A stretch of DNA of 64,000 nucleotides from a virus (IMGVR_UViG_3300025073_000045:1-64000); one strand, 5' to 3'. Positions 1 to 64,000 are shown, counted from the first letter of the stretch. Notes: generated by a model from the sequence alone, not told the origin. Program-made: numbers and translations.

Positions 1-270
1 TATGTGGAGCTCAAGGCACACAAGGAATTCAAGGCATTCAAGGATTATGTGGCCCTATCGGCTTATGCGGCTTAACAGGTAATTGTGGCCCTCAAGGAAT
101 TCAAGGAGTAACAGGTAATTGTGGCCCAATCGGCTTATGTGGAGCTCAAGGCACACAAGGAATTCAAGGCATTCAAGGATTATGTGGCCCTATCGGCTTA
201 TGCGGCTTAACAGGTAATTGTGGCCCTCAAGGAATTCAAGGAGTAACAGGTAATTGTGGCCCTCAAGGCA
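1..270 (+). repeat. 135-bp direct repeat within collagen-like gene
   Basis: The sequence starting at 3 recurs at 138, giving a 135-bp (45-codon) in-frame duplication that is nearly identical over its length. The duplication preserves the Gly-X-Y frame. Confidence 0.85.
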
Positions 271-1538
271 TTCAAGGTGTAACAGGCAATTGTGGCCCTC
301 AAGGAGCACAGGGAATTCAAGGCCTATGTGGCCCTCAAGGAGCTCAAGGAATTCAAGGCCTATGTGGCCCTCAAGGAGCTCAAGGAATTCAAGGCCTATG
401 TGGCCCTCAAGGCATTCAAGGTGTAACAGGTAATTGTGGCCCTCAAGGAGCACAGGGAATTCAAGGAGTTTGTGGCTTAACAGGTAATTGTGGCCCTCAA
501 GGAGCACAGGGAATTCAAGGCCTATGTGGCCTTCAAGGAGCACAGGGAATTCAAGGCCTATGTGGCCCTCAAGGAGCTCAAGGAACTCAAGGAATTCAAG
601 GCCTATGTGGTCCTCAAGGCATTCAAGGTGTAACAGGCAATTGTGGCCCTCAAGGAGCACAAGGAATTCAAGGAGTTTGTGGCTTAACAGGTAATTGTGG
701 CCCTCAAGGAGCTCAAGGAATTCAAGGCCTATGTGGCCCTCAAGGAGCTCAAGGAATTCAAGGCCTATGTGGCTCTCAAGGAGCTCAAGGAATTCAAGGC
801 CTATGTGGCCCTCAAGGAGCTCAAGGAATTCAAGGCCTATGTGGCCCTCAAGGCATTCAAGGTGTAACAGGCAATTGTGGCCCTCAAGGAGCACAGGGAA
901 TTCAAGGAGTTTGTGGCTTAACAGGTAATTGTGGCCCTCAAGGAGCACAGGGAATTCAAGGAGTTTGTGGCTTAACAGGCAATTGTGGCCCTCAAGGAAT
1001 TCAAGGAGTAACAGGAAATTGTGGCCCTCAAGGAGCTCAAGGAATTCAAGGCCTATGTGGCCCTCAAGGAGCACAAGGAATTCAAGGAGTTTGTGGTCCA
1101 CAAGGCTCACAAGGAATTCAAGGAGTTTGTGGCTTAACAGGTAATTGTGGTCCTATTGGCTTATGCGGACCAAGTGGCACAAATGCTATAACAATTGTAG
1201 CAGGAGAAACTTTAGCAGCTGGAAACTTTGTTAATCTTTATTCAAATGCTGGTACAATTAATATGCGTAAAGCAGATAATACTGATAATACTAAACCTGC
1301 TCATGGTTATGTATTAACGGCTGTAACAAGCGGAAATAGTGGAGGATTTTATCAACTAACAGGACTAAATGACCAGTTAACAAGTTTAACAGTAGGTACA
1401 ATATATTTCTTAAGTACAGCGGGTGGAGTAACATCTACACCACCAACTACAGCTGGAAATTTGAACCAAGAATTAGGAATTGCAAAAACTACATCAGCAT
1501 TAGCGGTCTATGAAAGACCTACTATAACAATTGGATAA
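1..1538 (+). CDS. Cysteine-rich collagen-like fibre protein, 5' end outside window
   Basis: An open frame (codons starting at position 3) runs from the window edge with no start codon until 1263, so the N-terminus is missing. Roughly the first 390 residues are Gly-X-Y triplets such as GLC, GPQ, GIQ, GAQ and GNC, with cysteine recurring in the Y position. The last ~120 residues (from about 1180) form a non-repetitive domain with AGNFVNLY and a GYVLTAVTSGNSG-like segment, as seen in phage decoration or fibre head domains. Collagen-like phage proteins usually form trimeric stalks. The same cysteine triplets occur in the proteins at 10899-14702 and 17636-18187, so they probably belong to one virion system. 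Whether this is a head or tail fibre is not clear. Confidence 0.8.
   Translation, partial: CGAQGTQGIQGIQGLCGPIGLCGLTGNCGPQGIQGVTGNCGPIGLCGAQGTQGIQGIQGLCGPIGLCGLTGNCGPQGIQGVTGNCGPQGIQGVTGNCGPQGAQGIQGLCGPQGAQGIQGLCGPQGAQGIQGLCGPQGIQGVTGNCGPQGAQGIQGVCGLTGNCGPQGAQGIQGLCGLQGAQGIQGLCGPQGAQGTQGIQGLCGPQGIQGVTGNCGPQGAQGIQGVCGLTGNCGPQGAQGIQGLCGPQGAQGIQGLCGSQGAQGIQGLCGPQGAQGIQGLCGPQGIQGVTGNCGPQGAQGIQGVCGLTGNCGPQGAQGIQGVCGLTGNCGPQGIQGVTGNCGPQGAQGIQGLCGPQGAQGIQGVCGPQGSQGIQGVCGLTGNCGPIGLCGPSGTNAITIVAGETLAAGNFVNLYSNAGTINMRKADNTDNTKPAHGYVLTAVTSGNSGGFYQLTGLNDQLTSLTVGTIYFLSTAGGVTSTPPTTAGNLNQELGIAKTTSALAVYERPTITIG
321..411 (+). repeat. 36-bp tandem repeat units
   Basis: Units beginning with GGCCTATGTGG start at 321, 357 and 393, an exact 36-bp (12-residue, four-triplet) period; the last unit diverges part-way. 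Each encodes GLCGPQGAQGIQ. Confidence 0.8.
726..850 (+). repeat. 36-bp tandem repeat units, second array
   Basis: The same 36-bp unit begins at 726, 762, 798 and 834, with single-base variants (one copy encodes GLCGSQ) and divergence in the last copy. It lies in the same reading frame as the first array. Confidence 0.8.
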
Positions 1539-1563
1539 TAAAAACCTAAATAAAGGAAAAAAT

Positions 1564-2517
1564 ATGTCAGACATCGTAAAAGAAGATAATAATCTTTTAT
1601 CAGTAATCAATCATTCATTATTTGGTTCTGATAGTAATACTAATAAGATCATTACAAGAGCAACAGATGAAAAATTCTTTGAATTAAAAGCACTTGATAA
1701 TGAGACTTTAACTAAGATAGCAGATTTTATGCCAGAAGTAAATAGAGCTACTAATTCATTTGGTAAGACTCAATCTCAATTTATGAATCATGCAATGACC
1801 ATTTCTTCGTTTGGTGTAATACGTAATTTACGTCAAGTGATGTCAGAAATTGAAAGAAGGAGACAAGCTCTTAAAGAAAATACTTTTAAATTAAAGAAAC
1901 AGATAATTGATTTAAAAGAAAAAGAAGAACAACTAAAAGAATTAGTAGAAAAGAATTTATATAATGATAGGTATAAAATTCTACGCCTTCAGATTGATGT
2001 AGAAGAGATTTCTTCAGGAATTACAGATTCAAGACTTTATATTGAGGGAGCTTTAAAAACTATTTACTCATATCAAATGGCATATCAAGATATGATGAAA
2101 AAGAATAATATTCCACCAGATTGGGATGAGAAGACTTTTGAAGAGGATGAAGAAAGGCATCATATAACAAAAGCTTTTCAACAAGCACATGCAGATATGA
2201 TAAGTACTGGTAGAATAGGTCAAGGTAATCATGAATATATGTGGCAATGTGGCATTAATCCACAATCTGCTTTTAATGATTTAGCAGAGTATATTAATCG
2301 TGAAAATATTGAATATACTAATTCAAAAGGTGTAGGGGTATTATCACCAAAAATAGATGGAAAACTTGAAATTGAAAGTTTCATAAAATTCTTGAATGAT
2401 ATGTATGCTAAATATAAAGGAAGTTCAAGAAAAATTCTTGAAATGAAAGGTATCAATGGTGATGGTTATTATGATGCAGCAGTATTTCATGATATTCAAC
2501 AAAAGACAGGTATTTAA
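1564..2517 (+). CDS. Phage protein with central coiled coil, function unknown
   Basis: This 317-residue protein starts at ATG 1564, chosen over an in-frame ATG at 1531 because AAAGGAAAA lies just upstream of 1564 and the earlier start would overlap the previous gene. A long Glu/Lys/Leu-rich helical region (about residues 85-145) predicts a coiled coil. The C-terminal third is mixed and acidic. No export signal or membrane segment is visible. It lies between a collagen-like fibre gene and the Kelch-like repeat genes, so a structural or assembly role is likely, but I do not recognise the family. Confidence 0.75.
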   Translation: MSDIVKEDNNLLSVINHSLFGSDSNTNKIITRATDEKFFELKALDNETLTKIADFMPEVNRATNSFGKTQSQFMNHAMTISSFGVIRNLRQVMSEIERRRQALKENTFKLKKQIIDLKEKEEQLKELVEKNLYNDRYKILRLQIDVEEISSGITDSRLYIEGALKTIYSYQMAYQDMMKKNNIPPDWDEKTFEEDEERHHITKAFQQAHADMISTGRIGQGNHEYMWQCGINPQSAFNDLAEYINRENIEYTNSKGVGVLSPKIDGKLEIESFIKFLNDMYAKYKGSSRKILEMKGINGDGYYDAAVFHDIQQKTGI

Positions 2518-3492
2518 GTGTCAGAGTACAAAGTTTTAGCATTATATGATGGAATACCTCAAGAATTAAAATCAGGTGATACTGCAGTTATATCAAGACC
2601 ATTATGGTATGGTGAACGTGGAATTATGGGAGGAGGAGAACAACCAGATTGGGGATATTCTTATAATGTTATAGAGTATATTACAATAGCTACAACTGGC
2701 AATTCATCTGATTATGGTGATTTATTACAAAGATTAACTTATATTACTGCTTGCTCAAGCGGAACCAGAGGAATTTTTTCATGTGGTTTTAATTTAATGA
2801 CCGGTAATGTAAGCGTAAATGTTATACAGTATAAAACTATAGCTTCATCTTCAAATGCAGTTGATTTCGGAGATTATAGTACAGAAGCTTATGGTTTATG
2901 CTCAGTATCAAATTATACTAGAGGATTAATTGCTGGTACCGATAATAGAATAAATTATATTACTATTATGTCTTTTGGTAATACAGTTGATTTTGGAGAC
3001 ATGGCTATAGTTAGATATAATACACCTGCTGCAATCTCAAATGGAACAAGAGGACATTTTTGTGGTGGTACTACTACTGGGAATGTGAAAGTAAATAATA
3101 TTGATTATGTAACCATTATGTCTTTGGGTAACTCAGTTGACTTTGGTGACATAACCCAAGAAAGAATATCATTTTATGGATTAGGTGATTTAGTAAGAGG
3201 AATTTGTGCAGGAGGTCAAAAAGCAGGAGATGTTGGTTCTAATGTTATTGATTATATAACATTTTCAATTGCAAGTAATGCAACTGATTTTGGAGATTTA
3301 GTATCTGCAAGATTTGGTGTTAGTGCTACTAATAATGGCAGTAGAGGTATTATTTCTGGTGGACATGGTACTAACGTTATTGAATATATAACTATTCAAA
3401 CTATTGGAAATACAACTGATTTTGGAGATTTAATAAGTAGAGAAAGTGGATATCCAGGAATAAGATTTTCAGGCTCTTGTTCAGGAAATTAA
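2518..3492 (+). CDS. Six-repeat Kelch-like virion protein, paralog 1
   Basis: A 324-residue protein beginning with GTG directly after the preceding TAA. After a ~40-residue leader it has six repeats of about 48 residues. Each repeat carries an N-x-I-(D/E)-Y-(I/V)-T-I strand, then G/S-N-x-x-D-(F/Y)-G-D, then an S-x-x-x-R-G-I/L segment often followed by a Gly-rich turn. Six units of this size with paired glycines suggest a Kelch-like six-bladed beta-propeller (inference). Two paralogs follow at 3497 and 5093. Similar FGDL-type repeats occur in other phage structural proteins, to my knowledge, with no assigned function. A receptor or glycan-binding role is possible. Confidence 0.75.
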   Translation: MSEYKVLALYDGIPQELKSGDTAVISRPLWYGERGIMGGGEQPDWGYSYNVIEYITIATTGNSSDYGDLLQRLTYITACSSGTRGIFSCGFNLMTGNVSVNVIQYKTIASSSNAVDFGDYSTEAYGLCSVSNYTRGLIAGTDNRINYITIMSFGNTVDFGDMAIVRYNTPAAISNGTRGHFCGGTTTGNVKVNNIDYVTIMSLGNSVDFGDITQERISFYGLGDLVRGICAGGQKAGDVGSNVIDYITFSIASNATDFGDLVSARFGVSATNNGSRGIISGGHGTNVIEYITIQTIGNTTDFGDLISRESGYPGIRFSGSCSGN

Positions 3493-3496
3493 AAAA

Positions 3497-4435
3497 ATGG
3501 CAGAATTCTTACCTCTAATATTAAAAAATGGTAAAATAGATAATTTATCTTTAGGAGATGGATACGTTAGTTTTAATAGTGCTCAAAATTGGGATAGAGG
3601 AATTTTTGCTGGAGGTGGGAATAATGTTATTGATTATGTCTCAATCTCACATAAAGGTAATGCAGCAGATTTTGGTGATGTTGATAATGGAGGTTATACA
3701 GAATCTCTTGGTGCTTGCTCAAGTGGAACTAGAGGGGTTTTTGCTGGCGGCAGAATACCAGGCTCCACTTATTCTGCTCAAATGATTTATATTACAATAG
3801 CTACTTTAGGTAATTCAACAAATTTTGGTAACTTAACTACTTCAGCAAGAAGGGCTATTTCAGGCACCACAAATAAAACAAGAGGAATTTTTTGTGGAGG
3901 TGATGATAACTCATCAATATATACATATATAGATTATATTACAATAGCTACTACTGGTAATTCTACTTCATTTGGATCATTATCATCTTTAGGATCATTT
4001 ACAGGTTCATGCTCTAATAATACTAGAGGAGTTTGTGCAGGAGGTTATGCTACTGGTTTTGTTGCTACAAATATAATTGAATATGTAACAATTGCTACAA
4101 CAGGAAATTCAACAGATTTTGGGGATTTAGTAAGAACTAGTACTTATACTTGTGTTGCTATTTCTGATTTAATTAAAGCTTTATTTTGTGTTATTGGATA
4201 TGCAGATTATGTTACAATAGCAACTACCAGTAATGCTTCTTATTTTAGTGGCTTAATTCCAGGTTCAGTTCAATACTCTTCTGGATGCTCTAATGGATTA
4301 TATGGAATAATAGGTGGTGGTACTAGTGATTCTACTATGATAATATTAGTAAATATTAATACTTCTGCCATGTCTGAAGATTTTGGAGATCTTTCATCAG
4401 CAAGATATTTTACAAGTGCTTTGTCTGGAAATTAA
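3497..4435 (+). CDS. Six-repeat Kelch-like virion protein, paralog 2
   Basis: This 312-residue protein starts four bases after the previous stop. The N-terminal ~30 residues (LPLILKNGKIDNLSLGDG) match the leaders of the neighbouring paralogs and probably form a common attachment segment. Six repeats follow, with FGD-type motifs variably preserved (DFGDV, NFGNL, SFGSL, DFGDL, YFSGL, DFGDL). The fifth repeat is the most degenerate. It is the most diverged of the three copies, consistent with diversification after tandem duplication. Confidence 0.75.
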   Translation: MAEFLPLILKNGKIDNLSLGDGYVSFNSAQNWDRGIFAGGGNNVIDYVSISHKGNAADFGDVDNGGYTESLGACSSGTRGVFAGGRIPGSTYSAQMIYITIATLGNSTNFGNLTTSARRAISGTTNKTRGIFCGGDDNSSIYTYIDYITIATTGNSTSFGSLSSLGSFTGSCSNNTRGVCAGGYATGFVATNIIEYVTIATTGNSTDFGDLVRTSTYTCVAISDLIKALFCVIGYADYVTIATTSNASYFSGLIPGSVQYSSGCSNGLYGIIGGGTSDSTMIILVNINTSAMSEDFGDLSSARYFTSALSGN

Positions 4436-4456
4436 ACCTAATAAAAGGATAAATAA

Positions 4457-5083
4457 ATGAAAGTAAACATATTAATTGGAACTCCTGCTTATAATAGTCA
4501 GATACATATTGACTATCTTAATTCAATTATCGATATGCATAGATTGAAGTTACCTATTTCAGTTATGTGTATAGGTAATGAAAGTCTTATTACAAGAGGA
4601 CGTAATACTATTATTTCTTTTTTCAAGACTCATGAAGAATTCACACATCTGTTGTTTTTAGATGCAGATATTGGTATAAAAGGTGACAGTATTATAAAGT
4701 TAATACAACATGAAAAAGATGTTATAGGTGCTCCTGTTCCATTAAAAGGTTTTGATTCAAATGGTAATAAAGTCTATAATATTACAAATCCAATTAAAGA
4801 AGAAAATCTTTATACAGTAGATAAAGTGGGAACGGCGGTTTTCATGTTATCAAGGAAAGCAGTTGAAGATCTTTGTAATAACTCAGATACTTATAATGGT
4901 AATACAATGTCAAGAGGTCTTCAGAATAATAATATTAATTATGATGTTTTCAAAACAGGAATTGAAAATGAGATATACTTAAGTGAAGATTATTATGCAT
5001 GCAAGAAACTTAAAGAATTAGGTTATAAAATATATATTGACGATACAATAATAACAATCCATAATGGAATGTTTCAATTTTAG
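4457..5083 (+). CDS. Small GT-A type glycosyltransferase
   Basis: The 208-residue protein resembles compact phage glycosyltransferases of the GT2/GT-A fold. It has an N-terminal strand with GTPAYNSQ, a SLITRGRNTIISFF segment, and a DAD motif at residues 69-71 in LLFLDADIG, expected to bind the metal and nucleotide sugar. A good ribosome site (AAAAGGA) precedes ATG 4457. It sits between two Kelch-like repeat genes and is co-directional with them, so the acceptor may be a virion protein or a host surface glycan; the substrate cannot be read from sequence. Confidence 0.75.
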   Translation: MKVNILIGTPAYNSQIHIDYLNSIIDMHRLKLPISVMCIGNESLITRGRNTIISFFKTHEEFTHLLFLDADIGIKGDSIIKLIQHEKDVIGAPVPLKGFDSNGNKVYNITNPIKEENLYTVDKVGTAVFMLSRKAVEDLCNNSDTYNGNTMSRGLQNNNINYDVFKTGIENEIYLSEDYYACKKLKELGYKIYIDDTIITIHNGMFQF

Positions 5084-5092
5084 AGTAAGAAT

Positions 5093-6028
5093 ATGCCAGA
5101 AAAAATACCTCTCGTAGGAAAAGACGGTAAGATAATTGAACTAAATTGGGGTGATAGTTTAAAAAACAATTTAGTTTGGATTGGAGACAGAGGAATATTA
5201 GGATTTTTGGTTAATGATGCACTTACTGCATTAAATAATATAAGCTATGTAACCATTACATCAACAGGTAATGCGGCAGATTTCGGAGATCTTACTTTAG
5301 CTAGATATAGAGCAGCAGGTTGCTCAAGCGGAACTAGAGGAGTTTTTGCTGGTGGTGCTGTTACTTACAATGAAATAGACTATATTACTATTGCTACATT
5401 AGGAAATGCCATTGATTTTGGAGATCTTACTAATTCAATGAGTTTAGACATTTCTGGTTGTTCAAATACTATACGGGGTATTATATCTAGTAATGCTAAC
5501 TCACAAAGAATGGATTATATTACTTTTGCTACTAACGGGAATTCAATAAATTTTGGCAATATAACTGTTGCTAGAAATAATCCGAGCGGTTGTTCAAGTT
5601 CTATAAGAGGTATTTTTGGAGGGGGAAATTATGGTGGAAATTATAATACTATTGATTATGTAACTATAGCTTCATCTTCAAATGCAGTTGATTTTGGAGA
5701 TTTAACCGTTGCTAGAAATACTACTGGGGCTTCTTCTAATACTATTAGAGGCGTTTTTGGAGGAGGAGAAACTTCCACAAACATTATAGATTATATTACA
5801 ATAGCAACTACTAGTAACGCGGCAGACTTTGGAGATCTTACTTCAGCTAGAAATGGTGTAACTGGTTGTTCAAACTTGACACGCTCGTTATTTAATGGAG
5901 GTTATTCTGGTGGACCTCTTAATACTATTGATTATGTTACAATAAATACTCTTGGAAATGCAGTAGACTTTGGTGATATTAATGCTGGTGTATATTCATA
6001 TACAAGTGTTGCTTTTTCAGGAAATTAA
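5093..6028 (+). CDS. Six-repeat Kelch-like virion protein, paralog 3
   Basis: This 311-residue protein has the leader PLVGKDGKIIELNWGDSL, close to that of paralog 2, then six repeats of ~48 residues with well-kept DFGDL motifs and R-G-(I/V)-F-(A/G)-GG turns. It is the most regular of the three paralogs. A ten-base gap separates it from the glycosyltransferase, so they are probably cotranscribed. The regular repeats and common N-terminus suggest interchangeable distal domains on a common virion anchor. Confidence 0.78.
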   Translation: MPEKIPLVGKDGKIIELNWGDSLKNNLVWIGDRGILGFLVNDALTALNNISYVTITSTGNAADFGDLTLARYRAAGCSSGTRGVFAGGAVTYNEIDYITIATLGNAIDFGDLTNSMSLDISGCSNTIRGIISSNANSQRMDYITFATNGNSINFGNITVARNNPSGCSSSIRGIFGGGNYGGNYNTIDYVTIASSSNAVDFGDLTVARNTTGASSNTIRGVFGGGETSTNIIDYITIATTSNAADFGDLTSARNGVTGCSNLTRSLFNGGYSGGPLNTIDYVTINTLGNAVDFGDINAGVYSYTSVAFSGN

Positions 6029-6040
6029 AAGGAGATTAAA

Positions 6041-6694
6041 ATGATATATTTTATTTATAAAACACTACAGATTACTGGTATTGGAGGAGTCTCTATACCA
6101 ACTATTGATGGGATAAATGGAGGACAAGGCTCTTATAAAGAATGGTTATTGGGTACTACAGATTCTGCTTTAAAACTTTCCCAGATTAAAGAATTTCAAC
6201 CTAGAATATTAAAAGAAGAAATTTGGAGAGGCTTATCTCTTATTGGATTACTTCAAGTATTTGATACTTCAATGAATCAATTAAGAAATCTAACTCCAAC
6301 AGAAATTATATATCAAAAAGCTGCTACTAATTGGGAATTTAAAGAAAATGCAAGAAATTTGATTGAGATAACAGTTGGTGATCCTCTTAAACAAATAGCT
6401 AATGTGGATCAGCAATCTCAATTAACTACTCCTGTAATAGTTAGAATGTATAAATTAGTATTAGCTTTATATGCTCATTTAAGCTTGGCTATCCCTGAAG
6501 ATATCTTGCCAGCAGCAACAAAATCGCAGTATGATAATTTTACAGATTTATATTTATATAAAATAGGATCATTACAATTAATTGACAGGATTGATGTTGA
6601 TCCAGATCCAGCTGCTCTTATTGATGATGTATTAACCAATATCCATAACATTGGTTTAGCTCTTAAAACTGAGTATTATGATAAAAAGGTATAG
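6041..6694 (+). CDS. Phage protein of unknown function
   Basis: A 217-residue protein preceded by AAAGGAG at a good distance from ATG 6041. It opens with a short hydrophobic beta-like stretch and GIGGVSIPTIDGINGGQGS, followed by a mainly helical body. There is no signal peptide or convincing transmembrane helix. It follows the Kelch-like cluster and ends just before the papain-like peptidase gene. It may be a structural or assembly protein; I do not recognise the family. Confidence 0.7.
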   Translation: MIYFIYKTLQITGIGGVSIPTIDGINGGQGSYKEWLLGTTDSALKLSQIKEFQPRILKEEIWRGLSLIGLLQVFDTSMNQLRNLTPTEIIYQKAATNWEFKENARNLIEITVGDPLKQIANVDQQSQLTTPVIVRMYKLVLALYAHLSLAIPEDILPAATKSQYDNFTDLYLYKIGSLQLIDRIDVDPDPAALIDDVLTNIHNIGLALKTEYYDKKV

Positions 6695-6695
6695 T

Positions 6696-7283
6696 ATGTT
6701 TAAATGTGGTAGTATTGTACTCGTAAATAATAAAAAAAGTTTATTTAGCAAAATAATTAAATGGGTTACTAGTTCTAATTATTCACATTGTGCTATTACT
6801 ATGGGTAATCTTATACCAAAAAGTGAAAGTATATTGACTGCAGAATGGTTTATACTAACACACCCTCTTCAAAGATATTTTGAAAATAAAGATTATGATA
6901 TTGAAATATATGAAATTCAAAATATTGCTGAACAGGAATTAGAAAACATTGTAATTGATTTATACAATGCTCGTGTTAACAGAGGCTATGCTTTTTGGCA
7001 AAACTTATGGTTCATATATAGATATTTGATTGCCGAAAAATTAGGTTTTGATGTTAGAAGACAAGGAAATTGGTTTCCAAAAAGTGATAATTGTTCAGAA
7101 GAAACTTATGATTTATTAAAGAAAGTTACAGAGGTATCAGTACACATTAATACTAAATTAATACCAATGGGGTATAAATTATCTGAATGGAATAGTAATT
7201 GTTTCAGTCCAAAAGATGCAAAAATTATCATTAATAAATTTCCAGAGAATTTTAAACTAGCTTACGAGAGCAAAAATGCTTAA
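6696..7283 (+). CDS. Permuted NlpC/P60 (YiiX-like) papain-fold peptidase/amidase
   Basis: A 195-residue protein. ATG 6696 is preferred over 6678 because AAAAAGG ends seven bases upstream and the earlier start would overlap the previous gene. The N-terminus FKCGSIVLVNN, then SSNYSHCAI with His31, and later DNCSEE with Cys133, reproduce the order typical of circularly permuted NlpC/P60 enzymes (His before Cys). Such enzymes cleave peptide or amide bonds in peptidoglycan, or act on lipids. Its position before the lysis genes suggests cell-wall penetration or lysis (inference). Catalytic assignment is from motif order only. Confidence 0.65.
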   Translation: MFKCGSIVLVNNKKSLFSKIIKWVTSSNYSHCAITMGNLIPKSESILTAEWFILTHPLQRYFENKDYDIEIYEIQNIAEQELENIVIDLYNARVNRGYAFWQNLWFIYRYLIAEKLGFDVRRQGNWFPKSDNCSEETYDLLKKVTEVSVHINTKLIPMGYKLSEWNSNCFSPKDAKIIINKFPENFKLAYESKNA

Positions 7284-7300
7284 CATTAGAGGATTTAAAA

Positions 7301-7768
7301 ATGTGTGAAATATTAGATGAAAAAATTGAGAATACAAAAAAGATATCATCAGCTATTTCTGAGCTAGTATCTACAATGACAAGTAATAAGCATTCAGTTT
7401 TTTTCTTAGAAACTTTAATGGATAATATACCTATTATGGTATTTTTTAAGGATACTAATAATAGATTGATAAAAGTAAATAAATATTTCTGCGATTTAGC
7501 TGGCACAACCAAAGATAAGATTGAGGGTAAAAGAAGTGATGATTTTGCAGAAACAGAACATGAAAAAGAATTAGTTAAACATTATGGAGAGAATGATTTA
7601 GATGTAATTAATTCTAAAAAACCAAAACTTAATATTATAGAGAATTTCTTTAATACAAATATACAAATAAGAACGCATAAATTCCCAATTATTCAGAATG
7701 ATGAAGTAGTGGGGGTTTTTGGCATTAGTATTGAACTAAATACACTTAATCATATTGGAGTTCACTAG
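7301..7768 (+). CDS. Stand-alone PAS domain protein
   Basis: A 155-residue protein with GAGG upstream of ATG 7301. Residues ~40-145 read as a PAS domain: LMDNIPIMVFFKDTNNRLI, NKYFCDLAGTTKDKIEGK, an FAETEHEKEL helix, and the closing strand VVGVFGISIEL. PAS domains bind small ligands or cofactors and mediate signalling or dimerisation. No kinase, GGDEF or HTH domain is attached; the first 35 residues form a short helix. The stop overlaps the GTG of the next gene by one base (TAGTG), so translation is probably coupled to the membrane-protein gene. Its role in a phage late region is unknown. Confidence 0.75.
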   Translation: MCEILDEKIENTKKISSAISELVSTMTSNKHSVFFLETLMDNIPIMVFFKDTNNRLIKVNKYFCDLAGTTKDKIEGKRSDDFAETEHEKELVKHYGENDLDVINSKKPKLNIIENFFNTNIQIRTHKFPIIQNDEVVGVFGISIELNTLNHIGVH

Positions 7769-8178
7769 TGGAACAAAATCAACTTATTGATAAGCTTATT
7801 TCATTACTTGAAAATAAGCTTGTGTCTATAGATGAAATAATTTCATCGTTTCAAGAAAAAGTTACTACTGCTGAGAAAGACATTATTAAATTCAGAGGAG
7901 ATCTTGATAAACTACAAGATAAATTGTCAACTCACGCTGATTCTTGTCCAATTAATAAACCTATAATTAGTAAAATGGTTTCTGATGCTATTATTATTGA
8001 ATTAGCTAAAGTGCCAGATAAAAGAAGATCACGAATGGTTGAGTGGTCTGTTATATTAGCTACACTTATTTCATTAGTGGTTTTTATATTTGGTCTTTAT
8101 GAAAGTAGTAAAAATAATAATAGTATTCAAGAATTAAAAGAAACTAATAAAAAATTAGAAAAATTAATAAATCGTTAA
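7768..8178 (+). CDS. Single-pass membrane protein with coiled coil
   Basis: A 136-residue protein from GTG 7768, overlapping the PAS gene stop. Residues 1-65 are a heptad-rich coiled coil. After KRRSRMVEW, a hydrophobic helix (about residues 94-112, VILATLISLVVFIFGLYES) should span the inner membrane, followed by a polar helical tail. Neighbouring membrane and lysozyme genes make a lysis accessory, holin regulator or spanin-like role possible, but there is no lipobox and no recognised family. Confidence 0.7.
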   Translation: MEQNQLIDKLISLLENKLVSIDEIISSFQEKVTTAEKDIIKFRGDLDKLQDKLSTHADSCPINKPIISKMVSDAIIIELAKVPDKRRSRMVEWSVILATLISLVVFIFGLYESSKNNNSIQELKETNKKLEKLINR

Positions 8179-8187
8179 GAGGATTAA

Positions 8188-8640
8188 ATGAAGATAAAAG
8201 ATATCTTTACAACAGCGAAAGAATCTACTAAATTATTAATTATTGCTTTAATAATAAGCTCAATAGGTAGATTTTATATCAACACTTTTTTAGTTCCAGA
8301 TCAGAAAGCTTATGCAGATGAGATCTCAAAGATCGAAAATCAGATTAGTTCTCACTATGATGCAAAGACTAGATCTTATGATAATATGCACATTGTGAAC
8401 AGTCTACAGAAAAAAGTTATTAATCTTCAATATGACGTTCAAAAGACTATTTTAGTAGAAGTATCATTAACATCTTTAATATTATTGACTATTGCAAGTA
8501 TATTAGCTTGGTGGACACAATACATATTTACTGATATTAATTTTAAGACTGAAACTAAATTACATACTGTTTTAGCTGCAGCACTCATTGGTTCAATTTT
8601 TATTGTAGGCTTAGTTTACTATGTTAAAACATCTTATTAA
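8188..8640 (+). CDS. Putative holin, three transmembrane segments
   Basis: A 150-residue protein after a good AGAGGA ribosome site. Hydrophobic segments lie near residues 15-35 (LLIIALIISSIG), 90-115 (SLTSLILLTIASILAWW) and 128-147 (VLAAALIGSIFIVGLVYYV). The 3' end overlaps the lysozyme start by 20 bases, the usual arrangement for a holin-endolysin pair. With an exported lysozyme downstream, it could form small pores (pinholin-like) or large lesions. The assignment rests on topology and position only. Confidence 0.6.
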   Translation: MKIKDIFTTAKESTKLLIIALIISSIGRFYINTFLVPDQKAYADEISKIENQISSHYDAKTRSYDNMHIVNSLQKKVINLQYDVQKTILVEVSLTSLILLTIASILAWWTQYIFTDINFKTETKLHTVLAAALIGSIFIVGLVYYVKTSY

Positions 8641-9121
8641 AATATTTCTTGTTTGTTCTGTTTTAACAGCACAGAGTATTACTCCAGTAGGCTTAGACTT
8701 AATCAAGCATTATGAATCTTTTAAGTCTGAAGCCTATTTATGTCCAGCAAAAGTATTGACAATAGGATATGGCTCAACAGGCACACATGTAAAAGCTGGG
8801 ATGAGGGTCACAGAACTACAAGCCACTTTATTATTAAAAAAAGATGTAAAAAGATTTGAATCTCATATTAAAAATAGAGTAAGTAGACTTTTAATATGGA
8901 ATGAATTTGACGCATTAACCAGTTTTACATTTAATGTAGGTTATCGTGTTACTAAAGGTTTACAAACCTTTGTAAACCAAGGTAATACTAATGGTGTAAT
9001 AATGAAATTAATGCAATATAATAAAGCTAAAGTTAATGGAGTCTATATTATATTAAAGGGTTTAACAAAAAGAAGAATAAGTGAATCAACTTTATATAGA
9101 GATGGAGTTTTAGCATGGTAA
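8621..9121 (+). CDS. Endolysin, T4/lambdoid-type lysozyme (GH24) with N-terminal export signal
   Basis: A 166-residue muramidase that should cleave MurNAc-GlcNAc bonds in peptidoglycan. The family triad pattern E-x8-(D/C)-x5-T is present as Glu32, Cys41 and Thr47 in HYESFKSEAYLCPAKVLTIG; cysteine in the Asp position is known in the family. Residues 1-19 (MLKHLIKIFLVCSVLTAQS) form a signal peptide or signal-anchor-release helix, so export may not need a large-pore holin. It overlaps the putative holin upstream and the HNH gene downstream. Confidence 0.88.
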   Translation: MLKHLIKIFLVCSVLTAQSITPVGLDLIKHYESFKSEAYLCPAKVLTIGYGSTGTHVKAGMRVTELQATLLLKKDVKRFESHIKNRVSRLLIWNEFDALTSFTFNVGYRVTKGLQTFVNQGNTNGVIMKLMQYNKAKVNGVYIILKGLTKRRISESTLYRDGVLAW

Positions 9122-9645
9122 GAAGAATTGCTCCTAGTCAGATAGCCAATGCAGTAAGTGGCCAACCAAATGGTATTAGAACTGCTTATGCATACGATGA
9201 ATCATTTGGTTGTAAGAAGAAAAAAGTAATTGCTAATGCTTGTAAACCTAAAAAAGGACATACTGGAGTACAATCATCCACTGGCTCAAAAGGGTTATCA
9301 GGTCATCAAGGCTCACCTGGAAAATCTGGATTATCAAGAGTATCAAGCTCTTATTATTATGATCCACTAAAAAATCCTAAAGAGGCTCATATTACTAATG
9401 CAAAAAAATCTCCTATGGCTCGTGTTGGTAAATCAAACGGCCGCTGGAAAGGTGGTGTTAGTAAAACTTATTATAGAAGGATTGCAGGAGCAAAACCAAA
9501 TGATGGTACAATTGTTCATCACAAAGACCATGACAAGAAAAATCCAAGTAGGAAAAATCTTGAAAAAATAAAACCTGGCAAGAAAATCTCTGCTAGAGGT
9601 AAACATAATCAAAGACATCCAAACAGGCGAAATGGTAAAGCATAA
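9115..9645 (+). CDS. HNH endonuclease-like protein with short collagen-like segment
   Basis: A 176-residue basic protein whose ATG overlaps the lysozyme stop (ATGGTAA). The C-terminal half carries an HNH pattern: GTIVHHKDHDKKNPSRKNLE then GKHNQRHP, expected to bind a metal and cut DNA. Residues ~43-72 contain Gly-X-Y-like triplets (GHTGVQ, GSKGLSGHQGSPGKSGLS), reminiscent of the collagen-like virion genes in this window. It could be a free-standing homing nuclease, or a virion-associated nuclease, since the collagen-like stretch is unusual for homing enzymes. Confidence 0.7.
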   Translation: MVRRIAPSQIANAVSGQPNGIRTAYAYDESFGCKKKKVIANACKPKKGHTGVQSSTGSKGLSGHQGSPGKSGLSRVSSSYYYDPLKNPKEAHITNAKKSPMARVGKSNGRWKGGVSKTYYRRIAGAKPNDGTIVHHKDHDKKNPSRKNLEKIKPGKKISARGKHNQRHPNRRNGKA

Positions 9646-9785
9646 TGTTATCTCAGATGTGTAAAAAATGTAATATACCAAAACCTATCGAAGACTTTCC
9701 ATTTAGTCCTTCAAAAAAGAAGCATGGTATTAATCTAATTATATTCAATACTGAACAAGAAGTGTTTAGTATTATTGAGGATTAA
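9645..9785 (+). CDS. 46-residue zinc-motif protein, HNH-associated remnant
   Basis: A small ORF whose ATG overlaps the HNH gene stop (TAATG) and which ends three bases before the next ATG. It encodes 46 residues beginning MLSQMCKKCNIPKPIEDF. The C-x2-C, K-P, F and K-x-G spacing matches the first half of the zinc-binding segment found N-terminal to many phage HNH nucleases; the second CxxC pair is missing. It may be a decayed fragment or a tiny DNA-binding protein. Confidence 0.55.
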   Translation: MLSQMCKKCNIPKPIEDFPFSPSKKKHGINLIIFNTEQEVFSIIED

Positions 9786-9787
9786 AA

Positions 9788-10045
9788 ATGACTCCTGAAG
9801 TAAAAAAACAAAGAACTGAAAAAATCATTGAGTTATTAAGGCCTATGATTGAAAGAGCTATATCAATTAATGAAGATACACCTTCGGGAATTGAGATTCA
9901 TAAACCAATAGCTTTTTTACTTGAGAAATTTAATACTGGTAAATATTATGGTACTATAGAGATGAAAATCACTGGTACTAGTATTCATAATCCAACTGAA
10001 AATAATGTAACACACAGACTTGATATGAGTTATCAAATTGAGTGA
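9788..10045 (+). CDS. Small phage protein, unknown
   Basis: An 85-residue protein with GAGG at a good distance from ATG 9788. It has an N-terminal charged helix and a C-terminal strand-rich half (KYYGTIEMKITGTSI, VTHRLDMSYQIE). No motif was recognised. It overlaps the next gene by eight bases, suggesting coupled translation ahead of the fibre operon. Confidence 0.65.
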   Translation: MTPEVKKQRTEKIIELLRPMIERAISINEDTPSGIEIHKPIAFLLEKFNTGKYYGTIEMKITGTSIHNPTENNVTHRLDMSYQIE

Positions 10046-10898
10046 TAATTTAGGTAATAGGTTAGAAAGAGTACAAAAGGGGAAAAGTCAATCTGACGCT
10101 GTAACTATGCAGCAATTTATAGATCATGTACAGAATATTCATAATCCTCACAAAGTAAAACAAGATCAAATTGGATTAAACATTCCAGATATAGATTATG
10201 ATCTTTTATCAGAATTTGAAACGCTTAAGTTAAATTTAATGGGTATAGAATGGGCTCAGTTTGCATTTTATGACACATTTATTGATGAATCTTTGAGAGA
10301 GACTCCAGACCCATCTTCTTACCGTGCATTAGTTGAAAATGGCAAACTGAAAACAAGAGATATCACTCCTTCTAAAGTTTTTGTATTCTTATCAAAAACA
10401 TATACAGAAGTAAATGTCTTAGATTCTGGAATTTCAACAAATGTAATATCAAATACTTTGACTGACAGTTCAAAAACTTGGTGGATAAATCAATTTAAGA
10501 ATCTAGTCTTAGAAGATAGTGGATTAGTAACATATAATATACTTTCAAATACATCTAATGTTCTTACTCTTAATGGAAGTCCATCTTTTGGTGCTTATAA
10601 AATAAAAGCTGATTATCCTCAGAGAATGGTAGGTTTTGCTAATTATATTGACAGTACAAATGATGAGGATGGTAAAGGTTATTGTAAATTAGAAATAACA
10701 TTTAACAATGGTTCTACTTGGTTTACATTACTTGATACTCAAAGTGCTGTAAACAATCTAAATAAAGTAATTGATATTTCAGCTTATTCAACAGGAACAG
10801 TTAAAGTAAGAATTACAGTATCAAATGATGTAAATGGATTTGGTCCTCAATTTAGTAATTTTCTTATTGCAGCTGATCCTACTATTTGGAAGTTTTAA
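10038..10898 (+). CDS. Putative fibre-associated or baseplate-like structural protein
   Basis: A 286-residue protein; the best start is TTG 10038, inside the end of the previous gene, since in-frame ATGs are further down. The N-terminal half is helical and polar. The C-terminal ~110 residues look like a beta-sandwich (GYCKLEITFNNGSTWFTLLD then KVRITVSNDVNGFGPQFSNF), as in carbohydrate-binding or fibre domains. It lies immediately upstream of the giant collagen-like fibre gene and is probably an attachment partner (inference). Confidence 0.6.
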   Translation: MSDNLGNRLERVQKGKSQSDAVTMQQFIDHVQNIHNPHKVKQDQIGLNIPDIDYDLLSEFETLKLNLMGIEWAQFAFYDTFIDESLRETPDPSSYRALVENGKLKTRDITPSKVFVFLSKTYTEVNVLDSGISTNVISNTLTDSSKTWWINQFKNLVLEDSGLVTYNILSNTSNVLTLNGSPSFGAYKIKADYPQRMVGFANYIDSTNDEDGKGYCKLEITFNNGSTWFTLLDTQSAVNNLNKVIDISAYSTGTVKVRITVSNDVNGFGPQFSNFLIAADPTIWKF

Positions 10899-13800
10899 AT
10901 GCCAATTATAATTGAACATAGTCAAGGATATTTAGTAAAACAGAGATTAATAGATGAGAGTAACTCTGCAGTATCAAGTGGTGATTGGGCTACAGTTTCT
11001 ATTGGTGGTAATTCAATTGATGTTACTAAAAGAACTAATATAGTTGTTTATCCAACTGCAGATACTGATATTAATTCTTTTGGTGGAGGGATAGATGCTC
11101 AAAGAATTGTATTAGTAAATGGCTCAAGTTCATATGATTTGAATATGAAGCTTTCTGTTATTGGGCATGATTCTACTTTTGTCTTATTACCTGGTCATTC
11201 TGCTACTTATATTTATAATGCTGCAACTTATGTATGGGCATTTGAAGGTACTTCAGAATTTATTGGGGAAATGAAATATATTTATATGCGAGCAGCTACT
11301 CAACCAATAACTCCTGATTTTGAAGATTATGTTCCAGTTGATTGGTTTGCTGTTCCTCCAGAGCCTAATATTGATGAAGATCCTTTATGGATGTCATTTG
11401 CAGTTGTCGTTGGAGTAAAACCAAAAGGTAATTGGGCAACACCTTTACAACTTGATGGTGTTGTTGGACTTTGTGGTCCTGCTGGCTTATGTGGATTAGT
11501 TGGTTTTTGCGGTATTCAAGGCTTATGTGGCCCTCAAGGTGTTCAGGGAGCTCAAGGAGAAGTTGGAGCTTGTGGTGTACCTGGCCTTTGTGGCCCTCAA
11601 GGTGTTCAGGGAGCTCAAGGTGTTGTAGGTTTTTGTGGTGTTCAAGGCTTATGTGGCCCACAAGGTGTTCAAGGAGCTCAAGGTGTTGTAGGATTCTGCG
11701 GTATTCAAGGCTTATGTGGCCCTCAAGGTGTTCAGGGAGCTCAAGGTGTTGTAGGTTTTTGTGGTGTTCAAGGCTTATGTGGCCCTCAAGGCGTTCAAGG
11801 CTCTCAAGGCATTCAAGGATTATGTGGTCAAACAGGTTTATGTGGCCCTCAAGGCGTTCAAGGCTCTCAAGGTGTTCAAGGATTATGTGGTCAAACAGGT
11901 TTATGTGGCCCTCAAGGCGTTCAAGGCTCTCAAGGTGTTCAAGGATTATGTGGTCAAACAGGTTTATGTGGCCCACAAGGTGTTCAAGGAGCTCAAGGTG
12001 TTCAAGGATTATGTGGTCAAACAGGTTTATGTGGCCCTCAAGGCGTTCAAGGCTCTCAAGGTGTTCAAGGATTATGTGGTCAAACAGGTTTATGTGGCCC
12101 TCAAGGTGTTCAAGGCTCTCAAGGCGTTCAAGGACTATGTGGCCTTATTGGCTTATGTGGTCCTCAAGGCGTTCAAGGCGCTCAAGGTATTTGTGGTCCA
12201 CAAGGTTCACAAGGTATTTGTGGCCCTCAAGGTAATGCAGGTATACAAGGAATTGATGGAGAGCAAGGCCCACAAGGATATTGTGGAGCTCAAGGTCCAA
12301 GAAGTTGGTCTTACTCTATTGCTCAAAATACAAATTTATGGGTTATGTTTGGGGTAAATCATGATAATACTGGGGCAGATTATATAACTACTCATACGCC
12401 AATTATATCAACATTATCTATAAATAGTGCAATCTTTATGTTATTTAATCCTATTTCAAATAAACATTATTTGATGTGGTCATTAAATGCATGCACAATT
12501 ACAGTTACATTAGATGGAGTTTCTCAAACTATATCTCCAAACACAAATGGAGAAGGTTCACTAGAATTAACTAGTGGTTGGGCTTTACTTACTGTGTCTC
12601 AATCTGGCGAAGCAAATGAATTCCGCTTTTATGATTGGACTCTTAATACATATGCTGTACTTGATAATGGTATTTCAGTCAATATACGCCCTGGTGGTCC
12701 AAAAGGGGCTGTTGGAGATTGTGGCCCTCAAGGAGCCTGTGGTTTAGTTGGTAATTGTGGTGCACAGGGAATTCAAGGTTTATGTGGCATACAAGGCACA
12801 CAAGGAATTCAAGGCCTATGTGGCCCTCAAGGAGCTCAAGGAATTCAAGGCTTATGTGGCCCTCAAGGCTCACAAGGAATTCAAGGCAGTTGTGGTTTAC
12901 AAGGCTTATGTGGTATACAAGGAGCTCAAGGAATTCAAGGCTTATGTGGCTCTCAAGGCTCACAAGGAATTCAAGGCTTATGTGGCCCTCAAGGCTCACA
13001 AGGAATTCAAGGTAATTGTGGCCCTATTGGCTTATGCGGAGTTCAGGGTACACAAGGAATTCAAGGCTTATGTGGCCCACAAGGTGCTCAAGGAATTCAA
13101 GGAGTTTGTGGCCCACAAGGTGCTCAAGGAATTCAAGGTAATTGTGGCCTTCAAGGTTTATGTGGAGCTCAAGGCACACAAGGAATTCAAGGCTTATGTG
13201 GTCCACAAGGTGCTCAAGGTTTATGTGGCATACAAGGCACACAAGGAATTCAAGGCTTATGTGGCCCACAAGGTGCTCAAGGAATTCAAGGTTTATGTGG
13301 CCCACAAGGTGCTCAAGGAATTCAAGGAGTTTGTGGCCCACAAGGTATTTGTGGTATACAAGGCCAACAAGGACCTCAAGGTTTATGTGGACAACAAGGC
13401 GCTCAAGGTATTTGTGGTATACAAGGCCAACAAGGACCTCAAGGTTTATGTGGACAACAAGGCGCTCAAGGTATTTGTGGTATACAAGGCCAACAAGGAC
13501 CTCAAGGTTTATGTGGACAACAAGGCGCTCAAGGTATTTGTGGTATACAAGGCCAACAAGGACCTCAGGGTCCATGTGGTCCTTGTGGAGCTCAAGGAAT
13601 TCAAGGAGCTCAAGGACCTACAGGATTCTGTGGTGGTCAGGGTGTTTTAGGTACAGTATTAGCTTCTGGTGTAACAATAAATGCAGGTGGATATTTTAGG
13701 ATAGGATCTGGAGATAAAGATGATACTTTGACTGGTATTTGGATAGATGATACTGAAATAGTAGCTCAAGATGGAAATGGTACAGATACTGTACGTATAG

Positions 13801-14702
13801 GAGTTGATGGTTCATTTTATGCTATTAAAGGCACAATAGCAGGATTCACCATAGAAGAAACATGGTTATATACTGGAACTATATCAACTACTAAAATTGT
13901 AATTAATGCTGCTTCTGACTCAATCTATGCAAGACCTTTGGGTGCTGGAGCTAATACTAAGTATGTAATGCTAGGTCAAACCCATGATGGTACAAACTGG
14001 ACAGGTAACTATGGAATAAGTGCTGTCGATGGTAGTAATAGAATGCTTTTTAGAATTGATGATTCTGTTAAATCAATTGCTGGTTGGAATTTTGACTATC
14101 AAAGCTTTTCAAATATCACAACTGGTACTGGTATTGAATTAAGTGTTGGTACTACAAAAAATGTCACTACAGGATTTTCAGTTTTTAATCCTTCAAGTCC
14201 AAAATTGTTTATTGGAGACTCAACCTATTTTTTAGATTGGAATAATGGAAGTGGAAGTGGTACTACTGGTAAATTAACTATAAAAGGAGATATTATAGGG
14301 AGCAGGTTTTCCACCGAATCTACAAATGTTTTTGATGGTTCTAATGGTACTTATGCTTCACTACATCATGTGAGTGGAACTCCTATTTTATTTATGGAGA
14401 AATTTACTGATACTAGTAATTATACTATTGTGAACTTTACACCTGGTTCAATAGTAAATAGTGTAGCTGGATTTTTATATGCTACTTTAGTAAGTGCTGG
14501 AACTACAATTGGTTTAATAGAAATGGGTTGTGGGAATACAGCTGATTCTGCTTTTATAAAAATTGATAGTATGCATGTTGCTAGATGGAGGGGAAGATTT
14601 GCAACTGATCCTACTACTAATAATAGAGAAGGTGATATGGGATATCACACTGGTACTTCGGTAGTTAGATTATATACTAATGGTGCTTGGACAAATGTAT
14701 AA
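10899..14702 (+). CDS. Giant cysteine-rich collagen-like fibre protein
   Basis: This 1267-residue protein has five parts. Residues 1-185 are a beta-rich globular head, probably virion-anchoring. Residues ~186-467 are Gly-X-Y repeats with GLC, GFC and GIC triplets. Residues ~468-596 are an inserted globular domain (NLWVMFGVNHDN, GWALLTVSQSGEANEFRFYDW). Residues ~597-917 are a second collagen-like arm, and residues ~918-1267 a beta-rich tip ending RLYTNGAWTNV, as in many tail fibres. Cysteine sits at Y positions every four to seven triplets or closer, unusual for phage collagens. The likely product is a trimeric jointed fibre for host contact. Repeats at DNA level (63 bp) suggest length variation. 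Confidence 0.85.
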   Translation: MPIIIEHSQGYLVKQRLIDESNSAVSSGDWATVSIGGNSIDVTKRTNIVVYPTADTDINSFGGGIDAQRIVLVNGSSSYDLNMKLSVIGHDSTFVLLPGHSATYIYNAATYVWAFEGTSEFIGEMKYIYMRAATQPITPDFEDYVPVDWFAVPPEPNIDEDPLWMSFAVVVGVKPKGNWATPLQLDGVVGLCGPAGLCGLVGFCGIQGLCGPQGVQGAQGEVGACGVPGLCGPQGVQGAQGVVGFCGVQGLCGPQGVQGAQGVVGFCGIQGLCGPQGVQGAQGVVGFCGVQGLCGPQGVQGSQGIQGLCGQTGLCGPQGVQGSQGVQGLCGQTGLCGPQGVQGSQGVQGLCGQTGLCGPQGVQGAQGVQGLCGQTGLCGPQGVQGSQGVQGLCGQTGLCGPQGVQGSQGVQGLCGLIGLCGPQGVQGAQGICGPQGSQGICGPQGNAGIQGIDGEQGPQGYCGAQGPRSWSYSIAQNTNLWVMFGVNHDNTGADYITTHTPIISTLSINSAIFMLFNPISNKHYLMWSLNACTITVTLDGVSQTISPNTNGEGSLELTSGWALLTVSQSGEANEFRFYDWTLNTYAVLDNGISVNIRPGGPKGAVGDCGPQGACGLVGNCGAQGIQGLCGIQGTQGIQGLCGPQGAQGIQGLCGPQGSQGIQGSCGLQGLCGIQGAQGIQGLCGSQGSQGIQGLCGPQGSQGIQGNCGPIGLCGVQGTQGIQGLCGPQGAQGIQGVCGPQGAQGIQGNCGLQGLCGAQGTQGIQGLCGPQGAQGLCGIQGTQGIQGLCGPQGAQGIQGLCGPQGAQGIQGVCGPQGICGIQGQQGPQGLCGQQGAQGICGIQGQQGPQGLCGQQGAQGICGIQGQQGPQGLCGQQGAQGICGIQGQQGPQGPCGPCGAQGIQGAQGPTGFCGGQGVLGTVLASGVTINAGGYFRIGSGDKDDTLTGIWIDDTEIVAQDGNGTDTVRIGVDGSFYAIKGTIAGFTIEETWLYTGTISTTKIVINAASDSIYARPLGAGANTKYVMLGQTHDGTNWTGNYGISAVDGSNRMLFRIDDSVKSIAGWNFDYQSFSNITTGTGIELSVGTTKNVTTGFSVFNPSSPKLFIGDSTYFLDWNNGSGSGTTGKLTIKGDIIGSRFSTESTNVFDGSNGTYASLHHVSGTPILFMEKFTDTSNYTIVNFTPGSIVNSVAGFLYATLVSAGTTIGLIEMGCGNTADSAFIKIDSMHVARWRGRFATDPTTNNREGDMGYHTGTSVVRLYTNGAWTNV
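11778..12155 (+). repeat. Six 63-bp tandem repeat units
   Basis: Units beginning TGTGGCCC start at 11778, 11841, 11904, 11967, 12030 and 12093, an exact 63-bp (21-residue) period. Copies differ at only a few bases. Each encodes CGPQGVQGSQGVQGLCGQTGL or a close variant. Confidence 0.9.
13344..13567 (+). repeat. Three exact 63-bp repeats plus a partial fourth
   Basis: Copies begin at 13344, 13407 and 13470 with no visible differences, and a fourth begins at 13533 and diverges after about 35 bases. Each encodes GICGIQGQQGPQGLCGQQGA plus Q, with two cysteines per unit. Identity at synonymous positions indicates recent duplication or gene conversion. Confidence 0.92.
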
Positions 14703-14714
14703 AAAGGAGTTATA

Positions 14715-15140
14715 ATGTATATATATGCTAATTTAGATAACCAAAAAATTGTCAGGGGTATAAATACTTCTGACATAGAATTAGAATCAAGTCTTACTCA
14801 GGTTCTTATTGGGACTGTAAACCTCTCTCAATCTGATGGTAGTACAGAAATGCTTAATGCTTATAAGATGATAAACAATTTTAAATATGAAGCTGGTTTA
14901 TTTAATTTAATTAATACTAAATTAATAGATAAAGCTTCTTTCATCTTAAGATTTACTCCAATTGAACTTATGAACTTATCAATTTTATCTTCACAGAATG
15001 TAGAAGCACAAAGCATTCTATTAAATTTAAGTTCAACTGGAAATATCGATGTATTTTCTATTAATACTAAAGACATGTTATTAAAGCTTGTTGAATTAAC
15101 AATTCTTTCTATAGAAAGAGTAAATATCATTCTTACTTAA
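14715..15140 (+). CDS. Phage protein downstream of fibre, unknown
   Basis: A 141-residue protein preceded by AAAAAGGAG, a strong ribosome site for ATG 14715. The N-terminal half is strand-rich (MYIYANLDNQKIVRGI), and the rest is leucine- and isoleucine-rich helix. No signal peptide. Its position directly after the giant fibre gene is where tail-fibre chaperones or attachment proteins often lie, but no family signature was recognised. Confidence 0.65.
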   Translation: MYIYANLDNQKIVRGINTSDIELESSLTQVLIGTVNLSQSDGSTEMLNAYKMINNFKYEAGLFNLINTKLIDKASFILRFTPIELMNLSILSSQNVEAQSILLNLSSTGNIDVFSINTKDMLLKLVELTILSIERVNIILT

Positions 15141-15152
15141 AAAGAGGAACAT

Positions 15153-15542
15153 ATGAAAGTCCAAACAGAAATAATCATAGCTTCAGAGAAAGCTATGAAA
15201 GAGCTTGTAAACAGTGAAATACCGATTGACATATCTTTTAATATTGCTAATATTATGGATGATGTTTTAAAGGTAATTAATGTTTATAGAGCTCAAGAGC
15301 TGAAATTATATAAGAAGTATGGAGAAATGAAAAAGGATACACCAACCTCAGAAGAAGGATGGTTTGTACCTTTTAATCATCCAAAAATTGATGAATTTAA
15401 TGAAGAAATAAAGAAATTATCAAAAGTAGAAGTTGATCTTAAAATTGAAAAGATACCTTTAAAAGAATTAGGCTTAATTAAAATTAAACCCCTTTCATTA
15501 AAATTATTATTAAGCTGGCTAATAGAAGGACAACCTTCATGA
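15153..15542 (+). CDS. Small conserved-looking phage protein (DUF1617-like?)
   Basis: A 129-residue protein with AGAGG before ATG 15153. It begins with a strand, then a helix with MKELVNSEIPIDISFNIANI, a KYGEM segment, a central EEGWFVPFNHPKIDEFNEEI helix region and a final strand-helix (KIEKIPLKELGLIKIKPLSL). The layout resembles small phage proteins grouped as DUF1617, but this is a weak match by eye. Its stop overlaps the next ATG. Confidence 0.6.
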   Translation: MKVQTEIIIASEKAMKELVNSEIPIDISFNIANIMDDVLKVINVYRAQELKLYKKYGEMKKDTPTSEEGWFVPFNHPKIDEFNEEIKKLSKVEVDLKIEKIPLKELGLIKIKPLSLKLLLSWLIEGQPS

Positions 15543-16354
15543 AACAGTTATTAGAAGCTATTAAAGCTCAGTTAGTATCAATATTGGTAATTATACTATT
15601 AGGATTTGCAATTTATTTTGGTTGGAATCAAATTCAAGAGTTAAAGAAAGAAAATGAAAGACTTGTAACCATTCAAACTAATAATATGAAAGCCTTAGGA
15701 GATTCACTTCGAATGTTGATAGATGCTCAAGGCCATAGACTTTATCAGCAGATGGGTTTTTATCAAGACATACAAAGAAGACAAAATGAGACTTTAGAAG
15801 ATCAAGGTTTTGAATTACGTTCAATACAGGATTTGACGCTTAGCTTGATTAAAATAGTTGTTAGAATTGATTCTGGAAAAACTCAATATACTGATAGCAC
15901 TATTGTAAGAACATTCAAAAAAGACACTTTATGGGTATCAATAGATGGTAAAACTGTTATTAATACCAAAAATGATACTAGATCTTTTACAGAATTAAGT
16001 ATTTTGTCAAAACCCATTCCTATTGAAGTAGCAGTAAGTCAAAATGAGAAAGGTGAAATTGTTGGATCAGTAAAGTGTTTAATTCCAGGTGTAGAATTAA
16101 GATCTTTAAAAACATCTGTTGATCCAGGTTTATATGCAGGACAAAAAGCTAATCCGACTTTCTTTGAGTTACTTAAAATTGGTGGCCTAGTTGGTATAAG
16201 TGACCAATACGGAATTAATATAAATAAACTCCAAGCAGTGTATGGTTTAGAAATAATGTATGATAGTTATGGAGTTTGGTATGTTAAAACTGGTCAGAAT
16301 AACACCTATGGAATAAAAGTTTCTAAATCAATTAAAGATATATTTAAATTCTAA
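15539..16354 (+). CDS. Membrane-anchored coiled-coil protein, unknown
   Basis: A 271-residue protein overlapping the preceding gene by four bases. A single N-terminal transmembrane helix (residues ~11-28, LVSILVIILLGFAIYFGW) is followed by a coiled coil (about 30-60) and a mixed, strand-rich C-terminal region, probably periplasmic or extracytoplasmic. No lipobox is visible. It is the last gene before a hairpin terminator and the head module. A role at the cell envelope, for example in lysis or superinfection control, is possible but unsupported. Confidence 0.6.
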   Translation: MKQLLEAIKAQLVSILVIILLGFAIYFGWNQIQELKKENERLVTIQTNNMKALGDSLRMLIDAQGHRLYQQMGFYQDIQRRQNETLEDQGFELRSIQDLTLSLIKIVVRIDSGKTQYTDSTIVRTFKKDTLWVSIDGKTVINTKNDTRSFTELSILSKPIPIEVAVSQNEKGEIVGSVKCLIPGVELRSLKTSVDPGLYAGQKANPTFFELLKIGGLVGISDQYGININKLQAVYGLEIMYDSYGVWYVKTGQNNTYGIKVSKSIKDIFKF

Positions 16355-16386
16355 TGCTCCTGCTAGTTGCATTAGACTTTTATTTA
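16350..16386 (+). terminator. Hairpin terminator ahead of head module
   Basis: TCTAATGC (16350-16357) pairs with GCATTAGA (16369-16376) across an 11-nt loop, followed by CTTTTATTTATA. The left arm overlaps the stop codon of the upstream gene. It would separate the fibre/lysis operon from the head operon. Confidence 0.6.
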
Positions 16387-16395
16387 TATTATACT
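16367..16395 (+). promoter_or_regulatory. Possible sigma70-type promoter for head module
   Basis: TTGCAT (16367-16372) and TATACT (16390-16395) are separated by 17 bases, about 35 bases before the protease-scaffold ATG at 16429. The -10 is close to consensus and the -35 weak. Its position just after a terminator supports it. Confidence 0.3.
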
Positions 16396-16428
16396 AAATC
16401 AAAGAGTTAATAAGAACCGAGGTAATTT

Positions 16429-17586
16429 ATGATTATAAGCACACATCCAAAAGACATTGGTCTGGCAGATGCAATTGATGAGAAAGAAAGACTTGATATA
16501 TGCTTATCAGTTACAATGTCAGAAGATGATGGTGACGAAGATAGTCCCAAACGTGCTAAGATAGAAGCTATTACTGCTGGTTGGAATTTAAATGATATTT
16601 ATATTCCAACAGAGGTTTTGCCTATTATATTAGAATTTATAATGGCTAAACCAAAGATTTATGTCAATCATGATTTATATGCTTATATGGGCAGAGATGT
16701 TTTTGAATGGGCTGCTACTTATGAGAATGTAAAGCTCAATGAAGATAAAACTAAAATCGTTGGTGACATTGTCTTTACAGCAAATCCAAAGACATTCTGG
16801 TTGTATAAAGAATGTAAGCGCAATGCAAAAGATGTTCAATTCTCAATGCATTTCTCTGCAATCAGTCAAGAATATAAAGATGAAGCCCAGAATAGAACTG
16901 GAATGAAAGTTGTAGGTATTAATGCTTACAAGTCAACAGATATTGTGTCTTATGGAGCAGCAGGTGGTCAAGCTCTACAAGTCTATAATTCTATTGTACA
17001 GGAAAAATTAAATAAGTTTCAAACTAATCAATCAAACCAAGAGGAGAAGTTAAAGATGGAAATTAAATCTACGCAAGATTTACTTGCCAACTATCCTACT
17101 TTAGTAGCAGAAATTGTAAATGCTGAACTTGCTAAAAAAGAAAAGGAGACTGCTATTTCTCAATCATCTCAGAAAGTAACAGAATTAACAAATTCGGTTA
17201 CTGCATTAACATCTGAAAAGACTGATTTAGCGGCAAAAGTAACAGAATTAACAAATTCGGTTACTGCATTAACAACTAAAAACACTGAATTGACTGCAGA
17301 AGTTGATAAGTATAAAGCTGTTGAACAGTTGAATGCTTGGAAAACCGAAGTTGAAACAGAAATCACAAACTCACAAATTGACTCGCGTCTTGTAACACCT
17401 TTGTTTAAGGATACTTTATTTGCTCAAAAAGAAATTGGTATCGTTAAAAACATGTTGGAAGACAGAAAATCATTAACTACCGGTTCTGTTATTCAAAATG
17501 GCTCAGCAGCAGGCTCAGCAACAGATTCAGAAACTAAACCTAAATTATCAGATGATGACATTGCTAATGGCATCAAAAAGAAGTAA
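16429..17586 (+). CDS. Prohead protease-scaffold fusion protein
   Basis: A 385-residue protein. Residues 1-190 resemble phage prohead serine proteases: IYVNHDLYAY with His81, VQFSMHFSA with Ser139, and the closing DIVSYGAAGGQ that matches the D-(I/L)-V-x-x-(P/G)-A-(A/G)-G signature of these enzymes. After a Gln-rich linker, residues ~210-330 form a coiled coil with an exact 21-residue repeat, then an SAAGSATDSE tail, typical of scaffolding proteins. The protease should cleave scaffold and perhaps capsid protein during maturation. An internal start at 17056 probably makes scaffold alone. The decoration and capsid genes follow. Confidence 0.8.
   Translation: MIISTHPKDIGLADAIDEKERLDICLSVTMSEDDGDEDSPKRAKIEAITAGWNLNDIYIPTEVLPIILEFIMAKPKIYVNHDLYAYMGRDVFEWAATYENVKLNEDKTKIVGDIVFTANPKTFWLYKECKRNAKDVQFSMHFSAISQEYKDEAQNRTGMKVVGINAYKSTDIVSYGAAGGQALQVYNSIVQEKLNKFQTNQSNQEEKLKMEIKSTQDLLANYPTLVAEIVNAELAKKEKETAISQSSQKVTELTNSVTALTSEKTDLAAKVTELTNSVTALTTKNTELTAEVDKYKAVEQLNAWKTEVETEITNSQIDSRLVTPLFKDTLFAQKEIGIVKNMLEDRKSLTTGSVIQNGSAAGSATDSETKPKLSDDDIANGIKKK
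17041..17046 (+). promoter_or_regulatory. Internal ribosome binding site for nested scaffold start
   Basis: GAGGAG lies nine bases upstream of in-frame ATG 17056, inside the protease-scaffold gene, at exactly the protease/scaffold junction. It is as strong as most gene-start ribosome sites in the window. Confidence 0.6.
17056..17586 (+). CDS. Nested in-frame scaffolding protein (alternative start)
   Basis: Starting at ATG 17056 gives a 176-residue protein, the C-terminal part of the fusion (Met210 onward, MEIKSTQDLL). It is nearly all predicted coiled coil. Lambda makes its scaffold Nu3 from an internal start in the protease gene C in the same way. The ribosome site and domain boundary coincide, which supports separate synthesis; expression itself is inferred. 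Confidence 0.55.
   Translation: MEIKSTQDLLANYPTLVAEIVNAELAKKEKETAISQSSQKVTELTNSVTALTSEKTDLAAKVTELTNSVTALTTKNTELTAEVDKYKAVEQLNAWKTEVETEITNSQIDSRLVTPLFKDTLFAQKEIGIVKNMLEDRKSLTTGSVIQNGSAAGSATDSETKPKLSDDDIANGIKKK
17173..17274 (+). repeat. Exact 39-bp repeat with 63-bp period in scaffold coiled coil
   Basis: The 39-bp block at 17173-17211 recurs without change at 17236-17274, a period of 63 bp or 21 residues (three heptads), so the duplication keeps coiled-coil register. Confidence 0.85.
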
Positions 17587-17635
17587 AATTTTTCAAATGC
17601 TGTAAAAATAATAATAAATTAATTGGAGAAGTAAC

Positions 17636-18187
17636 ATGAACGTTAAAATCAGAATTCCTGGAGATGAGAGATTTGATTTAATCTCTGTCCCAGTTGAAGC
17701 TGCTACTGTGATTGCTAACGGTGATCTTGTTTCTTATGAATCAGGATACGCTGTTAAGCTTGATGCTGAAGCAGAAGATGCAACATTTGTTGGTGTTTGC
17801 GAAAGAGGTTCAAATCTTAATGAAACAACACCAATTACAGTTTGGAGAAAAGCTATTGTTGAAGCTACTGTTGATTCAGCAGCTTTTGCAATTGGTGATG
17901 GAATTTCTCTTTCTGCTGGTGGTACTCTTGAAAAAGCTGGTGATAACATCTTAATGCATTGCTTTGAAAGCAGTGTTGGTGTTTCAGTAACAACTGTTAA
18001 AGCAGTTATTGATGTACAATCTCTTGGCAAGTTGTTTGCTACAAATGCTACTGTTGGACTTTGTGGTCCTGCTGGCTTATGCGGCCCTATTGGTCTTTGT
18101 GGTCCAGAAGGTTTATGTGGCCCAATCGGTTTATGTGGTCCAGAAGGATTATGTGGCCCTATCGGCTTATGTGGTCCTGGTATTTAA
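17636..18187 (+). CDS. Head decoration protein with cysteine-rich collagen-like tail
   Basis: A 183-residue protein after GGAGAAG. Residues 1-138 form a beta-rich domain (VIANGDLVSYESGYAVKL, ATFVGVCERG, FAIGDGISLSAGGTLEKAG), like small capsid decoration or DUF2190-type proteins. Residues ~140-183 are Gly-X-Y triplets with cysteine in every second triplet (GLCGPAGLCGPIGLCG). The gene sits between scaffold and major capsid protein, the usual place for decoration proteins. The tail should project from the capsid as a short trimeric fibre and shares its motif with the long fibres at 1-1538 and 10899-14702. Confidence 0.75.
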   Translation: MNVKIRIPGDERFDLISVPVEAATVIANGDLVSYESGYAVKLDAEAEDATFVGVCERGSNLNETTPITVWRKAIVEATVDSAAFAIGDGISLSAGGTLEKAGDNILMHCFESSVGVSVTTVKAVIDVQSLGKLFATNATVGLCGPAGLCGPIGLCGPEGLCGPIGLCGPEGLCGPIGLCGPGI

Positions 18188-18259
18188 TAATTGATTATGT
18201 AATTAATTGCAGGGCTTTTAAAGTTAACAAAAAATTAATTAATTGGAGTACAAACAGAA

Positions 18260-19450
18260 ATGAGAAACGGAATTATCACTGAAATGTTTAATTCCTATAA
18301 AGGTGAATCAGCTAGTGATGCTATTGCAGGTCAAAAGGTTGCTGATAAACTTGAGGAATTACTCAATGCTGGAAAAATTTCTACATCTGATTTATCTTTA
18401 GGTCAGATTGCAAAAGAAACGATTCCAAATTTTGAAAGATTGCGCGGTGCAGAAGCTTCAGAAGTTGCATTAGCAGTCTCAAGTTCACAATTTCCCACAA
18501 TTTCAAAAGTTGCAATTAACAAAGAAATTATCGATCAATATACTCTTTATTCTGAAAATGTTGATCAGTTGGTTTCTGAAATGGAAGCTTCAAGAACCGA
18601 TATTGAATTTATTGCTGGTTTCACAGATCCTGAAGCTCCAGAATTGAGACTTGAAGGTATGTCTTACCAAGAAACAAATTTTGGTGAGAAAGATGTTCAA
18701 GTTGTAATGGCTGATTTTGGTCGTATGATCTCTGTAACAAGAGAAGCTATTTTCAACGACAAAACAGGTCAGCTACTTGACCAAGCAAGAATGATTGGAC
18801 AGCTAGGTGGTCAACACAGAGCTAAAATGGTTATTCAAACTTTGGAAGTTCTTCCTAGAACAGCTTTTAAAGAAGTTGCTTCAAAAGCTTTTGTCTATAA
18901 AGGCACAGCTTATGCTAACACAGATTTTTATTCTGCAGATCATGCCGCTCTTGATGGTAGAACAAACAAAAATCTTGTTACATCAAATGCATTAGCAGAT
19001 TATACTAATGTTGAAGCTGCTTTTAATGCTTTTTCTGCTATGGTTTCTCCTTCTGGTGCTGAACTTGCAGTGGTTCCACAAATTATTGTTGTTCATGAAA
19101 CTAAAGCTGCTACAGCTTTTAGAGTTTTCAATAATGATAATTTTGCAATGGTTGGACAAGGTGCCAATGTTGCTCCTGTTGTTGCTCACACAACTAATCC
19201 ATTTGGTCCTAATGGTATCAAGAAATTCCAAATTTACACTTCAAGATACTTAAGTGTTGCAACAACTTGGTACATGGGTGATCCTAAACGTCAGCTAAAA
19301 TGGTTATGGGTTTATAAACCTGCTACTGCTTCATTAGCTTCTTCATCTGAAAAAGCTTTCACAAACAACATTGTGATGACTTATAAATTCTCTTATCATG
19401 GTGGTTGTGGTCATAATGATTATACTTACATGCTTAAGAATACTGCTTAA
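18260..19450 (+). CDS. Major capsid protein, HK97-fold candidate
   Basis: A 396-residue protein; TTGGAG precedes ATG 18260. Position after protease, scaffold and decoration genes, length, and the N-terminal helical arm followed by DFGRMISVTREAIFNDKTGQ and C-terminal KKFQIYTSRYLSVATTWYMG fit phage major capsid proteins. It is followed by a strong terminator, as expected of a very highly expressed gene. Codon use is richer in GCT, GTT and CTT than the neighbours, consistent with high expression (impression by eye). Residues ~1-60 may be removed by the prohead protease. Confidence 0.85.
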   Translation: MRNGIITEMFNSYKGESASDAIAGQKVADKLEELLNAGKISTSDLSLGQIAKETIPNFERLRGAEASEVALAVSSSQFPTISKVAINKEIIDQYTLYSENVDQLVSEMEASRTDIEFIAGFTDPEAPELRLEGMSYQETNFGEKDVQVVMADFGRMISVTREAIFNDKTGQLLDQARMIGQLGGQHRAKMVIQTLEVLPRTAFKEVASKAFVYKGTAYANTDFYSADHAALDGRTNKNLVTSNALADYTNVEAAFNAFSAMVSPSGAELAVVPQIIVVHETKAATAFRVFNNDNFAMVGQGANVAPVVAHTTNPFGPNGIKKFQIYTSRYLSVATTWYMGDPKRQLKWLWVYKPATASLASSSEKAFTNNIVMTYKFSYHGGCGHNDYTYMLKNTA

Positions 19451-19473
19451 TTAAGTATTCACTTACACACACA

Positions 19474-19504
19474 AAAGGGGCTAAGAGATTAGCCCCTTTA
19501 TTAT
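19474..19504 (+). terminator. Rho-independent terminator after capsid gene
   Basis: AAAGGGGCTAA (19474-19484) and TTAGCCCCTTT (19489-19499) form an 11-bp perfect stem with a GAGA loop, followed by ATTAT. It probably limits readthrough from the capsid gene into the connector genes. Confidence 0.85.
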
Positions 19505-19513
19505 AAGGCGTTT

Positions 19514-20239
19514 ATGAGAGATTTATTAGCAACTTGGTTAGATGTTATAGATAATGTTCCTCAGTATTTCAAATTTGATAGTGGAGAATTTGAAGATACA
19601 CGACTAACTAGTAATAGAATTATTTCATATTTATCAAAAGAAGAATCAAGGATTAGAACTAAACTAAAAACTTTTTACCCTGTTTTAAGTTTAGGAGAAT
19701 ATCAGGATCCAAATACGTATTGTTTGACACAAAATACAAATCTCGATTTTACTTTCAAAAAGCAGCACATAACTACGATAAATCTAGTTTCAAAAGTATA
19801 TAAGTTTAGATTTACATCAACTACTGAATTTATTGTTACTCCAGATGAAGAAGCACCAGTAGTTGGAAATATTACTACAGATTTAACTCTTGAAGATATT
19901 ATTGTTAAAAAAGAGATGTGGACAGGTTATATATTTGTCACTGATGATACATTTTATATGACATTAACTCATTATGAAGAGGCATTAGTACAATTAGCGT
20001 CAAAATTAGCAGCTGCAAAATTACTAGAACAGACATTTGCTTCAGAAACTAGTAATACTTCTGGAGATGCAGCATTACTTAGACAAGAAGTAAAGCAAGA
20101 ATTAAATGCTTTAACGTCCACTGACGGTGAAGCAAGATTAGAAGTAAGTTGGAACACTCTGGATATTAGTCCTATTGCTACTGGGTATGATATTGATGAA
20201 TTAGGAAATGATATTACAGAATACGAAGAGGACGTATAA
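19514..20239 (+). CDS. Putative head-tail connector (adaptor) protein
   Basis: A 241-residue protein with AAGG before ATG 19514. The N-terminal segment (DTRLTSNRIISYLSKEESRI) is helical and resembles adaptor proteins that dock under the portal. A beta region follows, then a helical block (YEEALVQLASKLAAAKLLEQ) and an acidic C-terminus. Position directly after the major capsid protein and before tail genes supports connector or neck function; the exact family is uncertain. Confidence 0.6.
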   Translation: MRDLLATWLDVIDNVPQYFKFDSGEFEDTRLTSNRIISYLSKEESRIRTKLKTFYPVLSLGEYQDPNTYCLTQNTNLDFTFKKQHITTINLVSKVYKFRFTSTTEFIVTPDEEAPVVGNITTDLTLEDIIVKKEMWTGYIFVTDDTFYMTLTHYEEALVQLASKLAAAKLLEQTFASETSNTSGDAALLRQEVKQELNALTSTDGEARLEVSWNTLDISPIATGYDIDELGNDITEYEEDV

Positions 20240-20278
20240 GTCCTTACTACATATTTACTACTTGGAGCATAATATAAT

Positions 20279-21232
20279 ATGCTTAATCAGACTACTTCTT
20301 CTTTTGGAGAAGTTATTCTTAGTATTGATACCTTTCTAAAGAAAAATTTAAAGACTCATGAGTCTCTGAAAGATTATGCATATTATTCAATTGGGATTGA
20401 TAGAAATACCCCTCAATTTCCATATTTAGTAGTATATCCAGTATCAGAAACTATTTCAAGAATATATTCTTCTGGTTTAGCAGATATAAAAAGAGTAATA
20501 AGATTTGAAACAAAAACATTAAAGCCTAAACAAGATCTTGCATTGAATCAATCCATAGGACTCACAAATAATGTAAGATTACTTTTTGCTGAAAAGAAAA
20601 AAGATGCTGTTTGGAAATTCACTAATGCTGAAAATAAACAAATAGTATTTAATGCTCAAGTCTCTGAAGTCAGAACTGAAGATGTAATAACTTTGAATCA
20701 AGGTCTTCAAGCTACTTCAAGTGTTGATATTACATTTTTCTCACAAATTGATTTAACAGAATATTCACCAACAAATAGAGATATAGCTGGTAATATTCAA
20801 TTAGTAAACATATCTAATCAAAAAGAAATTATTAAGATTGTTCATAAGTTACTTGAAGATAATAAAGCTATTTTATCATTAGTAAGACAGTTTAAATATG
20901 GTGTTGTAGAACCTTTAAATTTTTTCCCAGCTATAGCAGTTGTTTCAGAATTGGCTGGCACAGAATCAACATTTCCTGGAATGAACATGTATGTTACATA
21001 TGTAAAAATACACACTTATACATCCTTAATGGGTGGCGCGGATGCAGTATACCAGAACTTAGATATAATTGATAAATTAAGGAAAATCATATTTGCTAAT
21101 AAATACATTTTCAATCGATGCAATGATTACACTTTAGGTCAAATTGAGTTTGGTATTTCAATGCTGGGCGATAGTTTATTATTTTCATCTATATTTAATA
21201 TTACAGTAAAAAGTTTTGATTCAGTTATATAA
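20279..21232 (+). CDS. Putative tail terminator/neck protein with duplicated domain
   Basis: A 317-residue protein. Residues ~1-160 and ~185-317 have the same layout: helix, FPYLVVYPV or FFPAIAVVS strand, a Gly/Ser turn, a long strand (KRVIRFETKTL or TYVKIHTYTS), a helix, and a closing strand (SVDITFFSQ or IFNITVKSF). This is the alpha-beta arrangement of siphovirus tail terminator or completion proteins, here apparently in tandem. Its place between adaptor and tail tube fits. Identification is by pattern and position only. Confidence 0.55.
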   Translation: MLNQTTSSFGEVILSIDTFLKKNLKTHESLKDYAYYSIGIDRNTPQFPYLVVYPVSETISRIYSSGLADIKRVIRFETKTLKPKQDLALNQSIGLTNNVRLLFAEKKKDAVWKFTNAENKQIVFNAQVSEVRTEDVITLNQGLQATSSVDITFFSQIDLTEYSPTNRDIAGNIQLVNISNQKEIIKIVHKLLEDNKAILSLVRQFKYGVVEPLNFFPAIAVVSELAGTESTFPGMNMYVTYVKIHTYTSLMGGADAVYQNLDIIDKLRKIIFANKYIFNRCNDYTLGQIEFGISMLGDSLLFSSIFNITVKSFDSVI

Positions 21233-21241
21233 GAGGTAAAT

Positions 21242-21619
21242 ATGAAAGTTCAATTTGTAAAAGAATCTTCTGGATTTGGTTACAGTCAAAAAATTGCATC
21301 TTGGTTATTACAAGATCCAGAAAATGCTGCTGCAATATTAGATTTGTCAATTGGTAAAGCAGTAGAATTACCAGAATCAATAGCAGTAAATTGTTATAAT
21401 CTGGTTAATACTGCTACGGGTAAAGTTATTAGTAAGAATAATGGTATATATCTTACTGAAACTCAAATTAAGAATAAATATGTGAAAGCTGAAGAAGTTA
21501 AAACTAAAGAGATAATTGACCATTTTAAAGCTATAAACACAAAGAAAGCAAAAATGGCAGAAGTTTTAATCCCAGAAGAGAAAAAAATCTCTGATAGCTT
21601 AGAAACATTAAGTAAGTAA
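21242..21619 (+). CDS. Small head-tail region protein, unknown
   Basis: A 125-residue protein with AGAGG before ATG 21242. The N-terminus is strand-rich, the middle contains AVNCYNLVNTATGKVISKNN, and the C-terminal half is a charged helix. It lies between the putative tail terminator and tail tube genes, so it is probably a minor connector or assembly factor. Family not recognised. Confidence 0.6.
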   Translation: MKVQFVKESSGFGYSQKIASWLLQDPENAAAILDLSIGKAVELPESIAVNCYNLVNTATGKVISKNNGIYLTETQIKNKYVKAEEVKTKEIIDHFKAINTKKAKMAEVLIPEEKKISDSLETLSK

Positions 21620-21643
21620 TTTAATAACACAAGGAGACGCATC

Positions 21644-22837
21644 ATGAGTTGTAGACAAATCTGGGAAGATATTTATGGAATAGAAATACTTCCTGCAGCA
21701 AAAAACACTGTTGCTCTTGCATTAGCAGCATCAAGTGATTTTGGTACTACTCCAGCAAACTCTCATGGATTAACTGGTACATGGGCAGTTGCAGGTTCAA
21801 ACAATTTATTACCAGTAGATTCATACCCACAATTTAAAGCACCTCGTTCACTGGTTGAAAAGAAAGTTGCAAGTGGTAGTTCTACACAAAATTTCTTTTC
21901 TTTTACAAGTGTTGGTGCTCAACCGGTTCCAATTGTTGTACCTTTTTTAGCAAATGCACATAATTTGACAGCATTTTTCAAATTACTCTTCCAAGATAAT
22001 GTATCATATGCTCAAGGTGTTACAAATACTGATCTTGAAATTGCAACACATATTCCATATGATTCTGGTTGTGCAACTGCTTTTGCTAATTTGATAAGAA
22101 TTAGACAAGACGGTGATGAAACATTGTTGAGAGATCAGAAAGTATCTGCATCAATTGTTTCAAGAATTACTTTGAAGGGTGCTCAAGGTGGATTAATTGA
22201 AGGTGAAGTAGAATTTCTTGCAGCAAAATGGGAACAAATTGATGCTGGTGCTACACTTGTAGCAAGAATACAAGATTTTGATTCTACGCCTGCATTAAAG
22301 TTTGAAGATTTAACAGTTTTAGGTTCTACCGGAGATACTACTGTTACAGAACTTAACATTGCAGAATTTGATATTACATTTAATAATAATGCAAAACCTT
22401 TCTTCTATAATGAAGCTATCGCAAAAACATTTACTTTAGGCACTCTTGAAGTAACAGGCTCATTAACTATACCCTGGAATGATGAATCTGCACATGGTGG
22501 AAATGCTACAATTACTCAATTTGTTGCAAATACTACTAAAGTATTTTCACTTGTTTGGGGAAAACAGGCAGCAAATCCACTAACGTTACCAGCTACTGGA
22601 AATACTCTTGGTGTTGATGTTTTAACAGGAAAAAATAGTCTTACAGATAATTTCTTTGCTATTCATGCAAACCTCAAAGTTGAAGACTATGAAGAAACTG
22701 ATCAAGAAGAAAATCCAATGATACCATTGAAATTTAGAATGGTTAAATCAGATACAGTACCTTGTGATTCAGTTGGAACATTGAAAGTATTAACCGGTTA
22801 TAAAGCTGCCACTACTAAATGGGGCAGTTGGGTTTAA
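21644..22837 (+). CDS. Major tail tube protein candidate
   Basis: A 397-residue protein with AAGGAGACG before ATG 21644. It is mostly beta-strand (VSASIVSRITLKGAQGGLIE then GEVEFLAAKWEQ; FDITFNNNAKPF; LEVTGSLTIPW), as in siphovirus tail tube proteins, and shows two similar halves, like some large tail tube proteins. It is placed exactly before the frameshifted tail chaperones. The absence of a separate sheath gene argues for a non-contractile tail. Confidence 0.72.
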   Translation: MSCRQIWEDIYGIEILPAAKNTVALALAASSDFGTTPANSHGLTGTWAVAGSNNLLPVDSYPQFKAPRSLVEKKVASGSSTQNFFSFTSVGAQPVPIVVPFLANAHNLTAFFKLLFQDNVSYAQGVTNTDLEIATHIPYDSGCATAFANLIRIRQDGDETLLRDQKVSASIVSRITLKGAQGGLIEGEVEFLAAKWEQIDAGATLVARIQDFDSTPALKFEDLTVLGSTGDTTVTELNIAEFDITFNNNAKPFFYNEAIAKTFTLGTLEVTGSLTIPWNDESAHGGNATITQFVANTTKVFSLVWGKQAANPLTLPATGNTLGVDVLTGKNSLTDNFFAIHANLKVEDYEETDQEENPMIPLKFRMVKSDTVPCDSVGTLKVLTGYKAATTKWGSWV

Positions 22838-22869
22838 TTAATAAATAATCCTAAAAAGGAGAAGTAACA

Positions 22870-23295
22870 ATGATTAAAGGTGTAAACAAAACAGCTATTC
22901 CATATGTTCTTGAAGAAGATCGTTCTTCAGCAGTTTCTGAACAAACAGTTTTTCACATAAGACCAAAAACTGGACATGACAACAACTTGACGCTCCAAAG
23001 ATATGCAGGAGCTTCAAGAGATGGCAGAAAAGGCACAAGAGAAATTAATGTCTCTAAGCTTGATGCTGCAGATCATGAAGAATTCTTGAGTGTTGTTGAG
23101 AAAGTTGAAAATTTCATTTATTCAGAAGATTCAGAGTTTTTCAACAAAGGTGAAATTTACAAAGTCATAACAGAAAGAGCACAATTGAAAGAAGTTGCAC
23201 GTTGTCTTTCTGCTGATCATCTTTCTGAAGTTCTTGAAGTATCCAACAACATTAGCAAGCTAAATGATGGAGCAAAAAAAAACTCCAACTCTTAG
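22870..23295 (+). CDS. Tail assembly chaperone, short form (G-like)
   Basis: A 141-residue protein with AAAGGAGAAG before ATG 22870. It is the in-frame product of the chaperone locus and ends soon after a run of nine A residues. The helical C-terminal half (FNKGEIYKVITERAQLKEV) fits the family. In lambda and relatives the equivalent G binds the tape measure protein before tail tube polymerisation. Most ribosomes are expected to terminate at TAG 23293-23295. Confidence 0.75.
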   Translation: MIKGVNKTAIPYVLEEDRSSAVSEQTVFHIRPKTGHDNNLTLQRYAGASRDGRKGTREINVSKLDAADHEEFLSVVEKVENFIYSEDSEFFNKGEIYKVITERAQLKEVARCLSADHLSEVLEVSNNISKLNDGAKKNSNS

Positions 23296-23843
23296 TTTGG
23301 TATTATCTTTGGAAAAGTGAAAATAAAGAAAGAAGAACTCTTTACGATTGTGATATTTGCGCTCTTTCTCAGAATGAATGGTTTAAAAATAGAATATGTT
23401 TCAATTCTAGATATGGGGAAGAACAATATAATTTTGTTCTTCCCGTTCTAGATTTGGTATCTATGAAGATAAAAGAATCTGAAAAAAGATCATTTAATCA
23501 AATAGAATTTCTAGAATGGCTTAATGATTTTAATCTTGAATTTAATCCAGATATGCCATCTTTTGAAATTATACAAGCTTACCTAAATGGTAGAAATAAG
23601 ACAGAAGCCGGAGAAATTTGTATTACTGGTTTTGTTGATTTTGAAATTGGAACTCTTATTGATTTAGAGAATGCTTGTAACACCTATCATGTCTTACCCT
23701 ACAGTGGAGGACTACTTGACCAACCATTATTATTATTAGAAGCTTTTGGACTTGTTAGAAGCGAGATCAATAGATATGAAAAAGTAAGAGCAGATAAAAT
23801 CATGGCTAAACATCAAAATCAAAGTGAGAAACCTCATAAATAA
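22870..23843 (+). CDS. Tail assembly chaperone, -1 frameshifted long form (GT-like)
   Basis: A -1 shift at A AAA AAC (23277-23283) joins the short form to a frame that is open without a stop to TAA 23843, giving about 324 residues (138 + 186). The extension contains paired cysteines (YDCDICALSQNEWF) and ends with the LPYSGGLLDQPLLLLEAFGL helix region typical of T-domain extensions. An ORF starting at the TTG 23454 is only a piece of this frame. Position between tube and tape measure genes is canonical for G/GT. Confidence 0.8.
23277..23283 (+). other. -1 programmed ribosomal frameshift slippery site
   Basis: The heptamer A AAA AAC is in the correct X XXY YYZ phase of the 22870 frame (codons AAA AAA AAC before TCC). 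It lies within a nine-A run, 10 bases before the zero-frame stop begins. Confidence 0.8.
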
Positions 23844-24835
23844 TGAAAGAAATAAAATTTTCAATTAGTTTATTTGGTAGAGATTCAAAGAGAATTGCTA
23901 ATAATTCAGTAGGAGCTCAAATACTTGCTGGAAGATTAAATACTATTAGTAAAAAGTTACAAGATATCCCAGTATCAATTGGGACAGCAGCAAACCCATC
24001 TATCAATAAACTTTCAGAAAATTTCTCAAAAAAATATCAAGAAAGCATACGAGATAATTTTATTCATAATCCTTCTAGTTGGAAGCCATTATCACAGTCT
24101 GCAGTTGACATACGTAGAATGTTAATTGACCCTAAATTTCTAGCACAAGAGATAAAAAATATTGTATTGTCACCAGAAAATAGAAGTAAAAAATCAATTA
24201 CTAGCCTATTTTCTGATCAAAATATCAATAGCCTTGTGAGAGAGATATTACCAAAATTATCAAATAGAAAAGGTTTATCAGATAAACAAGTTATAGATAG
24301 ATTTAAGAATAAGTATGGTTTATCAAATGTACAATTAAATGAGAGAATAGATGCTTTTGTATCTTCATTAAAACCTCCAATGTTACATCCTAATATGCAT
24401 GCATCAGGACCAGCTCTTTTAACTACTGGTAAATTAATGAATTCTATTATTGTTAAACTTGAGAAATCAGACTCAAAAATGGGAAAAGTATTAACAAAAT
24501 TCAGAGATTTTGTAATTACGTATGCAAATTATGGTAATAAACATTTTCTCGGTAAATCATTTGTAGTTCCAACATTATTCATATTAAATAATAGAGGCGA
24601 GATATTAGGTTCAATTAAAATTCCTATTTATTATGCAAGAAAACTTGGAAAATTAGATCTTTCACCCTTATTCAAAGTTGAGGTAAGAAATGAATCTGTG
24701 AAAGTAGCACCAAGAGACCCATTTATACTGAAAGAAAAAGATATGCAACTTTTAAATAAATTTGGTACTGATGCATGGGTACCTTTTACTAATGCTGCTC
24801 AACAAAAGATTTTAGAGATACAAGGATTATTATGA
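23843..24835 (+). CDS. Tail or virion morphogenesis protein, unknown
   Basis: A 330-residue basic protein whose ATG overlaps the chaperone stop. The segment PALLTTGKLMNSI, then YANYGNKHFLGK, recalls the LxxTGxLxxSI...YAxxHxxG pattern of phage virion morphogenesis/tail completion proteins (Mu gpG or HK97 gp10 type), here inside a longer helical protein. Its place between tail chaperones and tape measure is unusual for that family. The stop overlaps the tape measure ATG. Assignment is tentative. Confidence 0.5.
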   Translation: MKEIKFSISLFGRDSKRIANNSVGAQILAGRLNTISKKLQDIPVSIGTAANPSINKLSENFSKKYQESIRDNFIHNPSSWKPLSQSAVDIRRMLIDPKFLAQEIKNIVLSPENRSKKSITSLFSDQNINSLVREILPKLSNRKGLSDKQVIDRFKNKYGLSNVQLNERIDAFVSSLKPPMLHPNMHASGPALLTTGKLMNSIIVKLEKSDSKMGKVLTKFRDFVITYANYGNKHFLGKSFVVPTLFILNNRGEILGSIKIPIYYARKLGKLDLSPLFKVEVRNESVKVAPRDPFILKEKDMQLLNKFGTDAWVPFTNAAQQKILEIQGLL

Positions 24836-27800
24836 GTGCTAATCAAGAAAGAAAGCTTAGAATGATTGTTGAGTTTCATGGCAATGCTAGTAATGCAATG
24901 AAAGCTGTTGATGATTTTGAAAGAAAGTTTGGTTCTACTTTTAAACAACTTGGTGTTAATGTAGAAGTAGAATTAAGAAAAACAGAGAGGAGAATCAAAC
25001 AATCATTTGATAGAATGTCTAGTTATGGTAAAAGGTTTTCAAAACAAATGAGTGGTGGAGCATTTCTAGGTGGTTCATCTGGTGGCATTGGTAAAGAGTT
25101 TGATTCTTTTGAAATAAGTCAAGGTGAAATGAGGGGTTCAACTACAGGCTTAAGACATGAAGTAGGAAAACTTAGAAATACTTTATTACTTGTTTCATTT
25201 GCAACTACTGCTGTTGTTAGTGCATTCAAGACAATGTTTCAAACTGTTTTACAGAATGAATCTGCAATGATTGGATTAAAAGCTGTTGCTATATCAACAG
25301 GCCTTTCTTTTGATAGATTAAGAGAATCATCAGTTATTCTTGAAAATTCTGGTATAATGTCTATTACAGGCTCAAGCGCTGCACAAAAGAACTTAGCAGC
25401 AACTAAAATGACATTGATGGAAGTTCAAGGTGTAATGGGCGCTTTAACAGATGCTGCTGCATTTAATAGACAAGGTACTTTGTCTATGGAAGAAGCAGTT
25501 GTTGGTGCTACTCAAGGTATTAAAAATCAAAATTCAATTATGATTGATAATGCTGGTATTACTAAAAACGTATCAATCATGTATAAAGAATATGCAGCTT
25601 CTATTGGTAAAACCATTGGAGCATTAACAGAGCATGAGAAACGTCAAGCAATGGTTTCTGGAATTATGCAAGAAGCAGAATTATTTGCTGGTAATGCTGA
25701 AAAATCAATGTTTTCATATCAAGGACGACTAAATAAGCTTAATGTTGAAATTTTAAAAACTTCTAGAAATTTAGGAGATATGGCTGCTCCTAATATAATG
25801 GCTGGTTTAGAAGCTTTAACTGGTGGTCTTTCAAAAGCTGGTAATGATGAAGGTTTTATGAAGTTAACCGCTTTATTAACTTCTTACTTTAAGGAATTAA
25901 TGATAATTTTACCTAAAATAGCTGATAATTTTATGGCTATTCCAAGATTTTTATCACCATTATCTTCTATTTTTGACAATTCAATTGTAAAAATGACACT
26001 GATGAGTGGTTTATTATTAAAAATGAATTCTTACGCACAAGGATTTTTAATTAAATTCAAACAAGGACAGCTTCAAGGAGTTATTGATAATTCTAGTAAA
26101 AGATTAGCTAGTTCAGCTATATTAGCTACTGATAAGGGATTGAATCAGGAATCAAATGCTAAAAAAACTATAATACAATCTGCACAGTTTGAAGCAAAAA
26201 TGAAGGGTAAGATTATTGAACTTGAAAAAACTGGTAATTTAAATGATTTGATACAAAAAAATGCTCAGAAAGAAATAAATCTTTTATTAGCATCAGAAGG
26301 AGCTCAACTTGAAAAAAATATTAAATATAAACAACTTATAAATGATCTAACCATAAGAGGCTTTAATATTTATAAAACTAATAGTGAAGTAAAAGTTGGA
26401 AAAAATACTATTTCGACAGGATCTTTTTTAGTAAGAGATGCAAATGCTAATTTGTCAAAGGATTCACTATTTAATAAAAAGGGAGCTTCACCTACTTTAG
26501 TTGCTGAAGCTAGTTCAGGAGCAGGTGCTTATAATATAGCTGGATTATTAGGCAAGATTGGTATACAGAAACAATGGTTTAAAGATATAGCAACTTCTGC
26601 AAAAATTTCTATGGCATCAATGAAAGCAGATTTACTTTCTGGTAAACTTACACTTGAAAGCTTAAAACTTGGTTTTGGTACTGCTGGTACAGCTGCTTTA
26701 GCTTTTGGAAAATCTGTTATGGCTATGGGTATGACAATTATGGCGGTTTTTGGTCAATTTATGATGTATTATACAATAGTAATGACTTTAATAGATTTGT
26801 TCAAACAATTAGTTGGAGCTTCAAATGAGGAAGCAAAAAAGAGAGAACAGAGACTTACTGACATTGATATTGAAATTAAAGCATTAACTGGTCTTAGCAG
26901 ATCTTATGATTTATTAATTAATAAAGTAACGTCATTAAATCAAGCATTTGGAAATGGTTCAGGATATGAGAATTTTTATACTGCTCAAGGTAATACCATA
27001 CAAGAAACAGAAATAAAAATGAAGTCATTATTAACTGATATGGATGATATAAAATTTGAAATGCAAAGAATGGCTCATTCAGGTAAAGATTCTGCTATTA
27101 ATCCATTAACAGGTATTGAAATGTCTTATGATGAGTTTAAAAATTACCTTGATAATTTGAAAACTCAATTTAGTGAATTAAATACATATGCAAATGATGC
27201 ATATGATAATATTTCAGGCACATTAACTGATGCTGGAGAATTTTTTGCTTCAGCTGGTGGTAAAATTAACAGTACTATTGGAAATGCAGCTAATCAAGTA
27301 TCATCTTTTAATGATAACATTATTAAGTGGGCTTCTCAATACCCAATCTTAAATGAAAAGATTGGTGATGATGTCGTTACTACTCTATTAGGGATATCAA
27401 AAGATGCTTCATATTATGATGCATTAATGCTTTCAAATACTAAATCTTTTGAATTAGAAAAACGTAAATATATCATAGATTCAGAAAAGCAAATCACTGA
27501 AATAAAAAAGAATGCCTTAAATGAAAGAACTAAAGGTATATTTAATTCACAGTCTAAAGAAATGGCTTTATTAGTTACAGCTAGTAAAGAACAACTTGAT
27601 GCTATAAGAGACCAACAAAGAGCACTTAAATTAGAATTAGAAGGTCAAAAGTTTGCAACTGGTGATGCTATTCTTTCAATGGGGATAAGTTCAAGAACAT
27701 CTATATCTGCAGGACATACTTCTGCTAGAAATATTGATACCTATATTGAAGGAATTTTAGCTGAAGCTGACAACCAATCAAAAAGATATGATAGATTATT

Positions 27801-29859
27801 GAAAAATATTATTGCAGCAGACGTGAAAGCACGAAATACCAGTAGAAGCACTGGCCAATATCAATTAATGAATCTTGATAAAGGTAAGTCTGCTATAGAG
27901 AATAAAGATAATAAGTTTTATGATTCATATAAATCTTTAGTTAATTTAAATAAGGAAAGATTATTAAATGAACAAGATCTTGCTAATTTCTGGACAAAAA
28001 ATAAAGAATCAATTATGCAAGGAGATTTTGATGCTTCAATGCTTGAAACTGTATTAAATACTTTTAATCAGTCAAGAGCTAATGTAAGTAAAGCCTTAAA
28101 TAAATTAGTTGTACCAGATGAAGTAAATAATCTTGACTTCAAAAAATTTAAAGAATCTTTAGATAAATTATTAAAAGAAGGGGGTCAAGCATATGAAGAA
28201 CTCTCAAGAGCATTATTATCTGGTTCTACCAAAAAATTAACTGAAGAACGTGTTAAAGAAGCTAAATCATTCATGGGTTCTGTACAACAGGCTTTAAGTA
28301 ATAAAATTGGAGCATTGGAAAGTCAGGCAAAAGCAGTAGAAGACACACTTCCAAAACAATATGCCAATGCACTAATACAAATTAGGGATACTACTGAAGC
28401 TACTTCAACGCTTAACTCAAAAATTGCTACATTAAGTCAAACTATTTTGACTAATTCAGAATATGTTAATAATCATAATCAAGCTATCACCGACCTCAAG
28501 AATAAGTATAATGTTATAAATGATGTTTTAGACTTTAATCATAAATTAACAATGGATGGTATAGCTGATCAAGCTTATGCAGATGCATATATAAAACAAC
28601 ATGGTTTAGCTTTGTATAATTTACATGTTAAGAATGCTAAAGATGCATATGAAGCTAAAAAAGAATTTAATGATAAAATGTTAAAGAATGAAATTGAAAC
28701 AGCAAGAACCAATGAATTTATACAATTACGTAATTCTGCTGATATTATGAAGATGCAGAATGAAAAATCAAGTAAAGCTTTAGGATTAGGTCTAAGTTCA
28801 ACTCAAGCAACAGAACTAGAAGCATATGGTGATGCATGGATTAATTTTAGTGGTAAATTGGCTCAAGCTTGGTTTATGCAAGACCAGGCATCTGCAAATG
28901 AAGCTTCAAGAAATTTAGTAGAATTAGCTAAACAAAAGTTTAATGCATTAAAAAACATTACTAATGATCTAGTAAATCAAACTAATATTCAATCAATTGG
29001 TTCTGGTTCTATTATTGAAACTATGTTTGGACTTGATGCTCAAGGAATGGCTCAAATCGATTTAAAATATAATGCTCTTATAGCTAATGCTAGTAGTTAT
29101 TATATGAATTATGCACAAATAATTCAATATGCTGCACAAAAAGAACAAGAACTAGTTCAGAAAAGAATGACAGATATAAGCAATTTTGCTGGTAATATGA
29201 TTCAAGCTGCTTATAGTTTTGGTGCTCAAATAGGTCAAGCATTTGTTGAAGTTAATCAAGGTTTTGATAAAGAAAAAGCTGATATGCTTAAAGAACAAGA
29301 AACCTTATTATTAAGAGGAGAAATTTCACAAGCTCAATACCTTGACAGAACTACTCAACTTCATTCATATTATGCAGAAAGAACTCGTAATGTTTGGACT
29401 CAAGCTTTTAACTCTATTGGAAAAGGCATGACTCAAACAATAGCTGATATAGTTACTGAGCTAGGTAAAAATGCTGCTGAAAAAGCAGTTAAAGAATTAA
29501 CAGCAAATGCTTCAATTGGTACTACTTTATTAACAGGATTAACTAGTGCATTACCTTATGCAGGAATCGGCTTGGCATTAGGATTCATAGGAGATGCTAT
29601 CTTTGGGAGTAATAAAGAACCTGAGATGCCTGATTTTACTCAAACAAATGCAAATCAATTAAGTAAGTTTGGTGGAACAATAAAAGCTGAAGAAGTAAAA
29701 ATTGAGATCTCTCCGACTTTTATTATTGAGGGTCAACAAGTATTTATTGGGTCTGGTTCAATTGTTGAGTTTGTAGATGAATCAACTGAATTATTGAAAA
29801 AGGCAGTACAGCAAGCCATAGATAACAAGGAATTTGATTTAAGTTTAGCAAGAGGATAA
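24832..29859 (+). CDS. Tape measure protein
   Basis: At 1675 residues this is the longest ORF, mostly helical and rich in Ala, Lys, Asn and Gln, with coiled-coil N-terminus. Hydrophobic segments near residues 620-660 (AALAFGKSVMAMGMTIMAVF then FMMYYTIVMTLIDLF) and ~1575-1595 could enter the host membrane during DNA injection. It follows the G/GT chaperones as in most siphoviruses. The usual ~0.15 nm per residue gives a tail of roughly 250 nm (inference). No peptidoglycan hydrolase domain is evident. Confidence 0.92.
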   Translation: MSANQERKLRMIVEFHGNASNAMKAVDDFERKFGSTFKQLGVNVEVELRKTERRIKQSFDRMSSYGKRFSKQMSGGAFLGGSSGGIGKEFDSFEISQGEMRGSTTGLRHEVGKLRNTLLLVSFATTAVVSAFKTMFQTVLQNESAMIGLKAVAISTGLSFDRLRESSVILENSGIMSITGSSAAQKNLAATKMTLMEVQGVMGALTDAAAFNRQGTLSMEEAVVGATQGIKNQNSIMIDNAGITKNVSIMYKEYAASIGKTIGALTEHEKRQAMVSGIMQEAELFAGNAEKSMFSYQGRLNKLNVEILKTSRNLGDMAAPNIMAGLEALTGGLSKAGNDEGFMKLTALLTSYFKELMIILPKIADNFMAIPRFLSPLSSIFDNSIVKMTLMSGLLLKMNSYAQGFLIKFKQGQLQGVIDNSSKRLASSAILATDKGLNQESNAKKTIIQSAQFEAKMKGKIIELEKTGNLNDLIQKNAQKEINLLLASEGAQLEKNIKYKQLINDLTIRGFNIYKTNSEVKVGKNTISTGSFLVRDANANLSKDSLFNKKGASPTLVAEASSGAGAYNIAGLLGKIGIQKQWFKDIATSAKISMASMKADLLSGKLTLESLKLGFGTAGTAALAFGKSVMAMGMTIMAVFGQFMMYYTIVMTLIDLFKQLVGASNEEAKKREQRLTDIDIEIKALTGLSRSYDLLINKVTSLNQAFGNGSGYENFYTAQGNTIQETEIKMKSLLTDMDDIKFEMQRMAHSGKDSAINPLTGIEMSYDEFKNYLDNLKTQFSELNTYANDAYDNISGTLTDAGEFFASAGGKINSTIGNAANQVSSFNDNIIKWASQYPILNEKIGDDVVTTLLGISKDASYYDALMLSNTKSFELEKRKYIIDSEKQITEIKKNALNERTKGIFNSQSKEMALLVTASKEQLDAIRDQQRALKLELEGQKFATGDAILSMGISSRTSISAGHTSARNIDTYIEGILAEADNQSKRYDRLLKNIIAADVKARNTSRSTGQYQLMNLDKGKSAIENKDNKFYDSYKSLVNLNKERLLNEQDLANFWTKNKESIMQGDFDASMLETVLNTFNQSRANVSKALNKLVVPDEVNNLDFKKFKESLDKLLKEGGQAYEELSRALLSGSTKKLTEERVKEAKSFMGSVQQALSNKIGALESQAKAVEDTLPKQYANALIQIRDTTEATSTLNSKIATLSQTILTNSEYVNNHNQAITDLKNKYNVINDVLDFNHKLTMDGIADQAYADAYIKQHGLALYNLHVKNAKDAYEAKKEFNDKMLKNEIETARTNEFIQLRNSADIMKMQNEKSSKALGLGLSSTQATELEAYGDAWINFSGKLAQAWFMQDQASANEASRNLVELAKQKFNALKNITNDLVNQTNIQSIGSGSIIETMFGLDAQGMAQIDLKYNALIANASSYYMNYAQIIQYAAQKEQELVQKRMTDISNFAGNMIQAAYSFGAQIGQAFVEVNQGFDKEKADMLKEQETLLLRGEISQAQYLDRTTQLHSYYAERTRNVWTQAFNSIGKGMTQTIADIVTELGKNAAEKAVKELTANASIGTTLLTGLTSALPYAGIGLALGFIGDAIFGSNKEPEMPDFTQTNANQLSKFGGTIKAEEVKIEISPTFIIEGQQVFIGSGSIVEFVDESTELLKKAVQQAIDNKEFDLSLARG

Positions 29860-29860
29860 A

Positions 29861-31369
29861 ATGGCATACCAACAAGGAAACTCTTGGGAATTGGCAATAT
29901 CACTTCCTTTGAAGAATAATAAGTTCACAAAAGGTCAATATAAGTCTTTGTTAGTTAATGATGCGACTGTACCAGTTAATCAACCTACCATAACTTATGA
30001 TAATACGCATTTAGATGGAGCAGAGATCCATAATCATTTACAATATGGAGATGAAATTTCAATAGTTTCAAACTCTACTAAAGATGTTGAACATCTGATT
30101 GTAGCAGGAATTGATAAAGTAAATAACCTTATTGTGCTTAGAGATAAAAATAATCAAGTTTTATTTGCAGATGGCGATTCAATATCTGCTTATTGTACAG
30201 GTCTTGCAGCAGGATGGGAAATTCCATTGGCTTCACAAGCATGGGTAAAAGCTGGTGGTATAAAGAATGGGCCTGTATCTAGGCAACTTACTAAAAGTTT
30301 TACTGCCGGTATTGGTGCAGGTACCTATGTTAAAACAGGAACAAATGCTGGATTAAATGGATTATTGACGCTTACACAGCATACCACAGAATATGGGTTT
30401 GCTTTAGATTTATTATCTACACAACTTGAATATATACAAACACCTTTATATTTAGATTCTGGTATTAATAAGTTTAAGATTGCAATTAATAACCCTGATG
30501 GATTAAGTGGAGCAGTAAATGTTTTATTAGGTCAATATCACAGAGGAGGGTGGCGAAAATCTTATGCTCAAATGCTTACTATCCATCTTGATAAAAATGA
30601 TGTTACACTTGATTCTACGATATTTAAGCAAAGCTTAATTGATTATGGTGATGAATCTACTAATAATAAGCGTAGAAAATCATTATTAATACCATATCAA
30701 TTTTATAGAATTGGTGGTAAGGTATTTGTAGATGCAGTAGCTACTAACAAAATTTATAATGATGATTATAATATTAAACTTGTACTTCAACCAAGTGATA
30801 CCCTTAGAGATAATTCAACAGAAACTATTTCAGTAGATATACTAGACAGCTTAGCTATAAATACTAATCAATGGTTTGAGTTTAGTCAAGTGGGTTTATT
30901 AGCTTCTGGTATATCAAATGCATCATTTCCTCATCTTGGTTTATGGCTTGATAATAAGATAACTTCAGCGTATAGTGGAGATGTCAATTTATATATTGAT
31001 GAACTCTGGGCTGAACATGCTGGTGGAGTTAATTACGCAGATGTTGATGGTTGTTTAAAATTCTCAAGATATAATGTTTGGCCAGAACAAGGAACTATCC
31101 AAATAAACCCAAGAAGTGAAAATTCAGAGATTCATGGAAGAAAACTTTTAAATATTGAATGTCAAATAGATTACTGTACTCAAGAGTTTTGGGACCAATT
31201 ACAAACTCTATTAGAATGGCAAGATCGAGGCTATCTTTTGAATTTACATCCATATATTAAAGATATTGGTAATGTATTAACAGGAAAATTAACAATTAAG
31301 AATTATTCTAAAGGTTCCTGGGATTTAACGTTAAGAAGTTTCTTACTCTCATTTGAAGAGATTATTTAA
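29861..31369 (+). CDS. Putative distal tail protein
   Basis: A 502-residue beta-rich protein starting two bases after the tape measure stop. The N-terminal ~130 residues and the C-terminal ~100 (EIHGRKLLNIECQIDYCTQE and GNVLTGKLTIKNYSKGSWDL) would fit the split N- and C-terminal barrel of distal tail proteins, with a beta-sandwich insert between. Position just after the tape measure supports a Dit-like ring at the tail tip. The insert may bind sugars. Confidence 0.6.
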   Translation: MAYQQGNSWELAISLPLKNNKFTKGQYKSLLVNDATVPVNQPTITYDNTHLDGAEIHNHLQYGDEISIVSNSTKDVEHLIVAGIDKVNNLIVLRDKNNQVLFADGDSISAYCTGLAAGWEIPLASQAWVKAGGIKNGPVSRQLTKSFTAGIGAGTYVKTGTNAGLNGLLTLTQHTTEYGFALDLLSTQLEYIQTPLYLDSGINKFKIAINNPDGLSGAVNVLLGQYHRGGWRKSYAQMLTIHLDKNDVTLDSTIFKQSLIDYGDESTNNKRRKSLLIPYQFYRIGGKVFVDAVATNKIYNDDYNIKLVLQPSDTLRDNSTETISVDILDSLAINTNQWFEFSQVGLLASGISNASFPHLGLWLDNKITSAYSGDVNLYIDELWAEHAGGVNYADVDGCLKFSRYNVWPEQGTIQINPRSENSEIHGRKLLNIECQIDYCTQEFWDQLQTLLEWQDRGYLLNLHPYIKDIGNVLTGKLTIKNYSKGSWDLTLRSFLLSFEEII

Positions 31370-32349
31370 TGAGTAACTTTGTTTCAATTAGTCAATTTAA
31401 AGAAGCTATAAGTCAAATTCTTGAAGGAGATTTATCATCACCAAAAAGAGACAGGTTGACAAGTGTACATCAATCTGCAGAACTTTTTAATGCAACTGGG
31501 GATAAAATTACAAAACTTAGATTAAAATTTTATATTGAAGATGATGGTGGAGATTGGACTCTTGATAATCTTATAAAACCTAATTTCATATGGGATATGA
31601 AAAAGATTGCTGGTGCTGCAGTTATTGATAGTGGTAATCATGCTTTCCATATTAATTTAACAAGTTCAAATGTAAAAGAAACTACTGATGGGATAAAGTT
31701 TATTGGTAAAAGTAAATCCTTTTTAGTTTCAAGCACTATTCCTAATTTTATAGATGGTTCAAAGACTTTAATAAATCTATGGTTTAAGCCTGAACTATTA
31801 GGAATTGGTAATACTTCTTCATTATTTCAAATATCTGGTCAAACTGCTAAGCAACCTACCATATTTTCAATCAATCTTATCGAGAATGGTGGCCTTCTAA
31901 ATTTTGGTTTAACCTATTATCAAGCTGGGGTTAAGTATAATAAAATCTATTCTGACACAATCATACCAAATGCTTATAATAATATACAACTTTTGATAGA
32001 TACTAATCTGTCAATACTCGTCAATGGTTCAGCATTTGTTGATACTTTATCAATTAGCTTAAATCCACTCTCATTTACTAATATCATATTGAAATTTGGA
32101 GAGAATTATTTTGGGGAAATTTCTTACATTACTTTGCATATAAACAATAATGTAACTAGTGCTATGATGGATTATCAATACACTATGAGGTATCCTTTAC
32201 CTAGAGATAGTGAATTAGTAGATTTAAGCGATGAGTTTGAATTAAGAGGAAAAAATCTATTTATAGATGCAGGTTCAATCTCTAAAGCAATAGAAACGAT
32301 TAAAGGTGAATTTTTTATAAAATCAAATGATATTACTTTGAGGTCATAA
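31369..32349 (+). CDS. LamG/concanavalin-like tail protein
   Basis: A 326-residue protein overlapping the previous stop (TAATG). Residues ~95-265 match a LamG-type jelly roll: DGIKFIGKSKSFLVSS, LINLWFKPELLG, IQLLIDTNLSILVNGSAF and a final FGEISYITLHIN strand. Such domains usually bind carbohydrate, so host-surface recognition is likely. The N-terminal ~80 residues (TKLRLKFYIEDDGGDWTLDN) are probably the tail-attachment part. Confidence 0.65.
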   Translation: MSNFVSISQFKEAISQILEGDLSSPKRDRLTSVHQSAELFNATGDKITKLRLKFYIEDDGGDWTLDNLIKPNFIWDMKKIAGAAVIDSGNHAFHINLTSSNVKETTDGIKFIGKSKSFLVSSTIPNFIDGSKTLINLWFKPELLGIGNTSSLFQISGQTAKQPTIFSINLIENGGLLNFGLTYYQAGVKYNKIYSDTIIPNAYNNIQLLIDTNLSILVNGSAFVDTLSISLNPLSFTNIILKFGENYFGEISYITLHINNNVTSAMMDYQYTMRYPLPRDSELVDLSDEFELRGKNLFIDAGSISKAIETIKGEFFIKSNDITLRS

Positions 32350-34007
32350 TGGGACTAACTGTTTCAAAATTTTATGATAATGCGGGTTTACCAATTACAG
32401 ATTCAATAACAGTAAAATTATATGGACCTCTTGATAATACTCCAACAGATCATATAGGTTCTACTTATGGTGTTAATACTGGTATGAGAACTTTCTCTGA
32501 CTTACCAGCTGGAGATTATAATCTATTCTTTGATAATATAATTGAATCTGGATTGAGTCCATTATTTATTGCTGGTCCTGTAATACCTACATTTTCTCCA
32601 GCTGCAGGAGATATAAGTTCTACAATGCTTGCTGATAATGCAGTTACTACTGATAAACTAGCAGCAAATGCAGTTGGGACAGCAAAAATTGCTGATGCAG
32701 CTGTTACTTCAGCAAAATTAGCTGATGGGGCAATAGAGGCATCTAAAATAGGTGATCAATCAGTAGCTAAAAGTAAACTTGGTACTGATGTATTTAATGG
32801 TACTATGCTTGATGATGGAGGATTTGGTCCTAAAGTAGATTCAACATCAATTGGATTCAATGTTCTAGGTGAATTAGAAGTTATTGATAATAGTATTACT
32901 TCAGATAAATTAGCAGAAGCATTAGCTACTGCTAACATTGCTGATGCAGCAGTAACAGAAGCTAAAATTGCTGATGGGGCTGTTACAACAAATAAACTTG
33001 GAGATGCATCAACAACAGAATCAAAGATTGCTGATGCAGCAGTAACTACTAATAAAATTGCTAATGAAGCAGTAACATTTGAAAAAATTAGTTCTCTGGC
33101 GATTGCTCAGTTGAGAGATGCTAATTATGGTATACCTAGTGATGTCGCTTATGTATCTGCCAATTATGCAAACCTTGAAGCACCTTATTTTACATTAATA
33201 CAAGATGCAATTGATTATCTTGAAACCGCAGCAATAGATGGTGCAATACTTATACAGCCTGGAACATATACTGAATCTATTATAATTAATTCATCTATCT
33301 CTTTAGTGGGTATTGATAAGGCTAGATGTATAATAAATCATATTCCCACTGCAGCCATAAATCAAGCAGTAAAAATAACAGGTCAAAACACATTACCAAT
33401 TACGTTACAGAATTTAACTATAAAATGCCTAAGTGATAATGCAATCGATGTTGATGCTATTGGAATTTATTCAAATCATGCTGTTAATAAGTTATTAATA
33501 TCAAATGCAGACATTATAGTTCAAGGAAGAAATCATGCTACAAACCCAACTAATGGTATAGGAGTTTTTATTGATACTTCCCTATTAGTTGGAAATGTTG
33601 AAATTGAAAAGAGTAAATTAGTAGTAACTGGTGGAAACCATACAGCTAGTGGAACTGGAAAAGATGCCTTTGGAATTAAGATCCCCGTAAGAATGAATCT
33701 TGCTGTTAATTTTACATCCATTAATGTTATTGAGGGTACAGGTCTTACAAATGGAGCAGGTTATCCAATTTATGTTTTTGGTAATGACATTACCTGGGTC
33801 TATCCTAAGCCTCCTATATCTATTGGTGGAGTAATTGCAGAATCAAATAGTCCAGTTGTTAAAAATGTTTCAAATAATACTGGAGTTTCTGCAGTAATCA
33901 TGGCTTCTGCATACTCATTTGCTCCTTTAGTTGCAGAAGTAAGTACTGCTATTATTTCATCAGAAGCAAATGAACAGGTAGTTGCAATGGAAGGAATCCT
34001 ACAATAA
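32349..34007 (+). CDS. Tail spike with hinge repeats and right-handed beta-helix
   Basis: A 552-residue protein overlapping both neighbours. Residues ~1-95 are a virion-binding domain. Residues ~95-250 hold short repeats of the (A/G)AVTxxKLAD type common in phage fibre hinges. From ~280, YFTLIQDAIDYLETA, GAILIQPGTYTESIIINSSI and SLVGIDKARC lead into a pectate-lyase-like beta-helix, the fold of many depolymerase tail spikes. Catalytic residues cannot be placed. It may cut or bind host capsule or lipopolysaccharide glycans. Confidence 0.7.
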   Translation: MGLTVSKFYDNAGLPITDSITVKLYGPLDNTPTDHIGSTYGVNTGMRTFSDLPAGDYNLFFDNIIESGLSPLFIAGPVIPTFSPAAGDISSTMLADNAVTTDKLAANAVGTAKIADAAVTSAKLADGAIEASKIGDQSVAKSKLGTDVFNGTMLDDGGFGPKVDSTSIGFNVLGELEVIDNSITSDKLAEALATANIADAAVTEAKIADGAVTTNKLGDASTTESKIADAAVTTNKIANEAVTFEKISSLAIAQLRDANYGIPSDVAYVSANYANLEAPYFTLIQDAIDYLETAAIDGAILIQPGTYTESIIINSSISLVGIDKARCIINHIPTAAINQAVKITGQNTLPITLQNLTIKCLSDNAIDVDAIGIYSNHAVNKLLISNADIIVQGRNHATNPTNGIGVFIDTSLLVGNVEIEKSKLVVTGGNHTASGTGKDAFGIKIPVRMNLAVNFTSINVIEGTGLTNGAGYPIYVFGNDITWVYPKPPISIGGVIAESNSPVVKNVSNNTGVSAVIMASAYSFAPLVAEVSTAIISSEANEQVVAMEGILQ

Positions 34008-37000
34008 TGAGTGAACAATTACAAGATAAGAATACTGCTTATAGTGATTTATCTGCTCAGGGGTTAAGAAATTTATATAATGAGAATGATAGATTTGACA
34101 ATTTTTGGAATAAACCTCTTCCAGATTCATTATTAACTGTAAATGGTAATAAAGCTTATTTTAATAAAAGTTGGAATAAAACACATACAGCATTTTATCA
34201 ACGTAAATGTGCATTAAAAGTTGAAGTAACATTAGCTGATGGTTCAGTCCGATTAGTTGATATTGGTACTTTTTTAATGCAAGAACCCACTATTGATGAT
34301 TCAAAGATAAATATTGCTTTAGAAGATTTAGCAAAACCCTTAATGGAAGAGCCAGCTGACTCAGTTAAAAGTGGTTTTCAATGGTATAGAAATGTACCTG
34401 TAAAGTTTCTAGTTGAAGAATTAATAAAGACTGTTTATTATGATAAAAGGAATGGTGAAGTACCAAGAGATTTTATCATAGATGATATAAGACCTGTAAC
34501 ACCTACAGCTTTACCTACTTTATCATCTCTTGGAAAGCCTCCCAGCTTTTCAAGACTATCAAATTCTTTAGATGAAGATTTAAAATGTAGAGTACTTTGT
34601 AAAGCTAATATAAATTCTTTAGGTGAAAATCTCTACATGGGTTTAAATGCTCAATTATGGGCTTATAATGATTTGGCAGGTACTTATTCAAAGATTGGTG
34701 AAATTATTCCTGCTGGAACTATACCTGTTTATATACAAAAATTATGGTTTAATGCTACTGACAATTTTATTTATGGGATTGCTCTTGAAGAAGAACAATT
34801 AGTATATAGTAATGATAAAGTTGAATATGGTAAATATGAATGTCAAGTTGGAGTGAATTTTGTTTTCTTTAAAGCAGACAGAGAATCTATAACAGTTTTA
34901 TTTGATTCTCAATCTCAATCGTCAAACTATAATTTCAAATATAGTATTTATCCTGGTAAATATCACATTATACCTCCTTACTTTAAATTAACAGCAATGT
35001 CTCAAGCAGACTATAAAACTATTTATGGTAATACTTATCATACTTATAAGAATACTAATTTTAGGCTAAATCCAGTATTGTCTGGAATAGGAAATTTTGA
35101 TATTGCGACACAATCAATTAAGAATCTTACTGGAGATATATATAAATTTCCTCAAACAGAGAATATTGCTATACCTTTTGCTCAGAAAGTAGGTTTTATA
35201 GCTAATAGATATATTGAAAATTATTTACCTGCTTGGTATGGTGCTGTTGAAGATCCAGGAGCTAATAAGTTTAGACATGCATATTTTGGTCATAATAGAA
35301 CTTTCCCAGAAACTACGGGTAATAGATGGGTAAATAATCAAATTTATGTAAGAGAATATGCTGAAGATGATCCTTATTTTAATACAAGACCTAGTGAATG
35401 TAATCCAGTATATAGTTCACCAATTTATAATTTCAGGGATAGGACTAGAATAGTTATTCAAGGAAGAAAAACTTTAACAGAGACCGCTGATAAATATTAC
35501 TATGCACCTACTGAGGGGTACAGTCAACAAGCAGTTTTTATAGTACAAACAAAAGATTTCATACTTGATAATAACAACCCAACAAAAGGCTTTAATAGGA
35601 ATTCTGCATATTTTGAGGAAAATTATGATAGTAACTGTCCTTCAATAGATTACTATAATATAGATAATCCTTTTTCATATCTCCCAAATCAATTTACTGC
35701 TAAAACTTTTTATCCGGGTTATTTTTCATGGTATGAAGAAGCTTTATTGTTAAAAGACAGTAAATTGTTTGGGGTACATACTAGAATTAATCCTGAAGGT
35801 ATTTCTTGGCCTTGGCTAAAATATACTTCCGGTCAAAAAGGCTCTATAGAGTATTTACCTACTTTAGGTATAAGTGGTAGTTTCTTTATTCAAGTACTTG
35901 ACAAAGTTAGTAGACGTTCTAAAGGTAATTGTAATTTTTCACAAGCAGATTTAAATACACAAAGTTTTGATTATAATACTGGAGAGATGGTTCCAGAAAC
36001 ATTAAGATTTAAATATTTTATTTATGATCTTGCTTTAAATACATTTACTGAAGTTACTTTATCAGACATGGTTCAATCTTATAGTGGTGTCAATGTTCCT
36101 TTACAGATTACAGCTACAGCAGTAAATGGTACTACATTATTTATAGCTGGAATGTCTTTCAATAATCAAACAGATACTGATGGAGTTTTTACAAGTGAAA
36201 AGCATAATAAGACAAGAATATTAAAAGTTGATTTTAGTAGCAGTGTTGCACTTCCTACTATTACAGTATTATATGAGTCTAATTATAGTAAAATGTTAGC
36301 TACAATTACAGATATGCTGTATACTTCTAATGGATTAATTATATCTTATTATGATAGAAAGAAAATAGTAACATTTGCAGAGAATGCATATAAACCTTCA
36401 TTAGGCACTCCTTTTGGTCTAGCAAAGCTAACTAATTTAAGTGTTTCAGTTGATGAGTTTTCTGACCTAAACCCTTTATATTCTAATCATTTTATTAATG
36501 GCAAATATCAGTTCTCAAGACTAATTAAATCAAGTATTGATAATTATCTATATTATGTACTAATACATGATAGAGATGAATCTACTAATAAAATGGAACT
36601 CAGGAGATATGATTTAGTTACTGAAACAGAAGACAGATTAGGGTTTATAAGTGATATTACTTTTGGTGATACTAATATTTTATCTAATCTTGAACTTCAA
36701 GAATTGGTTACTGGATTTAATACTGTTTTTGGAGTATCAACTGGTTATTTACCGAACTATATTAAAAAATCAAACTCAAAAAACTACTTATTCAAATATG
36801 ATAAGTATTTATCTGGAGTAGTGGAATTAGCAGATTTTAATAATTTAAAAGTATGGGATGCTTTAAGCCAAATTGCTAGAGCATTTAACTATATAATGGG
36901 TTTTGATAATGATAAGTTCTTTTTCATAAAAAGAGAACTAGAAAATGAAGCAAGCATATTTATTGACTTAGATTTAGATCCCGTAATATCTAAGAAAAAG

Positions 37001-38461
37001 ATTTTAGATGTAGATATTAAAAACGTTATTACTGCTACACCAATGGTAGCAAAAAAGGGCGATATTGAATGGAATGTAACTCTCTGTTCAAATATGTTAA
37101 CTACTCAAGTTGATGATGGTAGAACTAATCTTGATATATCATTGAGAATACGTCAAGAAGATGATATGGCTCATGATATTGTGTTAAAAACTGTTGTGGT
37201 TGGTTCTGTACCTAATGTTGAAAATGAATATAAGAATATAGATCCTACTAATGTCTCAAATAAATACTTCACCAATGTTCGTTTTGCTTACCTTATTTAT
37301 AATGTTGTATTTGAAACTAAACTCTATAGAGACGTTGCGTCTAACGAGACAGAAATATATCTGCCATCATTTTTTGGCTCAAATCTCAGTGATCAGCTCT
37401 CTATAGGGGATATTTTTGTAGTTAATTATACAGACACAGAAGGTAATTCTCAACAGATAAGTAGAATGATTATCGATGCAGATTTTTCAAGTAACATCAT
37501 AATTCTTGAAGAGAACTTAGGTCAGGATTTTGCAGCATATACTCCAGTCTCTATTTTCAGATCTAATGCTATTAAAGGGGATGATAATAAGACAACTTTG
37601 TCAAATAATACTTGGAGTGATAAGGGAGTTACCTTCATTTCAACTGGTGTTATTCAAAGAGTTGCAGGTACTACTTATAATCTATCTACTGATATAGTTG
37701 AATTTCAAGTTGCTTCTTTTAAGAATCTTGGTATTGGTACAGTTATTAGAATTTCAGATTTAAATGCTGAATATCAAATTTATGCAAAAAAAGAATATGT
37801 GATAGATAATAAATCTACTCATTGGATTCAGATCATACCTTTTAATAATTCTATATTACCAACCATTGGGACTGATTCAACACTAATTAATAAAAGTATT
37901 CTAGCATACTGGGTACCAAAAGGTCCATCAACATCAAATGATTCATTGGTTGAAGTTGGAGGCTCTAAGATTTTTGTGGGTTTTGAATATGGAAGTACCG
38001 GAGTTTTTTGGCAGAATCCTAATGGTTATGATTACATAGAGATAAAAGCTCCTGGATTACAACTAGAAGCTAATAGTAGTTTAAAATATACTGCTGTTAA
38101 TCAAGATTCAATATACAGATATGGTAAAAAAACTGAAGATTTACCAGAGAATAGATTTATGCAAAGGAATTTTATTGAGTATGCTACAAGATTAATGCTA
38201 TTTCAATCTGCTTTTCCGAGATTGATTTTTGAGATTAAAAATTTAATACAAGCACAGAACGTTGCTGGTGAGTCATATAATTTACCTTTCTTTAAGATTG
38301 TGAGTACTACGGACTCAAAGCTTACCAAGGTAACAATTAGATCAAAGAAATATCTTCCTAATTTCAAAGATTATTCAACTGATTTCTATCTCATGTCACA
38401 TGATTTTAATCTAAAAGATTTTAGTCAAAACATTAAGGTAAAAGGGATAGACCCATTCTAA
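34007..38461 (+). CDS. Giant tail tip/hub protein
   Basis: A 1484-residue protein with ATG overlapping the previous stop. The N-terminal ~140 residues (KVEVTLADGSVRLVDIGTFL, KPLMEEPADSVKSG, WYRNVPVKFLVEELI) look like a tail hub barrel. The middle has many beta-strand, aromatic-rich repeats that could be propeller-like; the last ~500 residues return to hub-like strands (VWDALSQIARAFNYIMGFDN, FFFIKRE). It is the last large tail gene, where tail-tip or receptor-contact proteins usually lie. No enzymatic motif was seen. Confidence 0.65.
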   Translation: MSEQLQDKNTAYSDLSAQGLRNLYNENDRFDNFWNKPLPDSLLTVNGNKAYFNKSWNKTHTAFYQRKCALKVEVTLADGSVRLVDIGTFLMQEPTIDDSKINIALEDLAKPLMEEPADSVKSGFQWYRNVPVKFLVEELIKTVYYDKRNGEVPRDFIIDDIRPVTPTALPTLSSLGKPPSFSRLSNSLDEDLKCRVLCKANINSLGENLYMGLNAQLWAYNDLAGTYSKIGEIIPAGTIPVYIQKLWFNATDNFIYGIALEEEQLVYSNDKVEYGKYECQVGVNFVFFKADRESITVLFDSQSQSSNYNFKYSIYPGKYHIIPPYFKLTAMSQADYKTIYGNTYHTYKNTNFRLNPVLSGIGNFDIATQSIKNLTGDIYKFPQTENIAIPFAQKVGFIANRYIENYLPAWYGAVEDPGANKFRHAYFGHNRTFPETTGNRWVNNQIYVREYAEDDPYFNTRPSECNPVYSSPIYNFRDRTRIVIQGRKTLTETADKYYYAPTEGYSQQAVFIVQTKDFILDNNNPTKGFNRNSAYFEENYDSNCPSIDYYNIDNPFSYLPNQFTAKTFYPGYFSWYEEALLLKDSKLFGVHTRINPEGISWPWLKYTSGQKGSIEYLPTLGISGSFFIQVLDKVSRRSKGNCNFSQADLNTQSFDYNTGEMVPETLRFKYFIYDLALNTFTEVTLSDMVQSYSGVNVPLQITATAVNGTTLFIAGMSFNNQTDTDGVFTSEKHNKTRILKVDFSSSVALPTITVLYESNYSKMLATITDMLYTSNGLIISYYDRKKIVTFAENAYKPSLGTPFGLAKLTNLSVSVDEFSDLNPLYSNHFINGKYQFSRLIKSSIDNYLYYVLIHDRDESTNKMELRRYDLVTETEDRLGFISDITFGDTNILSNLELQELVTGFNTVFGVSTGYLPNYIKKSNSKNYLFKYDKYLSGVVELADFNNLKVWDALSQIARAFNYIMGFDNDKFFFIKRELENEASIFIDLDLDPVISKKKILDVDIKNVITATPMVAKKGDIEWNVTLCSNMLTTQVDDGRTNLDISLRIRQEDDMAHDIVLKTVVVGSVPNVENEYKNIDPTNVSNKYFTNVRFAYLIYNVVFETKLYRDVASNETEIYLPSFFGSNLSDQLSIGDIFVVNYTDTEGNSQQISRMIIDADFSSNIIILEENLGQDFAAYTPVSIFRSNAIKGDDNKTTLSNNTWSDKGVTFISTGVIQRVAGTTYNLSTDIVEFQVASFKNLGIGTVIRISDLNAEYQIYAKKEYVIDNKSTHWIQIIPFNNSILPTIGTDSTLINKSILAYWVPKGPSTSNDSLVEVGGSKIFVGFEYGSTGVFWQNPNGYDYIEIKAPGLQLEANSSLKYTAVNQDSIYRYGKKTEDLPENRFMQRNFIEYATRLMLFQSAFPRLIFEIKNLIQAQNVAGESYNLPFFKIVSTTDSKLTKVTIRSKKYLPNFKDYSTDFYLMSHDFNLKDFSQNIKVKGIDPF

Positions 38462-38475
38462 TAAAGGAGTAGACA

Positions 38476-38736
38476 ATGCATTACAGAAATGGCAGAGAAG
38501 CAAAAAATGGTGATAAAGTTGTATCACTTGCAGGTTATGGAAATAGTCCAGTAAATATCAATGCCATAGGCATTTTATTTGATGCTCAACCAGGAAATGA
38601 TTACTGCAATGGTAGCATAGCACCAATACTTGGTGGACCTGTTGTAGGTGCTTGTTTATGTGATTGCTTGCATTATGATGATGTTGCTGAACTTATAGCT
38701 TCTGCAGGCTTTGCTAAAAGACCAATTGGAAAGTAA
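38476..38736 (+). CDS. Small phage protein of the MHYRNGREAKNGDKVV type
   Basis: An 86-residue protein with AAAGGAG before ATG 38476. The start MHYRNGREAKNGDKVV and the later AQPGNDYCNGSIAPI and CDCLHYDDV segments match a small-protein pattern I recall from other phages, with no known function. The four cysteines (GACLCDCL) may bind metal. It is the last plus-strand gene before the convergent junction. Confidence 0.65.
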   Translation: MHYRNGREAKNGDKVVSLAGYGNSPVNINAIGILFDAQPGNDYCNGSIAPILGGPVVGACLCDCLHYDDVAELIASAGFAKRPIGK

Positions 38737-38762
38737 ATTTTCAATTGATTGTTATCTACAGA

Positions 38763-38799
38763 AAACTCCAGGTTTTGTTAGGATATATACCTGGAGTTT
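38763..38799. terminator. Hairpin between convergent operons, probable bidirectional terminator
   Basis: AAACTCCAGGT (38763-38773) pairs perfectly with ACCTGGAGTTT (38789-38799), an 11-bp stem with a 15-nt loop. The arms are A- and T-ended, so it could work in both directions. It lies in the 112-bp gap between the last plus-strand gene and the last gene of the minus-strand operon. Confidence 0.7.
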
Positions 38800-38848
38800 G
38801 TAGTGAATTGTATTGATAAATTTATTGTTAAATAAAATCCTGAAAACC

Positions 38849-39688
38849 TTAATTGAAAAGATTAACAATTCCTCTAGTTGCTTCAGCAGATTTTAAGATT
38901 TGTCTAAGGATAGAATTATAGATTTTAATGTTTCTATTTATCAGTCTATGGTCTACATCAAGACGAGCTTCAATATAAGCCCAAACATTATCACGATTAC
39001 CTTGAAATATAATTAGTGTAGGGCCATCATTTACTTGTAAACAATTAATACTATGGAGCCTAGATTTCTGATCTTCAACAACAGCTTTTTTAATAGCTTC
39101 AAAAACAGGATCTATATATCTTAATGTATTTCCAATCTTTCTAAAACCAATTTCTTCAGGACCTGATTGTTTCCCAATTAATTCTTTATCATTAATGTTC
39201 ATAGTCCCAATAATACCAGCTTGATTATTCTTAAGATTTAATTTATTAATTCCTTCTTTTGATAAGCTTAATTTTTTAATATCTTCGTCAGTTAATTTAC
39301 TGTTATCAACCTCAGTAGGCTCTATACCTCCAGCAATTCCTTTTACTTTTAGTTTATCATCAGATTTTACTTGTGTATTATCGAGTAACCCTGGTGTTAT
39401 AGAAAACCCAGTAGATCCTTTGAGATCATCGCCAATGAGAACTCTTTTTTTCAATTCTTCAAGATTTAGTTTATTAAGTTCTGTTTCTGGTAATGCAGAT
39501 AAATCATCTTCAGAATCAAATTGTGGTTTAATCTGAGGAACAATATCTTTTTGAATCTCTGTTAAAGGTAATGTTACTGAATCAGGTAAATTTGATCCTG
39601 CCTCATTTTGTGCATGTTGACTGCTAGCTTCATTAATTCCCCCTTTTTGAAGCTCTGGTTTTAAGAAATTCTTAGTTTGTTTGGCCAT
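38849..39688 (-). CDS. Phage protein of unknown function, end of early operon
   Basis: A 279-residue protein. ATG 39688 is preferred, with GAGG upstream; an in-frame TTG at 39703 lies on the ribosome site. Residues 1-165 are low-complexity, Lys/Asp/Leu-rich and probably disordered. Residues ~170-279 form a compact domain (IGFRKIGNTLRYIDPVFEAI, NDGPTLIIFQGNRDNVWAYI) with alternating strands and helices. It overlaps the Rad50-like gene's end and may help the recombination machinery or be structural; not recognised. Confidence 0.65.
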   Translation of the reverse strand: MAKQTKNFLKPELQKGGINEASSQHAQNEAGSNLPDSVTLPLTEIQKDIVPQIKPQFDSEDDLSALPETELNKLNLEELKKRVLIGDDLKGSTGFSITPGLLDNTQVKSDDKLKVKGIAGGIEPTEVDNSKLTDEDIKKLSLSKEGINKLNLKNNQAGIIGTMNINDKELIGKQSGPEEIGFRKIGNTLRYIDPVFEAIKKAVVEDQKSRLHSINCLQVNDGPTLIIFQGNRDNVWAYIEARLDVDHRLINRNIKIYNSILRQILKSAEATRGIVNLFN

Positions 39689-39699
39689 TTCTTTGGTCC

Positions 39700-41871
39700 T
39701 CAATTAGTTTCAATCTTGATATTAGAAATATGATTCTTTCGGCTAACTATTATTCTATGCTCAAAAGAATTTTTTAGATTAATATCGTGAGAAATCACTA
39801 GTTTCAGCCCGCTAATATCACGTAGGATATCAAAGAACCGATCCTGCCCTGTAGCATCAAGTCCATCTAATACTTCATCCCAAAGAGTAAAACCAAAGTC
39901 CATGTTTGAGTTACGATTTAATTCTCTTAAGGCTAATCCTGCTGATAATGAAATGCGATTTGATTGACCATATGAAAAGAGTTCAAGAACACGTTGTACT
40001 CCAGAATCTTCAATAAGATCTAAATCTAATTCACTATTATTAACATCAAGTTTATAATTAACTTCAATATTAGTACCTAACTTGCTTAAAAAATCATTTG
40101 TAATTTGCTCTAACATTGGTTCAGTTTCAAGTAACTCAATATTCTTTATAGTTTTAAATCCATTTACCCAATATTCATACATTTCAAGCTTTATATGTTT
40201 TTCTGCAACTTTAGTTTGTATTTCAAAAATCTGATTTGATACTTTATTATACATATCAATCTGATTTTGCATTGTTTGTAACTTCAATTCAAGAATTCTT
40301 AATTCATTATTCTTTTCATTTAAATCACTCATTTTATAAAATGATTCAGTAAGGTGTGAACTCTCATTTATAACTTTATTAAGTTCATCTAATTTTTCTG
40401 TATACTCAGAATAAGTTGAATACTCTTTTAATGTTTTATCAATACTATAAGAACCTGTTGCATCTTTTACAATAACACCTTCTTCTTGTTCTGTTAAATG
40501 TGTATCAATAATATTTAGTATAACTCTTGAATTATGTTTCAAACTTTCAAGTCTTGTTGAAGTTTCAACTACTTTATCACGTTTTGATTTTATTTCTATT
40601 CTATACTTAACAATATTAGAAAGATTTTCATTAATTTCTTTTATCTTTAATTCTATTTGTGTCATATCAGTTTTATAATCTAACATGAATTGAGCTAATT
40701 TTGATTTATTAACTACTGATAAAACATTTTCTTTAAGTAATAATTCTGATTTACATTTTGGACATGAGAGATAATTACCAGAATTAATATGGTCTATTTT
40801 CTCACTTAATTCATTAGCTCTTTTTTCAAGAGTACTTATTTCTACTTTATATTCTGTATACTGAGTTTCAAGCTCTTTTAACTTGATATCATATACTTCT
40901 TTAGTTTCAATTTTTTTATTGCTTGAAAGCTCATTTATTAACTTTTCATTTGAATCAAATTCTTTTTTCTTTGAGTTTAATAACCAGCAAATCTTTTCAA
41001 TATCGTTCACATAAGCATCAACTCTTGATTTAATTTCTCCTAATTCTAATTTTAAGCTAGAAACTTTCCTTTGAGCTTTATTATATTCTTCACCTTGTTT
41101 CAAATCTTGTTCAATAACATCAATCTTAATCTTTACTCCATTGATAGTACTAACTATCACTTTCATTTCTTTTTTAATTACTTTTTCATCAAAATCTTTT
41201 GATAATTGGTTTGTAAGAACAGTTAAATTATTTTCAAGTAACATAATCTCATCAGAGATTTTTTTCTTATCAATATTTGACAATTCAGATGCATAATCCA
41301 TAATTTCAAGTTTTCTAAATCTTGATATCATTGAGCATCTGTCTTTAGATGAAAAATTTTTTGAAGCAAAACCTTTAGTAGTTTCGCCAGTAAAATAAGT
41401 ATGGTTTAAAAAATCACTGAAATAAACTTTCTTTTTACCTCCAATACCTAATATCTGGAATAGCTTTTCACGTTTTTGAGAATCAGTATTAGATTTCCAT
41501 TCTACACCATCAATTTCAAGATACAGTCGTTTTGAATCTTTCCTAGTCCTAACACTTTTAAAAACAACATCATTACCAATATCAGAGATAAAATTTACAG
41601 TAACTTCTACTCTATCACACTGATCATTAATTATATCTATTTTTCCAATTGTAGAATCTCTATCAGACTGGATTGGAACTTTATCAAAATAGCACCAAGT
41701 AATTGTATTTAAGAGTGTTGATTTACCCGATGCATTAGAATCATAGCCTACAGCATCCTCATTTGTACCAAAAATTCCAATAATGGCATTTTCTGGAAAC
41801 ATTGTAAAATCAATAAATTGCCTTGTTTTAAAAAGACCAAATCCTTCAAAAGCTAAACTTTTTAATTTCAT
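39700..41871 (-). CDS. Rad50/SbcC-like recombination ATPase (T4 gp46-like)
   Basis: A 723-residue SMC-type ATPase. Walker A is SNASGKST (residues ~45-52), a long coiled coil occupies ~200-600, and a zinc-hook CPKC (Cys370, Cys373) lies at the bend. Near the C-terminus are the signature region YGQSNRISLSAGLALREL and Walker B GFTLWDEVLDGLD. With the Mre11-like nuclease upstream it should bind and resect DNA ends, feeding recombination-dependent replication. Two small genes separate the pair. Confidence 0.92.
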   Translation of the reverse strand: MKLKSLAFEGFGLFKTRQFIDFTMFPENAIIGIFGTNEDAVGYDSNASGKSTLLNTITWCYFDKVPIQSDRDSTIGKIDIINDQCDRVEVTVNFISDIGNDVVFKSVRTRKDSKRLYLEIDGVEWKSNTDSQKREKLFQILGIGGKKKVYFSDFLNHTYFTGETTKGFASKNFSSKDRCSMISRFRKLEIMDYASELSNIDKKKISDEIMLLENNLTVLTNQLSKDFDEKVIKKEMKVIVSTINGVKIKIDVIEQDLKQGEEYNKAQRKVSSLKLELGEIKSRVDAYVNDIEKICWLLNSKKKEFDSNEKLINELSSNKKIETKEVYDIKLKELETQYTEYKVEISTLEKRANELSEKIDHINSGNYLSCPKCKSELLLKENVLSVVNKSKLAQFMLDYKTDMTQIELKIKEINENLSNIVKYRIEIKSKRDKVVETSTRLESLKHNSRVILNIIDTHLTEQEEGVIVKDATGSYSIDKTLKEYSTYSEYTEKLDELNKVINESSHLTESFYKMSDLNEKNNELRILELKLQTMQNQIDMYNKVSNQIFEIQTKVAEKHIKLEMYEYWVNGFKTIKNIELLETEPMLEQITNDFLSKLGTNIEVNYKLDVNNSELDLDLIEDSGVQRVLELFSYGQSNRISLSAGLALRELNRNSNMDFGFTLWDEVLDGLDATGQDRFFDILRDISGLKLVISHDINLKNSFEHRIIVSRKNHISNIKIETN

Positions 41872-42149
41872 AAAAATTGCTCCAAATACTTTATTGGGTC
41901 TTTATATAATACCATCTTTTTTAAATGATATTCCCATTCTTGTTCTGTGAACTGTAATCCTTGTTCACCATACTTTGTTGTATCATGTAAATTTGTTCCC
42001 CAAAAAGCTTTTGCAAAATCATGTGAAAAGATTAATGGAATATGAGAATGATGATCATCTATATCACATAATAAATCATCTTCATCTAATAAAGTATTAT
42101 TTTCACAAGCTTTTTTAACTATTAATTTTAGTAATTTAGATTTCTTCAT
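41868..42149 (-). CDS. Small acidic protein between gp46- and gp47-like genes
   Basis: A 93-residue protein whose stop overlaps the Rad50-like start and whose start overlaps the previous gene's stop. It contains a DEDDLLCDIDDHHSHIPLI stretch rich in Asp and His, which could bind metal, and a C-terminal helix. No family recognised. Four-base overlaps on both sides indicate a translationally coupled operon. Confidence 0.65.
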   Translation of the reverse strand: MKKSKLLKLIVKKACENNTLLDEDDLLCDIDDHHSHIPLIFSHDFAKAFWGTNLHDTTKYGEQGLQFTEQEWEYHLKKMVLYKDPIKYLEQFL

Positions 42150-42340
42150 GATGCTCCTCTACGACGTTTAGAAGGTATTGGTATTCTTGATTTGCTCATA
42201 ATCTGTTTAGGGTTACCATTAATAGATCGATCTTTAATTATACTACTTATAATATTTTTTGAATCCCATCCTAATTCTTCACATCTTTCTTCAAAACTCA
42301 CATTAAAAGCTTTAACTTCTGCTCCTTTTTGCCTGCCCAT
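42146..42340 (-). CDS. Small basic protein, possibly DNA-binding
   Basis: A 64-residue protein starting just after the Mre11-like stop and overlapping the next gene. It has an FEERCEELGWDSKNIISSII helix pair and a strongly basic tail (PIPSKRRRGAS). Charge and context suggest nucleic-acid binding, without a recognised fold. Confidence 0.6.
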   Translation of the reverse strand: MGRQKGAEVKAFNVSFEERCEELGWDSKNIISSIIKDRSINGNPKQIMSKSRIPIPSKRRRGAS

Positions 42341-42341
42341 A

Positions 42342-43430
42342 TTAAGATCCTTCCATGAATTTATTCTCTGCCTGAGTGTATATCTTTAAACCATAATCTA
42401 TCCATGATTTATCTACATCTTTTGAGAATTTTTTAAGCCTGTCAAGTCTATTAGTTGAATTAAGTATAGCTTCTTGTGTAGCATTTTCAATATTTTGTTT
42501 CAAAATCTTTTTATCAATTATAAGTTTTAATGGATTTAATGCATGAAATACTTCATATACAACCGGCCTACTTTGGCGAACCCAATGAACATCTCCTTCT
42601 AGAATAATCTTTATAAGAGAACCTTCTTTTATTTGCTCTTGTTCAAGCCAGGCCTCAATTTCTTCTGCATTTTGTTCATTAATTGTTATAACATATGCTT
42701 TACGTTCTTCAAGATTAATAAATTCTGCTTTATTTGAAGAATAATCATAGATTATAAATCCTTTTGCAACTCCTAATTCTGAAAAATCTTTTATAATTGG
42801 GCTACCAACATATGTTACTTTTTTTATAATCTGGTATCTGTGATAATGTCCCATAAATGTATGTCTAAATTTATCAAACATTCCTGCAGGAAATCCTCCC
42901 GTGAGTACATATTCAGTTGAAGCAACCGCACCTGAAATTTCATGATGTGCAAGGCAAAGAATATTTTTATTAGCTTCAATAACTGCTGTCTCAACAGATG
43001 CGCCATCAATTGTCCAAGGTATAACTAATATTTCATCCCCTTTTATACCCAGAGAAAGAGTTTTAATTTTATCAATAATATGAATTGGAGGATTTTCAAC
43101 TTCCTCCATTAATAATTGTTCAGATAAATAGTTGTTTGTGAAGTCTGCTCCATCATGGTTTCCTACTATTATATGCAACCCAATCTTATAGAAATAAGGT
43201 TTAAGAGTTTCATAAAAAGCTTTTTTCAATCTATCTGGTGGGTTTAACTTATCAAATATATCACCAATTAAAAAGAATACCTCACAACCTCTTTCTACTG
43301 AAATATTTAATGCTTTATCAAGAGCTTTTAATTTATCAAGTGTTCTGATTGAAAGACCAGAAGCCCCATCAATAGGTGATAAATTATCACTTGTTGCTAA
43401 GTGTATATCTGCTATGAAACCATATTTCAT
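42342..43430 (-). CDS. Mre11/SbcD-like nuclease (T4 gp47-like)
   Basis: A 362-residue metallophosphoesterase. Metal-binding motifs are all present and ordered: Asp8/His10 in FIADIHLA, Asp57-Asp60 in GDIFD, Asn91-His92-Asp93 in VGNHDG, then LAHHE and GHYHRYQ. It is expected to act with the Rad50-like ATPase to trim double-strand ends. The start follows directly from the previous gene's stop. The C-terminal ~90 residues would contact the ATPase. Confidence 0.92.
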   Translation of the reverse strand: MKYGFIADIHLATSDNLSPIDGASGLSIRTLDKLKALDKALNISVERGCEVFFLIGDIFDKLNPPDRLKKAFYETLKPYFYKIGLHIIVGNHDGADFTNNYLSEQLLMEEVENPPIHIIDKIKTLSLGIKGDEILVIPWTIDGASVETAVIEANKNILCLAHHEISGAVASTEYVLTGGFPAGMFDKFRHTFMGHYHRYQIIKKVTYVGSPIIKDFSELGVAKGFIIYDYSSNKAEFINLEERKAYVITINEQNAEEIEAWLEQEQIKEGSLIKIILEGDVHWVRQSRPVVYEVFHALNPLKLIIDKKILKQNIENATQEAILNSTNRLDRLKKFSKDVDKSWIDYGLKIYTQAENKFMEGS

Positions 43431-43753
43431 TACTTAATCTCCACTTCAATAGATTCAATATGATCTTTCTCACCTTTACCCATAAGATAAAAATCTTTAA
43501 TAATCTCTTTAAGTTCCCCTGGTGTAAGTATGATTAATGCCGTAGAATAAGTTAATTCTTGTATTCTAGGATTTGGTATACATATGTCTTTATCAAAATG
43601 CTTTTCAATAAAGTCTACTAATGCATATTTATGTTTAGCTCTCATCATGCTATCAAATGCCGGAGTTTGTTCATATGCACTTAGTTTAGTCATACCTGTA
43701 TGGAGAATGAACTTATTTTTTTCTTCAAGCCTAATTCCAATTTTTTCACTCAT
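43430..43753 (-). CDS. Small phage protein, unknown
   Basis: A 107-residue protein. ATG 43753 is chosen because AGAGG lies seven bases upstream; the longer frame to 43780 reaches into the previous gene. It has a short N-terminal beta-hairpin (IGIRLEEKNKFILHTGM), a central helix (FDSMMRAKHKYALVDFIEKH) and an acidic C-terminus. It overlaps both neighbours by a few bases. Confidence 0.6.
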   Translation of the reverse strand: MSEKIGIRLEEKNKFILHTGMTKLSAYEQTPAFDSMMRAKHKYALVDFIEKHFDKDICIPNPRIQELTYSTALIILTPGELKEIIKDFYLMGKGEKDHIESIEVEIK

Positions 43754-43907
43754 GATAACCTCTATTATGTAATATAGCAAGTGTACACAAAACTAATGTA
43801 GCAACTATTATTTTTGTGTCATCAGAAATATCTTTTGCATATGAAGTTAAAAATGATGCAACAATTAAAACTGAAGATAGCATAATACGCCTAATATGTT
43901 TTTTCAT
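43746..43907 (-). CDS. Small membrane protein with signal-like N-terminus
   Basis: A 53-residue protein starting at ATG 43907, with AGGAA upstream; an in-frame ATG at 43949 would lie deep in the RuvC-like gene. MKKHIRRIMLSSVLIVASFLTSYAKD reads as a signal peptide or first membrane helix, and IIVATLVLCTLAILH as a second helix. Possibly a host-envelope modifier; no family recognised. Confidence 0.5.
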   Translation of the reverse strand: MKKHIRRIMLSSVLIVASFLTSYAKDISDDTKIIVATLVLCTLAILHNRGYHE

Positions 43908-44587
43908 AACTTTATTCCTGGTTTTCTTACAATTGCAAGACCTAGACATATTGCATCAGCAATGTCATCGTCTTTCTTTTTTAGGGTTAATCCATATAAT
44001 CTATTAACATAATCAATAGTTACTTTTTTAGCATTTCTAATAACCTCAACCCCTTTAAATGATACTTCTTCTCCAGCAGCTTTTCTTTCTTTAAGTTCTG
44101 CCCTTAATTTTCTTGCTGACTTATTTGATTTTCTTTCTTCTTTTCCAACCCTAATACCTAAAATATTTCTCCATTCCATTGTATCTAAGTAATAGAGTTT
44201 AATTTCATCTATACTCCCATCTTCTTTTAGTGGTATTGCATTATCATTTTCATTTATGCTCATGATTCTCCAGATCAGTTCTCTATGCATCCATTCAAGT
44301 AATTTCTGTCTCCAACGATCTCTTCCTTTGTTAGTCTGCTCAACCACAATAATATTAGGTCTTTCTTTTAATATAAAAGCCTCAATTGGGTCCATTTGTG
44401 CGTCAATGAAATTGATGAAGTCAAGTGGATGTTCTAAACCGGGCTTATATCTTTTATGAAGAGGTGAAGCTTTTGACATGTCAAAAACGCCTTTATTAAT
44501 AAGAGTAAGCTCAAAATCTTCATTAAAATTATAATTAAATACAGCAAATCCTGTTTTAGAAGCAATATCTAAACAAAGAATTTTCAT
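43904..44587 (-). CDS. RuvC-like Holliday junction resolvase
   Basis: A 227-residue RNase H-fold nuclease. Acidic residues fit the RuvC pattern: Asp7 in ILCLDIASKTG, Glu83 in NIIVVEQ, and a C-terminal DDDIADAICLGLA (Asp207-211). It should cut four-way junctions formed during RecA-driven replication and help resolve branched DNA before packaging. Basic and longer in the middle than typical bacterial RuvC. It follows a terminator-like hairpin after recA, so it may have its own transcript. Confidence 0.85.
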   Translation of the reverse strand: MKILCLDIASKTGFAVFNYNFNEDFELTLINKGVFDMSKASPLHKRYKPGLEHPLDFINFIDAQMDPIEAFILKERPNIIVVEQTNKGRDRWRQKLLEWMHRELIWRIMSINENDNAIPLKEDGSIDEIKLYYLDTMEWRNILGIRVGKEERKSNKSARKLRAELKERKAAGEEVSFKGVEVIRNAKKVTIDYVNRLYGLTLKKKDDDIADAICLGLAIVRKPGIKL

Positions 44588-44607
44588 AAAAAGTCCTTAT
44601 AAATAAA

Positions 44608-44635
44608 GAGCCAGTAGAAATACTGGCTCAATTGA
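44608..44635 (-). terminator. Terminator downstream of RecA-like gene
   Basis: GAGCCAGTA and TACTGGCTC (44608-44616 and 44621-44629) form a perfect 9-bp stem around a four-base loop; on the minus strand TTTATTTATAA follows. It lies between the recA and RuvC-like genes. Confidence 0.75.
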
Positions 44636-45607
44636 TTATTCTACGTCTTCCATATCAGCATCATTTGCAGCTGATTTATCAAACTCTTCAAGACGCCCAT
44701 TTGAATAAAGCATAAATAAAGCTGCTCCATTAGGAGGTGCACATTTGTTTTTATCGGCTTTAATCTCAACCAATTTATACTCATGACGTCCCCATTTATC
44801 TTTCTTTTTAGAACGTTTTTTGTGAGTAATCCTTAGTCTTATAGAAGCGTCAAATTTACCAGAATCACCACCAGAAGTTGTCGTAGAATCTCCAAATGAT
44901 TGTCCAGGACGTGTCTTCATGTGATTAATCATGATAAGAGTAGTAATTTTATCAGTTAATTTATGAAGAAACTTATTAGGTTTACCATTAATCTGGTAAA
45001 TCTTATCAGCTTCAATCATATTTTCTTGATTATAAGTACCATCTTTTTTAGATGTACCAGGTTTACCAATGAAATAGCCACTTCTGAGTTGTGAGTAAAA
45101 TCCAGTTAACAAACTAGCTCTTTGTAGTTTTTCATTCATATTTAAACCGTCAGCATTATCAACAACTGAAGCTCCTTCTGGCATGATTGCAGCAACAGAA
45201 TCAATTACGTATAAATTAAAAGCATTTGTAGCAATAGCTAACTGACATTGAAATAAACAATCATTCCCAGTTGAAGAATCTATCATTACTAATTCAGATC
45301 TATCTAAACCGGCGCCATCAGTGTATTTTGCTTCCATGAAAGAACCTTCTCTATCATCAAAAGCACAAAGTAATCCTTGTTTCTGGAACTCAGCAATTAA
45401 ATTAATTGCAACAGTTGTCTTTCCTGCTGAAGGTGGAGCATATAGCTCAATTGAACGTCCTACTGGAATCCCGCCACAACCTAAAACTATATCATTCAGA
45501 GATGGCCATCTAGTCTTTATAACCTGTACAGGTACTGATTCATTAGCTACTCTATAAGTAGGAAACAATTCTCTAAGACCATCCCTTAATTCTTTATTCA
45601 AAGCCAT
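44636..45607 (-). CDS. RecA/UvsX-like recombinase
   Basis: A 323-residue protein. Walker A is APPSAGKTT (Lys63), the catalytic Glu region is CAFDDREGSF (Glu87), and Walker B is NLYVIDSVAAIMPEG. The DNA-binding loop region (INHMKTRPGQSFGDSTTTSG) precedes a short C-terminal part ending in an acidic tail. It should form filaments on single-stranded DNA and promote strand invasion. It follows the putative single-strand binding protein by nine bases, the expected partner. Confidence 0.92.
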   Translation of the reverse strand: MALNKELRDGLRELFPTYRVANESVPVQVIKTRWPSLNDIVLGCGGIPVGRSIELYAPPSAGKTTVAINLIAEFQKQGLLCAFDDREGSFMEAKYTDGAGLDRSELVMIDSSTGNDCLFQCQLAIATNAFNLYVIDSVAAIMPEGASVVDNADGLNMNEKLQRASLLTGFYSQLRSGYFIGKPGTSKKDGTYNQENMIEADKIYQINGKPNKFLHKLTDKITTLIMINHMKTRPGQSFGDSTTTSGGDSGKFDASIRLRITHKKRSKKKDKWGRHEYKLVEIKADKNKCAPPNGAALFMLYSNGRLEEFDKSAANDADMEDVE

Positions 45608-45616
45608 ATAAGTTCC

Positions 45617-46744
45617 TTATAGATTGTTTTTCTTTAATCCACCTAAAGTACGTTTCTTAGGTGCTTCATCAGCCGGTTTTGGTTCAATTTTAGTTTTTGT
45701 TTCTACTTCAGCTGGTGGAGTTTCAGATTTAACATCAGTATAAACTGCGTCAACAACATTCTCTTCAGCTGGAGTCTCTTTTTTACTTAACGAAAGTCTT
45801 CTTGGAGATTCATCACCGGATGTTTTAATGGATGATTGAGCACCAACCTTAACCTTTGAAGTTGAATCTTTAAAGTCAAATTTAACAGTGGGAAGACCTA
45901 AAGTTTTGATTTGTTCTTCAAATTCTGGGACTTGTGGATAGAAAAAATCTGCTGAATTAACTTTCAAACCCTTGAGATTCATTGGAAATTTCATCAATTT
46001 CTCTTTGATTTCAAGTTCATTCATTGGTTTAATAATCTCATCTAAATCAATTTCACAAGAATTGATAGCATTAATTTCATCTTCAGTGAAGATTTTTTCA
46101 ACACCTAGACTGTCAATGATTTCTTCAGATGTAGCATTTAACCAATCAGCAGGAATTTGACTTTTCCATTGATTATCATATACAGATACTGTATATTTGG
46201 TACCAAATTTCTTAGGTTTAGTTGGGTCAACGCTCTTGTTAATAAGGATTGGATACAAGAAGAAAGGACCATTAAGTAGGAAAGTAGGATCAAGTGGATC
46301 AAGTGATTCTTCAAGACTTTTGATATCATCTCTGATACCTTTTGTAGCCTTGAAAGCTCTTACTTTCTTTTCTCCACGTTCTTGAAGATTTAATGCAAAG
46401 AACCACCATCTGAGCTGTGGTTTCCAACCTACTTCTCCTTTATCACCTAATCCTGAGCGGATTATAGATTCAATTGAGAAGAGAGTATCAACTACTCCAC
46501 CTGATTCAAGAAAATTAAGAGCAATCAATGTAGGAGCATAAAACTTCTCATTATTCTCTTCTGTTTCTTTAATAGAAGGATAGAAAACTGTCTTAATCTT
46601 GAAAGGGCCTTGAACAATACGAAGAAGGTTATTACCCTCAGCAAGTTTAATCTGATCATCAAGATAATTTTCGGGTTCTTGATTCATTTCCCGTTGTTGT
46701 GCTGTAGTACCAATGGTCATACGTTTTTTTACTGGTTCTGGCAT
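45617..46744 (-). CDS. Putative single-stranded DNA-binding protein
   Basis: A 375-residue protein with a strong GGAGG ribosome site. The N-terminal region (LAEGNNLLRIVQGPFKIKTV) resembles the first strand of phage OB-fold binding proteins such as T4 gp32. Aromatic residues follow (LRWWFFALNLQERGEKKVRA). The C-terminal ~75 residues are Lys/Glu/Pro-rich and disordered. High expected expression, location directly upstream of the recA-like gene, and length support the call; the basic rather than acidic C-terminus is unusual. Confidence 0.6.
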   Translation of the reverse strand: MPEPVKKRMTIGTTAQQREMNQEPENYLDDQIKLAEGNNLLRIVQGPFKIKTVFYPSIKETEENNEKFYAPTLIALNFLESGGVVDTLFSIESIIRSGLGDKGEVGWKPQLRWWFFALNLQERGEKKVRAFKATKGIRDDIKSLEESLDPLDPTFLLNGPFFLYPILINKSVDPTKPKKFGTKYTVSVYDNQWKSQIPADWLNATSEEIIDSLGVEKIFTEDEINAINSCEIDLDEIIKPMNELEIKEKLMKFPMNLKGLKVNSADFFYPQVPEFEEQIKTLGLPTVKFDFKDSTSKVKVGAQSSIKTSGDESPRRLSLSKKETPAEENVVDAVYTDVKSETPPAEVETKTKIEPKPADEAPKKRTLGGLKKNNL

Positions 46745-46750
46745 TTAAGG

Positions 46751-46755
46751 CCTCC
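46751..46755 (-). promoter_or_regulatory. Strong ribosome binding site of putative SSB gene
   Basis: On the minus strand AAAAGGAGG precedes the ATG at 46744 by about six bases, the closest match to the consensus in the early operon, fitting a highly expressed protein. Confidence 0.6.
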
Positions 46756-46850
46756 TTTTGATTGTTAGTTATTCAAGATAAAGAATAATAATACTAGTGT
46801 TAAACAGATATAAACTCTTATCTTTATTTCTGCAAACCTGAATATTAAAG

Positions 46851-46878
46851 TAAGAAATAAGAAATAAGAAATAAGAAT
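46851..46878. repeat. Four 7-bp tandem repeats (TAAGAAA)
   Basis: TAAGAAA occurs at 46851, 46858 and 46865, with TAAGAAT at 46872, followed and preceded by copies of AATATTAAA. Could be a regulatory or replication-associated iteron. Confidence 0.7.
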
Positions 46879-46919
46879 ATTAAAACTAGTTTTCCTGCTG
46901 GGTCTCTCATATAGAATTC

Positions 46920-47210
46920 TTATTTATTATGATTTAAGCAATTTGCACATGAAATTATTTTTGCACCTGTAGTTGTAAACTCATCAATATGATCATCAAA
47001 TACACAAAAGTAACCATAACCATCATGAGCTGTTAGTTTTTGTCTCCTTGCATATTTGCATTCAAAATTAATATTTTTAGCTGTAACAGAGAAAGGTGCA
47101 CCAAGAACTTTATCTCTTCTGTCTAAAAGAGTAAAAAAGTTTTGTATCTTGAAGATTGGTTTAAACTTTTCAAGGTCTAATAAATACTGGTCTACACTAG
47201 ATTGAGCCAT
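46920..47210 (-). CDS. Small protein with cysteine pair, possible zinc ribbon
   Basis: A 96-residue protein from ATG 47210, with AAAAGG upstream; it overlaps the previous gene by 14 bases. It has an N-terminal helix followed by FECKYARR, YGYFCVFDD and a C-terminal ISCANCLNH. Four cysteines spaced this way could bind zinc. It may contact DNA or RNA; not recognised. Confidence 0.6.
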   Translation of the reverse strand: MAQSSVDQYLLDLEKFKPIFKIQNFFTLLDRRDKVLGAPFSVTAKNINFECKYARRQKLTAHDGYGYFCVFDDHIDEFTTTGAKIISCANCLNHNK

Positions 47211-47778
47211 CTTTACCTTTTCCCTTTTTAGTAAAATATCTTCTATCAAGCATGCCTTCTAAAATCTTAACTCTTTCAGCAAGAATGAATTGAAGTCCTT
47301 TTATTCTATGAAGTGAATTTTTATAGTTTCCTATTAATTTCTTTTGTTTTAAGAAAGTTTTTCCTTCTTCGGTCATGATGAATTGATTATAAATCATTTT
47401 ATCAGTAGGTTTCGTAAAAGTTGAGGCTAGTTGATTCATTTTGAAAGCTTTAGCAGATTCCATTTCATCTATTAGTTCTTCAATTAGCTCTGCTAAATCA
47501 GCTTCAGATGCTGTCATAGTATATCTTATAGCACTGATTTCTTCTGCTTTTTTCTCAAGGTCAACATCAGAATCTCTATTCATATTACCAATTCTAAGGT
47601 AATTTTCAATATCCATTTCATAATCATTACCATCAAGATATAAATGGAGCTTACTTAAATTATGAGTAGCAAATAATTCTTCAATATTTACTGGCTTAAG
47701 CTTAATAGTAGAGATATCATCAGGTTGGTTTTTCAAAGCCCCAAAACGAAAAGTATTTATACTTCTTTGTTGACTCAT
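47197..47778 (-). CDS. Helical protein with basic tail, unknown
   Basis: A 193-residue protein. The N-terminal ~60 residues contain strands (IKLKPVNIEELF, KLHLYLDGNDYEMDIENYL). The rest is two long helices (SEADLAELIEELIDEMESAK and SLHRIKGLQFILAERVKILE) ending in a Lys/Gly-rich tail. It is the first gene after the phased TTATA array and a 77-bp gap, so it may begin a transcript. Family not recognised. Confidence 0.65.
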   Translation of the reverse strand: MSQQRSINTFRFGALKNQPDDISTIKLKPVNIEELFATHNLSKLHLYLDGNDYEMDIENYLRIGNMNRDSDVDLEKKAEEISAIRYTMTASEADLAELIEELIDEMESAKAFKMNQLASTFTKPTDKMIYNQFIMTEEGKTFLKQKKLIGNYKNSLHRIKGLQFILAERVKILEGMLDRRYFTKKGKGKDGSI

Positions 47779-47782
47779 TAGT

Positions 47783-47820
47783 TTATATCCAGCTTATACC
47801 CAATTTATACTAAATTTATA
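47783..47820 (-). promoter_or_regulatory. Four TTATA boxes phased every 11 bp upstream of operon
   Basis: On the plus strand TTAT begins at 47783, 47794, 47805 and 47816, exactly 11 bp apart (one helical turn), so TATAA boxes face the same side of the helix on the minus strand. They end five bases before the ATG at 47778. TTGTCA further upstream could be a -35. Operator, promoter array or iteron are all possible. Confidence 0.45.
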
Positions 47821-47855
47821 ATTAATTGTAGAAAAAAATTGACAAAATAAATATA

Positions 47856-48821
47856 TTACATCTTTAATTCTTTTAAGAATTTTTTTACTGTTTCTCTACA
47901 TAATGCATAGGGTTTAAATAAAGAACTAAATCCAATTAAATTATATTGTGCGACTGATTTAATTGATGTCCTAACTAATTCTCTTTTAGAAGAAGTTGAC
48001 TCCGAATACCATTTTTGAGTAGCAACATCATAAACTAATACTTTCTTACTCATTGAAGTACATAAAGCATAAATAGCAGTATGATAACCATCAATAAATT
48101 CGCCGTCCGATGGGTTCACAATACTAGAAACCATTATTACTATCTCACTATCTCTAATCATCATGCAAGTGCGTCTCATTAAGTCATTTAATTCCTCAGT
48201 ATACAATGGCCACATAATATTTGATTCAATAATATATTTATCTTGAGAAGCTAAATCTTCTACGAACAATATTTTCTTTTCAATTCCTGGTATTCCAGAT
48301 TCATGCTTAGATATATATTGACGAAGTTCAAATCCAGAATCAATAAGATCTTTATCTATTGATGATTCATCACATACAGACAATATTCTTTTCTTATCAT
48401 TAAAATCATTTATTTCTTTATACTCTGTATTAGCTTTGTAAACATCACTTATTATTTCTTGTGTCCATGAATGAGACTCTTCAAATGTAATATCAAATCC
48501 TAATCTTATGGCATGAGCAATATTCTGACTCATACAATCAGGGTCAATTTCTGTATTGGCTGGTATAGAGAATATAAGCTTCTTTGTAACCATTTTATGC
48601 TTTATCAACTCAAAAACATTGAAAAATTCTATTAATGCCTTCTCCATTAAAGCATTGTCATCAAGTATGTATTCAGTTCTTTTAATAATCTTTGCTTTTT
48701 TTCCCACCGAATACCATATAAAGCCATAAGATCTTTTTATATTTAGTAAACCTTTTTCTTCTTTACCATAAAGAGCAATGATATGGGCATTTGAGTTCAT
48801 ATCTATTTTAGATAGATCCAT
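47856..48821 (-). CDS. Protein with Rossmann-like C-terminal half, possibly nucleoside-deoxyribosyltransferase-related
   Basis: A 321-residue protein. The N-terminal half has RNase H-like alternation (AHIIALYGKEEKGLLN, KKLIFSIPANTEI). The C-terminal half (DSEIVIMVSSIVNPSDGEFI, GYHTAIYALCTSMSKKVLVY, DVATQKWY) recalls the D-x-V-x...S-x-G-x...E-x-x-x-A...K-x-V order of deoxyribosyltransferase/SLOG-like folds, but the diagnostic Glu is not clear. A nucleotide-handling role is possible. No confident family call. Confidence 0.5.
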   Translation of the reverse strand: MDLSKIDMNSNAHIIALYGKEEKGLLNIKRSYGFIWYSVGKKAKIIKRTEYILDDNALMEKALIEFFNVFELIKHKMVTKKLIFSIPANTEIDPDCMSQNIAHAIRLGFDITFEESHSWTQEIISDVYKANTEYKEINDFNDKKRILSVCDESSIDKDLIDSGFELRQYISKHESGIPGIEKKILFVEDLASQDKYIIESNIMWPLYTEELNDLMRRTCMMIRDSEIVIMVSSIVNPSDGEFIDGYHTAIYALCTSMSKKVLVYDVATQKWYSESTSSKRELVRTSIKSVAQYNLIGFSSLFKPYALCRETVKKFLKELKM

Positions 48822-49026
48822 TTCCTAAATCCTCAATAATTACATAATTACTTTCAAAATCTACTTTTAAAATCCAAAAATTATTATGAGGTCCAAGTGA
48901 AGTTTTGATAATACTTATGTGATAAGAAGTAACAGTCATTTCACCCACATGAAACTTTTCAATACCATTATCTTGATTGATAATATCTTTTACTAAATAA
49001 CTATGAAATAATTCTAATTCTTTCAT
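48808..49026 (-). CDS. Small phage protein, unknown
   Basis: A 72-residue protein, strand-rich (GEMTVTSYHISIIKTSLGPH, FWILKVDFESNYVIIEDLG), overlapping the next gene by 14 bases. Likely a small beta-barrel; no motif recognised. Confidence 0.55.
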   Translation of the reverse strand: MKELELFHSYLVKDIINQDNGIEKFHVGEMTVTSYHISIIKTSLGPHNNFWILKVDFESNYVIIEDLGNGSI

Positions 49027-49057
49027 CTAATTTTATCCTTCTGTAAGTTAAAAATTA

Positions 49058-49095
49058 GGCTTCCAACAGCGGGAGGTTCAATTGGAAGCCATTAT
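49058..49095 (-). terminator. Terminator downstream of DUF932-like gene
   Basis: GGCTTCCAA (49058-49066) and TTGGAAGCC (49082-49090) form a 9-bp stem with a 15-nt loop; the minus-strand continuation TAATTTTTAAC gives a U-tract. It lies just after the stop of the gene at 49096. Confidence 0.75.
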
Positions 49096-50112
49096 TTATT
49101 CTGCTTCATCTAAAGCATTAAATAATAGATTACCAGCAAAAGTTTGAACTTTTCTTGAAATTCCAGCATCTTTTGTAAGATTACTACCATAATTAGTAAT
49201 ATTATAGTAGAGATCATATTGTGAGTGAGTAAGCAACCTTTCTTCATCTTCCTCAGATTTTTCACTGATCATGGCATACTCATTGTAAATTGCGCTTCCC
49301 ATAAGAAGCTGAGTGTCATCACCAATAATTCTTGAAAATCTTTTATCAATTTTCTTCAAAGCTGCAAACTCAATCATATTTTCATCAAGATATTTAAAGG
49401 CATTTTCAAGCTCTTCTTTACTTAAAACCATCTTTTTAACCTTTTCAATGAAAGCTTCAAGTAATGTATTTACATCATTTCTTGATTTAAGATTCAATTT
49501 TTCTCTTCCAATGCTACGTGGAGCAATTGCTCCATTTGTACACCTCAAAGTCCAAAGTTCCATGAAAGCTTGAGTTACAGATGAACAAGTTGGGAAGTGC
49601 ATTATTGAAGAACCAATTTTATGGATATCACCCACAGATGCAACTTCTAATCCGTTTTCAGGTATGATTTCCATTTTCAACCAATGATTGGTGAACATAA
49701 ACCTTGAACCTTCCTTAATCTTATTAATGAAGGCAAAATTAGAAATGTTTGTTAAGCGTGAGTTGTCATTCATATCAATGATGGTTTCAGATTCAGGTTT
49801 GAAGTAAGTGTCCAGTCTGTCAAGTTCTCTTTCTTTTGAAAGCCTGTTAACATCAAAGATTAGTTGATCGGTTGGAACCATCTTTGCATAACCCCAAGGA
49901 ATTTTGAGAGTTGAGCACAGATTCATAAATCCGCTTTCAGAGATTTTGAAAGGATTTCCTTGAAGAGTTAATTCTCCATTATCAGTAATTTTCAAATCTC
50001 TAAAAAGTAATTGGGCTTTTTCATAATCAGTAGATTTTTCTGCATAAGCTAAAGCTTCATCATAGCTTTTTGTAGAAAAATGATCATCTTCTTGTAAGTC
50101 TAACATATTCAA
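49096..50112 (-). CDS. DUF932-like phage/plasmid protein
   Basis: A 338-residue protein with features of the DUF932 family of phage and plasmid proteins: FAFINKIKEGSRFMFTN, LWTLRCTNGAIAPRSIGREK, and the C-terminal SQYDLYYNITNYGSNLTKDA region with an LLFNAL ending. Their biochemical role is not settled; they are abundant early or replication-associated proteins in some phages. A dedicated downstream terminator and ~55-bp upstream gap suggest an individually regulated, possibly highly expressed gene. Confidence 0.65.
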   Translation of the reverse strand: MNMLDLQEDDHFSTKSYDEALAYAEKSTDYEKAQLLFRDLKITDNGELTLQGNPFKISESGFMNLCSTLKIPWGYAKMVPTDQLIFDVNRLSKERELDRLDTYFKPESETIIDMNDNSRLTNISNFAFINKIKEGSRFMFTNHWLKMEIIPENGLEVASVGDIHKIGSSIMHFPTCSSVTQAFMELWTLRCTNGAIAPRSIGREKLNLKSRNDVNTLLEAFIEKVKKMVLSKEELENAFKYLDENMIEFAALKKIDKRFSRIIGDDTQLLMGSAIYNEYAMISEKSEEDEERLLTHSQYDLYYNITNYGSNLTKDAGISRKVQTFAGNLLFNALDEAE

Positions 50113-50167
50113 TTCTCCCGAATTATTTTTGTTAATTGTTAAAACAAATATAATTCATCAGTTTCAT

Positions 50168-50626
50168 CTATAAAAATCTCTCCATCTTATAAATAAATTG
50201 AATCTTTTCAATCCTATTTCTAAAAATCAGTACTATAGGCCATTCTTTATTCATACCTCTAATATTTTCTGGTCTATCATGTCTAATCCAATGTATTCTG
50301 CAGACATGTCCTTGATGCTTAATGAGAATTTTAAACTGAGCATATGTATTAATATTTAAGATTTCAATACTATACATATCAAAAAGTCTTATAATCTCAT
50401 TTAATAAATCATTTATAGAGTGATCAGATATGATAATTATATTTTCATTACTATTATTCATAATTACATTAACTAGATTCATAAGTTCAGCAGTGGTAGC
50501 ACCACTTCTATATGGAACCATCTCTTCCATTTTCCACGCATGATAATGTAATAAATCTATATTAAGATTAGGATCATTATTCCCATACATTTTTTTAAAT
50601 ACTTCTAGCATATTTAAATCTCTCAT
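50168..50626 (-). CDS. Small protein, possible degenerate P-loop
   Basis: A 152-residue protein. PYRSGATTAELMNLVNVIM followed by NENIIIISDHSINDLLNEII resembles the P-loop, helix, strand opening of small phage ATPases, but the Walker Lys is absent. A final segment (PIVLIFRNRIEKIQFIYKM) is strand-like. Either a degenerate NTPase or unrelated; no function proposed. Confidence 0.5.
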   Translation of the reverse strand: MRDLNMLEVFKKMYGNNDPNLNIDLLHYHAWKMEEMVPYRSGATTAELMNLVNVIMNNSNENIIIISDHSINDLLNEIIRLFDMYSIEILNINTYAQFKILIKHQGHVCRIHWIRHDRPENIRGMNKEWPIVLIFRNRIEKIQFIYKMERFL

Positions 50627-50913
50627 AGTGATAATCCTAAAGATTTTGCTAACTCTCTTTTATATGCAATCTCTTTAATTAATGCTTCCATTAGCATAGC
50701 TTTTGGTCCTCCGCCAATCATAATACCATCAATAATAGATACTTTTAATTGAGTTGATACTATATAGTGACTTTGCCACCAGATAAAACTGATACCTTCT
50801 TGACGCTCACTTATTTTAATCTGCTCCATATGCTTAGGCAAAGGAATTGATGCTATTACAATTTCTAAAACTTCTTCTCTTGAATATTCTTTTAAATTCA
50901 TTTTATTACTCAT
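50623..50913 (-). CDS. Small phage protein, unknown
   Basis: A 96-residue protein from ATG 50913, overlapping the previous stop by eight bases (ATGAGTAA). N-terminal helix (SREEVLEIVIASIPLP), a strand pair (GISFIWWQSHYIVSTQL) and a Gly-rich turn (IMIGGGPKAMLME). No family recognised. Confidence 0.6.
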   Translation of the reverse strand: MSNKMNLKEYSREEVLEIVIASIPLPKHMEQIKISERQEGISFIWWQSHYIVSTQLKVSIIDGIMIGGGPKAMLMEALIKEIAYKRELAKSLGLSL

Positions 50914-51163
50914 CAAATAAGTTATTTAATCTATCATCTTTATGTTCATACTTAATTTTAACTCTATTATAAAGCTCAATACCTTTTTCATCATCTTCTA
51001 AAAGCCTACAAATCAAATTTCTATCTAATCCATCTAAATCTTGATAATTACTTAAGTCATCATTCCCACGTTTTATAATTGATAAGACAGTTTTAATCTC
51101 TTCTTGGTCATAATTATGTCTACCTTCACTAAAATATTCAATTAATTCAGATTTAAGTGACAT
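50906..51163 (-). CDS. Small acidic helical protein, unknown
   Basis: An 85-residue, acidic, helical protein (KTVLSIIKRGNDDLSNYQDL, NLICRLLEDDEKGIELYNRV). It starts two bases after the previous gene's stop. No motif recognised. Confidence 0.6.
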   Translation of the reverse strand: MSLKSELIEYFSEGRHNYDQEEIKTVLSIIKRGNDDLSNYQDLDGLDRNLICRLLEDDEKGIELYNRVKIKYEHKDDRLNNLFDE

Positions 51164-51165
51164 AT

Positions 51166-51402
51166 TTACCTCTTTCTCCCATCTTCATATATTAAAGCAT
51201 CAAATAATTTTGTAGCAATTTCTTTATTAATCTTTTTTAAGAATCGATAGCTAATATAAATGCCTTCTTGTTTACCTCTTTCATAAGAAAGACTTAATCC
51301 TCCAGAAATACCTGCAGGACTTATAGCTTTAACTTTCTGGCCTCTAAAGGTCTTTGCTATAAAATTGCTTCTTATGTCTGCTATATTATCTTTTCTTGAC
51401 AT
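51166..51402 (-). CDS. Small basic protein downstream of DNA polymerase
   Basis: A 78-residue protein from ATG 51402, with GGAG upstream inside the polymerase's last codons. It is basic, with FIAKTFRGQKVKAISPAGIS and a C-terminal helix. Probably translationally coupled to the polymerase. Function unknown. Confidence 0.6.
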   Translation of the reverse strand: MSRKDNIADIRSNFIAKTFRGQKVKAISPAGISGGLSLSYERGKQEGIYISYRFLKKINKEIATKLFDALIYEDGRKR

Positions 51403-51403
51403 T

Positions 51404-54400
51404 TTATTCTCCAAATCTATTTTTGAATATTTCAAGCTCAGATTCTAACTTAACTTTAATTCTATCAAGTGGTAACCATTTTGTATCTTTCACTACCATT
51501 AAATTAGGTATAATTGGTTTAAGCATATCAATCTCATTAACATGTAAGTATCCATCTGCTTCATCATGGACAGTGAACAGACAACAGGATTTTAATTGAT
51601 TATCCTTGAAATATTCTCTAATTCTCATGAAGCCACATTGAGCAATATCACTTGCTGCTCCTTGAATGATGCTGTTAATACCCTGTCTAAAAGCTTCTTC
51701 CCAAGCAGCATTATTTGTGGAATTAACTTCTGGTAATCGTCTAATCCTACCTAATTTTGAAATTAAGAACCCTGTGGACAGTGCAAAATCTCTAACTTCA
51801 GATTGAAATTCAGCTGTTCTATGGTACCGGCTCCAGAACCACTTTGAATGGTCTGCTGCTAATGTTAAATCGACTTTCTCTTCACCTCTTTCAAGTTTTT
51901 CATTAATTGAAGAAACTTTTTTATCATCAGAACCACCATATAGACCACCAAAATTACAAAGTTTAGTAAGTTTTCTATATCTTTTCATTTGAGGATCTTT
52001 AGAATCATATTCAAGATTTTGTCCATGATAAAATAAATCAAGAGCTGCCATCCAGTGAATGTCTCTTCCAGCTTCAATATCATCTAACATATTAAAGTCT
52101 TGTGCGTGATCTGCCATTAATCTTAATTCTGCTTGTGAAAGATCTGCTGAGAAAAATTTATATTCATCAGATGGTGGGGCAAATATACCTCTAATATTTG
52201 ATTTAGGCGTTTTCTTGGGTAAATTTTGTACATTTGGGGTTGAACTTAATCTTCCAGATGTAGTGCCAACTACTTTCATTGAGAAATGTAATCTATTAGT
52301 CGATTCATCTAGTCTTGATAATAATTTTTTACCTTCAAGATAAGTATTTATCATTTTTGCTTTTTTCTTATACTCAAGAATATCTTCTAATAAAGTTGCT
52401 CTTAATTGATATTCTTCTTTATCTTCTGGTGATGAACTGATTGATTCAACTTTGTTATATGAGAATTCTAATAATTGTTTTAATGTATCTTGATCTGTTG
52501 AAGCATCATCACTGTCAATGACTTTGTTATATTTTCCTTTTGATTTTTTATAAAGACCTTTATCTATTGCAGCATTAGTTGGTTTTACAGGTTCAAAATC
52601 TAACTTCTCAAATAAAACTATCTTTAATTGGTTAGAAGAATTTATATTAAATAACTTACCGGATTCATCAAGAGGTTCTGGAATAATAGGTTTTACTTGC
52701 TTAAAAATATTCTCTTCCAATTCTTCCATTCTATCTTTATATTCTTCAGCAGTTCTTGTAGCATATTCTCTATCAAAGTATACTCCTTCAATTTCAGCAT
52801 CCATATAATGTTTTTGAAGAGGCATGTAAAAATCAAATAAGTATTGTTTTAATAATGCTGCTCCATGATATTTCTTTTCAAGTTTATCAATCTCTTCCAT
52901 GCCTTCATTAAATATTCGTAATGTAGCATCAGCATCTTTTGCACCATAAATACCTAACTTATTTAATCCAATATCAGAATAGTTTTCAACTTCTTTCTTT
53001 TCTTCAGTAAGATTACTGTAGACTTCATTTTTGTATCCGGCTAAATCTGGATATCTTGCTGATAGAAAATCAAGCGATTTTTCTTTGTTTTCATTGATTA
53101 TATATGTCATAATCATTGTATCACAATAGAAATTCTTTATTACTATTCCAAATTGAACTTGTAAGAAAGTAGCATCAAATTTACCATTATGCAATACTTT
53201 TTTGATCTTTTCATCTTCAAGTAAATCTTTCAAAAGTGAGATTACTTCATCGATGTCATCACCAAAAATGAAGTAGAATTGTTCATCTTCAAGGTATGCT
53301 AATTCCGGATCATGATCTACATATTCTTTTAAGATCTTGCCTTTAACATAGAGAGGTACATAAAAACCTTCTCCATGCTTATTTGAGAATGAAATACCAA
53401 TTATGAAATCTTTATGAGAACCATATTCTCTTTCCTTATAACCTTTTCTTTTTTTATCTTTTATAGTTATAAATTCTTTATAATTAAAACCAGATGTTTC
53501 AATATCAGTTGATAGTAATTCGCTTTGCTTCATACTTAACATTAGAGACTTAAAATCATTAATATTATCAATAATTTTATATGTACCTTTTGGAATGTCA
53601 GGAGTAAATCCAATTAGCCTATTCTCCATTGAATCCATAAAAAGCTGAATTTTTAACTCATCATAAAATTTAGTACCAGGATTAAAAAATGAAGGGTGGT
53701 AAGTTATATAGAAAGATAAATTAAGTTCTGGTAAGAAGTTATAATCTTTTGATTCAAACTTTGTATTAAGATGACCATCCACTTTTAGTTTCTTTTTTGT
53801 CACTTGTTCAATAGCATTATTACCACATAGAATTAATATTGGAGGTTCTGCTCCAAGATTTGCATTTAGTTCTGTTATATGCATTATGAAATTTTCTAAA
53901 TAAGGTCTACAATGATTTGAAGCATCTTTATTGAATTTACTCGATTCACCTCTACATAAATGTATAGAGGTAATTGCATAATTAGTCATCTCAAGGTCAT
54001 TTAATGCTTGAATAAAATTTTGACCATCATTCCCTTTAGTGAGCATTAAAGCTTTTCCGACGTGTTGAACTAATGCTCCTTTATCAGTGATAAAAATAAA
54101 CTCAATTGGAGAATCAACAGCATTAAGATTAAACCAAGAACCATATGAAGGAGAAAACTTATGGTATTTTGCATCTTTATAGAATGGACAGCCATCACAA
54201 ACTGAAGGTTCTTCATCAAAATGAAATTCTGTGGGTTCAAATCCTAGTAAACTAAGGTATGATTCTTGAGCTTTTTCATTGATCTTTGCTTTATCTCTTC
54301 TAGATTGTTTTTCTTTTTCATAAGATTTATACTTATATTCTTTAAATGTTGATTTAAGTAAGTGAGGTAAATCATAGTAAAATTGTTGTGGAGTTCTCAT
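51404..54400 (-). CDS. Family A DNA polymerase with N-terminal UDG-like domain and 3'-5' exonuclease
   Basis: A 998-residue replicative polymerase; ATG 54400 is chosen for AAGGA upstream. Residues ~60-260 resemble a family 4/5-like uracil-DNA glycosylase domain: Cys68-x2-Cys71, Cys149 and Cys164 match the 4Fe-4S spacing, and TYHPSFF its second motif, while the GEAPG motif is not visible, so activity may be lost. Exonuclease motifs are STDIETSG (Asp299, Glu301), LHNGKFDATF and AKDADATLR. Polymerase motifs are SADLSQAELR, RKLTKLCNFGGLYGG (Phe at the Phe762 position) and TVHDEADG. SPO1 polymerase has a comparable N-terminal UDG-like domain. Confidence 0.9.
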   Translation of the reverse strand: MRTPQQFYYDLPHLLKSTFKEYKYKSYEKEKQSRRDKAKINEKAQESYLSLLGFEPTEFHFDEEPSVCDGCPFYKDAKYHKFSPSYGSWFNLNAVDSPIEFIFITDKGALVQHVGKALMLTKGNDGQNFIQALNDLEMTNYAITSIHLCRGESSKFNKDASNHCRPYLENFIMHITELNANLGAEPPILILCGNNAIEQVTKKKLKVDGHLNTKFESKDYNFLPELNLSFYITYHPSFFNPGTKFYDELKIQLFMDSMENRLIGFTPDIPKGTYKIIDNINDFKSLMLSMKQSELLSTDIETSGFNYKEFITIKDKKRKGYKEREYGSHKDFIIGISFSNKHGEGFYVPLYVKGKILKEYVDHDPELAYLEDEQFYFIFGDDIDEVISLLKDLLEDEKIKKVLHNGKFDATFLQVQFGIVIKNFYCDTMIMTYIINENKEKSLDFLSARYPDLAGYKNEVYSNLTEEKKEVENYSDIGLNKLGIYGAKDADATLRIFNEGMEEIDKLEKKYHGAALLKQYLFDFYMPLQKHYMDAEIEGVYFDREYATRTAEEYKDRMEELEENIFKQVKPIIPEPLDESGKLFNINSSNQLKIVLFEKLDFEPVKPTNAAIDKGLYKKSKGKYNKVIDSDDASTDQDTLKQLLEFSYNKVESISSSPEDKEEYQLRATLLEDILEYKKKAKMINTYLEGKKLLSRLDESTNRLHFSMKVVGTTSGRLSSTPNVQNLPKKTPKSNIRGIFAPPSDEYKFFSADLSQAELRLMADHAQDFNMLDDIEAGRDIHWMAALDLFYHGQNLEYDSKDPQMKRYRKLTKLCNFGGLYGGSDDKKVSSINEKLERGEEKVDLTLAADHSKWFWSRYHRTAEFQSEVRDFALSTGFLISKLGRIRRLPEVNSTNNAAWEEAFRQGINSIIQGAASDIAQCGFMRIREYFKDNQLKSCCLFTVHDEADGYLHVNEIDMLKPIIPNLMVVKDTKWLPLDRIKVKLESELEIFKNRFGE

Positions 54401-54451
54401 ATTAATCCTTGAATAGAACAATTATTTTATTAACTTAACAAATATAAATCA

Positions 54452-55222
54452 TCAGTTAATCATTTTTGAGTTTTGACTATTTGTATGCAATCCTTTATTA
54501 AGCTGTATAGCTTTCCCAGCTTCAAATCCATGTTTTAATCCATTATTTGAAGATGAAGTTTGCATCTTTTTTTCTTTTTGGTCTTTTAATTGGGCATTAA
54601 TTACTGCATCAATTTCAATATCTTCTCTCTTAATTAAAGAAGTCATTATATTTGATTCTGCCATCATTCTATTCTTTTCGTCTGTAAGTTTTTTATTAAT
54701 CCCCATCACAGCTCCTTGAAGAAAAGATCTTATATAAGTATTTTTAGTATCACTAGTATTTGATAATGAATGAGTATTCCAAGAGGTTTTTGCTAGCTCT
54801 AATAATACAACTTCAAGATAACCAATTAAGTATTTAACTATTTCAATATTCACTCTTTTACCAAAAATCATTACTCCAAAAATAAAATTCTTTCTAGTGG
54901 AAAATACTACTTTACATAAATTATGTTTACTAATGATCATATATAGAAGTTGAACCCAATTACCTTCATTTTTACGTTTATTTTTAAATATTCCATCTTC
55001 AAATACAATACCTGGTAAAGCTGTTTCATCATATTCAATCTTTGATTTCTCTGAAAATTTAATTTCAGAAAGCTCTAAGTTATATTTAAGAAGAATTTCA
55101 TTAATTCTGGCTGCAGCATTCTCTGCTTCATGAATTGAGCCTATTTTTTCTGCACCTTCTTTTAGATTCATTAATTTTTTTAATACATCGTAAATCTTTT
55201 TTGGTATTTGATCTTCAGACAT
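54452..55222 (-). CDS. DUF2786-like phage protein
   Basis: A 256-residue protein. The N-terminal part (LKKLMNLKEGAEKIGSIHEA then ENAAARINEILLKYNLELSE) matches the conserved helices of the DUF2786 family, and a middle block (VQLLYMIISKHNLCKVVFST, IFGVMIFGKRVNIEIVKYLI) fits the associated domain. The C-terminus is polar and disordered. Members occur in phages and plasmids without known biochemistry. Located just upstream of the polymerase. Confidence 0.65.
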   Translation of the reverse strand: MSEDQIPKKIYDVLKKLMNLKEGAEKIGSIHEAENAAARINEILLKYNLELSEIKFSEKSKIEYDETALPGIVFEDGIFKNKRKNEGNWVQLLYMIISKHNLCKVVFSTRKNFIFGVMIFGKRVNIEIVKYLIGYLEVVLLELAKTSWNTHSLSNTSDTKNTYIRSFLQGAVMGINKKLTDEKNRMMAESNIMTSLIKREDIEIDAVINAQLKDQKEKKMQTSSSNNGLKHGFEAGKAIQLNKGLHTNSQNSKMIN

Positions 55223-55254
55223 CTTTATTTACCTTAGGCTGATTTAACCATTCA

Positions 55255-55494
55255 TTAACTGTCATTTTTAAACTCTTCTATTATTTCAATGTATAGATTT
55301 TTAAACTTACAACAAGGAATTTTCGACAAATCAATAGTAGCAGACTTAACTACATGTTTTTGATTTTCAAAATTAATATAATAAATATAACTTATCTCTC
55401 CTAACTCATCAATTTTAGTTTCTTTTTCAAGAAAAGAATTTATTACTGTGATAGGTTTTTTATTCTTTATAACTACTACAAGATACCTTTTCAC
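55255..55494 (-). CDS. Small phage protein, unknown
   Basis: A 79-residue protein overlapping the deaminase stop by four bases. It is strand-rich (MKRYLVVVIKNKKPITVINS, GEISYIYYINFENQKHVV) with a single CCK motif. No function recognised. Confidence 0.6.
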   Translation of the reverse strand: MKRYLVVVIKNKKPITVINSFLEKETKIDELGEISYIYYINFENQKHVVKSATIDLSKIPCCKFKNLYIEIIEEFKNDS

Positions 55495-55949
55495 CTAGAA
55501 CTACCTAATAAAAGATTAGTTATTGGGATAATTTGTTGCATAATAAAATTAGGATGAGCTTGAGAGATTTCATCAAGTACTCTGTTTCTTTCAGCAGATT
55601 GATATTCCTTAATATAATATATTTCTGTTACATTTGCAGTTACAAGTAATTTTAGACAATCTAAACAAGGTTGATGTGTTATATATGCTTTTAGTTGAGG
55701 ATATCTTCTTGTTAGGTTAGCAACTGCTGCTACTTCAGCATGAGGACATCTTTTACAATGCCCATCAACCATTAAACAGCCTACATCTATACAATGAGCT
55801 GTGCCTTTTACTGATGAATTATATCCCACAGAAGCAATTCTATTATCATTTACTAAAACACAACCAACTTGTAATCTATTACAAGTTCCTCTTAATGCTG
55901 TTAATTGTGCAATAGCCATAAAATAATCCTGTCTTGTGATTCTACTCAT
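55491..55949 (-). CDS. dCMP deaminase-like protein
   Basis: A 152-residue cytidine/deoxycytidylate deaminase. The zinc site is His70-Ala-Glu72 in CPHAEVAAV, and Cys95/Cys98 in QPCLDCLK, matching (H/C)AE and PCxxC. The NRLQVGCVLVNDNRIASVGY opening is typical of dCMP deaminases, which convert dCMP to dUMP for thymidylate synthesis. Additional cysteines (C53, C58, C65, C68) may bind a second zinc. It overlaps the primase gene stop. Confidence 0.85.
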   Translation of the reverse strand: MSRITRQDYFMAIAQLTALRGTCNRLQVGCVLVNDNRIASVGYNSSVKGTAHCIDVGCLMVDGHCKRCPHAEVAAVANLTRRYPQLKAYITHQPCLDCLKLLVTANVTEIYYIKEYQSAERNRVLDEISQAHPNFIMQQIIPITNLLLGSSR

Positions 55950-57337
55950 TTTGAGTTCCTCATTGTGTTAAATAGTTTTTCTGGATCTTTGACTTTAGTA
56001 TAAAAATTATTACCATCTATTATATTTTCTAATAAATCCATATTATTTTTTTCTTTATCAATTTCTACTCTTTCTTCATCAGTTAATAAAACTTCAAGTT
56101 TTGGGTGTGATTCAATAAGCATTAACATGTGGGAGAATTTTGTCAGATTTTTCATATTGTAGTTTTTGACAATTGACGTAGTCCTGTTTTTCCTTACCAT
56201 ATCCAAATTAATCTTAAAGCCATCAATAATATCAACTGGAATTTTTTCAATATTATCTGCTTTCTCAACACAATCTAGTATATCTGATTTAATAAATACT
56301 TCTTTCAAGAAGATTACTTTATCAATACTATCTAATGTTTCTATTTTATTTTTTGACTTTTTTAGATAATCATCAGGATCTAATCCATCTGGAAGTATTA
56401 ATATATCAAAATCTAAACCTGCCATAATACATGACTTAGCAGAAAACATACAAGCTGTAAAACCTCCCTCATCTCCATCAAATAAAAATGTTACTTTATT
56501 AGTATATCTCCTTATAAGTCTTGCTTGTTCAATAGTTAATGCAGAACCAAAGATAGAAACCGTATTAAAATAATGTCTTTGATGCATTCTTATTTTCCCA
56601 AGAAAGCCCTCTACTAAATAGCAGTTTCCCATCTCAATAATAGATTTTCTTGCTTGAGGTAAACCAAATACCATTTCTCTCCTATTGAAGAAACGATTAT
56701 TTTTAATATTTTTATATTTATCTTCACTGTCAATTAAAGTTCTGCCAGAAAATCCAATGGTACCAATGTTCGACGTAATAGGAATCATAATCCTGTTTGA
56801 AAATCTAGAAGGATTTATCTCGTTTACTGTTCCTGCATATTTTGAATCAATGAAGTTTAAATCTATCAACTGTTGTTTAAAATCTGGAAAAGCATTATAA
56901 AGAGCATAAAGATTTTCATTTGCATAGCCGAGTTTAAATTCAATAGCCATCTCATCGGGAATTTCTCTATCATCTAAAAACTTAATACCTCTTGGTAGAT
57001 TGATCTGCTCGTGGTAATATTCAGTGATTTGATTAAGTAAATCTAGATCTCCAAGTTCAACTTCAATACCTGCAAGTTTTGCTACTCTTTTTATACTTTC
57101 TTGAAAATTAATTTTATCAATGTATTCTACAAACTTAAATACATCGCCACCTTTTTTACACCCAAAGCAATAAAAAAGTTGTTTAACACCATTTACACTA
57201 AAAGAGGGATTTTGATCTCCCTCATGGAATGGGCATTGTGCCCTCATGTCAGAATAGTTTGAGTCACGCTCAATCTTTATATATTGAGATATGATATCTT
57301 CAATCTTTACTTTATCTTTTAATTCTTTCGTGTTCAA
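55946..57337 (-). CDS. DnaG-type DNA primase
   Basis: A 463-residue primase. The N-terminal CHC2 zinc ribbon is present (Cys35, His38, Cys57, Cys60 in QCPFHEGDQNPSF and YCFGCKKGGD). The catalytic core has NRIMIPITSNIGTIGFSGR, and the TOPRIM acidic residues fall in LVEGFLG (Glu243) and FLFDGDEGG (Asp287, Asp289). It makes RNA primers for the phage polymerase. The C-terminal helicase-binding part is short. No DnaB-like helicase was identified in the window. Confidence 0.88.
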   Translation of the reverse strand: MNTKELKDKVKIEDIISQYIKIERDSNYSDMRAQCPFHEGDQNPSFSVNGVKQLFYCFGCKKGGDVFKFVEYIDKINFQESIKRVAKLAGIEVELGDLDLLNQITEYYHEQINLPRGIKFLDDREIPDEMAIEFKLGYANENLYALYNAFPDFKQQLIDLNFIDSKYAGTVNEINPSRFSNRIMIPITSNIGTIGFSGRTLIDSEDKYKNIKNNRFFNRREMVFGLPQARKSIIEMGNCYLVEGFLGKIRMHQRHYFNTVSIFGSALTIEQARLIRRYTNKVTFLFDGDEGGFTACMFSAKSCIMAGLDFDILILPDGLDPDDYLKKSKNKIETLDSIDKVIFLKEVFIKSDILDCVEKADNIEKIPVDIIDGFKINLDMVRKNRTTSIVKNYNMKNLTKFSHMLMLIESHPKLEVLLTDEERVEIDKEKNNMDLLENIIDGNNFYTKVKDPEKLFNTMRNSK

Positions 57338-57593
57338 TTCTTATACTAATTTTAATAGGAAACCATTTAATAAAATTATAATAGAGTATTTTTAATTGAA
57401 TAAATATAATTCTACGTTTATTTTTCTCTTCTTTCATAAGCATTTCTAATATACCTACGTATCCTATTCCCTCTAATTGATGTTGACCATAGCCTAGAAG
57501 TGCTAATTTTAGTTTGACTTTGTTTACTTTTAAACAAGTTTTCTCATCTTCAATCATACCTAAATATGTATTAACTACTCTGTTTGATTCCAT
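57312..57593 (-). CDS. Small basic protein, unknown
   Basis: A 93-residue protein; ATG 57593 with AAGG upstream is preferred to 57650. It is Lys/Arg/Ile-rich (MESNRVVNTYLGMIEDEKTC, YNFIKWFPIKISIRIEHERI) and overlaps both neighbours by more than 20 bases. This heavy overlap and skewed composition lower confidence. Confidence 0.45.
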   Translation of the reverse strand: MESNRVVNTYLGMIEDEKTCLKVNKVKLKLALLGYGQHQLEGIGYVGILEMLMKEEKNKRRIIFIQLKILYYNFIKWFPIKISIRIEHERIKR

Positions 57594-57765
57594 TTTTCTT
57601 AGCCTTAAATAATAAATATTTATTAAATTTTCTTTTAACCTTCCAAGCAAAATATATTGCTGTTATGTTTTGAAAATAATGTAACCCTATAAATGATGCA
57701 AATGGAGAAGATGCTATCTCATATAATAAAAATTCAGAAACTTGCTCTTTTTGTTCTTGTGTCAT
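57571..57765 (-). CDS. Small protein with possible membrane helix
   Basis: A 64-residue protein overlapping the glycosyltransferase stop by four bases. It has an amphipathic start (QEQKEQVSEFLLYEIASSPF), a hydrophobic stretch (ASFIGLHYFQNITAIYFAW) and a basic tail. Could be a peripheral membrane protein. Function unknown. Confidence 0.5.
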   Translation of the reverse strand: MTQEQKEQVSEFLLYEIASSPFASFIGLHYFQNITAIYFAWKVKRKFNKYLLFKAKKNGIKQSS

Positions 57766-59885
57766 AATTTATCTCCCAATTCTAAGAATCTTTTTGCAAC
57801 ATTAATCCAAGATAAGTTCTTAGACTGTTCTAATCCTTTTTGATGATAATCATACCAGTCAATATCATTGGTTAATAAATGTTTAACAGCATTTATAAAA
57901 TTTTCTCTATGGTCTTTATTTTTTATCCAACCATCAACAATAATACCGGCATTTCCAACTCTTTCTCTCAAACAACCCCAATCTGAAGCAACTGCTGGAG
58001 TTCCTGCTGCTTGAGCTTCAATGGCTGTAATACAAAATGTTTCTAACCATGTGCAAGGATATAACCATAATTTACTAGACATATATTCTTTTGCAAGATC
58101 TTTCTGATTATGATATCCTCTATAAATTAATCCAGGTGTTTCTTTCCAATAATTTGGATGTTTTCTAATATTATCTGGATAGTATCCAAAAACATGTAAT
58201 TCTAATCTATTATCCCATTTTTTTAGTTCTTCAAAAATGGGTATCAACTCAGTCATGCCTCTATCTGGATTACTTGAATATATTAATTTTGTAGGTATTC
58301 TTTCTACTTTTTGGTTAAATCTTGATAAATCTAAACCATTAGCAAAAATCTCCATTTTACTAGTAGGTATAAATGGATATGCAGCCGTAAAGAATCTATA
58401 ATGATATCTTGATAACACTAAAAATTTATCAAAATAGTTTATATTAATAGGATTAATCCTGTTATAATAGTTTAAATCATGAGCCCAAAAATAAACTTTA
58501 GTCTTTGGATTCACAAATCTAAATTCTGGTAATCTTGACACTATTAAAGTATGTATTTCATTTATCTTTTCAAAAGCATCAAATTTCTCTATAGGTTCCC
58601 AAGCTACACCATCAATGATTTTTGGATTACCACAATTATTAAAAACATAAACTAAGTGACCTAATTTAGCAAGTTCTTTTGAAAGTTGTATTACTGCAAT
58701 TTCAGATCCGCCAATTCCTTTCTCAGTGTTATCTGCGTCCCAAGTATGCCCAGCATCAGGTTTTACATAGAAAACTATTAACTGTTGTTTTCTTTTTACA
58801 ACTTCATAAGTGTCTCTTTGAGCAGTTAAATATTCATACCTTGACCTAACATCATCATAAACTTCTAGATTAACTAATGGTTTAAAAAACTCAGATCCTT
58901 CTGAGAATCGACCAGTCTGATCATAACAACTACTTAAATATGCATATGCTTGATGTATTCCTGCATAAGCAGCTATTTTAAGATATGGAATAGCTTCTGC
59001 ATATTTAATTTCATTAAAAAGCTTAATTCCGTTATTAAAATTAATAATTCCCCAATCTACCATTTGTCCTTGTAGTTTTTTTGATTTTAATTCAATGACT
59101 GCTTTTAAAGGTGTTTTATTTTCTGGTACAGGCATTGAATATCTTTCAATCAAAGTAGCACTTAATAGTTCTGCATTACCTTCATTAAATCTAATAGTAT
59201 CAGTAGAATTGGTATATTTGTCAAGTATTGATAAATTACCAAACCTTTCAATCAAGAAATTGGTAAAATCATTAATGGGTATCGCTTTATCCGTTGATTT
59301 TCCAACCAAATGATTGATTTCCATAGTAGAATCTACTAATATTAAGAAATTTTCTCGTTCAGCAAATAATGCAAAATCTAAATCTAATCCGCCATGAAAG
59401 TAATTTAATTTTTTCCCTTTTAAACCTTTTAAGAAAGCTTTTACAAATGAATTTGACAAAACTGCAGATTGCAAATCAGAATATCTAGTGAGAAATATAC
59501 CCTTTTGTGTAATTCTCTGGGGAGATATAAATCCATTAAGAGTGTCATTAACCTTTGTTGTGACTATACCAATATTATCAGCATGATTAATCAAATTTAA
59601 GAATTTATCTAAGTAATTATATTGTAAATCCAAAACACAATCACTATTTAAAAGCCAATATCCAGCATAATCTTCTTTACAGCTTAACCATTTTAATACA
59701 GTTTGATCGAATCCAAGATTACGGGTGCTAAGTTCAGTAGCTTCTGTCATCTTATTTGAAGAACTATTATCCCAAATAGTTAAATCAAACTTTGATTCAT
59801 CAAATGTCTTAATTTGATTCATTAAGTTTTTTGTTAATTCTGGGGTTTCATAATTAATTACTAAAATTGCAATCTTATTTTTCAT
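57762..59885 (-). CDS. Bifunctional glycosyltransferase (GT2-like plus GT4-like)
   Basis: A 707-residue protein. Residues ~1-130 are GT2-like (IAILVINYETPELTKNLMNQ, TIWDNSSSNK, YWLLNSDCVLD). Residues ~280-350 form a helical TPR-like linker (YAEAIPYLKIAAYAGIHQAY). Residues ~365-700 are GT4/GT-B: GIGGSEIAVIQLSKELAKLG, KLIYSSNPDRGM, a WLYPCTWLETFCITAIEAQA segment with the family's E-x(7)-E pattern, and AAGTPAVASDWGCL. It should transfer one or more sugars from nucleotide donors. It lies with another GT in the early operon near DNA methyltransferases; the acceptor is unknown. Confidence 0.85.
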   Translation of the reverse strand: MKNKIAILVINYETPELTKNLMNQIKTFDESKFDLTIWDNSSSNKMTEATELSTRNLGFDQTVLKWLSCKEDYAGYWLLNSDCVLDLQYNYLDKFLNLINHADNIGIVTTKVNDTLNGFISPQRITQKGIFLTRYSDLQSAVLSNSFVKAFLKGLKGKKLNYFHGGLDLDFALFAERENFLILVDSTMEINHLVGKSTDKAIPINDFTNFLIERFGNLSILDKYTNSTDTIRFNEGNAELLSATLIERYSMPVPENKTPLKAVIELKSKKLQGQMVDWGIINFNNGIKLFNEIKYAEAIPYLKIAAYAGIHQAYAYLSSCYDQTGRFSEGSEFFKPLVNLEVYDDVRSRYEYLTAQRDTYEVVKRKQQLIVFYVKPDAGHTWDADNTEKGIGGSEIAVIQLSKELAKLGHLVYVFNNCGNPKIIDGVAWEPIEKFDAFEKINEIHTLIVSRLPEFRFVNPKTKVYFWAHDLNYYNRINPININYFDKFLVLSRYHYRFFTAAYPFIPTSKMEIFANGLDLSRFNQKVERIPTKLIYSSNPDRGMTELIPIFEELKKWDNRLELHVFGYYPDNIRKHPNYWKETPGLIYRGYHNQKDLAKEYMSSKLWLYPCTWLETFCITAIEAQAAGTPAVASDWGCLRERVGNAGIIVDGWIKNKDHRENFINAVKHLLTNDIDWYDYHQKGLEQSKNLSWINVAKRFLELGDKL

Positions 59886-61750
59886 ATTTTTTTCCTTAGA
59901 TATTCAAGGTTTGCAGGATTTTGTTTGTCAATTGTATACCAGTCTGCTTTTCCTGTTCTTAAATCATGAGTATCTTTAAAATATCTTTTAAACATTTCTT
60001 TTATGTTCTCTAACCCATAATTTTCAACAGCATATTTTCTTATCTTTTCTGGATTAAGCTTCTCAGATGATTTACAAGCCCAGTAAATATCATTCATAGT
60101 TTTACATCTATAACCAGTTATTCCATGGAGGTTTGTTTCAACAAAAGCTCCATAGTCACTGGTAATAATTGGAGTACCACATAACATGGCTTCAATTGGA
60201 GCATGACCAAATGGCTCAACATATAGACTAAAATAGATTAGAGCTTTAGCTTTTGATAAGTATTTAACTTTTTGCTTAAGTGGTAATACTCCTACTTCAA
60301 CTACATGATCAAATACTTTATATACTGAACCCGCTTGAATGTCAGGATCAAATATACTACCACCGCCTATAACTACAAGTTTTTTGCCTAATTGGTGAGT
60401 GACATCAATAGCAACTGATAAGCCTTTACCCCAAGTTTTCCTTCCCAAGAATACATAATAATCATCTTTCTCTGCTTCAAATGGGTAATCATCTACATTA
60501 AAATATGCTGGGATAACATAATCATAGTTGTTTGGAAAATATGAGGGAGAGTTTTTATTCCACCTATAGTAACAAGCTGTTGCCCATGTGTATGATTCAA
60601 AAATTCTATCCGGTAAATATGATCCACCATGTCCTATTCCAGGTTCAATACAAATACAATGAGATGCATAGACATCTGTGATAGGTCTAAAAGCATCCCC
60701 AAAGAAATTTAGAATAAAATCATGCTTTTTAACTCTTGACTCAAGACTTTCAATTGTATTCTTAATAAAAGCTTCAAAATCAAGACCTTCTTGATTAGTT
60801 AGATGGTCAAGAGCATTTTTATCTCTTTTGCCATGTATTTTATTATGCATGCTCTCAGAAACAACAGAAACAAATTCATCAATCTTCTCATCAATTTTGC
60901 TTCCTTCAACACCATAAACAATTACTTTATAGTCTAATTCTTTAAGCATCCTGCACATATAAATAATTTTAGTATTGAATGGATTATTAGGTGCTTCTTC
61001 CCATCCAAGTTTATAATCTGCTAAGCCTAATAGGTGAAACGTTGGTTTTTCTGGTTCTTTCAATTTTGTTTCAATAACTGAATTCACTATATACCCAACA
61101 TGCCATGACATTTCATTGTTAGCAGCGGTTATAGTATCTGTAATAACCATACCTAGTTTTTCAAGATCCTCAATTGATATCTGGTTAATATGCTCAGATC
61201 CTTCATCTGCTGGATTTCCAGTAACTCCTGGCCACATATGTTCTTCTCTTGGTATAGTTATTAATAAAAGTCCATTATCAGATAACCAAGATTTAACTTT
61301 ATTAATTGTCTCAGCTGGATTGATTAAATGTTCAATAATCTCTCCCATTATGATAACATCAAACTTTTCAAATGTTTTATATGTTTCAACATCTGCATTG
61401 ATGTAGGGTAAAGCATATCTAAATTCTCCTAAGTGACATGCCTTTACATTTAATTCAAGACATTGAACTTTATTATAACCCAACATTTTAAGCTCATTTG
61501 AAAACAAACCAGACCAAGCTCCAATATCAAGAATTTTGATATCTTTACCTTTTACAGCACTAAGAGTTGATACTGCATTTTTTACAAAATCAAGTCTAGG
61601 TCTTATTAAAGGATTATTTGCTGAATCAAGCCATACATTCTCATTACCTCTATAATATTCTTTAACAATCTCTCTATTATGAGGGGTATTTATACCTTTC
61701 ATTATCTCTGAAGTAGCTTTCTTGAATTGTTCAGTACTTATTTTATTCAT
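59882..61750 (-). CDS. SAM-methyltransferase/GT4 glycosyltransferase fusion
   Basis: A 622-residue protein overlapping the next gene by four bases. Residues ~50-220 are a class I methyltransferase: IKILDIGAWSGLFSNEL (SAM site), FDVIIMGEIIEHLINPAETI, LLLITIPREEHMWPGV. The C-terminal ~380 residues are GT4/GT-B-like, with YYVFLGRKTWGKGLSVAIDV, LVVIGGGS and EPFGHAPIEAMLCGTPIITSD. Fusion of sugar transfer and methylation suggests making and capping a methylated sugar or modified base. Substrate unproven. Confidence 0.85.
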   Translation of the reverse strand: MNKISTEQFKKATSEIMKGINTPHNREIVKEYYRGNENVWLDSANNPLIRPRLDFVKNAVSTLSAVKGKDIKILDIGAWSGLFSNELKMLGYNKVQCLELNVKACHLGEFRYALPYINADVETYKTFEKFDVIIMGEIIEHLINPAETINKVKSWLSDNGLLLITIPREEHMWPGVTGNPADEGSEHINQISIEDLEKLGMVITDTITAANNEMSWHVGYIVNSVIETKLKEPEKPTFHLLGLADYKLGWEEAPNNPFNTKIIYMCRMLKELDYKVIVYGVEGSKIDEKIDEFVSVVSESMHNKIHGKRDKNALDHLTNQEGLDFEAFIKNTIESLESRVKKHDFILNFFGDAFRPITDVYASHCICIEPGIGHGGSYLPDRIFESYTWATACYYRWNKNSPSYFPNNYDYVIPAYFNVDDYPFEAEKDDYYVFLGRKTWGKGLSVAIDVTHQLGKKLVVIGGGSIFDPDIQAGSVYKVFDHVVEVGVLPLKQKVKYLSKAKALIYFSLYVEPFGHAPIEAMLCGTPIITSDYGAFVETNLHGITGYRCKTMNDIYWACKSSEKLNPEKIRKYAVENYGLENIKEMFKRYFKDTHDLRTGKADWYTIDKQNPANLEYLRKKI

Positions 61751-61761
61751 TACTATTTCCT

Positions 61762-62058
61762 TTAATTTTTATTTATAATATCATTAATTGATTTAATTGA
61801 TTTATTATCACTAACATTTTTTAAAATACCATATACCAAGCTTTCTAATGACATCTCTTTTTCAATTTGTGTAATGTAAACTAATCTTATTACTAGAAAA
61901 AGTGCTACTAATACATAATAAATTGTACTTATTACTGTAGATGGGTTAAACTTATCTAATATTAACCATGTTATCAATACTTGACTTAAATAAAAACCTT
62001 TCCGTATTGAATTACTCTTTAGCTTATATTCTGATATAATCTGGACATTATTTCTCAT
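61762..62058 (-). CDS. Small two-helix membrane protein
   Basis: A 98-residue protein. Hydrophobic segments (KGFYLSQVLITWLILDKF and STIYYVLVALFLVIRLVYIT) suggest two membrane passes with a cytoplasmic helical tail. It overlaps the C5-methyltransferase stop by four bases. No recognised family. Confidence 0.6.
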   Translation of the reverse strand: MRNNVQIISEYKLKSNSIRKGFYLSQVLITWLILDKFNPSTVISTIYYVLVALFLVIRLVYITQIEKEMSLESLVYGILKNVSDNKSIKSINDIINKN

Positions 62059-63077
62059 GACTCTTTTTCCAAATACTTTTTTACTTGTTTTAGAATATAT
62101 TCACCAACTTGTGGTACAATACCTTTCCCTATCTGATCTAATACTTTATTTTCGCTTCCAATAAACAAGAAGTCTAAAGGTAGTCCCATAAGGCATGCTG
62201 ATTCTCTTCCTGTAAGGAGTCTATGTTCCCAAGGATGTATGTACCTAGTTGCTGAAGACATGATAACTGGACCACATTTTGTTGAGTCCAGTCTTTTGTT
62301 GTTGATTCCTCCGTAGAGACCTTCTCCAGGACGAATACGAGACATTTTTTCAATTTTTTCTTCTGAATGTTTTGGAAAATGATCATTATGTAAAGTAACA
62401 CCTTGTCTTCTAAGGTCATCAAGTTCTTCAAAGATAGGCCCAATAGATAGTTCAGCTCTATAATCTTTTTCTGGTGGTTCTAACATAAACCTAAAAGGAA
62501 ATCTACTACCAATTGTAAATAGCCTATCTCTCACTTGAGGTATACCAACTTCAGTTGGGGTAATCCTATGCTCTTCAATATAATAATCATACAGAGGAAC
62601 TTCTTCTTTTGAGATTTGATGCTTTAATATAAATCCAGCAGGAGTAGAATTAAATTGAACAAAGTTTTTCACAGAAGGTATATTTTCAAGAATGAATACT
62701 TTTGGTTTTCTAGCAATAATTTCTAATATAAATCTTACATATTCAAAATCTTGAAATTCTTTCATAGCCATAGTTTTTGCATTCTTGGAATTTCTAGAAC
62801 TTGATGATATCTCTCCACAACTTGGACTTCCCCAAATAACATCAACTGGGTATTGATGAAAAGCTTCCAGTTCACTTGAATACATAATAGATTGAAAATT
62901 GCTACGGAAAGTTTTTATATTAAAATAAGGTCGTGGTTCTAGACCCCATCTAGCATTCATACCTGCCCAAAGTGCTCCTAAAATAGGAAAACCTGCTCCA
63001 CAATAGATACTACCAAAAGAAACTTTCGATATTGGATGTGGTATTAATTCATCTTTAGTGCTTAGAATTTTACTCAT
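62055..63077 (-). CDS. DNA C5-cytosine methyltransferase
   Basis: A 340-residue enzyme expected to transfer a methyl group from SAM to cytosine C5. Motif I is FGSIYCGAGFPILGALWAG, motif IV GSPSCGEIS (Cys87, with Ser in place of the usual Pro before Cys), motif VI ENIP (131-134), motif VIII QVRDR (181-185), and motif X GKGIVPQVGEYIL. The target recognition region (~190-300) is short. No cognate restriction gene is nearby, so a solitary methylase protecting or marking phage DNA is likely. It overlaps the Nmad1-like gene. Confidence 0.85.
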   Translation of the reverse strand: MSKILSTKDELIPHPISKVSFGSIYCGAGFPILGALWAGMNARWGLEPRPYFNIKTFRSNFQSIMYSSELEAFHQYPVDVIWGSPSCGEISSSSRNSKNAKTMAMKEFQDFEYVRFILEIIARKPKVFILENIPSVKNFVQFNSTPAGFILKHQISKEEVPLYDYYIEEHRITPTEVGIPQVRDRLFTIGSRFPFRFMLEPPEKDYRAELSIGPIFEELDDLRRQGVTLHNDHFPKHSEEKIEKMSRIRPGEGLYGGINNKRLDSTKCGPVIMSSATRYIHPWEHRLLTGRESACLMGLPLDFLFIGSENKVLDQIGKGIVPQVGEYILKQVKKYLEKES

Positions 63078-63372
63078 TTCTAATACTTTTCCATAAGATT
63101 AAATAATTTATTAAATCTTTGATAGTATCATTTACTGATTCATTTGCAACAACTTTGTTTGGATTATTAGTTAATTCTCTTAATCTTGCAAGCTTAGTAC
63201 CAATTAGTACTTTACAAGATTGCTCTTGTGTAACTCCAGCAAAATCACCGGAATATTTAAAATTAGAAAGACCATCAATCTCTGCAGCATAGTCATTCCC
63301 CTTTTTTCTTAATGTTTCCAAACACTCTGAAAAATCTGATTCCGCTAATTTAATTATGTCAGCAATTAACAT
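63070..63372 (-). CDS. Nucleotide modification associated domain 1 (DUF1599)-like protein
   Basis: A 100-residue protein with the Nmad1/DUF1599 pattern: LRKKGNDYAAEIDGLSNFKY, a KVLIGTKLARLRELTNN helix, then NESVNDTIKDLINYLILW. Such proteins are MazG-like in layout and have been linked by genomic context to modified-nucleotide pathways. Here it sits between two DNA methyltransferase genes, overlapping both by several bases, which strengthens that reading. The biochemical reaction is unknown. Confidence 0.7.
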   Translation of the reverse strand: MLIADIIKLAESDFSECLETLRKKGNDYAAEIDGLSNFKYSGDFAGVTQEQSCKVLIGTKLARLRELTNNPNKVVANESVNDTIKDLINYLILWKSIRNE

Positions 63373-64000
63373 TCTTTAACCTCTCTATAGTATAAGAAAT
63401 AGCATTATGATTTATGTCACACCCAATGAAATCTATATTTAATTCTTTTGCAACAACAACAGAAGTTCCTGAACCAACAAAAGGATCAAAGAATACTCCA
63501 TCACTTGGACAACTTGAGTCTATAATTGGATATAATAAAGATTTTGGCTTTTGAGTAGGGTAACCAGTTCTCTCTGTTTTATCATTTTGACCTAGAATTG
63601 AAATGGTCCATACATCGTCTAATATTTTACCTCTTTGATCATAATATTTTTCTTTATCATAACCTCTTGGTGCAGTTTCTGAATATGGTTGTCTTACATA
63701 TTTAGAATCTGGGTTGAAATAATAGTTCTCAGTTTTTGTATATCTTAATATAGTATCATGTCTTTTTCCAAAATCTTTTTTCTTACGAGGTGCAGAATTA
63801 TAGTACCATATTATTTCATTTCTGAAATTATGATCACCAAAAATACCATCAATAAGTATTCTTATCCAATGGGAAATGATTGAATCACAATGAAAGTATA
63901 ATAAACCAGTTGGTTTAAGAACCCTATGCATTTCTATTAATCTTGGAGTATAGAATTCCAATATGTCTAATCTCACAGGTTTTAAATCTTTAAACTCCTT
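63359..64000 (-). CDS. DNA N4/N6-methyltransferase, 5' end outside window
   Basis: At least 213 residues are visible; the frame stays open to the window edge upstream of a GTG at 63976, so the true start and the expected DPP(Y/F) catalytic motif lie beyond. The visible part shows the beta-class layout: EMHRVLKPTGLLYFHCDSII, DGIFGDHNFRNEIIWYYNSA, TGYPTQKPKSLL and the SAM-binding VFFDPFVGSGTSVVVAKELN followed by IGCDIN. It probably methylates adenine N6 or cytosine N4. Confidence 0.85.
   Translation of the reverse strand, partial: KEFKDLKPVRLDILEFYTPRLIEMHRVLKPTGLLYFHCDSIISHWIRILIDGIFGDHNFRNEIIWYYNSAPRKKKDFGKRHDTILRYTKTENYYFNPDSKYVRQPYSETAPRGYDKEKYYDQRGKILDDVWTISILGQNDKTERTGYPTQKPKSLLYPIIDSSCPSDGVFFDPFVGSGTSVVVAKELNIDFIGCDINHNAISYTIERLKNVNC

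Follow-up and report, generated by a model that had tools for sequence, protein, structure and literature searches.

Stem-borne Kelch-type propellers as probable exchangeable receptor-binding heads in a family of tailed phages

Here, we show that an uncultured tailed phage encodes, next to a collagen-like tail fibre, three paralogous six-bladed propellers of Kelch-type fold, each borne on a short stem. Taken as a whole, the observations are best explained if these propellers are receptor-binding heads that are swapped as cassettes and accompanied by a conserved helical partner, an explanation that we consider quite probable. Exchangeable receptor-binding heads, as proposed by the initial annotation of this locus, are well supported for the family, by mosaic exchange and by fusion to a lambda J-type protein; for the phage analysed, we infer the same, including location in the virion and receptor binding. 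The sequence studied (IMGVR_UViG_3300025073_000045:1-64000, hereafter the window, 64,000 nucleotides in full) comes from a virus record of 77,451 bases whose gene content is that of a tailed phage and includes collagen-like fibres, an endolysin, a large tail region and a major head protein that matches a maturation protease. The local gene order is phrog_1409 gene, head 1, head 2, glycosyltransferase, head 3; the phrog_1409 gene lies directly upstream of head 1, beyond the interval that was annotated initially (2518-6028), and the collagen-like gene is the upstream neighbour of the whole module. The features are as follows.

3..1538, plus strand: collagen-like (Gly-X-Y) tail-fibre gene, 3′ part, truncated at the window edge; the open frame has GPQG/GLCG repeats and a globular C-terminal part
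1531..2517, plus strand: phrog_1409 module partner, all-helical, alternative ATG start at 1564; phrog_1409 E 1.7e-15
2518..2616, plus strand: leader (stem) of propeller protein 1; aligns with leaders 2 and 3; motif L-x-L-x-(D/N)-G...L..GD
2617..3492, plus strand: six-bladed Kelch-type head 1; six repeats, 44% identity to head 3
2835..2875, plus strand: 41-nt tract in blade 2 of head 1; 97.6% identity to the tract at 5662..5702 in head 3
3497..3595, plus strand: leader (stem) of propeller protein 2; from alignment with the other leaders
3596..4435, plus strand: six-bladed Kelch-type head 2, repeats 5 and 6 degenerate; from the repeat split and alignment with head 3
4457..5083, plus strand: GT-A-type glycosyltransferase (phrog_1574), 208 aa, ATG start; phrog_1574 E 5.5e-18, DAD and SED intact
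5093..5188, plus strand: leader (stem) of propeller protein 3; predicted beta-hairpin of lower confidence (AF2 strands 4-8 and 14-18, pLDDT 47-71)
5189..6028, plus strand: six-bladed Kelch-type head 3; structure predicted (AF2), Foldseek matches KLHL12/KEAP1/SAKe6
5662..5702, plus strand: partner tract in blade 4 of head 3; 20-mers common to the paralogs, with zero expected from 200 Markov simulations

All four open reading frames announced by the initial annotation, those of the glycosyltransferase and of the three propellers, were recovered: ORF 1 starts with GTG (2518-3492, 324 aa), and ORF 2 (3497-4435, 312 aa) and ORF 3 (5093-6028, 311 aa) start with ATG. The three paralogs can be aligned end to end at 35-46% identity and share the repeat pattern RGxFxGG...NxIDYxTI..(G/S)Nx.DFGD. 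When repeats are delimited by splitting at the RG[IV] strand, each protein contains exactly six, as had been claimed for a unit of ~48 residues, with lengths between 42 and 51 residues (50/51/43/49/49/49 aa in protein 1, 45/50/48/50/42/44 aa in protein 2, and 49/46/44/47/45/48 aa in protein 3). A related leader of ~32 residues opens all three proteins (LALYDGIPQELKSGDT / LILKNGKIDNLSLGDG / LVGKDGKIIELNWGDS), so that the leader noted earlier in paralogs 2 and 3 is indeed present in both but is not limited to them; neither a pattern search nor tblastn detected the leader of this phage on other proteins. Judging from the nucleotide sequence, the 41-nt tract common to head 1 and head 3 is possibly a relic of sequence exchange among the paralogs.

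The propeller fold surmised from the repeats was borne out by structure prediction. Protein 3 was modelled with AlphaFold2 (AF2) from an alignment of 111 sequences (mean pLDDT 89.3, pTM 0.85). The model contains six blades, each made of four strands, and its C-terminal strand (304-307) supplies the missing part of blade 1; that the ring is closed was deduced from strand order. In a Foldseek search of the PDB, the top 50 matches are without exception Kelch domains or Kelch-based designs, with TM scores against KLHL12, KEAP1 and SAKe6 of 0.75-0.78 by query and 0.82-0.86 by most targets; model and matches alike conform to the closed ring of 6-7 four-stranded blades that defines the Kelch-type fold. 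Viral structural matches include phage proteins named Kelch or virion structural protein. By contrast, the Pfam Kelch profile matches none of the three window proteins at E<=1 and none of the 111 family members at E<=0.01, and searches of Pfam and PDB sequences yielded no relative of the heads. Thus, the family is Kelch-like by fold only and lies outside those sequence families. The Kelch repeat is marked by a glycine doublet after strand b, a conserved Tyr in strand c and a Trp in strand d; in the phage family, RGxFxGG and NxIDY are present, and the Trp is replaced by the Phe of DFGD.

Independently of any structure model, repeat numbers obey a simple rule: 365 of the 380 distinct complete relatives possess 6, 12 or 18 repeats (329, 35 and one, respectively), so the count of six is not due to chance, and most of the exceptions are split genes, the pieces of which sum correctly (3+3, 4+2, 7+11). 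One locus (L036:4640-7254) has two neighbouring propeller ORFs, of 7 and of 11 repeats, which makes 18 together, and the related L035 has a single ORF with 18, the gene border in the former being shifted by one blade.

The heads are highly diverse, and the diversity is concentrated on one side of the propeller. When the 329 distinct six-blade heads were compared, the distribution of pairwise identity was bimodal: approximately 50,000 pairs fell within 30-60%, and only a few dozen exceeded 70%; just 18 pairs reached at least 88%. Mean column entropy amounts to 2.42 bits in the b-c loops and 2.73 bits in the d-a loops, against 0.92-1.71 elsewhere, and length changes among heads occur mainly in the b-c loops. 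One face of the propeller is therefore variable and the opposite face conserved. In Kelch proteins, the b-c and d-a loops form the substrate or ligand face (KLHL20, PMC6720452).

The propellers are part of a recurrent gene module. With protein 3 as the query, 80 IMG/VR loci were found, in which propeller genes are followed by phrog_1409 and often then by the glycosyltransferase. Independent searches that started from phrog_1409 and from the glycosyltransferase encountered propellers in 66/76 and 59/75 loci, respectively, two sets that overlap and include some truncated loci. Of 60 distinct modules whose upstream side is complete, 34 contain three propeller units, 13 contain one and 8 contain four. 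In the loci L022, L094, L104 and L112, at least nine six-blade propeller genes form two arrays around the phrog_1409/glycosyltransferase pair. The upstream neighbours of the module in relatives are tail-fibre and virion genes, and propellers were found within or joined to tail-fibre genes, a feature by which receptor-binding proteins are recognised. A search of genome collections yielded no more than nine loci, most of them in metagenome bins, suggesting that the module is phage sequence; among named phages, the heads were detected in S-SKS1 only and phrog_1409 in none. The AF2 model of the phrog_1409 protein is all-helical (pLDDT 80), and a fold search with this model gave no PDB match at E<=0.001. 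Given that phrog_1409 stays constant beside changing heads, we infer that it acts as an assembly factor or connector.

In closely matched relatives, heads differ and their surroundings do not. In locus pairs with partner proteins 97.5-100% identical, the heads are only 45-65% identical, although one head of the set may stay at 89-99%; in the well-matched pairs, stems are mostly 75-100% identical and flanks are conserved. The proteins thus combine a conserved N-terminal anchor with a variable C-terminal head, as is typical of receptor-binding proteins. Because heads are swapped while stems stay, the stem is a region separate from the head; to this extent the initial reading of the leader as a virion anchor holds, with presence of the proteins in the virion of the window phage being a plausible extension. 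At the DNA level, L042 and L068 are 89-90% identical through the stem of head 1; identity is lost across head 1, regained over its end (the last blade) and stem 2, lost again across head 2, and then regained. In L010 and L013, the stems match by position (86, 91 and 89%), and head 2 of one locus corresponds to head 3 of the other and vice versa, at 99% identity; metagenome assembly can mis-join repetitive genes, and the L010 arrangement also occurs in a second contig (L009), with that of L013 in one contig only. Finally, L123 and L147 carry one head (95% identity) on unrelated stems. Altogether, 172 of the 200 positional head pairs have diverged, a count that overstates the clean cases because it includes truncated contigs paired by position, so that our conclusion is drawn from the pairs named above. 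That heads are replaced and traded between stems, as seen across many environmental phages, is as expected of parts that recognise the host bacterium.

Exchange was observed in relatives, the partner proteins of which are 20-37% identical to that of the window phage, because all contigs matching the window phage represent the same phage: no close relative with different heads was found, and a capsid search for close relatives likewise retrieved the same phage only. The two available assemblies differ at six sites, none of them in the heads and all within the collagen repeats at 11936-11991, which is likely assembly noise. The gene that contains these repeats (10899-14702) resembles that at 3-1538 and matches PF01391 Collagen and tail-fibre PHROGs. 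Together with 17636-18187, both encode collagen-like Gly-X-Y with a cysteine every ~six to twelve residues (GLCGPQG...), an unusual type of collagen, and a cysteine-rich collagen-like stretch also forms the C-terminal tail of a small protein directly before the major head protein. Other genes of the window deserve mention. The gene for a small PAS-domain protein (7301-7768, PF13188 E 1.9e-6) is flanked by those of a C92-type peptidase and of the endolysin, an odd place for a sensor domain, close to the phage lysis genes. Two adjacent genes on the minus strand (57762-59885 and 59882-61750) encode large multidomain GT4-type glycosyltransferases, the latter with an N-terminal methyltransferase, and this pair is located close to a C5-cytosine DNA methylase and an N6/N4 DNA methylase.

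The stems themselves vary among relatives: fn3 domains are present in 20/111, and further kinds include lectin-like Laminin_G domains and tail-fibre-like segments. In the cultured bacterium Desulfobacter vibrioformis DSM 8776, a 1260-residue lambda J-type central tail fibre protein (phrog_31 E 1.5e-85, PF13550) ends in a propeller, and the phrog_1409 gene comes next. The J protein of lambda binds its receptor via the C-terminus.

The same data bear on two other accounts of the propellers. Kelch domains mostly mediate protein-protein contacts and also serve as scaffolds, and the whisker-like tail hairs of phage CBB have been discussed together with the Kelch proteins of this phage (PMC5259590), so that the propellers might be tail scaffold or decoration proteins instead of receptor-binding heads. 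We regard this as improbable, given that exchange among near-identical phages, variation on the ligand face and the position of a propeller at the C-terminus of a J-like tail-tip fibre all fit recognition better. Highly variable loops on a conserved scaffold would also be produced by a diversity-generating retroelement. Such an origin, however, is very hard to credit: a search for the reverse transcriptase that accompanies targets of these elements found none in the 77-kb record and none in 16 related records, possibly incomplete, divergence spans whole heads with insertions and deletions, and entire heads change stems. From the pattern of sequence identity, head exchange appears to be recombination of whole heads.

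The role of the glycosyltransferase is a separate question. Its D69-A70-D71 and S176-E177-D178 are invariant across 22 aligned homologues, so that the protein possesses the DxD metal site and the conserved catalytic acidic residue of GT-A (GT2-like) enzymes; Pfam glycosyltransferase families gave no match above cut-off for the protein encoded at 4457-5083. The enzyme gene lies close by in 26 of the 60 distinct modules that are complete upstream and is absent from the other 34, and is thus dispensable for the module. The position between copies 2 and 3, pointed out in the initial annotation, is confirmed for the window but is not general, the gene in relatives usually following phrog_1409 with a spacing of mostly -1 to +5 nt. 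Distant relatives of the enzyme are found among replication genes of other phages, and there is a weak match to phrog_842, a T4-type DNA glucosyltransferase. In L103, L148 and L159, relatives of the enzyme occur in loci that lack propellers; their neighbours there are protease, DNA methyltransferase or tail-tube genes, and their targets may differ.

Glycosylated heads, suggested at the outset as an alternative, are not supported, as no finding of this sequence-based analysis would seem to speak for them. Modification of the propellers or the collagen-like fibres by the enzyme, such that the surface facing the host is glycan, would agree with intact catalytic motifs, with a gene that lies between heads 2 and 3 and adjoins the head module in many relatives, and with the two further large glycosyltransferases of this phage. 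Still, we find this rather unlikely: over half of the modules do without the enzyme, N-x-S/T sites are rarer in heads from modules with the enzyme than in those without it (55% vs 77%), that is, not enriched, and the distant relatives of the enzyme reside among replication genes or beside DNA methyltransferase or protease genes. Somewhat more plausible, if tentative, is that the enzyme alters the host O-antigen against other phages or modifies phage DNA, its location reflecting a hypervariable host-recognition island. The affinity with replication genes and with phrog_842 points in this direction, as do pelagimyophage islands in which glycosyltransferases lie beside tail fibres and a change of the host O-chain has been proposed (PMC7029224); the tight, operon-like spacing to phrog_1409, unlike that of a loose island gene, does not.

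Returning to the propellers as exchangeable receptor-binding heads, we envisage the following scheme. The short N-terminal stem would dock on the tail apparatus and be followed by one closed six-bladed propeller, the b-c and d-a loops of which, all on one face, would provide the variable ligand surface. The heads, commonly a set of three, would be built with the conserved helical partner phrog_1409, and the neighbouring glycosyltransferase would be an accessory. A head could then be swapped, or moved between stems, through homologous recombination at conserved sequence in the stem and at the end of the last blade, with the remainder of the phage staying near-identical, so that host recognition would be altered and virion assembly left undisturbed. 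Whether this amounts to a widespread system of combinatorial host recognition, with typically three heads on position-specific stems that move between stems and phages, a dedicated helical partner and a very large repertoire attained without reverse transcriptase, is, in our estimate, an even call.

The host-recognition genes of uncultured phages are mostly unannotated. The propeller family is common in environmental viromes and recognisable by sequence, and its exchange pattern marks the part that meets the host; hence, receptor-binding proteins could be named in many metagenomic phages. Furthermore, the family is a natural case in which Kelch-type propellers would serve as binding units open to exchange, and the conserved phrog_1409 partner becomes a testable candidate for an assembly factor.

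Hypervariable host-recognition islands are already known (PMC3909814), among them those of pelagimyophages, which, as far as the considered portion of that report goes (PMC7029224), resemble the present locus as hypervariable tail-fibre islands with glycosyltransferases but differ in that no propellers are reported there and one genome pair displays gradual island divergence, not complete replacement. Kelch virion proteins of phages are likewise known; the swapping-head cassette appears to be new, no swapping set of Kelch-type heads with a phrog_1409 partner being described in the open papers searched. Indeed, the Kelch protein CBB_552 of jumbo phage CBB, which belongs to a different lineage, was detected in the virion by mass spectrometry (PMC5259590), and this protein and the Kelch-motif protein of BcepSaruman are, like the heads studied here, Kelch-type propellers of tailed phages, although structural matches share only ~10-20% identity and we found no description of swapping head sets or of a phrog_1409 partner for them. 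The Synechococcus phage S-SKS1 protein YP_007674366.1 (phrog_19111) belongs to the same repeat sequence family and has a tail-fibre gene nearby, but its annotation is just hypothetical or unknown function. The central tail fibre J of lambda has a counterpart in the Desulfobacter vibrioformis protein with the family propeller at its C-terminus, whereas the window heads are separate proteins on short stems. With KLHL12, KEAP1 and the designed SAKe6, the heads share six four-stranded blades, a C-terminal strand that closes the ring, a glycine doublet after strand b and a ligand face made of b-c and d-a loops; unlike these, they belong to a family with 9-15% sequence identity to them and no Pfam Kelch match, and the phage propellers are each carried on a stem and come in sets of three.
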